Shown here: positions 1 through 64,000 of the stretch, in pieces
How positions within the stretch are numbered: the stretch's first letter is position 1
Layout of the letters: each line of letters starts with the position of its first letter
Assembly: GCF_963675165.1 (NCBI RefSeq)
Contig: NC_087392.1
Coordinates: 4,857,442-4,921,441, forward strand
Source of the DNA: Halichondria panicea
Lineage: Eukaryota > Porifera > Demospongiae > Suberitida > Halichondriidae
Direction: 5' to 3'
Length of the DNA stretch: 64,000 nucleotides
Notes under the pieces: model-generated
What the model saw: the letters and a program-made list of their open reading frames with translations, nothing else
Databases searched by the model: none
Told to the model about the DNA's origin: nothing
Translations under genes and position numbers: made by a program

Positions 1-867
1 GAGTCCAGTCGCTATAGAAATAGGCCAGGTTTTTCTATGAGAGTTGATTATACCGCCCAAAATTTATTATGAGTTTTTTTTAGAAAAAGTGCATTTTGGT
101 TGACCATGCAGGTGTGCAAGCTTTAGAGAGAGGTGTATTTTAGTAGTGCCGCTTCTAAAGAGTCTGGGTAGTTAATTTTAATATTTGAGTTAAAGAAACA
201 GGAAAGTACAGTGTAGCAACAACTGGAAGTTTGCGACTAATCTTAGTTTCTGGCTCATTAATTGATTTGTTACTGAGTATTGTTAGCTATTAATTGGCTT
301 AGCTATACCAGGATACCGCCTTTGTTCTAATTACAGCACCAAAACAATTAATTCAAATCTGGCCTCTACTGGATACACTTTACTACTGCCATCTACCAAC
401 CAATTATTTGGTGGCCATTTAAGAGAGGTGCGTTTCGATTCAGTAAGAGCTTTAAACTATATAATAATTTATGTTGCTGCAATAGGGTTCGATGAGGCTA
501 ATAGAATGGGGTGAGGTCCTTAATAATTTATTGAGAGGCGTTTAGTGCTGACAAAACTAATCCCTCTATCCAACGCTTGTTCTGATATAAAGTCATGGTT
601 GTGTGTATGGTGGATATACAGACCCCGTGAACCAATTGTTAATAATTTGACGAAAAAGTATGATTGTGAATGATGTTGTAACGGATTAGAGTTATAATTA
701 TGCTCTCGCCAGATTTCTTTGTTTCCACGCTTTTTGGTGTTTTTCCCGGCCCCGGCCAATCTTAGCATTTAATTATTTGTATGACATAATGATCATTGAC
801 GTTGGTCCAAGAAATTCTTGAACTTCTAACACGAGTTCAGTGTCACATAGACTCACATAGGCTTGAC

Positions 868-3428
868 TAGCCTCGATTCCAGGCCGATTAAAATACGGCC
901 TGGTACCTATTGCAGGGGTGATAGTGCGCATGCGTTTCAAATTACCCAGAATATGGGTAATCGTACTACGAACGTAAAACCTTAGTAAATTACACAGGAA
1001 ATTAGTCCGTTTACTAAAAATAATTATGTTCCGTAATACTTTATCTCTATAACTGAGTTCTGTAAAGCTGTGGCTTATGCCGTCTATTGCGTTGGTCTAG
1101 AAGGCTTGAACACTAGTTTTAAGACAGAAGAGGCTCTCATCTACGTCTAGGATGGTCCTATAGCCAGGTTGTCTTCGCAAGTAGCAGTTTGAGGCACCAT
1201 ACACTTCCCCACAAGCGTTTCAAACGTGTCATTTAGTGCAAATTTGGAATCCAACAAAAATGGAAAAAGAGGTGTGGTCAAGATTGAAGAAGTTTCCTGT
1301 GTAATGGTAGTGACTTTACTTCATTTTTGTGCTCTTATGCTTAGTCATATGTCATTTATTTTTGTGTAGACACAATAAACATGCATTTGTCTGATATACT
1401 ATCACAAATGCGCATGCTTCAATCAAAACTGTTGGAACTGGGCAGCCTGTGTTGTCAGACATCTTTATTGTGGTTTGTATAGTGTACCTACTCTGAGCTT
1501 CATCCTGGGCAGACAAAAATTTTCCAGGACTCTCAGAGTGAATCACTCAATGTAAAAAGCATAGAGCTACTTCAATAACAAAGACAGGTAGATGGCTAAC
1601 TTTTTTACAAAAAGATATTCACATTCAAAGTTGTGGCATTATCAACACAAAATCACACAATAAAAATTAATGCTTGTAAGTATATACAACAAGTAGGTTG
1701 AATTGAATTGCTTGTTACACACATAGGAATGAATGAGCAACTTATTTATAAGCTATATAGGGGGCTGTTTGATCAGTTCGACACCAACAATATCGTATCA
1801 ACAGCTATAAAGACCATAGCCAATAAGAATCGATGATAATTAATTTTAGTGACAGTGCTTCAGCAACCTATTGAGTTGACAGTTTGTCGTACTTCTGTGC
1901 AGCATACTGCTGTGAGTAGTTGAGGCAGTCCAAGTTGTTGTCGTGTCCATGCTGCTATCGGGACCACCTAGCCGACAACTGCAACACGTACGTACGTCCC
2001 CCTGACATCATTTAACGCCTCTCGGAAACATCAAGGTCACTTGCAAGTTGTGCACCGGAATAGGGTTCATGAAAGATCCTCGATCCTCATGTCCTTAGTG
2101 AGTGTACTGCTGTAACGACATCCTATACACAAGTCACAGTCTCCGCTAACACCTCTAGAGAGGAAGCTACAAAACTGCGATTCTCTGAAAGTTTTTGTCT
2201 GTTTTCTCACAGCTTTGTAGAAAATTATTAGCCTGTCCAGCAGTGTGTCTCCAACCCTACAAGTGAAAACAGGAGGACATGTAAGTAAGAACTATCCTGA
2301 CAGCCAATCGTTCAGTACCCATCAGCACACCTCGTGTTCCGAGTGGAATACCTCCACAATTCGCCGTAGAAACAAACAGCTTCTCACCGGTTGATGCTGA
2401 GTGGTGGTAACCATGTCACGTCGCTAGTGAAATTAGGCACACTGGCAAAGAGCGACGAAAGGCATTGCTTGACTCACTCTTTAACTGAAGACAAGAAACC
2501 CATACGAGCGACGATATCTCCTCAACAAAGTTTGGCCACGAAGTTGAAGGCAGACCTCCAGCTCCAGATCCAGATATATACCGTGGACTAAAATATGGAT
2601 CCTGAGACGGTAAAATCAAAGTTAGGAAACTCACATTACATATACCTGATACACAGCCTGATACAAATACAAGGCAGCTAGCTAGCTAGTAGCTAGTACA
2701 AGACCTAAGAGTGAAAAAATGTATGGCTTTTACAAATGTACATATCTCCTTTTAAAAAAGTTAGCCAACTACAAAAAATATACCCCTACATAGCCTTTAA
2801 CTTACTGTGAACGACTGTTCTTGTGTTTTTCACTAAAAAATTGTTGCACTGGAGATACAGCAAGTTCTTTGGGGTTAGTAAGCGGGCTGATAAGAGAGTC
2901 GTGTAGCTGTACGAGCTATAACATGGCTGTGGTTAGGACAATTTGTTTGTTTTTTGCACTGAAAGAGAGCCCTTGAATTGCACTTCCTTCCCATGTGACT
3001 TCTGAGCGTGTTTGGAAAGCCCCCTATGCGTACACGTGGCTTGAAAAAGCATGACTTTTTTCCTGTGAAAGGCGTGGTCTAAACATTGAAAAATGTTACA
3101 AATGTAGCCACTTCCTGTTAAAACTAAGTGGTGGAATTTCAATGTGACGAAACGCTTGTGTCCCATAGCCTGTACAGATCCAAGGTAAGACATCCTGACC
3201 ATACAACCGTCATAGAGATAGATGAGAGCCTCTTCTGGCTTTAGACTAGTGTGAAAGCCTTCTGGAACAATGCAATAGAGAGCTAAGCTGATGTACAAAG
3301 ATAGAAAATAGATGAGAGAAAGAAAAAGGGGATTCCCCAGATTCTGGAGAATAAACTAACGCATGCGCACTATCACCCCTGCAATGGTATCAGGCCGTAT
3401 TTTATAATCGGCCTTGAATCGAGGCTAA
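868..3428. repeat. Diverged long inverted duplication
   Basis: Sequence at about 868-1330 reappears in reverse complement at about 2890-3428, with roughly 1.5 kb between. Both arms contain a GGCCTGG...CGAGGCTA palindrome, then a shared stretch reading CAGGGGTGATAGTGCGCATG, then a shared coding-like segment. The right arm keeps a 121-codon minus-strand frame (2933-3298), while the left arm has stops in the same segment. This could be a foldback transposon or an inverted duplication of a former exon. I recognise no protein family in it, and the 1330-2890 interior shows nothing I can name. Confidence 0.6.
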
Positions 3429-3680
3429 GGCTTGACCAGACGTTCTTTTGTAAAGTGCGGCCTGGGGACCTGAGACTAAATTCATACAGTGTTGAACACA
3501 GTTTAAGCATGTGAAAAGAACTTTTTATGACACACTATAAAGGTTTGAATTAGCTGGAGCTAATAAACGCCGCTCTTGAACAAACAGTGCCTCTTCCAGC
3601 AAAATGAAACATTTAGTAGCTGCGGCTCCTGATAAAGCACTCCTGTATGCATGTATAAAACTGGAGAAGATTGGAGACAG

Positions 3681-3779
3681 AGGAGGTCCGACAGGCGCGG
3701 TGCAGTACGACGTGGGAGGGGCGTGGGCGGATAATCAAAGGCTAATTACTTGAGCTGCACCGCGCCTGTCGGACCTCCT
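3681..3779. repeat. Perfect 25-bp inverted repeat (hairpin/MITE)
   Basis: Arms at 3681-3705 and 3755-3779 are exact reverse complements (AGGAGGTCCGACAGGCGCGG...) around a 49-bp spacer. This suggests a small foldback element. No target duplication is evident. Confidence 0.85.
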
Positions 3780-3866
3780 CATGGTTGGACAGGGTCTATA
3801 ATGAATCGATCATCACGTGACCTTATGTTTTGTGTAGTAAATTTGCATCACTTTCGAGGTTAAGCT

Positions 3867-4052
3867 GCCGCCACCTTTTGGCGCTATTGACCCCTCATAG
3901 GGTTTTCCACCTGAATAATATGAGGGGTCAATAGTACCAAAATGTAGAGGCGGCGGTGTTTACTTGGTGGCTGCGGGTCTTAATTGAATTCCACTCAGCT
4001 AGCTCCACGTGGATTGGAGATACTAAAGGAAGAGTAGATGAGTGGAATTCAG
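3867..4052. repeat. Two further foldback sequences
   Basis: About 3867-3954 is an imperfect inverted repeat: GCCGCCACCTTTTGG and GACCCCTCAT are mirrored by ATGAGGGGTC and the later GGCGG. Immediately after it, GAATTCCACTC near 3993 is mirrored by GAGTGGAATTC near 4042. With the 3681-3779 hairpin this makes three foldbacks within 400 bp. A (GTAA)n tract follows at about 4305-4325. Confidence 0.6.
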
Positions 4053-4692
4053 TAAAGTCCTCCGGAAGCAGTAAAACCAGTTAGTATTGGCAGTGGGTTT
4101 TCCCATGTTTAGCAATATTTAACTCATGTTCAAACTGTTCCACCATATCTCTACAAGGTAAAGGCCACATCAAGTAAGAAAATGGCAGAACAGATAGTTA
4201 TTTAGCCTTTTCTCTTTTCATTTCATAACCCATGAATGTTTTAATGAATGAACATTGTCATTTTAAAAATTGTACTATTTTGATGTTTCACTGCTTGTCT
4301 ATAAGTAAGTAAGTAAGTAAGTAAGTTTCTTGCCCAGCATTTTCTCAAAGTATACAGCCATCTCCAGGACATTCTGCACAGGATTTCCAAGCGACTACAA
4401 CCTGGATTACAAAGCGCTTCTTCAGATTTGCAATTGCTTCCACGAGGCAGATGACCTCTCAGGCTCTACTTCTCTTACCTAGACAATTCCGCCATCTTTA
4501 ATATACTCAGCAATAATGAAGTGTTATATAATTATAGGCGTGGCTGAGAAACCGTGACTGCAGTGCTTCTTTTCTTCAGCTCTCTATTCCAGGTATGCTA
4601 TATTATGCACTGGCTAGATATCATAGGCATAGGCCTCCATGCTACAGGCTCTTGCACAAGTATAGATTTACAGGCTGTCATTAATTCTAATA

Positions 4693-4989
4693 CAGTAGAA
4701 CCTCGATTATCCGACACCTTGGTCCAGAAGCAGGCCGGATAAGTGAATATGCCGGATAATCGAATAGATAAACCACGCCTTGATCCACCCACTTTATTGA
4801 TAAACAGCAGTGCCACATGGTTGTCTGCGCATGCGTAGAAGATAAGCAGGCATGTCTTCATGGTAACAGCTGCAACGCGCATGCGCGTTTGAGGGACATG
4901 CCCATTTTCTAATCTGATAACAAGAAAACTGCCAAGCCGGATAATCGAGGTTCCGGATAATGGAGGGCTGGATAATCAAGGTTCTACTG
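4693..4989. mobile_element. pogo/Tigger-like MITE
   Basis: The ends are CAGTAGAACCTCGATTATCC and its near reverse complement, flanked by TA on both sides. That terminus plus a TA duplication is typical of pogo/Tigger-type Tc1-mariner elements. The 297-bp interior has no transposase, so it is non-autonomous. Confidence 0.8.
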
Positions 4990-5049
4990 TATATAAATTG
5001 ACAGGCTCACAAATTCAACATAACTGAACACTTCTATACTGCTTCTTGA

Positions 5050-5331
5050 GTTCCACTTATGCATGTCATGATACGTAAATGTATATACTTCTGTATACTG
5101 AAAAAGAAAGGGTAGAAAAACATTTGCAATGTAAAAACTGGCAATTGCTAGGATTGGGCGGGGGAAACACCAAAAAGCGCGGAAACAAGTTCCACTTATG
5201 CATGTCATGATACGTAAATGTGTATTTAATGTATTTAATTCTGTATACTGAAAAAGAAAGGGAATCTGACTAAAACAACATTTGCAATGTGAAAAATGGC
5301 ATGCAAAAGCGTGGAAACAAGAAATCAGACA
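5050..5331. repeat. Imperfect tandem duplication, about 140 bp
   Basis: Two adjacent copies begin TTCCACTTATGCATGTCATG (about 5050 and 5190). Both contain CTGTATACTGAAAAAGAAAG and end near GCGTGGAAACAAG or GCGCGGAAACAAG. The rest of 4990-5555 shows only AT-rich sequence upstream of the four-TM array. Confidence 0.75.
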
Positions 5332-5555
5332 AGAGCATAACTCAAGCTACCTAGCTAGGCTCAGAGCCTCAGAATAAGTCTGTAGGAATTGGCACGGTAT
5401 TTACTCAAAATTGCTCTAACTAACTAAACATGCAGCAAACAGTAAGTTAGCTGACAGTCCTAAGGACTCCCGAAACACACACACAATTCACTACCTATAT
5501 ATATATAGTTGCTATTTCACTATTGTTTCAGTTCACTCATTGTCTGCAGCACTAC

Positions 5556-8145
5556 TTATGTTTGGTGCTTTCTGAAGTAATTATAATTAGACCACAAACA
5601 CAAGAGTCCAAACATTGGTAGCAGAATCCAAGACAAACTCAAAGCAGCCAGAGCTACTTCTGAATCAGAGGCGCGGCAAGCCTTAGTTGGGTCGGGGTCG
5701 TTGATATTCTGGGCCACAAACACAGTGTTTGCAATCAGAGTGGGAAAAAATGCAAGGGTTACAAATGTCAAAGCTGAGCAACACACGATAGGGTTCTTAA
5801 AGTTGAGGCAGTGGGTACAGAAGCAGATGATGGACATAAAGAGAGTTATGGTACCCAGAACAAACCCACTGCTCACAATACCTGACAGGGGGGCACATAT
5901 CGACAAATCAGCAGTAGCTGCAAAGGTAGGAAGAATATTCATTGATGTTTTTAATTGCTTTCACTATAACATTATGTTGGCCACGTACGATGATAGCCTA
6001 GTATGGTCGATCCCACTGCTACACTTACGTGTTTTCTCTATACACTAATAAGGTTTGCTGTGGTTGCTAGGTAACCGTTTTATAGGAAGCATAAGTGATG
6101 ACAAGACTGGTTGACCTGGCTACTGAATGTAAGATCAAACTTACCTATAGGGATGATTATCCCAAGGCTCATCAAGAAGATGAAGCAACTGCATAAAAGC
6201 CCTGCAATATAATAATACATTCAATTAAAAAATAAAGCAATAAATACTATATACTTACAGCCGCATATTATACAGCCTCTGTTGCCATGGTCATCAGATG
6301 GGCTCCCATTTACGTTATACTGCAGGGCTTGATTGCGTGGAGTGTAACTTGGAGGAGGATCCTGCAAAATGAAGCTGAAATAACCTTACTAGACTCCACT
6401 AATAGAATACAGTGGGGTAGGAAGTGGGGTGGCTCCAGGGGCTGGAGCCCCCCTTGTTGGTGGAGAGCAATATGTTTAGCTTGAACTGTTGAGCTAGCTT
6501 AGCTACAGCATGCTGGCTGCAGCCAGCTTAGCTATTAAACAGTAAATTACGTGATTATTTCTAAGTGCAAAGTGATAGATCTACCACAGAGATAATGATT
6601 GATCTATGAGCCGATAGTCTCGAATTCCAGCCTCTTTCAGTCCGTTTGCAAGTTGGGGAGGGCGTGGCCAGACTATTACAAGCCCCCCTTGCAAAAAATA
6701 TTCCTACGCCTCTGACGTTTTACCAAGGGCGTATAAAGAGGGGATGCAACTCGCACTATTGTCAAGCTCACCACACTTAGAACTGCCCACAAAAATGCCC
6801 ACACATAACTAGGCCCTTGCCCAATTATGCTCAAAATGTTGCCTATTGTCTAGTCTCCAAGTCTCATGCATTGTACCTATATTAGTCTTTAATTCTTACC
6901 AATTAATCTTTAATTATTACCCATTAGTCTCAACAAAAATCATCAACGAGAATTATACTGCAACATCACAGATGCCACTATATAATCTTCTAAGGAACTA
7001 TAATAATTGGTGAAAGAAAAGAGTTAACTGATCTAGTAGTACTACTAGCACCTTCCATACGTATTACGTACATATTCAGTAGCCACTATACAGCCAGTGC
7101 TTCGATCTATAAAATGAATATTTGCTACTAACATTAATTTTGGTAAAAATTGCCTAATATAGGCTAATATTTTTTTGCCTATTAGGCTGGCATAATGCTC
7201 AATGCTCCACCGCACCTATTAGTCTCAAAATTATGCTGGCATAATTGGGCAAGGCCTACACATAACCTTTGACCGCATGTGATAAATTAGAATCTGCTGC
7301 ACATAACGTAAATAACACCGCCCACTTGTTCACGTACATCTGGCCTCTGGTATGACGTATGCTGAGTATACGTACAGTACACTCTCGTTAATCCAGCCAC
7401 CCTTGGGACCACGCAGTTTGGCCGGAATAGCGAGGTGGCCGTACTTTAGATAATTAGCCGCGGCTTAAAAACGACCTTACCTCGAATCTAACAGTTCTTG
7501 TCTCGAGGATAATGAAAGATAATGAATCGTTCTGCTCTCTATTTAAGTGTAATCCAATTTTATTTACTAAACCACACCCAAAACATCATCCGGCCGTAAT
7601 ACACATATAAAATTACATTGAAAACGTTATTTGGGACACCCAGCACTGGCCGGTAAACGGAATAGCGAGTGGCCGTACTTCAGGGTGAGTTTTGTGCAGT
7701 AAACATAGAGGTAGCATTCCGTGCCAAACCAAATGGCCGGTATATCGAGGTGGCCGTACTTCAGAGAGCCGGAATAGCGAGAGTCTACTGTATACGTATG
7801 GTACATATATATAGCAAGTAGCATGCCCTCTTCTATTTATACGCCCAGGCCTTTACAAATTCGCACATTCATCCGCCCACGTTTGAACTCTGCTAGCTAC
7901 GTGTACTAGATAGTGAGTTGCATCCCCTCTCTTTTTTTATACGCCCTTGGTTTTACCACTTGTCCAACTTGCACTTGCTCTGTAACGAGAATGGCATGTC
8001 CACCTCCCTCTATAGGAACCTGTGCAACCACAGTCTTCTTCTGGCCCGCCATACCAGTCTCCTCATCGTACATAAGCTGTGTGCGCTCTCCCATCACAGC
8101 ATCGCCGTGCTGCACAACTCTAACATGGTTTACAGTCAGCGCCAT
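5556..8145 (-). CDS. Four-TM membrane protein, unit A
   Basis: Unrecognised family. The minus-strand exons are 7957-8145, 6259-6361, 6145-6201 and 5556-5917. Phases join cleanly to 236 aa with a start at MALTVNHV. Exon 1 encodes a polar cytoplasmic-looking N-terminus of 63 residues. Exon 2 is proline-rich and begins with PPPSY, which fits the PPxY motif that WW domains bind. Exon 3 is one membrane segment (LLCSCFIFLMSLGIIIPI). Exon 4 holds three more segments with cysteine clusters and a short tail. The topology resembles MS4A or other tetraspan proteins but I cannot assign a family. Intron 1 is long (1.6 kb) and contains two MITEs. Exon 1 is nearly identical to that of unit E, while exon 4 is the most divergent of the intact copies. 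Confidence 0.75.
6810..7258. mobile_element. hAT-like MITE with 8-bp TSD
   Basis: The terminal inverted repeats begin TAGGCC(C)TTGCCCAATTATG at each end. The identical octamer CACATAAC flanks both sides (6802-6809 and 7259-7266). An 8-bp target duplication with short inverted termini fits hAT-type elements. It is 449 bp long, has no coding capacity, and sits in intron 1 of unit A. Confidence 0.8.
7375..7790. mobile_element. pogo-like MITE
   Basis: The left end CAGTACACTCTCGTTAATCC and the right end GGAATAGCGAGAGTCTACTG are imperfect inverted repeats flanked by TA. Internal repeats such as GGCCGTACTT occur several times. It lies in intron 1 of unit A. Confidence 0.65.
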
Positions 8146-8511
8146 CTTCTTTGAGCTGTGGTAGAGGAGGTAGTGGGCGTGCACGTGTTGTGCCACACTA
8201 CTAGCCTCGAATCCAGGCCGATTAAAATACGATAGAGGCACATTTTTTGGTGAGAATTATACTGGCATAATAGGTATATATCTTTATGAGAATAATGGAA
8301 GTAAAAGTCAGTAATATGTTAGGTAACCTGTATACACAGGATTGCCTTCATAATGTCTGTGCCCTCCATATACTATGTATATATCTCATACTACTGTAAA
8401 ACCACATTGAAGTGTGATTCATCGTTTCAGTTAATTTTCTCTAAAATGGGATAACTAAACAAGCAAATAATAATGTTAGTTGACACAGAACACACAGCTG
8501 CTACCACACTA

Positions 8512-9688
8512 TTAAAGTAAATAGTTCACTCCAGTGTCTGCAGCACTACTCACATCACGCTTGCAGCAAGTATAAATAGACCACAAACTGAAGAGCCCAA
8601 ATATCAGTAGCATAAAGTACGAAAAACCCAAAACAACCGGAGCTACTTCAGTGGAGAGGCAAAGCCCAGCTGATTCGTTGATGAAGTTAACATCCAGGGC
8701 CACAAACACAGTTGTTGCAATCAAAGTGGCCAAAAATACAAGGGTAAGAAATGACACAGTTGAGCAACACAAGCATTGCACGGTGGGATCCTTCGGATTG
8801 AAGCAGTGTGCACAGCAGACGATGGACATAATGAGAGTTATAGAACCCAGACCCAGCCCACTGATTGCAAAACCTGATAGGAGGGTGGTACATGACAGCA
8901 CACCAACAACAGCTGCAAAGGTAGGAAGAATATTCATTAATTGCTTGTGTGGTCCACCTGACCACTAGCAGATAAATTCATAGGTAATAACTATCAATAC
9001 GTTTTGGCCCACTAATAAACTCCTAGGAGATAAACAATGTTGTGTACGTAATACACAATCTGCTAGGTAATCATGGAAGCATGGATAACTGTAGATTCCT
9101 TCACTGGCCTCTTTGAGGAAGTGCGGCCTGGGATCGAGGCTAGGGTAACTGGACAATAATTATAAAGGTCACACTTATAATATAATAATTACCTATAGGG
9201 ATGATCATTACAACGCTCATCAAGAAGATAAAGCAACTGCACAAAAGCCCTGCAATAATTATACATGTAATTCAGCATTAACAATTATTTATTATACTTA
9301 CACCTGCATGATCTCCAGACTCTGATGACACGGTTACGGTTATCAGATGGGTTCCCATTTACGCCATACTGCGGAGTGTAACTTGGGGGAGGACCCTGCA
9401 GAAATAAAGACACTATAATTATATCAGTACAAGACTAATACGCTGGAATACAAGAATAGAGGCTATACACTTGCAAGTCTGTATTAAAGTTACCATTTGT
9501 CCAACTTGCACTGTGACTTGCTGTGCAAAGAGAATTGTATGTCCGCCCCCTTCCACATTGTAGACCACAGGAACCTGTGCAACCACAGTCTTCTTCTGGT
9601 CCACCACACTACTGGTATCTCTAGTCTCCTCGTCGTGCATAAGCTGCGTGTGCTCATCGTCGTAATCATCGCTGCAGTCATCCTCCAT
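8512..9688 (-). CDS. Four-TM membrane protein, unit B
   Basis: Same family as unit A. The exons are 9494-9688, 9302-9395, 9193-9249 and 8512-8912, joining in phase to 248 aa. The N-terminus diverges from its paralogues: it starts MEDDCSDDYDDE, a strongly acidic stretch replacing the usual MALT start. It then returns to the shared QKKTVVAQVP core. PPPSYTP opens exon 2. Exon 3 encodes the first membrane segment, and exon 4 encodes three more with the CCAHCFN and CLCCS cysteine groups and a longer tail. The start is supported by the conserved upstream motif 23 bp before the ATG. No disabling change is seen. Confidence 0.75.
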
Positions 9689-9710
9689 TTTGGAGAATTA
9701 TTTATAATTA

Positions 9711-9742
9711 GGTAATGATCCTTAACTAAGCTGAGCATAATG
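9711..9742 (-). promoter_or_regulatory. Shared upstream motif of the four-TM array
   Basis: The plus strand reads GGTAATGATCCTTAACTAAG followed by CTGAGCATAATG, just upstream of the unit B start codon. Close variants lie upstream of units C (12643-12666, duplicated at 12741-12764), pseudo-E0 (18466-18490), E (20842-20870) and F (22249-22276), and above an exon relic (14403-14432). A weaker one at 8449-8476 lies upstream of A. The core is GTAAAGATCCTTAACTAAGC with variation. It is probably core promoter or 5' UTR; its function is inferred. Confidence 0.6.
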
Positions 9743-10109
9743 ACTATTATGCCTTGGTGCGCATACGCAAGCGAGGTTTATCGGCCGATCGATTTGTCTC
9801 CGTTCAGGCGCCGACTGTCACATAGTCACGACTAAACACCTCTTAAGGAGAGTCAGTATAGCGCTTTGGCGAGGTAATGCTACCATGCTCATTCACAGGT
9901 CTCCCACCCTATCACTTGTGCTGGATGAGCATACCTAGCTCTACTAACTCTTCTTCTCGTTTGTACGAACTTTACCCATATTATTTATTATTTTTGTGTT
10001 ATTTTTGTTAGATTTACTAAACTCTCTACTCGCTTGTACTTATTTCACCCACTCGTTTGGCCATAAAGGCTGTTGTTGCAACAACAAAAAAACAAAAAAG
10101 TACACTTTT

Positions 10110-10934
10110 GTGTGATTGTCTGTGTGTATGCTGGCTCCAGAAGGCAGTGGTGGAGCTGTCCAAGACGAAAGGAGCCTCCACTTGGCTCATGGTTCTCCTA
10201 CTATCAGAACACGGATTCACACTACACAAGTCAGCCTTCCAAGATGCCCTGGCACTACGCTATGGCTGGACCCCAACTCGCCTACCCTCAAACTGCGACT
10301 GTGGCAAAAACTTCGATGTGGAGCACGCCCTCTCTTATGCCAAAGGAGGATTTCCTACGCTAAGGTACAACGAAATAAGAGGTACCACAGCATCCCTTCT
10401 CACTGAAGTATGCAGTAAAGTGTGTGTGGAGCCCAACCTACAACCTGTGAGCGCGGACCAACTCAACAGCACCTCAGCAAACGAAAGTGTGGCTGAGAGG
10501 GCAGATTTCAAAAACATACTTTGATATAAGAGTATTCAACCCGCTCGCCCCCTCCAACAGAAACCAGCCACAGGTAGCAACATATAGAAAGCATGAACTG
10601 GAAGAGAAACAGGCATACCACCAAAGAATTCAGGAAGTTGAGCACTTCTCTTTCACCTCTTTAGTCCTATCAGTAACAGGAGGCATGGGTGTCGAAGCAA
10701 CACTTTTCTAAACACCTGAGCTCACTACTCGCCCAGAAATGGGACATTACTTATAACAAAACCCTGTGCTGGCTAAGGTGCCGCCTAACCTTCTCCCTCT
10801 TACGCTCGGCCATCCACGCAATCAGAGGTGCAAGATTGTCAGTGGGACACGCAGCAAGGACACCCATTGAGATTCACCTGAATCCCATCTCACAGGACAG
10901 TAATCCATTTACAATTGATCTACTATATACGTGA
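10110..10934 (+). pseudogene. Degenerate retroelement 3' fragment
   Basis: Three overlapping plus-strand frames read as one broken protein: about 10110-10510, then 10490-10711, then 10700-10934. Recognisable pieces are ASTWLMVLLLSEHGFTLHK, DALALRYGW, a CDCGKNFDVEHAL cysteine/histidine motif, FDIRVFNP and GGMGVEATLF. This resembles the C-terminal part of retroelement polyproteins common in invertebrate genomes, where a restriction-endonuclease-like fold is often proposed; the exact class is uncertain. At least two frameshifts separate the pieces and the 5' part with reverse transcriptase is missing, so it is a dead, truncated copy. The flanks (9743-10056, 10935-11443) hold no gene I can support. 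Confidence 0.6.
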
Positions 10935-11077
10935 CTGTACGCATAATTATAATGTTTTTGTCACTCTCATTCTCTATTTTTACCCCACTTGGGGCCTAGA
11001 AAAAGGATCTAATTCCGATATGTAGCTGAATGCATGGGCGTGGCCCGGCTGCCAGTGTGTTCGAGTGTATAGAAGAG

Positions 11078-11145
11078 GTTGGACAGGGTCAAAAGGTCAT
11101 TAATAATTCATTACGTGAGCTTATGTTTTGTGCAGTAAATGTGCA
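11078..11145. repeat. Dispersed repeat, partner at 3783-3850
   Basis: GGTTGGACAGGGTC and GAGCTTATGTTTTGTG, followed by a conserved GTAAAT..GCAT, are shared with 3783-3850 (GACCTTATGTTTTGTG there). It appears to be a short interspersed repeat of unknown class. Confidence 0.5.
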
Positions 11146-11443
11146 TGTGTGCATGACGCATGCATGCTTGTCGCGCCCTGATTCTTGTGATAAAATAGCC
11201 ACATCATATTACTCGAGACTTCTTATGTTGGTGAATGAGGCAAACAAGTAGGTATAATTATGTGCAGCTTACTAAAAAAATGTGATCAAGATTATTAACT
11301 AAGAACTTAAGTTATAATAGCTGTCAGTCCTAAAGACTCCTAATAGAACACACACAGCTATATTATACTTACCTAGTTACTAACTACACAGCTATCACAC
11401 ACAAAACTAGTAAGTTCCTTTTTTAACAGTTTGACTGGATAGT

Positions 11444-12609
11444 TCACTCAACATTGTTAGCTGCACTAGATCCAGATGTACATATGACCCAGCATTTATA
11501 AGTGGAGAACATACACAATAGCCCAAACGTCACAAAGGTTATGCACGACAAAACGAAAATAACTATACCTACAATATGGTAGTATTCGTTAATGGAGGCC
11601 GCAATCGCAAATAGAAGCAGAGTGGCCAAAAATACAAGGATTAGGAGTGAGACAGCAGAGCAATACAAGCATTGCACAATGGGGCGCTCTAAGTTGAACC
11701 ATTGTGCAAAGGAGAGGATGGATATACTGAGAGTTAGGACACCCAGAACCAGCCCGCTGCTCACAGCAAAGGGGCTAGGTGACAGCAAACCAGCAACAGC
11801 TACAGTAAAAATAATCATTGCTGTGTAATTGCAATTATGTTGTGACACACTAGTAAATAAATTCATAAGAGATAAAATCCTATTTCCTATTCGGCTAGGT
11901 AACCTAATAGGAAGCGTATAGGACAACGACCATGGATGCACTGAATGTTAATAAGGTTAAACGTAGCTAGACAGTACACAAGACAAACTACAAAACTGAG
12001 TGTTTACTTACCTATAGAGATGATGATTACAACGCCTACCAAGAAGCTGAAACAACTACACAAATGCCCTGCAATAATGCAATTAATATAATTATAAGCA
12101 ACAAACATAATATTATACTTACAGCTCCATGACAACAAGACTCCAACCGTGGTAATGCCAATGAATTGTCAGGGTCATCACACCTAAACTGTATGTCTTG
12201 ATTTATTTGTGGAGGCTGCATACAGCTACACTTCATTGGAGTGTAACTTGGAGGACCCTGAAAATGAAATCAAAACTTTGAAATAATAATAATTGTTAGC
12301 ACATAAATCAGATATAGATCTAAATAGTTATACCATCCTTGGATTGTGCCCTAAGAATACGTTTGGCTCCCATAACTATGTATAAAAAAGAACTTGCAAG
12401 TCTATACATTCTTTTATTACCGCTTGTACAACTTGCACTTGCTCTTCAATGAGAATGGCATGTCTGCCCCCTTCCACAGGAACCTGTGCAAACACAGTCT
12501 TCTTCTGGCCCACCATACCAGTCTCCTCGTTGTGCACATACTGTGTGTACTCTCCCAATAAGGCTTCGCCGTGCTGCTCAATTCTAACGTGCTTTGCAGT
12601 CAACGCCAT
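11444..12609 (-). CDS. Four-TM membrane protein, unit C (frame uncertain)
   Basis: Exon 1 is 12421-12609 (MALTAKHVRIEQHGE...), exon 2 about 12123-12257 (starts GPPSYTP), exon 3 12012-12068 (LCSCFSFLVGVVIII) and exon 4 11444-11799 with three membrane segments and a SAANNVE tail. Every exon is recognisable. However, exon 2 with the conserved-looking GTAAGT donor is 135 bp, whereas paralogues have lengths of 3n+1. Joined this way, exon 3 is read out of its membrane-segment frame and stops after a few residues. Either another splice is used or exon 2 carries an indel. Exon 2 also differs in content: it is longer and cysteine-bearing (KCSCMQPPQINQ). The gene may be functional with other splicing, or recently broken. 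Confidence 0.55.
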
Positions 12610-12630
12610 CTTCTAGATTCTACAACAACG

Positions 12631-12826
12631 TCTTTATATTTTGTAAAGATCCTAAGCAAACACTAGGTTTAGTAATCTTAACTATATAGCTGTGCCAAGT
12701 ACAATTGCATGAGTATATAACTACATAATCTTTATATTTTGTAAAGATCCTAAGCAAACACTAGGTTTAGTAATCTTAACTATATAGCTGTGCCAAGTAC
12801 AATTGCATGAGTATATAACTACATAA
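12631..12826. repeat. Exact 98-bp tandem duplication
   Basis: 12631-12728 and 12729-12826 are identical head-to-tail copies. Each contains the array's upstream motif variant TTTGTAAAGATCCTAAGC. The duplication lies directly upstream of the unit C start, so that unit has two copies of its putative promoter. Confidence 0.95.
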
Positions 12827-13034
12827 TGCAAGTATAATACAAACAAGCATTCGTTCTCAAAAAAACTATGACTCTGAGCTAAGAGCTGAGTTCAATATAC
12901 AATATCAATTTTAGTTTTCAATTGTCCCAAGGACTCCTAACAGGACACACTCAACCCTAATTATGAGCTAACATGTACATACAAAACTACTATATAGTTA
13001 ATTCAGTTCAGTTTTCCAACATAGATATAATAAA

Positions 13035-14021
13035 TCACTCAACATTGTCTGCATTACTAGATTTGCACATGCAAATATAAGTAGAGCACAAACAGAAGAG
13101 TCCAAACATCGGTAGCAGAATCCAAGACAAACCCATAACAGCCAGAGCTACTTCAGGGGAGGAGCAAAGCCCAGCTGGATTGTTGATGAAGCCGATATTC
13201 TGGGCCACAAAAACAGTGTTTGGAATTAGAGTGACCAAAAATACAAGGGTCAGGAGGGACACAGATGAGCAACACAGGCATTGCACAGTGGGGCTCTTTA
13301 TGTTCAAGCAGTGGGCACAGCAGAAGATGGACATAATAAGAGTTATGGCTCCCAAAACCAGCCCACTGCTCGCAGCACCTGATAGGGGGACACATGCTGG
13401 CAAACCAACAGCAGCTGCAAAGATATATAAGAATAATCATTACTATTTAATTGCTTTCACTATTTGTGACACACTAGTAAATAAATTCATAAAAGATAAC
13501 AATCACTACTGTCTAGTCTATAGGTATAACCATAAGTGTACACTGAATGTAGTGTCAAACTTACCTATAGGGATGATTATTGCAAGGCTCATCAAGAAGA
13601 TGAAACAACTGCCTGCATTCATGATACAGTTAAAAGTAAAGCAACACAATATACTTACAGCTGCATAATATAAAGCCTCTGTAGGTGCCATGGTCATCAG
13701 ATGGGCTCCCATTTACGTTATACTGCAGGGCTCGATTGCGTGGAGTGTAACTTGGAGGACCCTGAAATTGAAAGAATCTCACCACAAGTACTAGACTAAA
13801 TACCCAAAACAATCTAGTCTACAAGTTAATACCACTTGTGCGACTTGCACTTGCTCTGTAACGAGAATGGCATGTCCACCTCCCTCTATAGGAACCTGTG
13901 CAACCACAGTCTTCTTCTGGCCCACCATACCAGTCTCCTCGTCGTACACAAGCTGTGTGCGCTCTCCCATCATAGCATCGCCGTGCTGCTCAATTCTAAC
14001 ATGGTTTGCAGTCAATGCCAT
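13035..14021 (-). CDS. Four-TM membrane protein, unit D
   Basis: Exons 13833-14021, 13659-13761, 13565-13612 and 13035-13414 join in phase to 239 aa, starting MALTANHVRIEQHGDAMMGE. It has the shared QKKTVVAQVPIEGGG core, PPSYTPRNRA in exon 2, one membrane segment in exon 3 and three in exon 4, ending SSNADNVE. Exon 3 is 48 bp instead of 57 because the acceptor lies 9 bp further in, removing three residues but keeping frame. This is the most compact intact copy. Membrane location is predicted; function unknown. The PPxY-type motif suggests WW-domain (for example NEDD4-type ligase) contact, as inference. Confidence 0.8.
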
Positions 14022-14330
14022 CTCTATGATTTTCTTGGATCTATCCGAGCGCGACGTAGTTGTCGCTCACGACTGACTATATACAAATTTTTAATCATAG
14101 TCTTGTGAGCCCAACGTAAACAGTTTGTTATAATGACGACCTTTCCCATAAAATAATCCTGTTAAATATGCTGGTTTAGCTGATTGTGCCCCTCTAGGGC
14201 TAAGCATAAGAAAACTAAGCTGAGCATTATAACCAGGAAAAGAGGGATTGGAAACAGAAGTGGCCTCGATAAAACATTCGCACCAGGCTTTCTTTTCCGT
14301 CTCAAATGAGAAAATGTGCTGACTTAGCAT

Positions 14331-14432
14331 GCATTTAGTGCCACGCATAAGCTGTGTGCGCTCATCGCTCATCGCTGTAGTCATCCTCCAATTATTTATA
14401 ATGGGTAAAGATCCCTAAGCTGAGCATAATGA
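14331..14432 (-). pseudogene. Relic of a four-TM exon 1 with its upstream motif
   Basis: The minus strand at 14331-14395 reads GGAGGATGACTACAGCGATG followed by the codons for ERTQLM. This matches the acidic start of unit B (GAGGATGACTGCAGCGATGA...). The array's upstream motif follows at 14403-14432. The downstream part of exon 1 and all other exons are missing, so this is a remnant of a B-type copy about 300 bp upstream of unit D. Confidence 0.65.
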
Positions 14433-14647
14433 TATATTCAATAAATTTTCTCAGCTCTGGTGTCTGGATATTTGAGGCACTTGACTATAGGAACATTAAT
14501 CTGGCTGTATTGTAGTACAACCTATATTATACTTGCATATTATATAGACTGGTTTTCACTGTAATGAGGCCCTAACACTTTGTTAAGCAGCTCGTTTGAA
14601 AACACATCCATTTTTTGTAGTCATCGAAATAATTATGATGTAATGTA

Positions 14648-14813
14648 CAGTGGAACCTCTGTTAACAACTACCTCCCAGTTGCTATATAACGGCCAGGCA
14701 CCCAGGTCCCAAATGAACAGTTTGTGTACAAAACAACCTCTCAACAAAGGCCACCTCTGTATAAAGGCCAAAACATTGTTCCCCAAAGGTGTCCGTTATA
14801 GAGGGTTCCACTG
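14648..14813. mobile_element. Short pogo-like MITE
   Basis: The ends CAGTGGAACCTCT and its reverse-complement partner AGGGTTCCACTG are flanked by TA, around internal GGCCA-type repeats. It is 166 bp and non-coding. The rest of 14433-15573 shows no supported gene; a CGATCCCAGGC...GGCCTGGGATCG palindrome lies at 15356-15399. Confidence 0.7.
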
Positions 14814-16177
14814 TAATACTGTTCCCACTCACAGGACTCACACCAGCACCAGCCGATTTACCAGCAGTTTATCTTGTTGTTATCTTGTGCCTACACATGT
14901 AAAAAATTTTGAGACAACAACAGCCAATGATTTCAGTTCTACCTATATAGTTCTAAAAGACAAGCAATTCAGTATTTCACACAGTCAATCTGAGTTCTCC
15001 CTCGCACCCCTGCATGGTTTATACACCACTATACTGGCTTCATCTTCTTCATAATCATAACAGAAATTGGTTGAGCTATCGCGCCCCAGACGAATCAGCT
15101 GGAGAGAAGAGATCCAGAATTTAATTGCGAAGAATTAAGGCTACAATATTTAGAGCTGACCAAATAGATACTCAATTAAGTCTCAATTAATGCAGAGTAC
15201 TACAACAGAAAGAGGATTGTCGTAACATTGGACTCATGATTTTAACGTGTTCAGACAACATTACGTATAATCATAATCATATCTCATATCTTATATACCT
15301 ACGATACTGTGCATGGTACAAATTAATTCAGTTCAATCGTCAGGTACACACACTAGACTCGATCCCAGGCAAGTTTTCTCGGCCTGGGATCGAGGCTACT
15401 ACACACACCTGCTGCACATTGTACCAGTATTATCCATTGACATGTTTGTATTGAAGTCATAACTATATGATATAATGAGTGTTTGAATGTTCTACGAAGC
15501 ACACAGTCTTAACAGAACTAACTTATATATAATAATTATGGGCTCCCAATACACAATACTATATAATTATGATTCACACAGTATTGTTTGCAGCTGCAGT
15601 ATTTCTGGTTCTGGCAAGCAAATATGAGCGGATCACAAAAACATTGAAGAAACCGAATATCGGTAGCAGAATGTACGACGAACCCGTAACAACCAGAACT
15701 GATTTAGCCAGAGAACAGACTCTGCTGCCATCTGGATTGTTGATGAAATCAATATTCTGTGCCACAAACACAGTTCCTAGTATCAGAATAACCAAAAATA
15801 TAATGTTTAGAAATGATACAACAGAACAACAACAGCCTTGCACAGTTGAGTTTATCTTCAAACAGATGTAGTATAAACAGCAGAGGATGGACAAAAAGAT
15901 TGAAAGAACCACTCCACAGGCTGTAACCCCTACTAGGGGGGCACAACCCCACAAACGAAGTCCTGCAAAAATAATATTAGAAAAAGCTTGTCACAAATGG
16001 TGGTTACTGAGAGGTCCCTTATTTCACTTAGAGACCTCAGTGGTCTTCTATACAGAGGTTCATTATATTATATTATGTACTTGCCTATGGAAATGTATGT
16101 TGAAGTCATAGTAACCATGATGCAAGTGCCAGAGGAGGTTGGAAGGAAGTTGAGATCACGTGCAAAAATATCAATAT

Positions 16178-16481
16178 AAATGTGCTGAGTCGGCGCTATT
16201 TTTGTGTCTTGTCAGCAGTTTCACAGATAGCTACTGGTCATCAAGGAAATGAGCAGTCTGACGATCACTGCATCTGCTTACGATTTAAATCTCTACTACG
16301 ATTTCTCCTAGCCTAAGCACTAGATCTACAGAGATAAAGCTTCTCTACCTGGATTGAACAGGAGTCTGGCATGTAGGTGATCCTCTGGATCTTTTACTGC
16401 TCACCTCTAGCTCTTGATATCTTGTGTACAACTAAACTGCTGACTAGACATAAAAATAAATAGCGCCGACTCAGCACATTT
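16178..16481. mobile_element. MITE with perfect 24-bp TIRs
   Basis: 16178-16201 and 16458-16481 are exact inverted repeats (AAATGTGCTGAGTCGGCGCT...). The 304-bp element has no coding capacity and lies in the long intron of pseudogene E0. Confidence 0.85.
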
Positions 16482-16756
16482 AGAGATATTTATGCCTTGG
16501 TGCTCATGCGCAAGCGAGGTATACGGTAGTGTATTTATGTGTCTGTGTCTGTGTGTGTGTGGACTGCTACAGCTGCTCAAGGATGAATCAAGTGCAAGTA
16601 AGAGTTTCTATAGGCTTCTAGTCATGTTTACTTGGACTTTAATTCGTGGATTTGCAAAATAATGCTTCGTTCTCGAGTTATGCCTAGTTTGCTTACTTGG
16701 AATGCCATTGCAGCCTTTTCAAAAGAGCACGTAGCCAAACTTGTTTACCGAGTGTT

Positions 16757-17179
16757 GCTACTCTACTTTAGTAGTTAGCTCTGCACTAGAACGCTAGCTA
16801 TTGGTAGCTGCAAGAGTGAGAAGAGAGCTGCAAGCTCTGCTGACTTGCAGCCATTAATTTTAGACTTGAACTTTTGGTATCGATCATTTTTAACAACAAT
16901 CATTTTTGACCCGCTCTTAGAGTTTTTCTGGATTTTGCCTGCAGTAAATTATAAATGTTCATCATGATACAAATTATAATCAATGTGTGTATAAAAGCTA
17001 GCTTAGTAGCTTTATGTCATGTAGCTTTGGCACCTCATGCACCGAGGCACAGCACCTGCGGTGCTTTCATTTTTCAAGTATTTGTGTTTTGCAGTGCAGC
17101 TTTGCAGCTTTTATCTCACTCTTGCAGCTACCAATAGCTATAGTGCTCTAGTGCAGAGCTAACTACTAAGTAGAATAGC
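16757..17179. repeat. Foldback element, about 64-bp arms
   Basis: 16757-16820 and 17115-17179 are near-perfect reverse complements, sharing TAGTTAGCTCTGCACTAGA and TATTGGTAGCTGCAAGAGTG. The interior is non-coding. Confidence 0.8.
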
Positions 17180-17379
17180 AGCTTTCTATTAGCAGTTTTT
17201 GCTATGCATGATTCTCAAGAGACGGAAATGGCCTTCAATGTGAGTTTTTATGTATATAGACTTAGCCAGAGCGAAGCTTTTAAATTAATGTTGCTTGGGA
17301 CTTGTAGAAACTATTGGTTCCAAAGTCTTCTATAGCTTAGCTTGCTTAGCACTATTCTAAATCAGTTATATAGGCCTCG

Positions 17380-17442
17380 TCCAACGGTCACTATGGGATT
17401 ATGAGACCCTCAGGGTCTCATAATCCCATAGAGACCGTTGGA
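17380..17442. repeat. 31-bp near-perfect palindrome with 1-nt loop
   Basis: 17380-17410 and 17412-17442 are reverse complements with one mismatch (centre GAGACCCTCAGGGTCTC). It would form a very stable cruciform or hairpin. Confidence 0.9.
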
Positions 17443-17571
17443 TTCACTATTATATAGTGCATAATAGTGCTGAGTATGTTATAGTGGTACGATTCATGAG
17501 TGACTAAAACATTGTTTAGTCATGAGTAGCTAAACAATGCTCATGACTAACCAATGACCACTGCATGATCT

Positions 17572-17967
17572 ACAGTGGCAGATCCAGGAAAAATGAAAGG
17601 GGTTTCAAAGTAATGAACGCGCAGCAGTGAAAATTGCGCACAGCGCGAATTTTTTAGGGTTACTCCCACTTCCGGTCACACGTTGTGCAGTAAGACTAGG
17701 CAAAATCCCATTTTCAGTCAGAAAGTCCCATAATAGACTTGTGTAGTGCTATATAGCTGCCACGAACAGTCAACTAGCTAGCCTAGGCTAACCATTGACT
17801 TTTAACACTCCTTTGGCAGTTGATACATCAAAACAACAGGTACAGTCAAACTACAATAGCTACAAAAACTGATAAATAGCTAACTGGTAGCTGCACTAAA
17901 GCCATAATAGCTAGACTGAAAGGGGGGATCCGTGGCACCCTGGGATCTCTCCCTGGATTCGCCACTG
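17572..17967. mobile_element. hAT-like MITE
   Basis: The left end (A)CAGTGGCAGATCCAGG and right end CCTGGATTCGCCACTG are inverted. The octamer CATGATCT flanks both sides (17564-17571 and 17968-17975). Terminus and 8-bp duplication both fit hAT elements. It has no coding capacity and lies in pseudogene E0. Confidence 0.85.
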
Positions 17968-18599
17968 CATGATCTATGTAACTGATGTATGTATATAACT
18001 TACCTCCAGGGATGGCCATTGCAATGCTAAGCACTGAGGTGAATAAACCACACAAAAGCCCTGTAAATAGGCAGTGATAGCAAAGCAACACAATTATTAC
18101 TTACAGAATCGTTTGCAGCCTCTGCTGGTGCCACAGTCAGCAGTTAAACTTCTACGTACATACCGCATTACGGCTTGCACTTCTCGCATCAGGGCTTGCA
18201 CTTCCCCCTCTGTGTACTTTCCCAGCACAGCATCACCGCCTCTCTCCACAGGAACCTGTGCAACCACAGCATTCTCCTGAACAACCGTACCACTGGCACT
18301 GCCAGTCTTCGGGACATACCCAATTTATGTGCACTCTCCCAGCACAGTATCACCGTGCTGCTCAACTCTAATATAATTTGCAGTCAATGGCATACTCTTG
18401 GGACAGATTACTAATTTTGGCGATTTTTGCTAAGTGATCAGAGATTGAGCAGTTACTAAAACAATAGGTAAAGATCACTAAGCAAGCAAATACTAAGTTA
18501 TAATTATAGATCTAGTTGACATAACCATAGATTAGACTACATTACATCATCTGTAATTGATCTGATTGGCTAAAAACAGTAGATTACATGGAAGCATAA

Positions 18600-19395
18600 T
18601 CTACAAGAAAGTACTTATTCTACAGGAAATGGGCGCATATTCTACAGGAAGTGGACACATATTCTACAGGAAATGGACGCATATTCTACAGGAAGTGACA
18701 AATAATTTGCAAGAAGTTCTCAAAAGTTGAAATGAAATTTTTAGTGAAAGTGACAAGATGACAAAAACATTATAAAAACACAGAATGCAATAGTTTGTTC
18801 AGTCAATATCCATTCTTTCCATGTCCACTGTTGCTTTGTATTGCTTTTTCCAGTTGGGCATGGGCAAGGGGGGCCAGGAAGCATCAAAAACACTTTAGCA
18901 GTCGCTTGACACTTTCTATTGAGTTTTTTAAGGTTCCATGCCGGTCCAGTCTGCTCTATACCCCCTCCACTCCACCACAGAGCTTCATTCTTCTTCTTGT
19001 AGTGTTGCAGTCAGTTCTAGCATAGTTCTAGGTTCTTTTTACTTGTCTGTTCTTTCCAGTATCTTCAAGAAGCGTTTCACAAGCTTTACTAAGTTTTTCA
19101 TTGTTTTGAAGCCGTCTTCTTATCTTTTTCTGTCAACTGGTGTCTCTCACAGCTCTCCAGCTCGTCCAGCTCGCACAAATTCAATTTCTGTTGCTAAGCA
19201 CCAAACCTGGCTTTTTATAACCACGCCTCGCGCATGCGCAATGAAGTCCAAGTTAGATAGACCACACCCACTCGTAGAATATGCGTCTTAGTAACCACCT
19301 TGGTTACGGTTAGATTCCCTCGGCTTTGCGCCTCGGGCTAACCGCAACCGCGGAGGTTACATAGACGCATATTCTACTCTTAGGTGTAGTCTATC
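18600..19395. repeat. Tandem repeat and large imperfect hairpin
   Basis: 18619-18700 contains about four copies of a 23-bp unit with CATATTCTACAGGAA. Further on, 19256-19395 is a hairpin: GATAGACCACACCCACTCGT..., AATATGCGTCT and TAACC are mirrored by GGTTA...AGACGCATATT...GTGTAGTCTATC. Both share the ATATTCTAC motif. No gene is evident in 18394-19521. Confidence 0.7.
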
Positions 19396-19521
19396 CTATA
19401 CTTCTTCAATCTATGACATAACAAAGCGTAAAGATGTCACCGTATGAGCTAGATGTACATGTACCACACATAAAACTGAAATTTCAAACTAGGAAACATT
19501 GTTTGCATCATTAATACAACA

Positions 19522-20690
19522 CTAACTCTTCTCCACGCAAATATAAGTAGAGCACAAACAGAAGAGCCCAAATATTGGTAGCAGAATCCAAGACAAACCC
19601 ATAACAGCTGGAGCTACTTCAGTGGAAGAGCAAATCCCAGCTGGGTCGTTGATAAAGTTAATATCCAGTGCCACAAATACAGTGTTTGCAATCAAAGTGC
19701 AAAAATGCAAGGGTTAGGAGTGACACAGCTGAGCAACACAAGCATTGCACAGTGGGGCTCTTTGTGTTCCAGCAGTGTGCACAGCAGAGGATGGACATAA
19801 TGAAAGTTATAGAACCCAGAACCAGCCCACTGATGGCAGCACTTGATATAGGGGCACATGACAACAAACCAACAGCAGCTGCAAAAGTAGTAAGAATATA
19901 ATCATTATTGTTTAAATATTTTCACTATGTTGGACCATACTATAATATAGATAACAATCACTATACAATATTGTATGTTACACTGCTAGTTTAGTTAGAG
20001 CCTTGGTCCCATGCCGATTTTTAAATCAACTGGGACCGAGGCTACTGTCTAGTTAGCCTTGATTCCAGGCGGCCTGAAATTGAGGCTATACTGTCTAGTC
20101 TGCTAGGAAACCAGTTTAAAGGAAGCTATATAAATGTATAAATGACCTGACCACTAAATGTAGAAATGTATATAAGGTCAACTTACCTATAGGGATGATT
20201 ATCGCAAGGCTCATCAAGAAGATGAAGCAACTGCACAAAAGCCCTGCAATTAATTCATGATGCATACAGTTAAAAATAATGCAACTTATTATACTTACAT
20301 GCAGCTGCATGATTTGCACACTCTACAATTGACATCAGGGTCATCAGATGGGCTCCCATTTACGTGGTGCTGCAAGGCTCGATCACTGCATGGAGTGTAA
20401 CTTGGAGGACCCTGCACTGAGATAAAAAGGAAACTTCATATAATTATAAACAATATAAAAAAATGGTACAAAAAATTTAACTTGCAAGTTCTATAAATTA
20501 CCACTTGTGTGACTTGCACTTGCTCTGTAACAAGAATGGTATGTCCACCTCCATCTATAGGAACCTGTGCAACCACAGTCTTCTTCTGGCCCGCCATACC
20601 AGTCTCCTCGTCGTACATAAGCTGTGTGCGCTCTCCCATCACAGCATCGCCATGCTGCACAACTCTAACGTGGTTTACAGTCAATGCCAT
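19522..20690 (-). pseudogene. Four-TM unit E, frameshifted
   Basis: Exon 1 (20502-20690) is intact and close to that of unit A. Exon 2 (20299-20411) has four extra bases (GCAT) just before its GTAAGT donor, changing the phase. Exon 3 (20187-20243) is normal. Exon 4 (19522-19878) has lost 2 bp after the codons for LTLAFL, so the third and fourth membrane segments lie in another frame (break near 19700), and the tail ends early at CVEKS. The two shifts do not compensate each other. It is most likely a young pseudogene; a sequencing or assembly error would have to occur twice. Confidence 0.65.
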
Positions 20691-21508
20691 CTCTGTGATC
20701 TTCTCTAATTAAGTTCTTGAATCTAGTGAGCACAATCCAATGTGTTTTAGATTTTTATGCCGCGCTCACAAGACGTGGCTAGCATGTATAGCGGTAGAGT
20801 AGTAATTATAGATCAAGGCGCGTGTGCAGTTACTAAAAAATAGGTAAAGATCAGTAACTAAGCAAGCAAAATTAATACGTAAAAAGTTTAAAGACACAAC
20901 TAAAAATGTCACCGTATGAGCTACCACACACAAAACTAAACTTTAGAACTAGGCAACATTGTTTGCATCACTAATAGGCTTGTCCACGCAAATAAAAGTA
21001 GAGCACAAACAGAAAAGCCCAAACAATGGTAGCAGAATCCAAGACAAACCCATAACAGCTGGAGCTACTTCAGTGGAAGAGCAAATCCCAGCTGGATTGT
21101 TGATGAAGTTAGCCACAAATACAGTGTTTGCAATCAGAGTGGCCAAAAATGCAAGGGTTAGGAGTGTCACAGCTGAGCAACACAAGCATCACACGGTAGG
21201 GCTCTTCATGTTCAAGCAGTGGGCACAGCAGAGGATGGATATAATGAAAGTTATAGAACCCAGAACCAGCCCACTGCTCGCAGCACCTGACAGGGGGGCA
21301 CATGACAGCAAACCAACAGCAGCTGCAAAGATAGTATCATTATTGTCTAAATATAATATGTTTTCACTATATGTTGGACCACAGTACATAAAAGAGATAA
21401 CAATGTTGCACTACTGTTCTAGTTAGCCTTGCATAGTCCCATGCCAATTTTTAAGGACCAAGGCTACTGTCTAGTTAGCTTTGATTCCACGTGGCCTGGC
21501 GAGGCTAC
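19997..21508. repeat. Short palindromic interspersed repeat (CGAGGCTA family)
   Basis: Copies at 19997-20046, 20053-20090, 21421-21471 and 21475-21508 have the form TAGCCT(C/T)GATTCCAGGC...GGCCTGG..CGAGGCTA. Relatives occur at 868-904, 3394-3428, 8202-8231, 9123-9143, 15356-15399 and 57271-57306. They cluster between four-TM genes. The class is unknown; they are probably very short foldback elements. Confidence 0.65.
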
Positions 21509-22132
21509 TGTCTAGTTAGCTAGGTACATGTGTAACCATGCCGTAGTTTTAAAGGAAGCATAGTGGATAAATGACCTGACCACTGAAAGTAGAACTGTAG
21601 GGTCAAACACTTACCTATAGGGATGATCATTCCAAGGCTCATCAACAAGATGAAGCAACTGCATGAAAGCCCTGCAATAATTAATTTATGATACATGTAG
21701 TTTAAATAAAGCAACCAAATGTACTTAAGACTTACAGCTGCATGATTTGCAGACTCTATTGTTGGTATCAGGGTCATCAGATGGGCTCCCATTGACATTG
21801 TTCTGCAAGGCTTGATTAGTGCGTGGAGTATAACTCGGAGGACTCTGCAGTGAGATAAAAATAAAACTTATATCATAATATAATTACAAAGTATTAAAAT
21901 GGTACAAAACATAATAATGATTTAACTGACAAGTATAAATTACCACTTGTGTGACTTGCACTTGCTCTGTAACGAGAATGGCATGTCCACCTCCCTCCAC
22001 AGGAACCTGTGCAACCACAGTCTTCTTCTGGCCCGCCATACCAGTCTCCTTGTCGTACACAAACTGTGTGTACTCTCCCATCATGGCATCGCCGTGCTGC
22101 TCAACTCTAACGTGGTTTGCAGTCAATGCCAT
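20949..22132 (-). pseudogene. Four-TM unit F with in-frame TGA
   Basis: Exons 21944-22132, 21736-21844, 21615-21671 and 20949-21322 all splice in phase over 243 codons. However, exon 4 has TGA at 21189-21191 where every paralogue has CAA (Gln) after KSPTV. Upstream and downstream parts remain open and conserved (CAHCLNMK before; CCSAVTLLTLAFLATLIANT after). The change needs two substitutions from CAA. The product would lose the last two membrane segments unless the stop is read through. The upstream motif is present at 22249-22276. Classed as a recent pseudogene, with readthrough as an untested alternative. Confidence 0.6.
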
Positions 22133-22427
22133 CTCTATGATCTTCTTTAATTAAGTTCTTGGATCTAATGAGCGCGATCGTGGCTAAAGTGATTAAGAGG
22201 GAAAGGGGTAGTCTTTGGAACAAAGTGATATGGAGGGTTATTTTGGGTGGGTAAAGATCCTTAACTAAGCAAACACTACAACTGGTTTATTGTACATTGT
22301 AATCCAATTGCTAGTGGAACCATTCCTACCATATTACAGTAGCAGCTTGAGCTAGCTGATAGAACAAAGTTTGTCAAGTTTTAGTTATGCTTGAGAGACC
22401 GAAGCAGCTGTGATATCAAGGCCCAAG

Positions 22428-22645
22428 ATGAGCGCAACTCCTGATCTCTCTGAGGAGCTCACCAAGGCTGCAATGTGGGGCAACCTGAAGCTACTCGAGA
22501 GCCTACTAGAAGCTGGAGCTAACCCCAACTTTCCTAACTCCAGAGGCGACAGTCCACTTCACGAGGCTGCTTATTATGGGGAGACTGACTGTGCTAGCTG
22601 TCTGCTCAAGTTTAAGGGTGAGCTAGCAGTTGTCTTATAAGCTAG

Positions 22646-22702
<57 letters not shown>

Positions 22703-23514
22703 GATAAAGCTATGATTAATTATAAATTAACAGTTTATAACGATATATATAGTCGAGGCTAGGTCTGTAAAGCCTTTATGGTAGTGAGTCTGAGTATTAT
22801 AATTATTACAGTGAGGTAACTAACTCTCGTGCTTGCTCGTCTAGTGCAGTGTGTGTATTGAGTTAGCAAAATGCTGAAGATACAAACAAGTGTATTCTGT
22901 TTAGGTCGTGATTTAATTAATTAATGCACCATGTTTGTTTATGATATCCCATGATGTATGTGGTATCAAGCTAGCTGCATTAATCTTGGCCTGCTAACAT
23001 GAGTCTAGCTGAACAATGTCTGTATCTATACAAGTATGTGAGAATGTTGTTGTCCCTAGCCTTGAAAGCCTGACTAAATAACCATAACGACGCATAATTT
23101 TGATCAGCTGGCCGTGAGTTCATTTGGAAGGCCAAAGCAGCTTAAGCAATGTGGGCAGCCTGAATATCAGGAGCCCTCAATAAGTGCAAGATCTCTCACT
23201 TTGAGTAAAATAAAGACCTCATTTTGTGGAAGTTTACAAACAATTTTGGGAGAGTTTAATTGGTTTTGATACACTTCCATATTAGTCCAGCACAATAGTG
23301 ATAGTGAAACATCAGCTAATGTGGCAGTGACACTAGCTGTGTGGACACTGCTGGTAGTGAGCCAACTTGACACTGTTTGCTAAGCAGAGTAAGAGGGTGG
23401 TTTTACAAAGCGATCTAAACAAAGTAATATTGACGTTAAAGTTGACGTAGAGATAATTATGCAAGCCCACTCTCCTGTCTCTCTCCTTCCCCCATTCTCT
23501 CTGATCCACTTATC

Positions 23515-23579
<65 letters not shown>

Positions 23580-24179
23580 AAAGCTGTTTAACTTTAGACT
23601 TGAAAAATGAAAAATGTGCTTTAGTATAATTATTATAAGTAGCCGTAAATAGACAATTAAGTACCTGTCTTTATGGAGTATACTAGTTCTAAAGCTTGGC
23701 TCTGTTGTTTGGAATAAAGTTAATGGGTTTTGTGAGCCATATGGCGATTAGAGTAGAATAGTTCATTAGTGGTTTGTTATCAGTGTGTTTGTTGTATTGT
23801 TGTGTTTGTCTGCCCTCGATGAAGGAGTGTTGTTTTGATCCCTGCAGCTGATGTCAATCGGCCTGGTAACGGTGGGAAAACCCCTCTCCACAAGGCAGTC
23901 AGTGGCGTCCTTGGACAGGTGAGCTAAATATGTAGTGTGTGTGTGTGTGTGTGGTGGTGGGTGGGTATGTGTGCGTGTGTGTGTGTGTGGTGGTGGGTGG
24001 GTATGTGTGCGTGTGTGTGTGTGTGTGGTGGTGGGTGGGTATGTGTGCGTGTGTGTGTGTGTGTGGTGGTGGGTGGGTATGTGTGCGTGTGTGTGTGTGG
24101 TGGTGGGTGGGTATGTGTGCATGTGTGTGTGTGTGTGGTGGTGGGTGGGTATGTGTGCGTGTGCGTGGCGGACGGATGG

Positions 24180-24248
<69 letters not shown>

Positions 24249-27200
24249 CGTGCGTGTGCGTGCGTGTGCGTGCGCGTGCGTGTGCGTGTGCGTGTGCGTG
24301 TGCGTGTGAGTGTGTACGGCTGATAGTAAACATTGTTATTTGTTTTTAGCACAAATGTCAATCGTGATTATCAAGTCAAAAAGTGGGAAATAGTAAAATT
24401 GCTGGAAATGACTCCTCTGTATGCACTACACACAACACACTAGGTGCCACAGAATAGGGAGAATGAAGGCAAGATCCATGACAACCAGATGAGCATAGTC
24501 CAACTGCTTGTGTCCCATGGTGCCGACCTCAAGATCAGTGACCACACAGGTACTGGGTTATATCCATCAGTACAGGTACTGGGTTATATCCAGACCACAC
24601 AGGTACTGGGTTATATCCAGACCACACAGGTACTGGGTTATATCCAGACCACACAGGTACTGGGTTATATCAGACCACACAGGCACTGGGTTATATCCAT
24701 CAGTACAGGTACTGGGTTATATCCATCAGTACAGGAACACGTACAGCTGAATAGTTCATTAAAAACGTAAACGTCAAATCTCTCTCAGCTGTGCAGAGCA
24801 AGAGTTACAATGTATGAATGTCTTGATGGGGTTGCAGTTTATCAGTGTGTACTTTCAGTTTGTACCACATTTCTAACCAGTAGCTCTATTGCTTAATTGG
24901 GTGATCTCTATTGTGTTAGAGTATAATTGCATTGTGTTAGGAATTGTATGGCAGTGTATGAAGTGTGTAGTGCTTCTGTGTTGACTGGTGGTGTGTTCCT
25001 ATTAAACGAGAATGTCGCGTTTATAAACAGTACGCGTTCGTTGCAAGCAATCGCGATCATGCAGCCTCCGCTGCGGTATAAAAGGAAAGTAGCAGGCCGG
25101 AAGTAAAATCATTGCGAACAAAATGGCGCCTAGTTTGAAAATGATAAGAACTCAGCTCTTGTACACGCACATAAACCAACAAAACATGCTCATTCCAGGC
25201 CACGTGCAATATCCACATGGCCATAAGTTATAATAACAATGGCTTCCAAAGAAGAGATCGAGGTAAGAATAAAATGTCATCATTTCAATCATAATTATAC
25301 CATGTACAGGTAACAGTTAAATATAAAGACACTCCACCACAAGTGGTCGTTAGTAAAATAAATAAAGTAGTTAAAGAGCTCCGGGAGGCAGGACTCAGGC
25401 AGACGGTGAAGCTTAGGTGGGAGGCTGTCCCAGACGCCGTCCCAGATCAGCCAATGCCACCTATTAGTAAGAAAATAAACATGATAATCAATGATATTTT
25501 ATTAAAACTTATTTGTCCGCAGCTCTCTCTCCAAGTCATCCACGGGGTTACAGAGACTCTGCCCTCGTCCCTGTCTTACAGGGACTGCAGGACTGCTGTC
25601 CACACTGCCTCTGTGGGCCGTGTGTGATTGCTCTTCCTCCAGACTTCCTAACCGGTGCCTGTGGACCTCATCCAGCAAATGATGAAAAGAGGCACCGGTT
25701 GTATCGGAAGTTTTGGAGGTTGCTCCAGGACGTGGGTCTGTGGGGAGATGAGGAGTACCTGAGGAGGAAGGAGAGGCGGACTGTCAGGCATGACAAAAGG
25801 GACATAATGCCCAAATGTGTGATTGTAGTAAGTATAATTTTAGTTACTGCGGAAATTGCTTACAGTTATCATTACACAGGAAATAAGAAGGCGATACCCT
25901 AGTGTCGATGGGACCTACAGGGACTATTTGTCGACATTCGATGCAGAGAATATGGAACTTTAGAATGTTGTGTTTTGTAATTAATTATAATACCTATTCT
26001 CTGTCGTCGCTATCTGAATCTGACTCCATATCATCACTAGGCAGAAGGGGGGGTAACATGCCATCAGTGAGCCAGTCTTCATCGTTGTCACCATCTGGCT
26101 CAATATCCTCAAACTCACTGTAATAACGTAAGTTGAAAAAGATGCTCACTACTAAAAATTCCACCGTTGCTGAGCTGAGGGGTCAATATGAGAGCCAGTG
26201 ACCCGATTGCTTAGGAACACACACACAACTTTTCCACACGTACACATACCTCAAATCGACGCCGTTCCTTGCGACATACTCTGTCCAAAGCATACCCGCA
26301 AAATGATAAGACTTACTCACGAGAGCTTTCATGTCAGTACGCCTGTCAGGACGGCGAAGGTCTTTAACCTTTCTCTTACTGGTGTGGGCACGATTCACAT
26401 TCTCGTTCTAATGACAACACACAAATTCATTTTAAAATAAATTTTGTAATCATCTTACCCAGTCAAGTACGGCCAGGTTCATTCTCATGAGAAAAGTCTC
26501 GTCAGAATAGTGGATACGTTTGGACAAGTAGATCAGCAGCTGGTGGTTGAATGACTCTACCCAGAACGTGTCCCGACACTACATGACAGCAAGTTTTTTT
26601 TCGGTAATAAAATTACTATCATTACCCGACAGAAAGCATCCGCATTCTTGAAGACGTAGGTAGCCTTGATGCACCTAAGGAGCTCCTCTTCTGCCTTCTT
26701 GTTGGTAATCTGAGCACGACTGGGTATATAGGGAGCCATACGACAGGGAGACGAGGCATGGCAGTTAGAATGATCACCCTGTACGAGCAGTTTGGAGTCA
26801 GTACAGTAATGGGCGATGACATTTACCTTGTAGTGGTTGGGGATGTTGAGAGCCATCTGCTGTAGAATGTTAGGGTCCTCACCACAGTTCTTCATGGCCC
26901 AGTACAAGTGTATCTTGATACTGCGCCCTAAATGAATAGACATTTATCAGTGACGTATACGTACCTCAACATCATCTTCACTTACGTTTATCAGAGAGTT
27001 CAGGGAACCACGTTATGTTCCGATCTCTGACCCGACCCTCTGTGATCTTCTTGAGCTCCCGGGCTACGTTCTTAGTACCTGATAGTGATGCATATAGTTT
27101 ACATGTATCCAATAATATGCAGCATACCGTGCCATGTGTCATAGGAGTTGATGAGATTGAGGGTGTGTGTCACGTACTTAGCAACCTGAGCTTGCATGTC

Positions 27201-30200
27201 ATGCCCAACCTCAGTAACATTCAGACCTGAGACAATCATTAGTATACAATGAAATAATTTATTACGTAGTTAGTTAGTTACATTTACCTCTAGCAATGAC
27301 TTGGGGAAGAACAACCTTGGTACACTGCAATTCTCTGGTCTGAGCTACCGAGTGCTCTGTCCGAGAGATGGTGGAGATGCCAAGGATCTTATGAGTGCTA
27401 AAAATTACAACACTTAGTACATGTATGTACTAAACACTAACTAACATACCTTCCTGAAAGGCAAGGCACAGTCGTATGATACGCATTGGCCGTGGAATCA
27501 TGCCTAGCGTCAGTTATCACCCACTGAAATAGAATAATCAATAAAATAAATACAAATTATTCAACAACGTACTTCTCCCTTAGTGCTGTAGTGTGGCAGA
27601 GCCTTGACTTCCTCTACAGCCGACTGCATGGAGTGTTCAGCTGCCGCGGCCACAATCTCTAGGTAGCTGTTGTTATTGTATACTGTGAAAGAGAAAGTTA
27701 GTGAAGTACATGTCTTTGTACCATATATACCTCTCCGGATGTAAGCATGACCAACTGTGCCCAGTCCAGCGAACATAGAGAGATGTATGTACTGGGATGG
27801 AATGATCCCAGCACAAGTGAAAGAGTGTACCATCCTATAAGAGTAAATTAATCAGTATAGTGATGGTGTGGCCAAATAATTACTTCTGATTGACGAGGAA
27901 GTGTCCTCCAAACACGCGAGAGCTAGACCATGATCTCTTCTGGTGCCGGCAGTGACGACAAGAGTACAAAACTCTGATGACGTGCCCTTTCTAATAAAAC
28001 AATCACGCATATAGTGTAAACAAGCTAAAACAAACTACCTGAATCACAGAGTCCAGTCGCCAACAACTTCGAACCAAACACTCCGAGCACGATGACGCCA
28101 GCCCTGTCATCAAATCATCAAAGCAGCGCTTCTCAGTGATGAACAAGGTCTGATCATCAGGACTGTTATCACCAGTGTACATCCCTGATAGAACAGGACT
28201 GTATAACTAGGTAAAAAGAAGGCTATTACACTCACCATTGTCTCTCAAGAAGGGCCTAACAGACCCTTGATCACTTGTGGGCGTACCTTCATCAGCACTA
28301 GCTAGTTTCTCTTCTACAGCGTCTAGCATGGCGTTTATGAGAGAAAGGTTGTCAATGGTACGTCCAGCAGGCGATAGCTTCTTCCTCACTCTCTCTATCC
28401 TTGCCTGTAGAGCTTGTTTCTCTTCAGGAGAGCCAAGATAGCAGTCAAAACTGTGGCGCGGTCGTTTTCTACGATTAGCCATTTTTAGAAACTAAGTCTT
28501 GTCCTAGCTGTTGCGTAATGCCCATGTGGCTCTGCAGGCCCAAAAAGGGGCGTATTTCTGCATAAGTAAGGGTTTGTCAGACGGTTTTATAAAGACTCGC
28601 AAACAGTCGCCATTTTTTTCTTATGCGCCATGATACCTGGCCTGCTACGCCCCTTTTATACGGCGCATGCTCGTTTAACAGTACACTCATAATAATATTC
28701 ATATCTCTGGTAATTAAAAAACAAAGTTAAGTGCTGTTGTTGCAAGCAAGTACTGTTCTCTAACCACCTCTTGACAGAGCAATATTATCTTCTAGTGTAC
28801 CTTCTACACTTGCTCTGAGTTTGTCCTCAGATCAATACGTATATTGCATGTAACTAACTAACTTCAGTGTGTTCGCTAGCTTGATTGTTCACCGCAGGGT
28901 TCGCCCCTTACATGCTGTACCTCCCTTAATTGCAGGGTTCACCCCTCGGGAACTGGCCATGCAGTGTGATTTCTACGAGTGTGCGGACCTCATTGATGAG
29001 CTGGCGAGGGTGCAGCTGCAGCAAGAGGTGGCACGCATCAAAGAGAGCAGAATCAAAGGTACAAACCCTACGAACCCTACGAACCCTAGAGTTGCCCATA
29101 ACTTGAGTGTGCAGTGATCAATTACCAAATTAAAATATGTATTTTGTAGCTCTTCATAGCTCTATAATGGTGTGCTTTTTAGTCAATTTCACCAATTTTG
29201 ACAAAAGCGATTAAAGTCTCTGTATTTAGTGGATTTTTAACATGCCCACAGAATTCTTGTTTTAATCATAAGTGTACATGTTCATTCAGGGTGTCATACA
29301 GGGAGGGGAAAGGGGGGATATCCCCCTCTAGCTCCCATTTCCCCGCCTAAAATTTGCATTCAGGTATTAGTTGGGGTCCATAGCTAGCATTTTACATACT
29401 AACAGGGTATTGAAATAACAGTTGACCTTTTTTTAGCAAAATTTTCTAGTTACTTTTCTTATTTACCCCCTCTACTTCAAAATCCTGTATGACACCCTGA
29501 CATTATACATCTGTATCGAGTGTCACCAGTCCATGTTCCATTCCGCCAGGTCTGTTCAGTGCTTGTGAGGGAGGTAGCCTGGAACTAGTGAAGGATATAC
29601 TTCCCAACATTCCCGAGGCCGTCAACGACTTTGTACTGAGAGACGAGAATCTATTCATGTGGTGAGTATCCATGGAGATTATCATACAGTGAAACCTGTC
29701 TATGGAGGTCAGACTAGCAGCTGTAATAAAGAGGTGGCGTGCTAGCACAGGTCCAAACACATTCTATGGAGACTTTAGGGCCCATTAACCTGGCTGTATT
29801 ATAGAGGGTGGCCTGCTTATAACCACAATATACAGGTTTCACTGTTATTTCTGATATACCATATAGCGTTAAATTTTTGAGGCATTTATATTTTGTGGAA
29901 TGGCCTCTAAAAGCATTTTGTTACACAATGTTCGTGGGATGACTGCTTACTAGAAGCCACGCCTTTAATCTTTGCACGTTATAGCAGATAATTCTAGTTA
30001 AAGAACAATTTTTGTGGAACTTATTTTCGTGTAGGATTGCTAACCCACAAAAACTGTGAAAATGAAAATTTCCCACTATACGGTCTAGCATCTTCATTTG
30101 ATTGTGAATTATCACTTTTGGTATTTAATGTTTAGCAGTGTTTGTGTCAACAGGTTGTGTGTTTACACGGAGGCATTCAGACTAGCACAATCAGATTGTT

Positions 30201-30368
30201 GTTTTCTAAACATTCTTGTTCGTCAGTTTGTGTGTGAATTCAAACACATTTGAATGTACATCACTAGTCATCTTTTCAGTAACTGTATGTACAACAATTC
30301 TCCCACTTAATCACTCCCCCCCCCCACTCATACACACACGCGCGCACGCACGCACATGCACACATACA

Positions 30369-30446
<78 letters not shown>

Positions 30447-33400
30447 GCTGCAAGGAGTGGACATGTGGACATTGTCGAATATTTGCTCACGATGGGAGCC
30501 GTTGCCGTGGCGAGTCGGGTATCTAACACGACGGCCCTCCACTTAGCCTGTCACGAAGGTCACACAGAGGTCGTTGTGTGCCTACTCAACCGATTACCAG
30601 CCCTACTAATGATCGATGATTCCCCAGGAGAAACATCGCTACACATCGCCGCTCGTCGGGGACACACTAATATCGTTCGTAACCTCATCGCCGTGGCAAC
30701 CCGAGGCCAGCAAATCCGTTCCCGTGAGAACTCGTGCGAAGAAGAAGCTTATCTCTACCAGAGCGACACTCTGAAGGTCGTGATGAACGAATCTTTGCCA
30801 GAAATGACGCTGGATGTAATGGCAGTTAGCGAGATGGAACAGCGGACTCCACTGCACGAAGCTGCCATCAACGGTCACTTGGAGATTGTCAAAATCATTG
30901 TCGACTATCTCACACAGTATCAGAAACCAGAGATGCCGCCCCAAAACAGAGGATTGTCGCCACACACAAAGTCAACCCCTCAAGGCAAGAAAACCACTCG
31001 CTGTGTTCCCGGTATTGATGCCATTACGCTCAAGGGACGGACAGCTTTTCACGAGGCAGCCAAGGGTGGTTTCTTTGAAGTCATGAAAGTGCTACTAGGA
31101 GCTGGGGCCGATATAAACGCTTTCATGAAACTATCTCTTGACACTGCCATTAATACAGACCTCACAGCCCTAGTGCAAGCTTGCCTCATGGAGAAAATGA
31201 ACGTCGTTCACTTTCTACTACAGAATGGTGCCACAGACGCACGCCTCAAGGCTCTTAAACGAACCATCTCAATTCCAAACAACGAAATTGCGGGTCTTCT
31301 CCTGTGCTACAATGGCGGCGTTAAGGAAATCGTCATCCATACACGATCCTCCAAATCCAAGCCAGCATCACCTCAGAAAGAAACGCCCACTCAATTAGAC
31401 GTTGTGTGGCGAAGCAAAAATCTCCGCTACGTTTGTAGCGACTGGTTACCAATGGTTACAAAGCTGCCCAGCCTACAAGATAAAAACCCGATCATCTCAC
31501 AAATCGATGTTTCGAGTAATTCCATAACAGAACTGCCCATCGAAATTTTTCGTCTACCGCATCTCAAGCATCTGGACATTAGTCGAAACCAACTCACTTT
31601 CTTACCACTTGAAGAGAGAAAGAAAAATAGTGGATGGACATGTAACTTGCTGTGTCAGTTTGATCTGAACTCAAATCAACTGACGGCTCTTCCAAATTGC
31701 ATTTTTGGTCTGCCAGAGCTCAAAGAAATCAACGCCAATGACAACCAGATCACCTATGTTTCCACGGCGATATGGAGCTCTCCAAAACTACAGCGATTGT
31801 TTCTTGCTCGAAACCAACTCTTAATTTTCCCCACGACTAGACGATTGTCAGATAGCCTCTCTGAATACTCGCCCACCATGGAAATGCTTCCAGAAGATGC
31901 CACTAGTTTAGACCACGCCTTCTCACCGGAGGCTCGGGCTGGCTCTAATGGTGGCCTGCAGGATACTGGCTCTGTGTTTATGCCCTACAATAGCTCCACC
32001 CCTATGACAAAAAACAGAACGTACTCGGAGCAAAGAGAGACGGTTAAAACTGAAACGGTCATTAGTCGACGTCTGGAGAGTTTTCAAGATACAAACATTG
32101 AAGTTGAGGAGCTGGAGGATCTAGAAACACTCGAGGAGGATAAAGATATGAATAGTTTCTGTTTGTTGGCACTCGATCTCTCAGGAAACAAACTCACAAA
32201 TATTCCAATCGGGATGAGCTGTTTGGCACCTAAACTGCAGAAGTTGAACGTTTCTAAAAACATGATAAAGTCACTCGGAAATATTGGAGACTATCCCTTT
32301 GAGTTGGAGCTTCTCAACGCATCTGATAATCACCTAAACACTGCCATAGCACCATCCCCCAGTGACTATCGGAACTTTGTGCCCTGTTCTAGAAAACCGA
32401 TGTCGGTCGATACAAATTTCTCGTACAAACCTTGTTCCCATCGATCACACAAGAACCTTCGAAAATTGACCACCTTCAAGCTCAACAATAATCATTTGTT
32501 CGACCTGCAGCTGTTTAAAATGATTGGCCGAAAGAAAGGGAACGAATTGACATCGTCTTTCGAAGACTCGATATTGGATCAAACAAAATCACGCTCAAAC
32601 ACAAACGCTGAGCGCTACAAATTTGCTCAAAGTCAAATGTCACCACCATCCAAATCCCTATCACCAGGCACTGAGCCCACTGCTCTGAGCTTGAGCCAGT
32701 CAAGCTTCCACAGGTCCAGTACAGTGGGTAACAAGAATGACTTGAAAAATCGAAGTACTACACAAGATTCTGGCATTAGCTCTGCCCTTGATACAGCTAA
32801 AAGCAGCGGTTCCAGTCACAGCTCTGGCTCTAAGGACGGGACTGGAAGCCAGTCTGTTGTCATTTCTCCACTGTTTCCACTGCTTTCGACACTTGAAGTG
32901 GCTCATAATAAACTGAAAAGCGTGCCCTCTTATCTGTCACACATTTCAACATTGTCCTGCCTCATCATCAGTCATAACGTAGATATTGACACACTTCCTT
33001 TGGAGCTCTGTAACTGCGAGCATCTGTGGAACTTGGAGTACAATGGATGCCCTCTAACCAACCCTCCGGCCGTGGACCTGAACAAGTTCAAACTAGCCTC
33101 TGATAAACTGCTCTATATGAAGTCCCTACTGCACGAGTGAGTCAGCAATGTTATGTGTTACTGTGGGCAGGTGTGACCAGCATTCTCAATCCTCAATTTC
33201 ACACACAAATTTGCCTCTTTATAGCTTATTGTGTACAGAATAATTAAGTCTCCTTTAGTTAGCTTGTTTAGGTAAATGTGATGCAATCTGAGAAAACAGA
33301 CCACTTGGCTTAGATTTTCAATTTGAGCTAGAGGCAAATTTGTGACCTTGAGTGCAAAGTGATGAATTTAGTTTTATAAGCTTACAAGTATCTATAGCCT

Positions 33401-33838
33401 TTCTACTATCTCTATGTGAAGTCTGGTGCTCTAAATCCAAATATGTTCACCTGAGTGATTCGTCAAAAAAAGCAAAATATAGGCTTACTAATGGAGTAGG
33501 GCATCTTTGAATGGCGTTTTTTCAATAATGCAATTTCATAGCAACCAACTTCAAACGATTATAACTTAGTCATAGAATGAGGTATGTACAGACTAAGCAT
33601 AGCATTGTGTAGGCATTTCTCTGCTCTATCAGTATGCATAGAGATCTCAACTTTTTTAGACCAAGCCAAGTGGTCTGTTTTCTCAAATTGCATCACAAAT
33701 GGTACTTGTACTTGTGTGCTTTCACCACTTAAAGTGTTTTTCTAGCTGCCTTTGTTGTCTCATGTACATGTACATGTAGGTATTCTAGCAAGTTTTGATG
33801 CTATGTATACCATACAATACCATTACCCCCCCCCCCCC

Positions 33839-33902
<64 letters not shown>

Positions 33903-36149
33903 TACAGTGCTAAGCCCAATGAGAGCATGAAGCTGATGCTGGTGGGGCTACAGAAGATGGGCAAGACCACCCTCCTCTCCAGACTGAGGGATGTGAGTGA
34001 GGAGGCCACACCCTACACCACCTTTAGTCAGCGTATCACTGGGGAAGAGCCGCTCACTGCCTCCACATCCAAGAGGTTGTCCACCAAGAGGAAAGGTGTG
34101 TGTGTGTGTGGGTGTGGGTGTGTGTGCGTGGGTGTGTGCGTGTGCGTGTGCGTGTGTGTGTGTGTGGGAGTAGGCTAATGGTGCTTGATTTGCAATGTGT
34201 TAGTTTGCCGACGAATGTTGTTAAAATGTCTTTTTATAGATTGCTTTATTAATGCCTGTAGTTTTGATACCAGTGTTTTATACAATCTTCGCATTTCTTA
34301 TCACTATATTTGTACATGTACAATGAACGTTGTGCTGCATGCATTAAATACTATCACCAAAAAGCTATCAGCTACATGGTACCTCTCCATACCCCCTGTG
34401 GTTACCCCCCACAGAGCCGCTGTCCACAGTGGGCGTGGACTTGGGTATCTGGAAGTATCGGAAAGACCTTGAGACAGAGTACCTCAAGACACGGAAGAAG
34501 GGATCCAAACAGCTGCGTACAGTCACCTTCTATACTTGGGACTTTGGGGGGCAGGTGGGTACTAGCTTAGTGTGTGCTACTAGGAGGTGGGTACTAGCTT
34601 AGTGTGTGCTACTAGGAGGTGGGTACTGTGCTATTTCATATTATAAGAACAAGTTGTGTTTACTTAGCTTATAGTGACACCGTGGGAACTTTATTGTTGC
34701 TAGGGAGTGTTGCTATGGCTGCAAGCATTAATTAGTTTACTGTGTTGCTAGGAGCATTGTGTGGAATTTGTCTATAGTAGTAATACTTATGTCGCTCACT
34801 GTCGGTGTGTATGTACAGTATACTTTAGCGTTATACACACATTCAAGTGATGACCATTACCTTGCTCACAGTATAGTGAAGCCTGTCTATTGTGGTCTCC
34901 CTATAAGCAGGCCATCCTCTATAATACAGCCAGGTTAATGGTCTCCATAGCATGTGTTTGGGCCTGTGTTAGCAGGCCACCCTCTATAATACAGCCAGGT
35001 TAATGGTCTTCATAGCATGTGTTTGGACCTGTGTTAGCAGGCAACCTCTATAATACAGCCAGGTTAATAGTCTCCATAGCATGTGTTTGGACCTGTGTTA
35101 GCTGGCGACCTCTTTATTACAACCACCGGGTGACCACTATATACAAGTTCACTGTATACAACTAAGTAGCGTCAGTCATTGCCTCTGTCTTTGTTGCCTT
35201 CTTCAGGAGGAGTACTATGTAACGCACCAGTGCTTCCTGTCAGCTCGCTCCCTGTACCTGGTGGTGTGGGACATCATGCTCGGGCAGGAGGGAATCGATC
35301 AGCTGGCTCCATGGTTACACAACATCCAGGTCAGCCAGTGCATACAGTCACTTAGAGATCAGTGGCCTATACAGATGAGGGTTGGTAGAAGGCTCTTTAT
35401 GTCAGCCTGGAGCGTGCAGTTCATATTTTAGGAACATTTGGTATCATGGGTCCAAATCGATGGCTTTACCAGGGACAAAAGATAGCCTTAATTGCCATTT
35501 AGTATGGAATTTTGATAGAAACTTAGCATTTTTGTTGTCTAAGAACTTTATGGTCTATGGATTTGATGGTCCAATTTCTAATTCTGTATCTCAGTGACCC
35601 ACCCACCCACCCTCACACACCTCACGTACACAGGCCCGTGCCCCTGATTCCCCTGTGGTGATAGTGGGGACCCACTGTGACAAGCTTCGTGGGGAGGACA
35701 GAGAACAGAGAAAGGCGGAAATGAACCACATCATTTATCAGAAGTTCCTTGTTGGGCGTGGCCCTCAGCAGGTACGGGAGATGGGGCTACCTAAGATCTT
35801 GGATGTGATTTATGTTGGCTGTCCTTCCGTTGGTCGTTTGGATGGTGTACTAGAGTTGAGGATGGCACTCTATGATATTGCCTTCGCTCTCACACTCGCA
35901 GGGAAAGGTGGGTGTGTCCACTGATGCTGGAAATAATATTTGTTCCTATTTTTACTGGCTAGAAAGTGGTTGTTTTGTACATGTACATAACTGTACTGTC
36001 TACCATACAGATACACAATGTACGTGTAATTATAGTTCATTTATAAATTGTATGTGATAGTAGCGTGGACTAACTGACTCTTTATAATCAGGTCGATATA
36101 TTTTAGATACTGATTTTTTGCCTCTAATTACAGTGTTCCCTACCCCCCA

Positions 36150-36210
<61 letters not shown>

Positions 36211-39200
36211 ACCCACTCACACCCCCACCCACACACATGCACGTAGGTCACAGTGCCAAGTTGAAGCTTCTTGAGCAGCCCATCCCTGCCAACTTCCTGA
36301 AACTGGAGGAGAAGGTTCGTGTGCTCTCAGTGCAATGCAAGAAGGAGGAGACTCCACCAGTGCTCAAGGAAACACTCTTCAGGTGCGTGAATGTGGACAC
36401 CCGCCTCTAGGGGGGAGGGGTAGGGGGGACACCTGCTACTAGGGGGGAGGGGTGGGGGGACACCCGCCACTAGGGGGAGGCGTGGGGGGGACACCCGCCA
36501 CTAGGGGGAGGGGTGGGGGACACGCGCCACTAGAGGGGAGGGGAGGGGGTGACACCCGCCACTGGGGGGGGTGGGGGGACACCCGCCACTAGGGGGGAGG
36601 GTGGGGGACACCCGCCACTAGGGGGGAGGGGTGGGGGTGACACCCGCCACTAGGGGGAGGGTGGGGGACACCCGCCACTAGGGGGAGGGGTGGGGGGACA
36701 CCCGCCACTAGGGGGGAGGGTGGGGGTGACACCCGCCACTAGGGGGGAGGGTGGGGGACACCCGCCACTAGGGGGGAGGGTGGGGAACACCCGCCACTAG
36801 GGGGGAGGGGTGGGGGGACACCCGCCACTAGGGGGGAGGGGTGGGGGACACGCGCCACTAGAGGGGAGGGGGTGACACCCGCCACTAGGGGGGGTGGGGG
36901 GACACCCGCCACTAGGGGGGAGGGTGGACTGCTGACTCTATAGCTGAAACATATGTGACTGTTTAATATAATCATTTCCACATTGTAGACAAGATGTGCT
37001 TGATACTTGTAGCTACACGTACTTTGTAGAGCGCTAATAATTATTTTAGAGTGGTTGGATCTCTTTTAGGTACCGTATTCTCAAATGCCATAACATCTAC
37101 TGTTGTACATCTAGTTCATGCCTCTATTAAATAGTAACCAGATCGAGGCAACAGTCAGTGTCAGTGTCAGTGTCAGTGTCAGTGTCAGTGTGTTATCCTG
37201 TTCCCTCTACACACAGAGAGTCTACTAAGGATGTGATTGCTAACCCCAGAGAGCTCAACCAAGCTGTCACTTTCCTGCACGAGAATGGTGAGTCACATGT
37301 TTAGTTGGGTAATGAGCTTGTATGTACATGTACTTATAAGACTAATGGCATGATGGAGGGTGTAGCTGGGGGGACTGTAAAGGCCATGACTTGAGTTAGT
37401 TTTAGTGATCCAATTTCAATGATTTTCTGAAAGAGACCTTTTACAAAGTATCATCAATGTTTATATTTGGGATATGAAAAAAATTGCCAGTTTCGGCCCA
37501 GTACACTGTACCGTGGATTATAGCCCAAGGCCGAAAATTATGGTATTTTGGATTTAAACACATTATTAACCCGAGGCGCGTGGGCGGCCACGGGTTATAG
37601 TAGTCGTTACCCGAGGCGCGCGTGGGCGGCCACGGGTATAGTAGTCTGTTGGTTTGTTTGTTTGTTTGTTTGTTTGTCTGTTTGTCACTAGTATATCTAC
37701 TCACCTGGATGCCATAGCGCTGCGTTTGCAGCATAGGTAGCCTTCACATAACAATATCTTGGTTTAAATAGTGGCAGATTTTGATGTTAAAGCTTCTTTG
37801 TCGAGCAAAAGCTAAGAAGCTTGAATAAGCTTGTGACTAGGTCTGCTTACCTGGATGTTCTAGCACTGCGTTTACAGCATGAGTAGCCTCCACACAACAA
37901 GTTAGTACTTTTGATAGTGGCAGCTTTCGGTGTTAAAGCTTCTTTGTCTAATAAGGCCACTCCAAGTGATACTCTGGTTTCTGGTCCACCGCCCGCATCA
38001 GATTTTATTCTTGGATTTCTATCTCATTATTGGATTTCTATCCCATTATTTCTACTACGCATGCGCAGAATGGTCCATGTGGTACAAAATAGTGTGATAA
38101 TGATATTCATTTGCAAAATAATGAGATTCATAAGGTGAAATTGATAATGACATAATGAGAAAAGCCGCCCGCCCGCATGCAATTAGAAAAACTTCAGGAC
38201 CAGAAACCAGAGTGTCACTTGGAGTGGCCTAAAAGCGAGCAAAATGTAGCTTGAACAGAACTTGCACATGCGTTACTTATAACTGAAGTGATCCTGTACC
38301 AAGAACGATGGAACAGGGTCACTACAGTAGAAAGCTGTATATACCAGGAACAATGGAAGAGGGTCACTAAAGTAGAAGCTTGAATATAGCTCCTGCTGCT
38401 GACTGGGATCCTACTCCATGCAGAACCTGGAGCCATACTTCTCTGAGACTCCAGGCTTCTTTACTGTGATCCTAATCCACAGTGCATATATCTATAGTAC
38501 TACTACCTGTTCTCAAATGTTCTGAGTTGCTGTGCAAGTCATACATGATAACAACATCACTATATGCACTGCATTATATTTCTGGTTTCTTTATAATCAT
38601 GTACCAGCCGAGGGTTTGCACTTTAGTGCTCTAGTTACCCGAGGCGCGCGTGGGCGGCCACGGGTATAGTAGTCCGTTGGTCTGTTTGTTTGTTTGTAAT
38701 GTGTGAGTCTACTCACCTGCATGCCATGGCACTGCGTTTACAGCATGGATAGCCTTCATACAACAAGTTATTAATTTTAATAGTGGCAGAATTTCATGTT
38801 AAACCTTCGTTGTCAAATAAAAACAAGCAAAAGCTAAGAAGCTTGTGACTGGGTCTGCTTACCTGGATGCTCTAGCACTGCGTTTACAGCATGGGTAGCC
38901 TCCACACAACAAGTCAGTACTTCTAATAGTGGCAGCTTTCGGTGTTAAAGCTTCGTTGTCTAATAAAAGCGAGCAAAATGTAGCTTGAACAGAACTTGCA
39001 CATGCGTTACTTATAACTGAAGTGATCCTGTACCAGGTCCAGAAACAATGGAACAGGGTCACTAAAGTAGAAAGCTGTATATACCAGGAACAATATTGGA
39101 ACAGGGTCACTAAACCAGAAAGCTTGCTTTAGCTGACTGGGATCCATGCAGGACCTGGAGCCATACTTCTCTGAGACTCCATGCTTTTTTGCTGTGATCC

Positions 39201-40689
39201 TAATCCACAGTGCATATATTTATAGTACTACTACCTGTTCTCAAATGTTTCAGCATGCCTCCAGTCTGGTTTAGTTTTATTGCTCCTGAGTTGCTGTGCA
39301 AGTCATGCATGATGATGATAACAACATCACTATATGCACTGCATTATATCAGTCTTCTGGTTTCTTTATAATCATGTCACCAGCCGAGGGTTTGCACTTT
39401 AGTGCTCTAGTTTGGTTTGTTTGTTTGTTTGTGACAGGTGAATCTACTCACCTGGATGCCACAGCACTGCGTTTACAGCATGGATAGCCTTCATACAACA
39501 AGTTATTAATTTTAATAGTGGCAGAATTTCATGTTAAACCTTCATTGTCAAATAAAAACGAGCAAAAGCTAAGAAGCTTGTGACTGGGTCTGCTTACCTG
39601 GATGCTCTAGCACTGCGTTTACAGCATGGGTAGCCTCCACACAACAAGTCAGTACTTCTAATAGTGGCAGCTTTCGGTGTTAAAGCTTCGTTGTCTACAT
39701 GTAATAAAAGCGAGCAAAATGTAGCTTGAACAGAACTTGCACATGCGTTACTTATAACTGAAGTGATCTTGTACCCGGTCCAGAAACAATGGAACAGGGT
39801 CACTAAAGTAGAAAGCTGTATATACCAGGAAGAATGGAACAGGGTCACCAAAGTAGAAAGCTTGCTTTAGCTGACTGGGATCCATGCAGGACCTGGAGCC
39901 ATACTTCTCTGAGACTCCAGGCTTCTTTGCTGTGATCCTAATCCACAGTGCATATATCTATAGTACTACTACCTGTTCTCAAATGTTTCAGCATGCCTCC
40001 AGTCTGGTTTAGTTTTATTGCTCCTGAGTTGCTGTGCAAGTCATGCATGATGATAACAACATCACTATATGCAGTCTTCTGGTTTCTTTATAATCATGTC
40101 ACCAGCCGAGGGTTTGCACTTTAGTGCTCTAGTTTAAAAGGTATCTTTCCAAGCTTTCAGAATTGAGCTATTTGAAAGGTATATCACCAGACCACCACTA
40201 ACCCCCTCCCTCCCCCTCTCCCTCTCCCTCTCCCTCTCTTCCTCTCCCCCACTGGCAGGTATCATGCTTCATTACGACACACCTGCTCTGAGTCACCTGT
40301 ACTTTGTGAACCCTCAATGGTTGTGTGACATGCTGGCTCACATTGTGACTGTCCCTGAGGTGCAAACCTTCATCCCAAGACAAGATGGTGAGTGATAGCT
40401 ATTATCCCTCCAAGTCTGTGATGTATCCACACTAGTCGTGGTGGTTGGTAAGTACTAACCACCTCTAGACAGCAAACAACACCTCTTAGGCCTTCTAGTT
40501 TACTACGTGAAAGAGGCAAATTTGTGTACTGAATTGAGATTGAGGATTGAAACAGTCACCACTTAAAATGGTTTTATGTGTAAGCTTGTGCAGTATGTGT
40601 TCTTAGCGTTCTTTGTACATGTTCAGCTTGTAGTCTGCATATCTTATAATTATAAGCTATTCTGTATCCATACGTAATCATGCCCCCGC

Positions 40690-40721
<32 letters not shown>

Positions 40722-43549
40722 GGCCCTGAGGCTGGAATTCTCCGTACATCAGTCCTCTCTCACGTCTTCAAAGGCAATGTCTTCCCTCAGGCATACCGAA
40801 AAGAATACGTTGAACTCCTTGGAAAATTCGAAGTGGCCTTATACCTCGATCGCCATCGACTGTTAGTACCGTCCATGCTTCCTCTGAAACCTCGGTACAC
40901 TTTACACACTTTCAAGAACGTATTCCCAAGACCCAGTCTTGTGCGAATCCTCTCAATGTCTCCGGACACGAGCAAGTTGTTTAGTTCTAATCTCGAGCAC
41001 AGCAGTGACCTTGAACATAGCTCTGATAGCTGGGAAGGGCGAGTGGGATCTCAACTAGCCGTGGCTACGCACATGAGTGAGGAGATATTCCGAACAGGGC
41101 TCTTGCTACGGCGATTTTATTTCATGACGTACGTACCGAGCGGATTTTGGCCACGACTGATTTCTCGATTTCTAGCGTCGAATGCGTTTGGAGAGATTCT
41201 CTTGCGCTCGTTGGGTTACGATCGTGAGCAGGTGAAGGAGGTTATGGAGGAGCTTATATCGGGAGCTCAAACTGGCGCCGTGAGCCTGGAGTGGTCCTAT
41301 TGGAAGACCGGGATAGAGCTTTGGTACAAGGGGTTCAGCCTGCTGCGTGTTTCAGAGATACTACCTGGTGGGTCGTTTTCTAATTGCAAGCCAAGCCCGT
41401 CCATTTTCGAGCAAAAAAGTGCTTGTACACCTATAGAGCCATCTATGGATGCACAGGACTTATCGTTTGATCTGAGCGGTCACTGGATGCCGGTGGATAT
41501 GACCCCCTCTAGGGGTATCGAGGTCATCGTCCCCGATACTGTGTGTCTGGCACTGCTCCAGAGAGAGGTGGACCAACTGCAGCCAGTGACACAGTGAGTC
41601 TTCTCTATCTAGAGTATTCCACTGGCTATATAAATATAGGGCCTGTATATACATGTATGTAGGTCGAGTTAACGTTCTGACTTTATATACAGAACATGTA
41701 TAGCTAGTGATTTACTTTCGTATGGTGTAAATTTTCGTATATATTTCGAAAACTATTCTGCTGCAATAGATTCAACGTCACTATCCTGAGCTGTACAAAT
41801 ATTAAAAATAGTTCATACAAAAATTTGCACCAACGAAAATTACTCGCTATACGATAGCAGATTTGTGCAATTTGAAAATGTTTGTACTTGTAGCATGTTT
41901 CCGGTGGCTTTTACGCATTTAATGTATTTGTTATAATACACATTATATACGTACACACACTACTAGACTGACGTCACATGATGTGGATGACGGGTCACAT
42001 GACCCAAGCCCCGCCTACCCTCAATACGAGAGCCACTGGATGAGTGCTGAACTATTAGCCCTAGCTGCTGACTATATAGACACACTCCTGGAGGACTGGT
42101 ACCCTGGTCTAGGAGCAAGGGAGGGGAATAAGACGGTGGAGTCCGTCCCCTACGTCAATAGAGTGGTCCCCTGTCCATTCTGTGTGAGCAACGCTGAGCA
42201 GCTGCCTCACCTGGATGATTCTGAGGTGGGTCACATGACTGTGTATCGGGGTTTATGTGTGGGTCACATGACTGTGTATCGGGGTTTATGTGTGGGTCAC
42301 ATGACTGTGTATCGGGGTTTATGTGTGGGTCACATGACTGTGTATCGGGGTTTATGTGTGGGTCACATGACTGTGTATCGGGGTTTATGTGTGGGTCACA
42401 TGACTGTGTATCGGGGTTTATGTGTGGGTCACATGACTGTGTATTGGGGTTTTATGTGTAGGTCACATGACTGTGTATTGGGGTTTGTATGCGGGTCACA
42501 TGACTGTGTATTGGGGGTTTATATTATTTTAAATGCCCCGGTGAGTCACTGTCATTATATTATACCGGGAGTGCATGAATGAGTGGGTGGATGGTTTATC
42601 TGCAGCTCTGAGCCGACATGCAGCTGCATGTTTGATAGGCTTACTAGCAATTTCACATTCTGATATTTACCTCCCCCTAATATTTAACAATCTTGCACAA
42701 CCAAATGTTAGGAAATTCATGCTCTATAGACTTTAACATAAATGTCCTATTCCTCCCCCTCCTACGCTTAGGTTTGTCTGAGTCCACTAGTTGAACGACC
42801 ACCAGCTGAACTGTTCACAAGCTCGGCCAAAACCACACCCACTACATCCGCTTCCAAACGTTCAACACGAATTTTCTCGAAATCATCGCAGCACTTCCCG
42901 TCAGAAGTTGCTGGTACCTCACCCGAGGGAGGTCCATCAAGCCACACCCCCAAATCAAAGCCACGGAGAGCTTTATTCAAACGCAAGATCAACAGTGAAA
43001 CTCCACCCACTTTACATGAGGGTAGTGACAAACCCCTGGATGTGAGGCGTACAATGAGGAAAGGAAGTTTAGCGGACATACATGTAGTGAAAGTGAAAAG
43101 TAACAGTGAGTCAGATCACGACCCTCTTGCTCTTTTCGATGAGGCGTCGCCCCCCAGAGCACCCCCTGTTGGAAGTCAGGCTGGACTAGATGTGGCGTCA
43201 AAGTTTGGGTTCATGCTAGAGTCTTGTATCCTAGCGTCACGTCAGACTGGTGTTCTGGTGTGCCCCGCCCACCCAGAGCACCCCCTCTCAGTGCAGCACA
43301 TTGCCCCAGACCTGGTGAGTGTCTTAGTGTGTAAATAACTGTTTATTAACATATTAATTCTTCATTAATTTGACAATCATCTCATATTAATTATTTTTAT
43401 GCAATCCATTCCATAGGCCCAACAAATAACGTATATCAAGTAATGATGTCTGCTACAAATATAACTGATGAAAACTAGTTGTATAGTAATGTACTCCCCC
43501 CCCCCCACACACACATACTCCCACACACACACACACACACACATACGCC

Positions 43550-43580
<31 letters not shown>

Positions 43581-46500
43581 ATTCTCAGACCTCCCCCGGA
43601 GGTTCATTCTGGACCCTGCTTGTGTGGACAAGGGGGAGTATGTGGATCACGGTAGCTTTGGTGATATCTACCACGGCTCAGTCTACCCTGCCCCCTCCGC
43701 TACTGATGACGAGGGACGAGAGGTGGCAATAAAGATCGACAGGATGGACTCTAAGAAGTACAATGCTGAGTCAGCAACAAAGGCTTATGTTGAGGTACAA
43801 CACTGTCATCGGCTATAAATAAACTACATAACTATAATATTATATGTTCTGTGTTTTTAGTGATTGCCCAAAATCCACTTTCCAACGATTTTTTCTTCTT
43901 CTGAAATGTGCCCTCCACACCTCACACTCACACCCTCACACACACACCCTCCACACCTCATACACCCACCACACCTCACACACACCTCACATCCTCACAC
44001 ACACCTCACACCCTCACACCCAGGTTCGTACTGAGGTCTCGATGCTCCATCGTCTGGACCACCCCAACATCATAGACTTCATAGGTGTGGTGCTACAGCC
44101 GCTGTGCTTCATCCTGGAGTGGGCACCTAATGGAAGTCTGTCCTCTCTCTTTAAGAAGTTCCGTAAAGTGGATGCTCGTATTAGTCCTAGTGCACTGCAA
44201 TCCACAGCACTGCAGGTACTAACAATAGCAGCTGGCCTACTTTGAGTGTCAGTAACTTTAGTTGGAAAGAAGAGTTGAAAATAATTATAAGCTCTTACCA
44301 CATGATACATGTAACTTGATGTGGCCCAAATTCCTAGTGTATTACAGAAAACTAACCTACATGTATAGACTAGCTTTGGTTACCCATACCTCTAGACTGA
44401 CATTGCTTGCTGGCTAGGCATTGCTAGAATGGATTACTCGTGATGATTTACTTCTGCACATGCCCACACTTCTCATACAATATCAGAAATCTCAAGTTTT
44501 GGCTGATAGTTTATCCCCCCTCCCCATGCAGGTTGCTTCAGGCCTGGCCTACCTCCATGAGCGTAAGATTGTGTATTACGATCTGAAGAGTCCCAACATC
44601 CTGGTGTTCCAGTTCCCCAGTCCAGATGAGAGTCTAATGGCCACCCAACCTTCTGGCTATCAGGGGGAGGAGCAATATCAACGTAAGAGCATGCACTCTT
44701 GATAGCTGTGTAGCTACCAGATACATGTACTGTACACTGGTTACCATTATGGAAGCATGTTGACTTAGCTGTGATAGCTAGAACATGAGCTGTGTACATG
44801 TCTATTGTAGTTACCCTGTAAGCAGGCCACCCTCTATAATACAGCCAGGTTAATGGGGCGTAAAGTCTCCATAGCATGTATTTGGACCTGTGTTAGCAGG
44901 CCACCTCTTTATTGCAGCCACTGTGGGTTTGCCCCGGTATAATTGCAATTTAATTTCTGATTCACAGCTACGGAAGTGTTTGTCAAAATTGCTGACCTCG
45001 GCATCAGTCGCCAGATGTCTCCGGGTGGAGTCAAAGGGTTCAAGGGTTCACCTGGTTTCATGGCCCCGGAGATACTCAAGTACGTGGGACTAGAGGCGTG
45101 CACGGAGAAGGTTGACGTGTTCTCATTCGGCATGTTCTTGTTTGAGCTCATCTCTCTCCACTTTCCATTTGAGAAACAAAATATAATGGGAATGCAAATT
45201 GAGAAATTGGTCATCGAAGGAGAGAGACCTCCCCTACAGACCCGGGTAAGCGGCGGGAGTTTAATTGTACATTGTTAATACCGTATAGCGGGTTATTTTC
45301 GTTTAGTGGACGGTATATTTCGTATCTAGTAGTATTGTAGAGCATCCAATGAAAATTAAACTACGAAATTATTTGATCGCAATTCGTTCAACGTCGCTAT
45401 CCCGAGCTGTACAAATATTTGAAATATTTAAGTGGGCAGTTCATACGAAAATTGCCCACTATACGATAGTTGCATTTCACATTAAATATTTCACCTCTTA
45501 CATATCGACTTCCCCCCCCCCACCTCTCAGGAGCTCAACAGTCCTATATTGTACCTGGACGTGATGCGCTGGTGTTGGCAACAAGACTACCACCAGCGTC
45601 CCTCTGCTCAGCAGCTATCAGACATCCTCCCTAACCCCTCCATTCCCAGACTAGTGGATGCTGTCTCTCTCAATAACTCTAGTATCGTTTCATGCTCCTG
45701 TATCTGCACTCTCCCCATCGAGATTCTCCCGCCAGGGGAAGTGGGCGGGGTTTCAGATCCCGGGGGCGTTGGATTCACACCCCCTCATCCTCACGTTGCT
45801 AGGGGCGACCTCCAGGAGGAGCTGTGGCTGTGCATGCACAGTGCACTGGGGTCAGAGGTCAGAGTAATCAACTTCAGAGGAAAAGCATCTCAAGTGAGTG
45901 AAGATTTTTTGGTTCTCAATTTCTAACATGTTATATGGGATAGAAGGTTTGGTCTGTTTTCTAATACCTAAATTGATGGTGCTAAAATGTATCTGTGTAC
46001 TGTGTACTCGTTGCCATGCCTACCATTACATGTAGTCTTTGTGTGTGTGTATTAGGCAATGATTGGGTAGCTCTGGGAATATGGGAACACTCTGTGTGTG
46101 TGTGTGATACAATAGTACACAGGCCTATAGACAATCATAGAAGTGCGTTCACAATCACTATTATGCAGATAGTAGTAACGATTGTGATCACCTCGTACAT
46201 TGCTAACATGGTGATTTTCTATTTCTGAAAGGCGTACATTTGTAGCGCACTACATACACACAAAATACACTAAAAGTGACGTACAAATCCAGTGAATGAG
46301 TGAGTAAAAGCACAGACACTAGACAAAGATGTATCCTTACAATGAGAGTGCATTATACACACATGCCTGCATAGCTAGTCGAGTAGTAATACTTCATTCA
46401 GCAACAATTCTTGTGACCTCTTAAAATTCAGTATAAAACGTCAAGTTGTGGCAGTACTCGTCCTAATAGTTTGACCACTGAGCTGCTCACCACTCGACTG

Positions 46501-49500
46501 TAGCCAGTACTTCCTCTGCTTTGGTGTCTGGCTTTTTATATGTTTTCACCAGCGAGTAAAATCATTTTATTAATAGTTATGTAATCAGCATAACATACTC
46601 TACACACACGCACACCCACCCCCCACACACACGCCCACACACACGCTCACCCACCCCCATACACATGCCCACACAGTCATTTCCAGTGTGCTCGGCCAAG
46701 ATAACGTGCATATGTGCAGTGAACTACTGCATGTGGTTGGGCACTGACGAGGGGCAGTTGTACGTGTTGGACGCCATCACTAAACACACGGTGCTGGACA
46801 GACAGCTGGCAGTGCTGGCTCATCAGGGCATCTCCAGTATTCACCATATTCTCAGTAACAGGTGAGTGTGGGTGTGGGTGGGTGTGGGCGGGTGTGTGGG
46901 TGGGTGGGTGTGGACGTGTGCATGTACGTGTGACCAAGAGTTCATTAGGAGGTCAGACGGAACGCCTTTTGTGTACAGTCATTGGAGTTGCGTACTCTTC
47001 CTAATGAACTCTTGGTGTGACCTATTATGTGTGCCTACATGTACATGTTTTTTGTAACAATAGACTGCATTTCATATTGAGACCACTCAGTACTGTCCCT
47101 ACAATGCTCACTATTGACCTCCCTAAAGAGTCCACCTCTCTATTGAGACCACTCAGTACTGTCCCTACAATGCTATCACTATTAACCTCCCTAAAGAGAC
47201 CACCTCTCTATTGAGAACACTCAGAACTATCCCTATACAATGCTCACACCCTAAAGAAACTACCTCTCTATTGAGACCACTCAGTACTGTCCCTACAATG
47301 CTATCACTATTGACCTCCCTAAAGAGTCCACCTCTCTATTGAGACCACTGTCCCTACAATGCTCACACTATTGACCTCCCTAAAGAGACCACCTCTCTAT
47401 TGAGACCACTGTCCCTACAATGCTCACACTATTGACCTCCCTAAAGAGACCACCTCTCTATTGAGACCACTGTCCCTACAATGCTCACACTATTGACCTC
47501 CCTAAAGAGACCACCTCTCTATTGAGACCACTGTCCCTACAATGCTCACACTATTGACCTCCCTAAAGAGACCACCTCTCTATTGACACCACTGTCCCTA
47601 CAATGCTATCACTATTGACCTCCCTAAAGAGTCCACCTCTCTATTGAGACCACTGTCCCTACAATGCTCACACTATTGACCCATTGAGACCACTCAGTAC
47701 TGTCCCTACAATGCTATCACTATTGACCTCCCTAAAGAGACCACCTCTCTATTGACCCCCCCCCCCCCCCACACACACACACACACACACACACACAGGC
47801 AAGTCCTAGTCACTCGTAAAGATGGAACCATCCTCTTATTCAACGAAGACATTTTGGACCGTAATATTCCAGACAATTCTCACTTTGACAATCACATTAA
47901 CAGTACGCAACTTCCTGTTCGCTCGGTCTTCAAGACTCCAGAGAAACTTCCCATCCTGTCCTCGACTTTGATAACAGCTGGTAGTAGCCAGCGAAGTCTT
48001 TGGTGCGGAACCAAGTACGAGATTATACTGATATTCGATATAGCAGCGTCTCAAATTGAGTATTGTCGTAAAAAGTACAACAGGTCACGATACGAGGTTG
48101 CAGAGAACGAGGAGGTGGTGTCGTTAGTTTCGACCGAGGGGGAGGGGAAGTATGTGTGGGCATTGACCACACCCACTAACTCCCTGTATTGTTGGTCAGT
48201 GAGCAAAGAGGAGCTACTGGCAACCTTCAGTGTGGCCCAGCTCACACCACACCAAGGTGAGGGGGTGTGTCCCATTCCTGCGTGTATTGTCACAGCCAGT
48301 ATTTGCGTTGAGTTTGGCCCTCATAATGTTGTCATAACCTTGTCATGCTTTGCTGAATGTCATGTACCATTGGATTCCTTGTTAACAAGCGCTTCTATCT
48401 CTATAATAATGCTTTGTGTGTTCATAGCTCAATTGCATACCGTATAGCAGGTAATTTTCGGGGGACAAAATATTCGTGGTTCAGCAATATTGAGACACTT
48501 CGTGGGTAATATTTTCGTGGTTGGAGTTTGCACTGCAGGTAAAGGTAGGCAAGGTCGCTTCATTCGTGGGTAAAATATTCGTGGTCAGACCTCCAACCAC
48601 GAAAACCACGAATATTTTGCCCCACGAAAATTACACGCTATACGGTATGTGACGAGTCCAATCAAAGTACCGACCATTTCCTGTACATTAAGAATTAGTG
48701 TCTACCCCCAAAAAACTATTCTTCACATTCCCAGCATACAAGCTACATGTAGTTTAGGTAGGTGCTCATACATGCATGTACATGTACATGTAGTGTACAA
48801 CATTGGGCCAGGTGCATGTTTGATTGCACATGTCTTATTGAATATATTTACTACTTCCTAAAACCACTGTCTCCACATTTCCCCTGTATACAGTGACCTC
48901 TCTGTATGCCATGGGCTCCGAGTTACAACTGGCCCTTAGCAACGGACACATACTCCTAGCAACCACAGCGGGCACTCAAATTGTGGCCACCACCGAACTC
49001 AAAGGTCACGTTAAAGAAGTGTACCAGCTGCTCTCCATAGGTGGGCGTGTGTTCCCCCGCCACTGGTTGCCTAGCATCATCGGACGAAGCAATGCCATAG
49101 ACTATTACAGGTATAACATTGTGTTGTTGTTTGTTGCCTCTTTTGTGTGAGTTTATTTAGCGTTGGGATATTCCTGTTACTTTAGCAATAATCTTATATG
49201 GTACCCGTGTAGTTGAAAGACTTTATAATAACCAGGAGCCCATAATAGAGAGAAGGCTTCTGATATTACTTAGGTTGCTTTGATATTTGAGCTTTTATAT
49301 GTGACAAATAGATCTGGTGTCGTATTCTCTTTAGCTTCCCCCCCCCCCCACTACCTAAAAATGTAAATATCCTCCTACACAATTCCCACTATTCCATTAA
49401 TGATTATTATACCTTCAATGCATAAACACATTATATACATTTTTAGGTATTAACGTTGCTTGTTTCCAGGGCTTTTCCCGACCATTCTAGCAATTTTTCA

Positions 49501-49563
49501 CATTGCAAATGTTTATGGAAAGACTATAATACATCAATTGCCTATAAGGATGTCACATACCCC

Positions 49564-49644
<81 letters not shown>

Positions 49645-49825
49645 AGATCTGCTGGATGATAAGGACGTGGTGAGCATCACCTCCACCATGTTAGGTCACC
49701 AGACACGCCTCCTCGTGAGTATAGGCTACGGCTACCTCGGCCTAACAGACAGACTAGTAGAACCCATCATGTCACATAGGGACCGTCAAGAGAACTTCGT
49801 GTTGCTGTGGGCAACCAATAGATAG
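22428..49825 (+). CDS. LRRK-type ROCO kinase (ANK-LRR-ROC-COR-kinase-WD40)
   Basis: Twenty-five exons join in phase to 2755 aa, close to LRRK family sizes: 22428-22617, 23848-23918, 24444-24549, 28936-29058, 29550-29661, 30446-33136, 33908-34095, 34415-34554, 35207-35329, 35634-35907, 36247-36382, 37217-37287, 40259-40387, 40723-41593, 41967-42225, 42772-43314, 43579-43794, 44024-44215, 44532-44682, 44968-45245, 45531-45893, 46677-46861, 47799-48256, 48894-49110, 49645-49825. Ankyrin repeats fill roughly residues 1-430 and interrupted LRRs about 470-1095. The ROC GTPase follows ([13 protein letters not shown]-loop, DFGGQ, GTHCDK), then COR ([14 protein letters not shown]). The kinase at about 2025-2330 has GSFG, VAIK Lys2061, Glu2085, DLKSPN and DLG. 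The catalytic loop reads YYD where LRRK2 has YRD. The WD40-like end contains [18 protein letters not shown] proteins phosphorylate Rab GTPases on membranes; applying that here is inference. ATTAAA at 49941 may be the poly(A) signal. ANK plus LRR recalls LRRK1 more than LRRK2. Confidence 0.9.
22646..24310. repeat. Microsatellites in ROCO introns 1 and 2
   Basis: (CA)n at 22646-22700 and (TC)n at about 23519-23574 lie in intron 1. Intron 2 begins 18 bp before a GT-rich minisatellite at 23936-24175 (unit around GTGGTGGTGGGTGGGTATGT), then (GT)n to 24244 and a GCGT-variant tract to about 24307. Confidence 0.95.
24541..24735. repeat. 27-bp minisatellite spanning the exon 3 splice donor
   Basis: About eight copies of a unit near ACACAGGTACTGGGTTATAT run from the last bases of exon 3 (…ACACAG|GTACTG) into intron 3. 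The splice donor itself is therefore part of the repeated unit, giving several copies of the same CAG|GTACTG sequence. Confidence 0.9.
25239..25963 (+). CDS. P2X7 C-terminal-domain-like protein in the transposon
   Basis: Four exons (25239-25262, 25310-25466, 25523-25827, 25880-25963) join in phase to 189 aa, starting MASKEEIE. Residues 1-60 form a charged N-terminus. The rest has a cysteine/histidine cluster ([12 protein letters not shown]) and [16 protein letters not shown]. The end reads [20 protein letters not shown], followed by TYRDYLS. The end resembles the cytoplasmic 'ballast' domain of vertebrate P2X7 receptors, which has the same arrangement of a proline-cysteine motif, a basic IR, and a P-x-x-x-G-x-Y pattern. 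No P2X channel part is present. It is a soluble, probably zinc-binding protein encoded by the mobile element. A role in transposition (DNA or transposase binding) is plausible but unproven. A TATA box lies about 160 bp upstream. Confidence 0.8.
25994..28482 (-). CDS. DDE-type transposase, 14 exons, intact
   Basis: Exons 28236-28482, 28039-28184, 27884-27990, 27731-27834, 27573-27682, 27450-27523, 27288-27397, 27128-27226, 26986-27078, 26827-26927, 26626-26778, 26459-26578, 26250-26407 and 25994-26117 join in phase to 581 aa. The N-terminus is basic ([13 protein letters not shown]). A Cys/His region follows ([20 protein letters not shown]). Candidate catalytic acids are Asp243 (VITDARHDS), Asp329 (NSYDTWHG) and Glu456 ([12 protein letters not shown]). 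The C-terminus is very acidic ([11 protein letters not shown]). I recognise a transposase type seen widely in invertebrate and fish genomes, but not its formal name; TTAA flanks point towards Kolobok-like elements. No stops or shifts are seen across 14 junctions, so it may be active. The right-end TATA box lies about 175 bp upstream. Confidence 0.8.
29287..29499. mobile_element. MITE with CAGGGTGTCATACAGG termini
   Basis: The end sequence CAGGGTGTCATACAGG is mirrored by CCTGTATGACACCCTG. The element is 213 bp, non-coding, in ROCO intron 4. The class is probably hAT-like, but I see no clear target duplication. Confidence 0.7.
29687..29844. mobile_element. CAGTGAAACCTGT MITE, intron 5
   Basis: Both ends carry CAGTGAAACCTGT or its inverse, flanked by TA/TT. 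The interior has a block with AGGTCCAAACACATTCTATG and ATTAACCTGGCTGTATTATA. Relatives lie at 34872-35154 (ROCO intron 8, with three internal copies of that block), about 44810-44940 (intron 19) and 55662-55812 (kelch gene intron). Tc1-mariner/pogo-like by terminus. Confidence 0.75.
29857..30084. mobile_element. ACCGTATAGCG-type MITE, intron 5 copy
   Basis: The inverted termini resemble ACCGTATAGCGNGAAATTTT at both ends (here ACCATATAGCGTTAAATTTT and AAAATTTCCCACTATACGGT). Three more copies lie at about 41717-41857 (intron 14), 45279-45469 (intron 20) and 48436-48649 (intron 23, best preserved). All are non-coding and all are in introns of the ROCO gene. Confidence 0.8.
33279..33697. mobile_element. 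MITE with about 33-bp TIRs, intron 6
   Basis: TGATGCAATCTGAGAAAACA and GACCACTTGGCTTA at 33279-33312 recur inverted at about 33663-33697 with few changes. The 419-bp interior is non-coding. Confidence 0.8.
34555..34627. repeat. 32-bp tandem duplication starting at the exon 8 donor
   Basis: 34555-34586 begins with the intron's own GTGGGT donor and is followed by an exact second copy (34587-34618) and a third start (34619-34627). The exon 8 donor is thus duplicated. Confidence 0.95.
34872..35154. mobile_element. CAGTGAAACCTGT-family element with internal triplication, intron 8
   Basis: The left end (TAGTGAAGCCTGTCTATTGT) and right end (CAAGTTCACTGTA) are imperfect inverses. The interior holds three successive copies of about 66-81 bp containing ATAATACAGCCAGGTTAATG and CATGTGTTTGG. 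It is a larger relative of the 29687 element. Confidence 0.7.
36391..36935. repeat. G-rich minisatellite in intron 11
   Basis: About fifteen variable copies of a 30-38-bp unit (GACACCCGCCACTAGGGGGG with G-rich filler) start 8 bp after the exon 11 donor. The runs of four to seven G on the transcribed sense strand have G-quadruplex potential. A TCAGTG hexamer array lies at about 37152-37192, just before exon 12. Confidence 0.95.
37565..40135. repeat. Three long tandem copies filling intron 12
   Basis: Units of about 0.7-1.0 kb start near 37672, 38690 and 39418. Each opens with (GTTT)n and CTACTCACCTGGATGCCA, repeats GCACTGCGTTTACAGCATG, and runs on through GTTACTTATAACTGAAGTGA and GGAACAGGGTCAC. 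A separate GC-rich motif (ACCCGAGGCGCG and GGGCGGCCACGGG) occurs at about 37569, 37611 and 38637. No coding potential that I can support. Confidence 0.85.
42226..42525. repeat. 33-bp in-frame minisatellite at the exon 15 donor
   Basis: Nine copies of a 33-bp unit (GGGTCACATGACTGTGTATC and downstream) begin at the exon 15 donor (CTGAG|GTGGGT). The unit is a multiple of three and has no stop, so intron retention would extend the protein by repeats of [11 protein letters not shown] up to a stop at 42582. Confidence 0.95.
43497..43578. repeat. CA-rich tract directly before exon 17 acceptor
   Basis: Poly-C and (CA)n run straight into the AG of the exon 17 acceptor. The same arrangement precedes exons 6 (30367-30445), 14 (40696-40722), 23 (47761-47798) and 25 (49567-49644). 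With a short gap it also precedes exons 7 (33827-33907) and 11 (36153-36246). Confidence 0.9.
46933..47016. repeat. 84-bp element with perfect 18-bp inverted ends
   Basis: ACCAAGAGTTCATTAGGA at 46933-46950 is exactly inverted at 46999-47016. It lies just inside ROCO intron 22 after GT-rich sequence. Confidence 0.9.
47060..47760. repeat. Minisatellite of about 60-bp units, intron 22
   Basis: About eleven copies of a unit with GACCACT(CAGTA)CTGTCC, CTACAATGCT, CTATTGACCTCCCTAAAGAG and CCACCTCTCTATT fill most of intron 22. They end in a poly-C and (CA)n tract abutting the exon 23 acceptor. Confidence 0.95.
48436..48649. mobile_element. Best-preserved ACCGTATAGCG MITE, intron 23
   Basis: CATACCGTATAGC at the left is mirrored by GCTATACGGTATG at the right. 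Next inside are TAATTTTCG and CGAAAATTA, then repeated TATTCGTGG motifs. 214 bp, non-coding. Confidence 0.85.
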
Positions 49826-50529
49826 TTATGTTTTTATAGCGCTGGTATTTCAACGTGTGCCTTCTGTCAACTTTATGTTACGCTTGTTTGTATTACGCAT
49901 TTCACATTTTGTGCACTTATGATAACTTGTTTTTAATACAATTAAAGTCGTTTATGAGGTATCTGTGTTGACATCGTGGTGTGTGTGCATGATTAGGGTA
50001 TTTCAGGATTGCTTTTTACATGAATGTATAATGAAAACCATATAAATCACATTCGACTAAAAATACTGATAATAATTATATAGATCTATGAAACAGGAGT
50101 CGATCGATCATGCATGCATACAGCCTTGTCTCCAAAGTGAAGCAGCTCCTCTTAAGTCGAGGGTATCAATACCCAGAACGGATCACTGGGAATCACCTGC
50201 ACGGGGATATAGAATGTAGCTGCTCCATTTTTGGATGGGTATCTTTCACAACTAGGAAGTGGGAATAATGAAATCCTATTTTTGGTGCCCAAAATGGAGT
50301 TTTGTTATTGTTGTTGTTAGGGTCATTGTTGTATCTAGTGTCCCATGAGAAAGCAGGAAATGCCTTATATGTAAAATCAGGAGTGCATACATTCCTGCAT
50401 GGTAAAATACTTTCAATAGACCCGAGTCAGATGAGATGGGTGTAGGACTTCAGCTCTAGCTAGTCTCAGTCTGCCTACATAAAACTGAACTTTAGGCTGT
50501 GACATTTCTATATCTAGCAAATCAACAGT
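49826..50529. other. Intergenic spacer between the two kinase-like genes
   Basis: This 704-bp stretch holds the ROCO 3' UTR (ATTAAA at 49941-49946) and the 5' flank of the next gene. I see no CDS, RNA gene or clear promoter element in it. Confidence 0.5.
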
Positions 50530-53500
50530 ATGCAGTATCTTAGAGCGGACTCTGCAGACACTAAAGCAGCAGGGTTGCTGCAAAGATGTCGTCTACTCAC
50601 CCACTCTGCTGGCATCACCAACAAGACATGGGCAATAGATGACTACCTCATTGCACACTCTGATGTCAAGTTCAACAACAAGGTTATCGGCTACGGAACA
50701 TCGACGAAAGTTGAAGAAGCCGAACTATTCGGGATAGTGTGTGCCATAAAGATGCCCTACACACATTGCTCAAATATGGACACCGATTCAGAGGTTGGAG
50801 ACTTGGGACCGTCCTCTTTAAATCTCGGGTCCTCATCGAAACCGAAACTAGACGATCGCGGTTGGTCCGTCAGTAACCCTCAGAGGTCTCTAACGGAAGT
50901 GAAACTGAAAGTACCTCTTCGTAAATGTCGTAGTCACAGTTTTGACCCCACCCCCAGTAATAATTCTCTCTCGTTGACCACCAGACTGAGTGGAGCTGTG
51001 AGTTTGGATGGATTTGCAAAGATTTTGAAGGAGTGTCGAATGCTAAGCACTCTTCGTCATCCGAATATCGTGCAGTTTTATGGTGTGTGCTGGTTGGAGG
51101 AGGGAGAGGCAACAAAGGTCGCCATCGTTATAGAAGAATTCATGCTCCTCACACTCAGAGAAGTGGCCACTTCGTTCAAAGACAGTGAGTGAAAATTTTG
51201 TGTATTTCATGCCAGAAGTCACCCTATTACCCTAGCCAGGGATATATGTCGGTGCTAACCACATGTTTAGGCTATCCAAGTTGGTGTGTTGATTTGAGAT
51301 TGAAAACAGCCATCACTTGAGAAGTCTGAGTATATCCCTAGGCCTTACCCTTAGAGCGTGTTCTTATCTTGAGCTCATTGAGAAGTCTGAGTATATCCCT
51401 AGGCCTTACCCTTAGCTAATGCTGCGTGTTCTTATCTTGAGCTCATTGAGAAGTCTGAGTATATCCCTAGGCCTTACCCTTAGCTAATGCTGCGTGTTCT
51501 TATCTTGAGCTCATTGAGAAGTCTGAGTATATCCCTAGGCCTTACCCTTAGCTAATGCTGCGTGTTCTTATCTTGAGCTCATTGAGCTCATCCGCATGTT
51601 ATTTAGCCTGAGGCATTGTGTTGCTGTGCTTGTTGTCACTTAGTGCATATTTGCTCTTGTGTAACGACAAACTTGTATAACTGCAAGTGTTGATTGTTAA
51701 TTAAAACCTCTGTGTTTGTGTCTCCACACAGAGCTTGGTGAGGACATTCCTCTGGCCATGAAGCTCTCCCTGTTGAGTGACACTGCTCGAGGCCTCGCCT
51801 ACCTACACAGCCACGCCCCCTCCATCATCCATCCCGATATGGACGCTAGCGATGTCATGATCAGCTCTGCTATGGTGGCCAAAATCACCGATCTTTGCAA
51901 CGCTCAGTTTGGCTCATCAAAACAACAAGATGTGCACGCATTCGGACAAATCTCGGCGTGCACTATAGGACTGTCTCCAGAGGAGCTTAAACGACCTACA
52001 ACACTGACTGGAACAGAATCTGAACTTGTCTCAATCCTGATTCCATGCTTCTCGTCCGACACCCAATCCAGACCTCCCATTCCGAAACTGCTTAATCAAC
52101 TGGAGCAGCTGGCCAAGCGTGTCCCGTTCCAGCTGAGCCAGATGGGGTCCATGATGGTAGCCATTAAGGAGTGGAAGAGAGAGAGGTTAACAGAGTCCCC
52201 CGAGTTCAGTGAAGCACATCCACTGAAGCCGTCGGCGTCCATCGAAGAGCTACTCAAAGTCAAGGACCAACAACTGATTGAACTGCAAGTAAAGAATTCT
52301 GAGCTTGTGGCTACAAATCAGACGATTGAGAGGCAGCTGGCTGAACAAGAGGAGCAGCTGCAGAGAGCAGAGCCCACTGGTGAGTGGGGTGGTTGCTAGT
52401 AGGGATTCTCTGATCACAGCTATGGTACAATGAGTACAAGTGCTCGTGTGTGCACATTGTAGGGTTCAACATTCAGTTTTGTACACTAAGAGTTGAATTG
52501 TATTTTCATGATCAGTAGATCTTTATCCATTGTTCCTGGTTACCAAGGGTTTGGGTTCCTCCATAATTGCTCTTTTGTCTGACCAGAAGTCCTCTTATGA
52601 CGAAATGTGTGGAACCCACCTAGCTATAGTATGTATTTATATCTAAACAGTTCCTATGGTTACAATCTCATCCCCCCTGCAGAGATAAAGCTCTCGGATA
52701 TGCTGGCTGATCTCCATCAGGTGGTGGGGTGGCTCCTACTGGGCATCCATCTTGATGTCCCTCTGTCAGATCTACAGAAGATACGGCATCAGTTCAATGA
52801 GAACGTGGATCAGTGTAAGACGGAGATGCTTATCACTTATTCCAAACTGAAGGAGCCATCTTGGGTGGACATTGTGGATGCCTTGAGGAGATCGGGAGAA
52901 CGTGCACTGGCCGTGAGATTGGCACGCAAACATGGTAATGATTGTCACCTGACTTGTAAACATGGTAATGATTGCATGTCACCTGACAGGCTGGCTGTGT
53001 TTGGGCAATTCATCTACTAAGCTGTAATTTATCAAATAGGCCTGTTTCAGAGTTAACTTCGAGAGTCTGTTAGAACTTAAGTTGGAGCGTTCAAATTTAA
53101 AACTAAACATAATTATGCATTTAGTAGATGTTTTATATTCGGCCCCCACTAAACAGCCTATTGTTGCTATGCTTTAATCCATAGGAGTGATGTTGACACA
53201 TTAATCCGATATTCATGAACAGTTTGTGGTATGCCTGCCTGACTAGTCGTGCGCAGTTTATGTATGTAGCATAATTATGCTCACTCTATAAATTGTCCAT
53301 ATTTTGCTTCACTAGGGGTGACATTGACGGAGGAGGTCACAGAGTCTCAGGAGGAGGAGAGTGTTTCCGTTCTTCTACCAAACGGAACTTCTGAGGTGAG
53401 TACCATAATCACATACCTAATTGCATTCTTTGGTACTATATGTGGGAAGGTGCACATGTATAAGTGTTGTCATGACAATCCTGTAGTAATTTGGTGGCTC

Positions 53501-54299
53501 ACATAGCCGGGTAAATAATTAGATTAACGCCTTCTCTAATACACACACACTACAGGTTGAATCGGACGTCAAAGAACTAGTCCATTGTATTCACTCGAAA
53601 GACAGCGAACTTCAGAGCACAATCCAACAGCTTCATCGAGAGCAGGCATCAAAAGAGGACCTGGAACGAGAGCTAACTCACCTTAAAGAGAGTCTCTCAT
53701 CGATGGATGGCGGCGTTGGGGTCCAACAGAGCCGACAAACACTTACACAACAGCTGTTCTTGAAAGAGCGGGAGAGACACTACCTTTCTCTAGTGAGCAT
53801 GGGACAGCAAAACCAGAAGAACAAGAGTATGCACGGCAACGAGATCGATGTGATACTAGTCGAGAAAGATATGGAAATTCATCGAATGAAAACACAGCTC
53901 AAAGAAATTGAGTCGCAGTTTCGTATGGAAAAAACACGATCAGAAGAGCTGAAAACTAAACTGATTTCGCTTGAATCTGAGGTGACCATTAAAGATGCTC
54001 ATATCGGGGAACTGGAGAATTCTAAGAAGGAGCTGAATAAGTATTTAGCAGACGAGCGGCAGAGAGTGGACATGCTACTCATGAAGGTGGTTCCCCCTCC
54101 ATCTGTACAACCTGTCAGTCCGGTTAGCCCAGTTATCCCTGTCCCCCCGATCAGCCCCCCACCGGTCACTGTCAAAGAGGAGCCTGTCGTCTCTAATAGT
54201 AGCACTGAATTCGAACCTGTCAAAGAGGAGCCTGTCGTCTCTAATAGTAGGACTGAATTCGAACCTACACCTGTTAAGAACTGTTGTGTTATAGTGTGA
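50530..54299 (+). CDS. Pseudokinase with death domain, coiled coil and CaaX end
   Basis: Exons 50530-51184, 51732-52379, 52683-52934, 53316-53395 and 53556-54299 join in phase to 792 aa. The kinase fold spans about residues 50-370. It keeps a lysine in CAIK (Lys74) and HPNIVQFYGVC, but the catalytic loop is HPDMDASD (no HRD Arg, no Lys, Asn replaced by Asp259) and DFG is DLC (272-274). It should be catalytically dead. Residues 435-518 match a death domain (VVGWLLLGIHLD, LRRSGERALAVRLA). A long coiled coil covers about 550-730, then a proline-rich part and a duplicated VKEEPVVSNS motif. The last residues are CCVIV: a CaaX box with a neighbouring cysteine, predicting prenylation and membrane anchoring. 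Kinase followed by death domain recalls RIPK1, but the coiled coil and CaaX do not. The start is the first in-frame Met; an upstream exon cannot be excluded. Confidence 0.8.
51330..51590. repeat. About four 66-bp tandem units in pseudokinase intron 1
   Basis: Repeated blocks contain GAGAAGTCTGAGTATATCCC, TAGGCCTTACCCTTAG and GTTCTTATCTTGAGCTCATT. They form a non-coding intronic minisatellite. Confidence 0.9.
52928..52981 (+). repeat. Duplicated splice donor, 30 bp apart
   Basis: AAACATG|GTAATGATTG occurs twice, with donors after 52934 and 52964. Using the second adds exactly ten in-frame codons (GNDCHLTCKH) after the death domain, so both isoforms keep the downstream frame. Confidence 0.85.
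54169..54265 (+). repeat. Coding tandem duplication in the pseudokinase tail
   Basis: A 16-codon unit (VKEEPVVSNS, S/R, TEFEP) occurs twice in direct succession just before the CaaX end. The two DNA copies are almost identical, implying a recent duplication. Confidence 0.9.
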
Positions 54300-54357
54300 C
54301 CTCTGACCTTATACCCCACCCCCTATTTTAACCTCTTCCGCTCTATTTTTTTGTCAA

Positions 54358-54363
54358 ATTAAA
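54358..54363 (+). terminator. Likely poly(A) signal of the pseudokinase gene
   Basis: ATTAAA lies 59 bp after the stop codon, with T-rich sequence following. The convergent kelch gene ends at 54476, so the two 3' UTRs lie within 176 bp of each other. Confidence 0.45.
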
Positions 54364-54475
54364 ATATTTTGTACTTTTGTTTTATAATTATTATTGTGTG
54401 ATATTATTGTTTGAAAAGTGAAGATATACAGTGCTTGATCATGAAAATTAATGTGAAAATCAAAAAATAAGGTCA

Positions 54476-56725
54476 TTACAAGCAGAATGAAATACCGGTG
54501 GGAGGTTTTGTTCTTAAATGAGAGCTATTGACATTTCTCAGAGTTAGTTTGTAGAGTTTGTTGGAGTACTGCTCGCTGCCCCCCTCCCCTCCGAACAAGT
54601 AGAGACCGCCCTTATCGTCAGGGAGAGCCGACGAACTGCCGCACAGATTAGGCAGCTTGTTGGAATAACACCAGGAGCCCTTGTTGTATAGGAACGAGCG
54701 GACTTTGACTGGGTTAGATTCGCATGTGATAGCGAGTAGGTATCCACCAATAGTTGTGATCTGAATAGGCTTGCTGGGAGGACTGGGCAGGTTCAACCAT
54801 ATACTAGAGGGTGGCTCCAATTCTGTGTTTTCGGACTGTAAGCTTGGGTCAGTTGTCAAGGAGATGCCTGTGGCTTGCTGGATGAGGGTTCGAATGCCTG
54901 CACACTTTATAGTGCCGTCGTCTTGATTGAGAATGTACCAGCTGTGCCCGCTAACGACTGAGGTGGTGGGGTAACATTTTACAGGGAGGGGAGGGGCATT
55001 CGTCCATCGCTTAGACGTGTGATCGTATATTTCCATATTGTAGTCCAGCGAACCTTTCTTACCCCCGGCAACAATCAGGAATCGATCGTAACCGATGACA
55101 ACCGGAGACACACGAGCGAATATCATTGGTGGAATGCAAGCATTCCAATTTTGTCCGTCTTTGTCTAAAGTGTAGATCTTGTTTGACGCAAGATTACCTG
55201 CCTCCTTCCCGCCAACTGCCACTAGGTTATTTTCAAACAGGGACATTCCGAACTGTTTCAGCGGACAGGTAGGGAGGTGGTCCCACAGTTGAAAGACCGG
55301 CTCAAACTTGTGGATGATACCGGCCAGTTTGGACTCTGTGACGTATCCACCCCCCACATAGAGTTCCCCTTTGAAGAGGACCCCCTGTGCTGCTTTGGTC
55401 CTGACGGGCATGTCCATACATCCCTTGTAGTGGACCTGAGCATGGAGGGAGAGAACAATGGTGAGACTGACGTTATCATCATATCTATATAAACAAACCA
55501 GAAACCATTCTAGTACCTAAAAAAACTATCCACTACTTAGGCATTAGCATCACTACTAATATAGACTGTTACGACCCCACTATCTGAAGGGTTAGAAATG
55601 CGGCAGTACCACAGTAACTGATCGCATACCGTGGTTACAGAATACACATACATGTACATGTACAGTGACGCCTGTCTCTATTGTGGTCTCCCTATAAGCA
55701 GGCCACCCTCTATAATACAGCCAGGTTAATGGTCTTCATAGCATGTGTTTGGACCTGTGTTAGCAGGCCACTTCTTTATTACAGCCACTGTGTTTGGTCT
55801 GCCCAAGGGGACCATTATAGGCACATGTCTACATAATTGCAAACTTAGAGAGAGCTCACCTGCCCTTGTGACTGGTAGCCACTGTCAGAGCAAGAATCTT
55901 CTTGTTGTTCTTTGTCACGTTTCAGTCCATACGGAGGCCCATCGTCAAGATCAGACGAGAACGAACTGTCATCACTAGAATCGTCCAATGAGATTATAGT
56001 TCTGCTCAGTCCAGGTAACTCTGACGCTAAATTTAATACTTGCATTTCTGTAAGGGTGGGTTGGTGGGTTAATATTCGATTGATTGATAAACATCTGTAA
56101 CCTAGAAACCATTGCTGTGCAGCGTGTGTATGTGGCTCAATAACAACACACAATACGTGCTTTAAAGACCACCTATTGTAAACATACCGGGAAGCTATGA
56201 CAACAACTATGACAACACAAGACTTGGTTTATGCGATAACCATGATTATAGATTATAACTAGTTGGGGTAGATAGCCATTTTAAGTGAATCTTGCCAAGC
56301 CACTGTGCACAGTAGCCCCAGAGCTGTTTATGGTTTCATACTATAGCCATCAGGAATTCTACTGTACCAAGGCATACTACACACTCTCCACGCCCCCCAC
56401 ACACATCACCACCCACACCCCACACACACATCACCATCCAAACCCCACACACACATCACCATCCAAACCCCACACACACATCACCATCCACACCCCACAC
56501 CCACCCTCATCATCCACACCCCACACCCCATACCCACCCTCACACTTCACCACCCATCCTCACCCACCCACCCTCATCATCCACACCCCACACCCCACAC
56601 ACACTCTCACCTTCTCCGCAGCCCTCTAGAGACACTGGGGTGATGCTGCTTTTGGGACTGTCCGTCGATTTCCCACACATGACATTTACAAAGACATCCT
56701 TCACATTAGCCACCCACTCTGCCAT
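54476..56725 (-). CDS. Kelch-repeat protein 1
   Basis: Exons 56611-56725, 55860-56047 and 54476-55435 join in phase to 420 aa, starting MAEWVANVKDVFVNVMCG. The N-terminal third is acidic and serine-rich (ISLDDSSDDSSFSSDLDD), and the rest is kelch-type beta-propeller. Kelch signatures are LYVGGG, LVAVGGKE, FLIVAGGKKGSLDYN and LYLFGGEGG, each followed by a hydrophobic-aromatic strand. No BTB or BACK domain precedes the propeller, so it is not a typical CUL3 adaptor; the propeller probably binds a protein partner. Exon 3 begins after Gln in phase 0, exactly as in the downstream paralogue. A MITE lies in its intron 2 (55662-55812) and a CACACCCC-rich satellite in intron 1 (about 56390-56600). Confidence 0.8.
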
Positions 56726-57799
56726 TGGCAACAATCACCTGTAGCAACACTCATACAGTAAATCACTTTGTATTGCCTAGAAATAACAAAACTTTAGGCT
56801 AAAGGTAACCTAGAAGTTGTTATGTCTGAAACTGAACACCCACTACAATTATTGGCATACATTAAAGAGCTAAGCTGGCACAAGAGCTTGTACAATGGCA
56901 GTTACTAGGTGCACATGTTGCCTATTTATAAGTCACTTCCCTATAAAGAAGCATGGGTTCCATTTCTTATGATATTCCACTGACAGTGATATAATATAAT
57001 ATATAGCGCTGGCTTTCAACAGTCATAATTAGTGGCAATTTGCAGCAATTAGTGTAGCCAACAAGTGTTGCCAAGTTACAATCACCCTTGCCATAGGAAT
57101 GGTGCTATATACAGCTAACGAGTAGCTATTTGCACTATAGCGGTTTAAATATTTGGCACTAGCGGTCTGGGGGCTGAGAGGGTCTGGGGGTGGCTGATCG
57201 ATGAGAGGGTGCGAGTGCAATTAGCAATGAATGAAGTCTGTCAAAATGTACGCCATCATATTAAATTATAGCGACGATTCCAGGCCTCTTGGAATTGAGG
57301 CTATATATAGCCATTATTAATAGATCTGTAGAGTGTCAAGTATCCACACACACTATATCTAGCAATAGCCACCCCCCCCCCCCCCCCCCCCTAGTGAACT
57401 ATCCCCTAGGGCCTAGGGGATAGTTCACTCACACACCACAGTTGGGGCAGTCAACTAGCTTGTAAACATTCATGCATTTATAATGGCATTATTGTACTAA
57501 ATGAAACCACATTTTGTCATACACAATATAAACATACAAGTCTAGTAGTCTACAGCATTGTAACTTTACCACAACTCACCTACCTCGAGCTGTAGACTAC
57601 AGTAGCTTCTTATGGGGCTACTGGTAGCGGTAGCCACTGAGATCGGTGCTGGTAAGATCTGTGTTTTATTATTGACTCTTCTATAATTAATCTATAACAT
57701 TATTCATGATGTTGGCTTGCAAAATGGTGGACAGTGTGAGGTATGTGTGAAATTGCTATAATAGGTGAATACAATCAATACACCATACACACATTATTG
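56726..57799. other. Spacer between the kelch genes, with palindrome
   Basis: There is no CDS I can support. A run of about 20 C (57371-57391) is followed at once by a perfect 18-bp inverted repeat with a 1-nt loop (57393-57410 and 57412-57429, GTGAACTATCCCCTAGG). A CGAGGCTA-type palindrome lies at 57271-57306. Confidence 0.7.
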
Positions 57800-58954
57800 T
57801 CATAATGATGCAGCTACGATCTCGAGCAGTGAGACTCCATTGTTTTGCGAGGACACTACGCTAGACCAGTGAGTTGCCTCCGCATTGCGAATGTAGATCT
57901 TCGAGTTACCATGTCCTTTGACGCTCAGGAACAAATCTCCGTTGAGTGACGTCATTCCGACGAGATGTCCATGGGGTCTAATTGTCATCTTCCAAAGTGG
58001 ATCCTTTTCTTTGATGCAATCTTTACTTTGATCCATCTCGCTCTTTGCCGTTGCTTGGCTAAGAGATTCGGGGAGATAGTCTTGCAGTCCAAGAGTTTGG
58101 TGAATGATTCTCTGCACGTCAGCACTCAAGATGCAGTCAGTTTCTGTTTGGAGGAGGTACCAAGTCCTCCCAGCAATGGCTGAAGTGTGTGGGGAACACG
58201 TTGCAGGCAGTGATGGCCCGACCATCCATCTCTTAGAGGCTGGATCCAGTACCTCAAAACTGTAGTCAAGTGATCCCTTCTCTCCCCCAGCAACTATTAG
58301 ATAGTTCTTGTAGCCATAGACAACTGGAGACAGTCGAACAAACGTCATGGGAGGCAGTACAAGCTTCCAACAGCAGTTGTGTTCGTCCCAAGTTGCAATC
58401 TTATTGGTTGCTTTGTAGTCCTTGCATCCAATTTCTTTCCCACCAACCAGCACGAGCTGTTGATTGAATACTGCCATTCCGAACCATTTCATTGGACTGA
58501 GAGGCAGTTGCTCCCATGTGGTCGACTGTGGGTGGTATCTGAGAACAATGGAGTCGTTTGTCGTGCTGCCAGTGTGACCTCCACCGAGGTATAAGTGGCC
58601 GTTGAAGAAAACAGTTTGTGCACCTTTCATTCTTATAGGAACAGAAGCTGTAGGTTGCCGGGAGCAGACCTGTGCGTGTAGGGGGGATCGATATTTAATG
58701 GTGAGCTGTATAACTATTGTAAGTGATTTTTTTACCTGATCCTTAGTGATATTGTAGCTCATCTTTTTCTCGTGGGGTAAGATAATCTCCCTGGATACTT
58801 TGCCTCCCTTGCATGACTGAGTTGAACTCCTCCCTAGCTGTTGACAGTCTTGTATGCTTCTTTGTTGCTTTCTCCTTGGTCTGCGTGTTATTGCTCGTCT
58901 TATGCGTTTGATTTTCTTTGCAACGTATCTTTTGGCTCTCTTGAGGTGATTCAT
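57800..58954 (-). CDS. Kelch-repeat protein 2, basic N-terminus
   Basis: I propose two exons, 58736-58954 and 57800-58669, giving 362 aa from MNHLKRAKRYVAKK. The 66-bp intron (58670-58735) has GT...CAG borders and no in-frame stop, so its retention would add 22 residues. The paralogue at 54476-56725 has an intron at the same place and phase (Gln|Val), which favours splicing. The N-terminus is strongly basic (KKIKRIRRAITRRPRRKQQ), suggesting nuclear, nucleolar or RNA association, in contrast to the acidic paralogue. Kelch motifs are LYLGGG, LVLVGGKE, YLIVAGGEKGSLDYS and KRWMVGPSLP. The two genes are a tandem duplicate pair on the same strand. Confidence 0.8.
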   Translation of the reverse strand: MNHLKRAKRYVAKKIKRIRRAITRRPRRKQQRSIQDCQQLGRSSTQSCKGGKVSREIILPHEKKMSYNITKDQVKKSLTIVIQLTIKYRSPLHAQVCSRQPTASVPIRMKGAQTVFFNGHLYLGGGHTGSTTNDSIVLRYHPQSTTWEQLPLSPMKWFGMAVFNQQLVLVGGKEIGCKDYKATNKIATWDEHNCCWKLVLPPMTFVRLSPVVYGYKNYLIVAGGEKGSLDYSFEVLDPASKRWMVGPSLPATCSPHTSAIAGRTWYLLQTETDCILSADVQRIIHQTLGLQDYLPESLSQATAKSEMDQSKDCIKEKDPLWKMTIRPHGHLVGMTSLNGDLFLSVKGHGNSKIYIRNAEATHWSSVVSSQNNGVSLLEIVAASL

Positions 58955-59757
58955 AGTTCCTTTACAGAGAGAAACAGATGATCTCTAAGAAGTATTTGGT
59001 ATTAATATTGGCTTCTCAAGCAAGTCATATAGACAATAACTATGTTCCTTCTAGTGATATGTTCCTTCTAGTGATATGTTCCTTCTAGTGATGCTAGCTA
59101 GTGAAGCTCGTATCTGTAGCAGCTGCTAGTGATGCAGTGTGAGTTGTAGGAAGTTAGCTTTCACATTGTGTACAATTACATATCACTTGCACAATAGTTA
59201 TAAACGGATGCACCACCACTATAGACTAGCACACATCAACAACTTACTTTCTTATTGGAAATGCCCTCTCCTTTACAGTTGAGATCAGTAGCTTCCTATA
59301 ATTTATATGTTGCTTAAATAACAATGAAACTGTTTCTGATTGTTCTGAAAGTACATGACTGCACATGTATGCTTAAATACAGTGTCAGTTCACTGATGTT
59401 TGAATTCATACTGATCTTAATGCAGTTAGTATTGCCAGTGTATATAGCAACAACAAACATTAAAACATCTCTATGCAATCCTTCCAGTGGTACTCGCTCA
59501 CTTCCCGGTAAAACCCTAAAGCACTGCACATATCTACAATCCCTTCCAGGGGTACTGACAGTTAGTTATGTCATAGCTAATAGAGGTGCGTGTGTACTGG
59601 ATGTGATGTCACAGTCATGCATGTGATGCATGTGATGCATAATGGTATCATTGTCACTGTGTTCCTTCTCATAATAATAAAATAATGATACACTCCTGTG
59701 ATAATAATTATACAAAAATTAATAATGAATACGATTTTAGAATAACTATTCACATCA
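58955..59757. other. Intergenic spacer
   Basis: Upstream of kelch gene 2 there is a triplicated ATGTTCCTTCTAGTGAT motif at about 59042-59092. Otherwise I see AT-rich sequence with no supported CDS or RNA gene. Confidence 0.5.
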
Positions 59758-62700
59758 TCATAGTTTTCTTTGGCTGTTCTTCCTATATTCATGCTGATAC
59801 ATTGAATCAAGTGATTTGAAAGGGTCATTGTTCTGATTAGTGGTGGGTGGATACATATCAGCAGGGGCTCCTTGTATCGGCTTCAAGCGCTCGTGTAGTC
59901 TCCGCGAATGGATTCTATACGGTCCACTAGTATTTGAAAACTTTCTTCGCATGTGAGATGGCACTGGGTGTGACCTGCAGCATTTTGTCACAGTAAATCA
60001 CAAGTTATGGCAGCTGATCGAGACTCCCCAAACCATTGATTAATACGGAGGGGTGAGGGGTTAAACTCAGTATAAGTCATGATTTTTTTAAAAGATACTT
60101 TTCAAAATTAATGATGTGTTTAAATTCGTTGGGGGCATAATAATTATTAATTTGGTCATGTTTCAAAATTGAAATTAATTATTGTCTCCCAAAATAATAA
60201 GAATTATTATGATGACATCATTATTTTGAAATCCATTTCAGAAAATCATTTATCATTGAAATACATGCATTGAATTCAAGTTATAGCAGCCGAAAATGTT
60301 CTCGAACCATTGATTAAACGGAGGACCCCCGTTAAATCGTTAACAGCTGTAACTTTAGCATGCGCTAATGAGTTAGACCCTATTTTGTTGGTGTCTATGT
60401 GATTTAGAAGCCCTCAGCCACTTGTAGTACTCTCGCTACGCTCGGGATACTAAATCCCATAGACCCTTCCAAAACAGTGTCTAGCTATTATGAAGTTTAT
60501 GTTTTCTGAAAGCCTAGAAAAAGACTAAATCCAAAATGTCGTTGGGGCCAAAATAATCAGTTTTCAGCCTTGGACCATAATCCGTGGTATTGGGCCAAAA
60601 TTGGTGTTTCGTCTTTCGATAAGAACATTGATGATACCATGTTGAAAGGTTTCTTCAGAAACTAATGTGAATTGGTAGGAAGACCCAGATTTTGCATTTT
60701 CCCCCGTTAACTTATCATCATTATTAAGACCACGCTTTTTTGTCACTGAATTGACCTTCATTGAATGACTTACATTGCAGAGCTCACTCTATGCATTAAT
60801 TTAATGGCATGTAGAATGTCAAGAAGCAGTAAGACAGGACTGGACTAAAGTTAATGTATTAACATCCTCTGATCTTTGCGGATATTCAAACTAGGCCCTG
60901 GGTTTTAATTCTAGTTATTTTACATCACTAGCCTGATGTACCTGTTCAGATGAATAGGAGAGTCTCCGGAGATAATTGAAGGTGGGGCAGTATAGTGGAG
61001 ATCTTCGTACCGTGGTGCAAGCTGATTGGCTGATGAAGCTTGATAGTAGCCTCCTGTATAATTATGCACAAGATGTAGCAGTGTATAATTAGACATTGTT
61101 GCCATGCACAGTGCTGTAATACAGTTAGAGCATGTATGGTGGAATGATGTACGGTATAATCAAACACAGCTGTTATTATAGCTACCTGGAGCAGACTTTG
61201 TAGGAAGGTGTCCAGAGCTGTTGCTATGGAGAAATTTGGTCAGATAGCCTCCAGCCTGCTTTCTTTGACTCTGCCTCAAGGGTGGAGGAGAACGTAGTGA
61301 CTGCACATGGAACAGCATTGTGTTAAAATGAGTATTAATTTGCACAAACATCTACTTATAGGTGTCTACTATATTGCACATGAGAAAATCATAGATGTTA
61401 ATCCATCAGGAATGTAAACTTACTTTCAGACTAAGAGGCTTCTTCTCGTTTCTTTCGTTGTAATGCATCGAGTAATCCTTCTTGTCTTTAAATGGTTGAT
61501 TCCTTGGGCCAACCCTTCGATTTCTTGCCTCAGTAAAACTGCCTTTTTTCTCAAATTTCTTACCATTTTCTCCCTCGTGTCTTGAGTTCTCCCCTTGATT
61601 GTGTAACCTATCGGAAATCGGGGGTAGTGTAATGGCCGACAATATCGTTAGAATATCATCGTCTACATCAATCGAGTCAGTTTGTATAGCAATGTCGCTC
61701 ATTGGAGGAGCCGGCGCTTTGTTTGTTGCCATGGTTCCCTTCGATTTAGGCTCGTGGTTGCGACGGACAGAGGATAATCGGAGTGACATCATAGTTGGAG
61801 TGTGTGTTGGTGTAAGGTGTGGCGTAAGGCTCTCGATGATAGGGGGAAATCGATTAGCTTGGGTTTGGCTTGTTTTATTGTCCAGTTTATTTCTCTTAAT
61901 TTCATAATCTACATTTGTTGGTGCAGGTGTTGTCTTATCCCAAGGCACTCGAGGTGCTAGTTTGCGTTGGTGTTCATTGATTGGTATGGCACTAAGTGAG
62001 CCACCCTTCCAAGCCAAGAAATCCTTGATCACCAATTCCTGTGCATAATCGATGAGCGCCTGGGCTTGTTCGTTGTTGATAAGCTGCTTAGTTTCTCCAA
62101 AGTCCTTCTCCTGCAGATAATCACTGTCGTGTGAAGGCGGCGGATGTAGCTTGAGACGCTTGACCGCTTTTTGGCGTTTCTTGGGAGGGGGTAGCCTGGG
62201 GCCTTTAGGTGTCTCTGGCACGTCCCATTTCGTATGACGAATTTTTTCATTTTTCACTGGATGGATTTTTTCGTCAGTCCCTAACTGAATGAAATCGATG
62301 TCCTCCTGTTGGTCGTACTCTATATGTTTAGGCAGCTGTAGTTGAGGAGGCTGTTTTGTTGGCATGGGAATCTTGCTCGGATGATCTCTGAAACCATTAG
62401 ATCTACTTTGGAAAGTTGTTGCTTCTTTTCCATTTTGTCTTTGCTGATGTGATTTCTTCTCAGTGTTAGACTCTTGTTGTTCTGCACTTTGTACTTGTTG
62501 CTTCTTGAATGGATTCTCTTGCTGTGAGTTCTCTTTGCTCAAAGGGACCACTTGTTTACACTTTTCCATTGCATTCACTCCATTATTTTCTCTCTTTCTG
62601 ACACAAATGAGTGGTTCCCTAAGCTTGCCTCTTTTTCTTAGATTTGAGCTTGAACTGTCCAAGTTTGCTTGGGAAGGGTTCTTAGCTCTTATGGATGTAG

Positions 62701-63418
62701 CTCCCATTTCTTTTTTTCTTACCTTATAAATGGAAGGTGGTTTCAACCGACTAGTTTTACTCTTTTGTGATATGTTCGTGGTTTCCGTTGCGACATTATT
62801 TTCCTTTGGTGCTACTTGTGCTCTCAGCTGTCTAACTTTCTCTCGTTGACTTTCTGTCAGTGAGCTTAGTGGCCGCTGGTTTGCCAAAGCAAGTGCAATG
62901 GCTACTTCATTGTTGACAAAGTCATCGAGACTATTATCGGTCTCAGTAATGGAATCTTCTGATGAGTTAGGTGCTGCATTTGAAGTGAGAGCATTGATAA
63001 TAACATCAAGTTATCTCGCATATACAGTATACAGTGACGTTCCAAGCTTCAGTATAAAATCTTAGCTACAGACGTATTCATTTTGTGAAGTAATTACCAC
63101 AATGCAATAATTATTGTGATGGCGAATGATGGTCAATATTGCACTAAAATCATTTCTACACGCAAATAAGACGTGAATTATCCTTAGGCATCTTACAGCC
63201 ACCAGTACTATTCTCCTAAAGCTATGACTGAAAAAGCTCTAGTTATAACGCCATAGCTTTTAGGCTGCATGCTTACCACTGCTGTGCACTGTCTTGAAGC
63301 TCCGATACCAGCGCTGAATAGTGGCAGCTGCCCTATCCTTGGATATGTAGGCATCCTTCCTCTTCTCTGCTAGTCCCACTCTTGCTTGAGATACGTCTGC
63401 GGCACCATCCCCATTCAT
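59758..63418 (-). CDS. IQ-motif protein, otherwise unassigned
   Basis: Exons 63277-63418, 61424-62973, 61186-61300, 60942-61053 and 59758-59974 join in phase to 711 aa, starting MNGDGAADVSQARVGL. An IQ calmodulin-binding motif is clear near residues 33-45 (AAATIQRWYRSF). The long second exon is rich in Lys, Gln, Ser and Pro and looks mostly disordered. One more ordered stretch is QALIDYAQELVIKDFLAWKG, followed by PRVPWDKTTP. The C-terminus is basic (SRRLHERLKPIQG). Such IQ-plus-disorder proteins are often centrosomal or cytoskeletal, but I cannot name a family. The 1-kb last intron contains two similar stretches (about 60000-60060 and 60270-60340) sharing ACCATTGATTAA and CGGAGG. Confidence 0.75.
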
Positions 63419-63689
63419 TCTCTACCTAGCGAGCTAGCGAGCTAAGCGCACACTTTCTCACCTAGAGCGTGCGTAGATATGCAGGGACGCGCTACGGGGA
63501 AACCCCCCTAGTCCCCTCTTTCTTGCTGCAAAAATAATTATTGTACACCAACAAATAATAATTATTATACATGTACACAGACAATGAAAATTATTCAACT
63601 GAGAAATGTTTGAGTGATCTTAAACTTAAATAAATTGTCAGTGGATATCTATAATTATTTCTAAAGTTCCTAAATGTTCAGAATCAGCT

Positions 63690-64000
63690 TTAAATATTAG
63701 CACCTACAAAGTACACGATCGGAAGCATAGAAAACAGAATAATGGTTGTTGAAAAACCTCCAAACTTGAAGTAGTTCCAGAAGGTAACTCTGTAACCGAC
63801 AGTTCCCCTTGCCTTCTCAGCCACGATGAGATTGGCCACACTCCCAATCAGTGTGAAGTTGCCAGCTATGGTGGAGATCCAAGCAAGCAGCAGACCTCCT
63901 AGTGGTCCTTCACACTCGTTTTCACCGCACAGAACTTTGATACGGTCAACAATCAAAATTGTGAGAGGCACATTCGAGAAGATATTCGAACCAACTATCA
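63690..64000 (-). CDS. 3' end of a CitT/ArsB/OCA2-like membrane transporter (partial)
   Basis: The minus-strand frame enters from beyond the window edge and stops at 63690, giving about 102 residues. Motifs include IVGSNIFSNVPLTILIVD, then LLLAWISTIAGNFTLIGSVAN, and FWNYFKFGGFSTT. These match the last part of the ion transporter superfamily that contains arsenite/citrate permeases and the melanosomal P protein (OCA2). At least three membrane segments are visible, ending VYFVGANI. The substrate cannot be read from this fragment. The 5' exons lie outside the window. The 270-bp gap to the next gene is AT-rich, with no other feature seen. Confidence 0.8.
   Translation of the reverse strand, partial: IVGSNIFSNVPLTILIVDRIKVLCGENECEGPLGGLLLAWISTIAGNFTLIGSVANLIVAEKARGTVGYRVTFWNYFKFGGFSTTIILFSMLPIVYFVGANI

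Follow-up and report, generated by a model that had tools for sequence, protein, structure and literature searches.

A recently active TTAA transposon in the sponge Halichondria panicea and its small second gene, a probable remote relative of the P2X7 ballast domain

How does a protein whose C-terminus recalls the tail of the P2X7 receptor come to be encoded beside a transposase in a sponge? The locus that raises this question lies in the window, by which we mean the whole 64,000-nucleotide stretch of Halichondria panicea DNA that was analysed (GCF_963675165.1, contig NC_087392.1, positions 4,857,442 to 4,921,441). The available text of Kojima and Bao (2022; PMC9587614) describes KolX of the Kol0 Kolobok transposons as clearly similar to P2X7 476-595, which is the ballast domain. 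It places Kol0 in vertebrates, annelids, cnidarians and sponges, and proposes that P2X7 is a P2X4-like gene fused with KolX. It also reports that a few piggyBac families encode a KolX-like protein without most of the cysteines, and it proposes zebrafish Nanor as a domesticated KolX. The ballast domain was described across Metazoa by Rump et al. (2020; PMC7016195); in the accessible parts of that paper, an LCCRx3GxC cluster belongs to the described domain, and ballast-type proteins also occur as stand-alone animal genes. Among the papers listed, PMC9587614 is the only one seen to connect Kolobok with this domain; PMC9319628 has "Kolobok" and "P2X7" once each. As far as the available text of PMC9587614 goes, the presence of the ballast domain in Kolobok and the idea of its capture by P2X7 are already published, and the window element is a divergent variant. 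The central idea of the preliminary description, that a P2X-type receptor gene could have acquired this domain from a transposon, is right in kind and precedes neither of these points.

The explanation that we hold with high confidence is that the window contains a Kolobok-related TTAA transposon with a DDE transposase and a convergent gene for a KolX-type accessory protein, a remote and reduced relative of the ballast domain. The features of the element are collected in Table 1.

Table 1. Coordinates of the transposon and its two genes in the window.
Feature	Positions	Strand	Size	Basis and remarks
Whole transposon, TTAA to TTAA	25002..28678	.	3,677 bp	ends read, plus two other full-length copies
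KolX-type gene, exon 1	25239..25262	+		splice model
KolX-type gene, exon 2	25310..25466	+		splice model
KolX-type gene, exon 3, with CPHCLCGPC cluster and MPKC cysteine	25523..25827	+		splice model; recurs in related loci
KolX-type gene, exon 4, with IRRRYP...Y motif and stop	25880..25963	+		splice model
DDE transposase gene, 14 exons	25994..28482	-	581 aa	splice model; PF20700; aligns with L071 transposase pieces

The element begins with TTAAACGAG at 25002 and closes with CTCGTTTAA, whose last position is 28678. The left end reads TTAA followed by ACGAG and the right end CTCGT followed by TTAA, which is the same arrangement at both ends when read inward, and these ends are common to families A, B, C and D. 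Two copies are untidy: the left end of L065 is without TTAA, and a partial copy on contig C9, 94-96% alike to the window element, has an end that reads TTAAACAAG. The genome search returned two full-length copies besides that of the window. The copy at C2:6753353-6757029 has 2 differing alignment columns, neither of them in either coding sequence. The copy at C2:5753610-5757284 has 36; a 12-bp insertion, a 5-bp deletion and a 9-bp deletion are among them, the last in exon 2 of the transposase gene without loss of frame. Inside 25239-25963, the gene of the 189-aa protein, neither copy has a single differing column. The flanks are unlike among the copies. Two empty paralogous sites, on C11 and C10 and both for the copy C2:5753610-5757284, carry a single TTAA each, where the filled site has TTAA on either side. 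It follows from the copies and these two sites that the element transposes with duplication of TTAA, and that it has done so recently. A search for an empty paralogue of the window's own insertion returned its own flanks only, and a scan of the genome for the TTAA-spaced pattern was uninformative. The window element is a cut-and-paste DNA transposon that targets TTAA and has been active recently. The preliminary description had placed the domain gene beside a transposase within the same TTAA borders, and so they lie, both intact. Left-end fragments of the element, alike to it over ~400 bp, were also seen in L016 (G000:C1:17332701-17333082; 99%) and L018 (G000:C15:2402796-2403223; 90%), and are possibly truncated or non-autonomous copies.

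The element sits among host sequences. Upstream of it, the piece at 22395-22637 matches ankyrin repeats (Ank_4, 1.8e-10), and two other host pieces tested gave no match. From the sequence, we infer that an ankyrin-repeat gene received the insertion in one of its introns. A long TG-rich simple repeat and minisatellite, at 23936-24310, separates two exon-like pieces of that gene. Further upstream, 19528-22179 holds two diverged copies of a stretch, ~1.43-1.45 kb apart (five repeat families, 83-94% alike), probably a tandem gene duplication.

The same genome contains a second element type, with a clear KolX, that serves as a comparison. It is represented by L071 (1138-5121 within G000:C7:4018500-4025500), which has ends of TTAA followed by AGGGAGGG and inverted repeats of ~214 bp; L072 (C7:6477400-6484400) is 98% alike to it over 3.5 kb. 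The L071 transposase pieces match THAP (5.3e-20) and PF20700 (27.8 bits). An exon on the opposite strand matches P2RX7_C at 2.4e-8, and the joined KolX finds rat P2X7 at E=1.9e-5. Judged by these features, L071 fits the description of Kol0 Kolobok with KolX in the available text of PMC9587614. Its transposase frame appears interrupted.

The window transposase is related to that of L071. Its 14 exons, with GT/AG borders, form an intact gene convergent with the KolX-type gene. In Pfam at E<=5, the protein matches PF20700 ("Mutator-like transposase") alone, with 29.1 bits against a cut-off of 26.5, and there is no THAP match; a PDB search gave chance-level matches only. A transposase profile was built from 9 of 19 rows, several of which run out of frame where they cross introns. 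Its alignment with the L071 pieces spans 312 columns at E 4.1e-8, the reversed-sequence control being 0.28. In this alignment, the acidic residues of the window transposase stand opposite those of L071, with VESFN opposite LEAFH. The extent and significance of the alignment lead us to class the window element as Kolobok-related.

Several features stated for Kolobok can be compared directly. A DDD/E transposase of Kolobok type is present in that PF20700 scores above its cut-off in both the window protein and its comparison partner, L071, and the 4-bp TTAA target-site duplication is seen at the C11 and C10 empty sites. A C/DxxH motif with a zinc finger between the second D and the E is another stated feature; at this place, several family rows have a HYxxxHxxCxxxSxC pattern, and a clear C/DxxH was not seen by eye. 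The termini 5'-RR and YY-3' are not found, as ACGAG follows TTAA in the window copy and in families B, C and D. Relative to Kol0 as given in the accessible part of PMC9587614, the window element is alike in its TTAA duplication, in having two genes, one for a DDE transposase and one for a small KolX-type protein, and in a transposase homologous to that of the Kol0-like L071. It is unlike in ending 5'-AC rather than 5'-RR, in showing no THAP match where the L071 transposase has THAP, and in a small protein with fewer cysteines and a sub-threshold P2RX7_C match. Because of the missing 5'-RR termini and THAP match, we do not assign it to Kol0.

It might instead be asked whether the element belongs to piggyBac, of which the available text of PMC9587614 reports a few families with a cysteine-poor KolX-like protein. 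The element's TTAA target, lack of 5'-RR ends and cysteine-poor KolX-like protein would all suit such an assignment. We nevertheless consider it very improbable, since PF20700 is the one family that the transposase matches in Pfam at E<=5 and its profile aligns at length with the THAP/PF20700 transposase of L071. Set against the piggyBac KolX-like proteins, known by description in the accessible text, the window element differs in having a transposase that matches PF20700 and the Kolobok type.

Is the small protein of this Kolobok-related element really of the KolX type? Its four exons join in frame with GT/AG borders into an intact 189-aa protein. The Pfam model P2RX7_C (PF20478) matches residues 150-177, across the exon 3/4 border, at E=0.0017 and 18.7 bits, which is under the curated cut-off of 23.5. 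The same model is matched at E<=1 by five of the six members of the family alignment, the best at 0.00074. Compared with the L071 KolX, the family profile aligns over 21 columns (E 0.0024, probability 12%), and with L071 KolX plus rat P2X7 over 24 columns (score 26.1, probability 14%). The best of 100 column shuffles scored 22.9, and none reached the real score. PDB searches with the family profile and with the 189-aa protein gave chance-level matches only, and that with the profile did not recover P2X7. An AlphaFold2 model of exon 3 alone was poor (pLDDT 58.8), and Foldseek with this poor model found nothing in the PDB at E<=10.

The motifs tell a similar story of partial likeness. The window protein has the CxCGxC cluster and the MPKC cysteine. 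With the P2X7 ballast domain (P2RX7_C, PF20478; the ZCD of PMC7016195, as given in its available text), it shares the CxCGxC cluster, a PxC cysteine with (E)IRxxYP after it, and a tyrosine close to the C-terminus. It differs from that domain in lacking the LCCRx3GxC cluster, in its spacing and in scoring under the Pfam cut-off. The domain has 7 or 8 zinc cysteines in three clusters according to the accessible text of PMC7016195, whereas clusters one and three are partial in the window protein and only four cysteines, C86, C89, C94 and C159, are invariant in the six-sequence family alignment. One further segment resembles, by eye only and with a different spacing, RHCAYRSYATW of rat P2X7. We conclude from the sequence comparison that the C-terminus weakly but non-randomly resembles the ballast domain. 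The preliminary description had the protein end in a P2X7-like pattern and looked to profile and structure comparison for confirmation; the C-terminal likeness stood up in the Pfam match and the shuffles, while the score fell short of the cut-off, the second cysteine cluster proved absent and the PDB search did not return P2X7.

A likeness of this size could also have arisen by convergence on a short motif rich in cysteine and arginine, in which case this would be some other small zinc-binding protein of transposons with no kinship to KolX. We think this unlikely, although it draws on the sub-threshold P2RX7_C match, the shortness of the aligned part, the different spacing of the conserved segments, the absence of P2X7 from the PDB profile search and the lack of a structural match with the poor exon-3 model. 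Against it, no shuffle attained the profile score, one and the same Pfam model was matched by nearly all of the family alignment, and the gene is placed and oriented, relative to a homologous transposase, just as the clear KolX of L071 is. We regard the 189-aa protein as distantly related to KolX and the ballast domain, in reduced form, because position, orientation, the homologous transposase and the C-terminal motif agree; sequence likeness alone would be insufficient. Of the second gene that characterizes Kol0, the window element accordingly has a remote KolX-type version only, which converges with the transposase gene and stays below the cut-off for P2RX7_C.

If the KolX-type gene belongs to the transposon, it should recur with the transposase, as the preliminary description had anticipated for other copies. 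We surveyed the genome (131 Mb, 39 contigs), where 62 matches to the 189-aa protein merged into 45 domain loci. At least 28 of these lie within 5 kb of a transposase match, on the opposite strand in 28/28, so the anticipated recurrence is found within this one genome. The count used all 62 KolX matches and 56 of the 173 transposase matches, drawn from a listing of part of these mostly by passing over rows of loci already represented, and is therefore a lower bound; a further, 29th linked locus is at C1:9091187. By chance, ~0.2 linked loci would be expected (49 transposase loci x ~10 kb in 131 Mb, x 45). With the 56 transposase matches used, 17 of the 45 domain loci lack a transposase match at this distance, and 21 of the 49 transposase loci lack a KolX match. 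Thirteen of those 21 are on C1, and both of the two examined there still carry the last KolX exon on the opposite strand; as far as the sequence goes, this looks like internal deletion. Twelve transposase loci without a KolX match lie within less than 1 Mb at G000:C1:88148-1001298, and L078 and L079, two of the twelve, retain KolX's last exon alone.

The two genes also appear to have diverged together. Over five families, KolX and transposase identities correlate with r=0.73, a value reached by one of 120 label permutations, namely the observed order. This figure is to be read with the facts that the fifth family's transposase contributes 222 columns only, that some rows are partly out of frame, clean D1 and D2 motifs being confined to L073 and the window row, and that family C pairs KolX from L052 with the transposase of a different copy, L075.

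Purifying selection acts on the small gene. In exon 3, eight between-family pairs give pN of 0.20-0.38 and pS of 0.59-0.88, with dS saturated in five of the eight. The three within-family pairs, with synonymous/nonsynonymous changes of 0/1, 0/1 and 5/3, have too few changes to judge selection.

These results bear on whether the gene does anything for the transposon. It could be passenger cargo from a host ballast-type gene with no role in transposition, a source made plausible by the stand-alone animal genes described in the accessible parts of PMC7016195, and the 17 domain loci without a nearby match among the transposase matches used would fit such a history. This we regard as improbable to a greater degree than convergence, in view of linkage and opposite orientation that repeat across divergent families, the correlated divergence of the two genes, and between-family pN well below pS. 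A role in transposition is favored because of co-retention and selection, and of the two possibilities offered by the preliminary description, that the domain spreads as cargo or as an accessory, passive cargo is the less likely because of the low pN between divergent families. That the domain gene is part of a DNA transposon is upheld by its place between TTAA ends and the recurrent linkage.

What the accessory protein would do can be proposed in outline. It may be stabilized by zinc, and it may help the transposase at the element's ends through binding of DNA or nucleotide or through assembly of the transposition complex. Our best guess is a zinc-stabilized, DNA- or nucleotide-binding transposase helper. 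The available portions of the published descriptions state no function for KolX; a lead is the guanosine nucleotide binding site in the domain of rat P2X7 described in the accessible text of PMC7016195. By its description in the available text, zebrafish Nanor is like the window protein in being a small stand-alone ballast-type protein and unlike it in being a host gene outside a transposon. In a search for relatives elsewhere, the window-type protein gave 60 pattern matches in viral contigs and 21 in prokaryote genomes, and the clear KolX/P2X7 pair gave 25 in viral contigs, none of them confirmed. Against the Kolobok-related explanation as a whole stand the sub-threshold P2RX7_C match, the profile-profile probabilities of 12-14% over 21-24 columns, the absence of P2X7 from the PDB profile search, the poor exon-3 model that matched nothing, the 5'-AC ends and the unlinked loci (17/45 and 21/49).

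A bolder reading, which we offer tentatively as less likely true than not by some way, is that the element represents KolX-bearing TTAA transposons of a lineage not yet described, whose ballast domain has been cut to one four-cysteine zinc site and an IRxxYP tail and kept as a strongly selected transposition factor. The divergent lineage may be new by its 5'-AC ends, lack of a THAP match and reduced cysteines, and the supplements of Kojima and Bao or Repbase may list it. If this reading is true, the reduced-ballast lineage would reveal an old working core of the P2X7 tail.

For the Kolobok-related transposon with its KolX-type accessory protein, the meaning is more immediate. It provides support, from a single genome, for the published claim that the P2X7 tail is at home in Kolobok, in the form of recurrent linkage, recent mobility and selection. 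The divergent form of KolX may narrow down which residues are important, and the family, intact and with copies that are nearly identical, offers a convenient starting point for studying the role of KolX.
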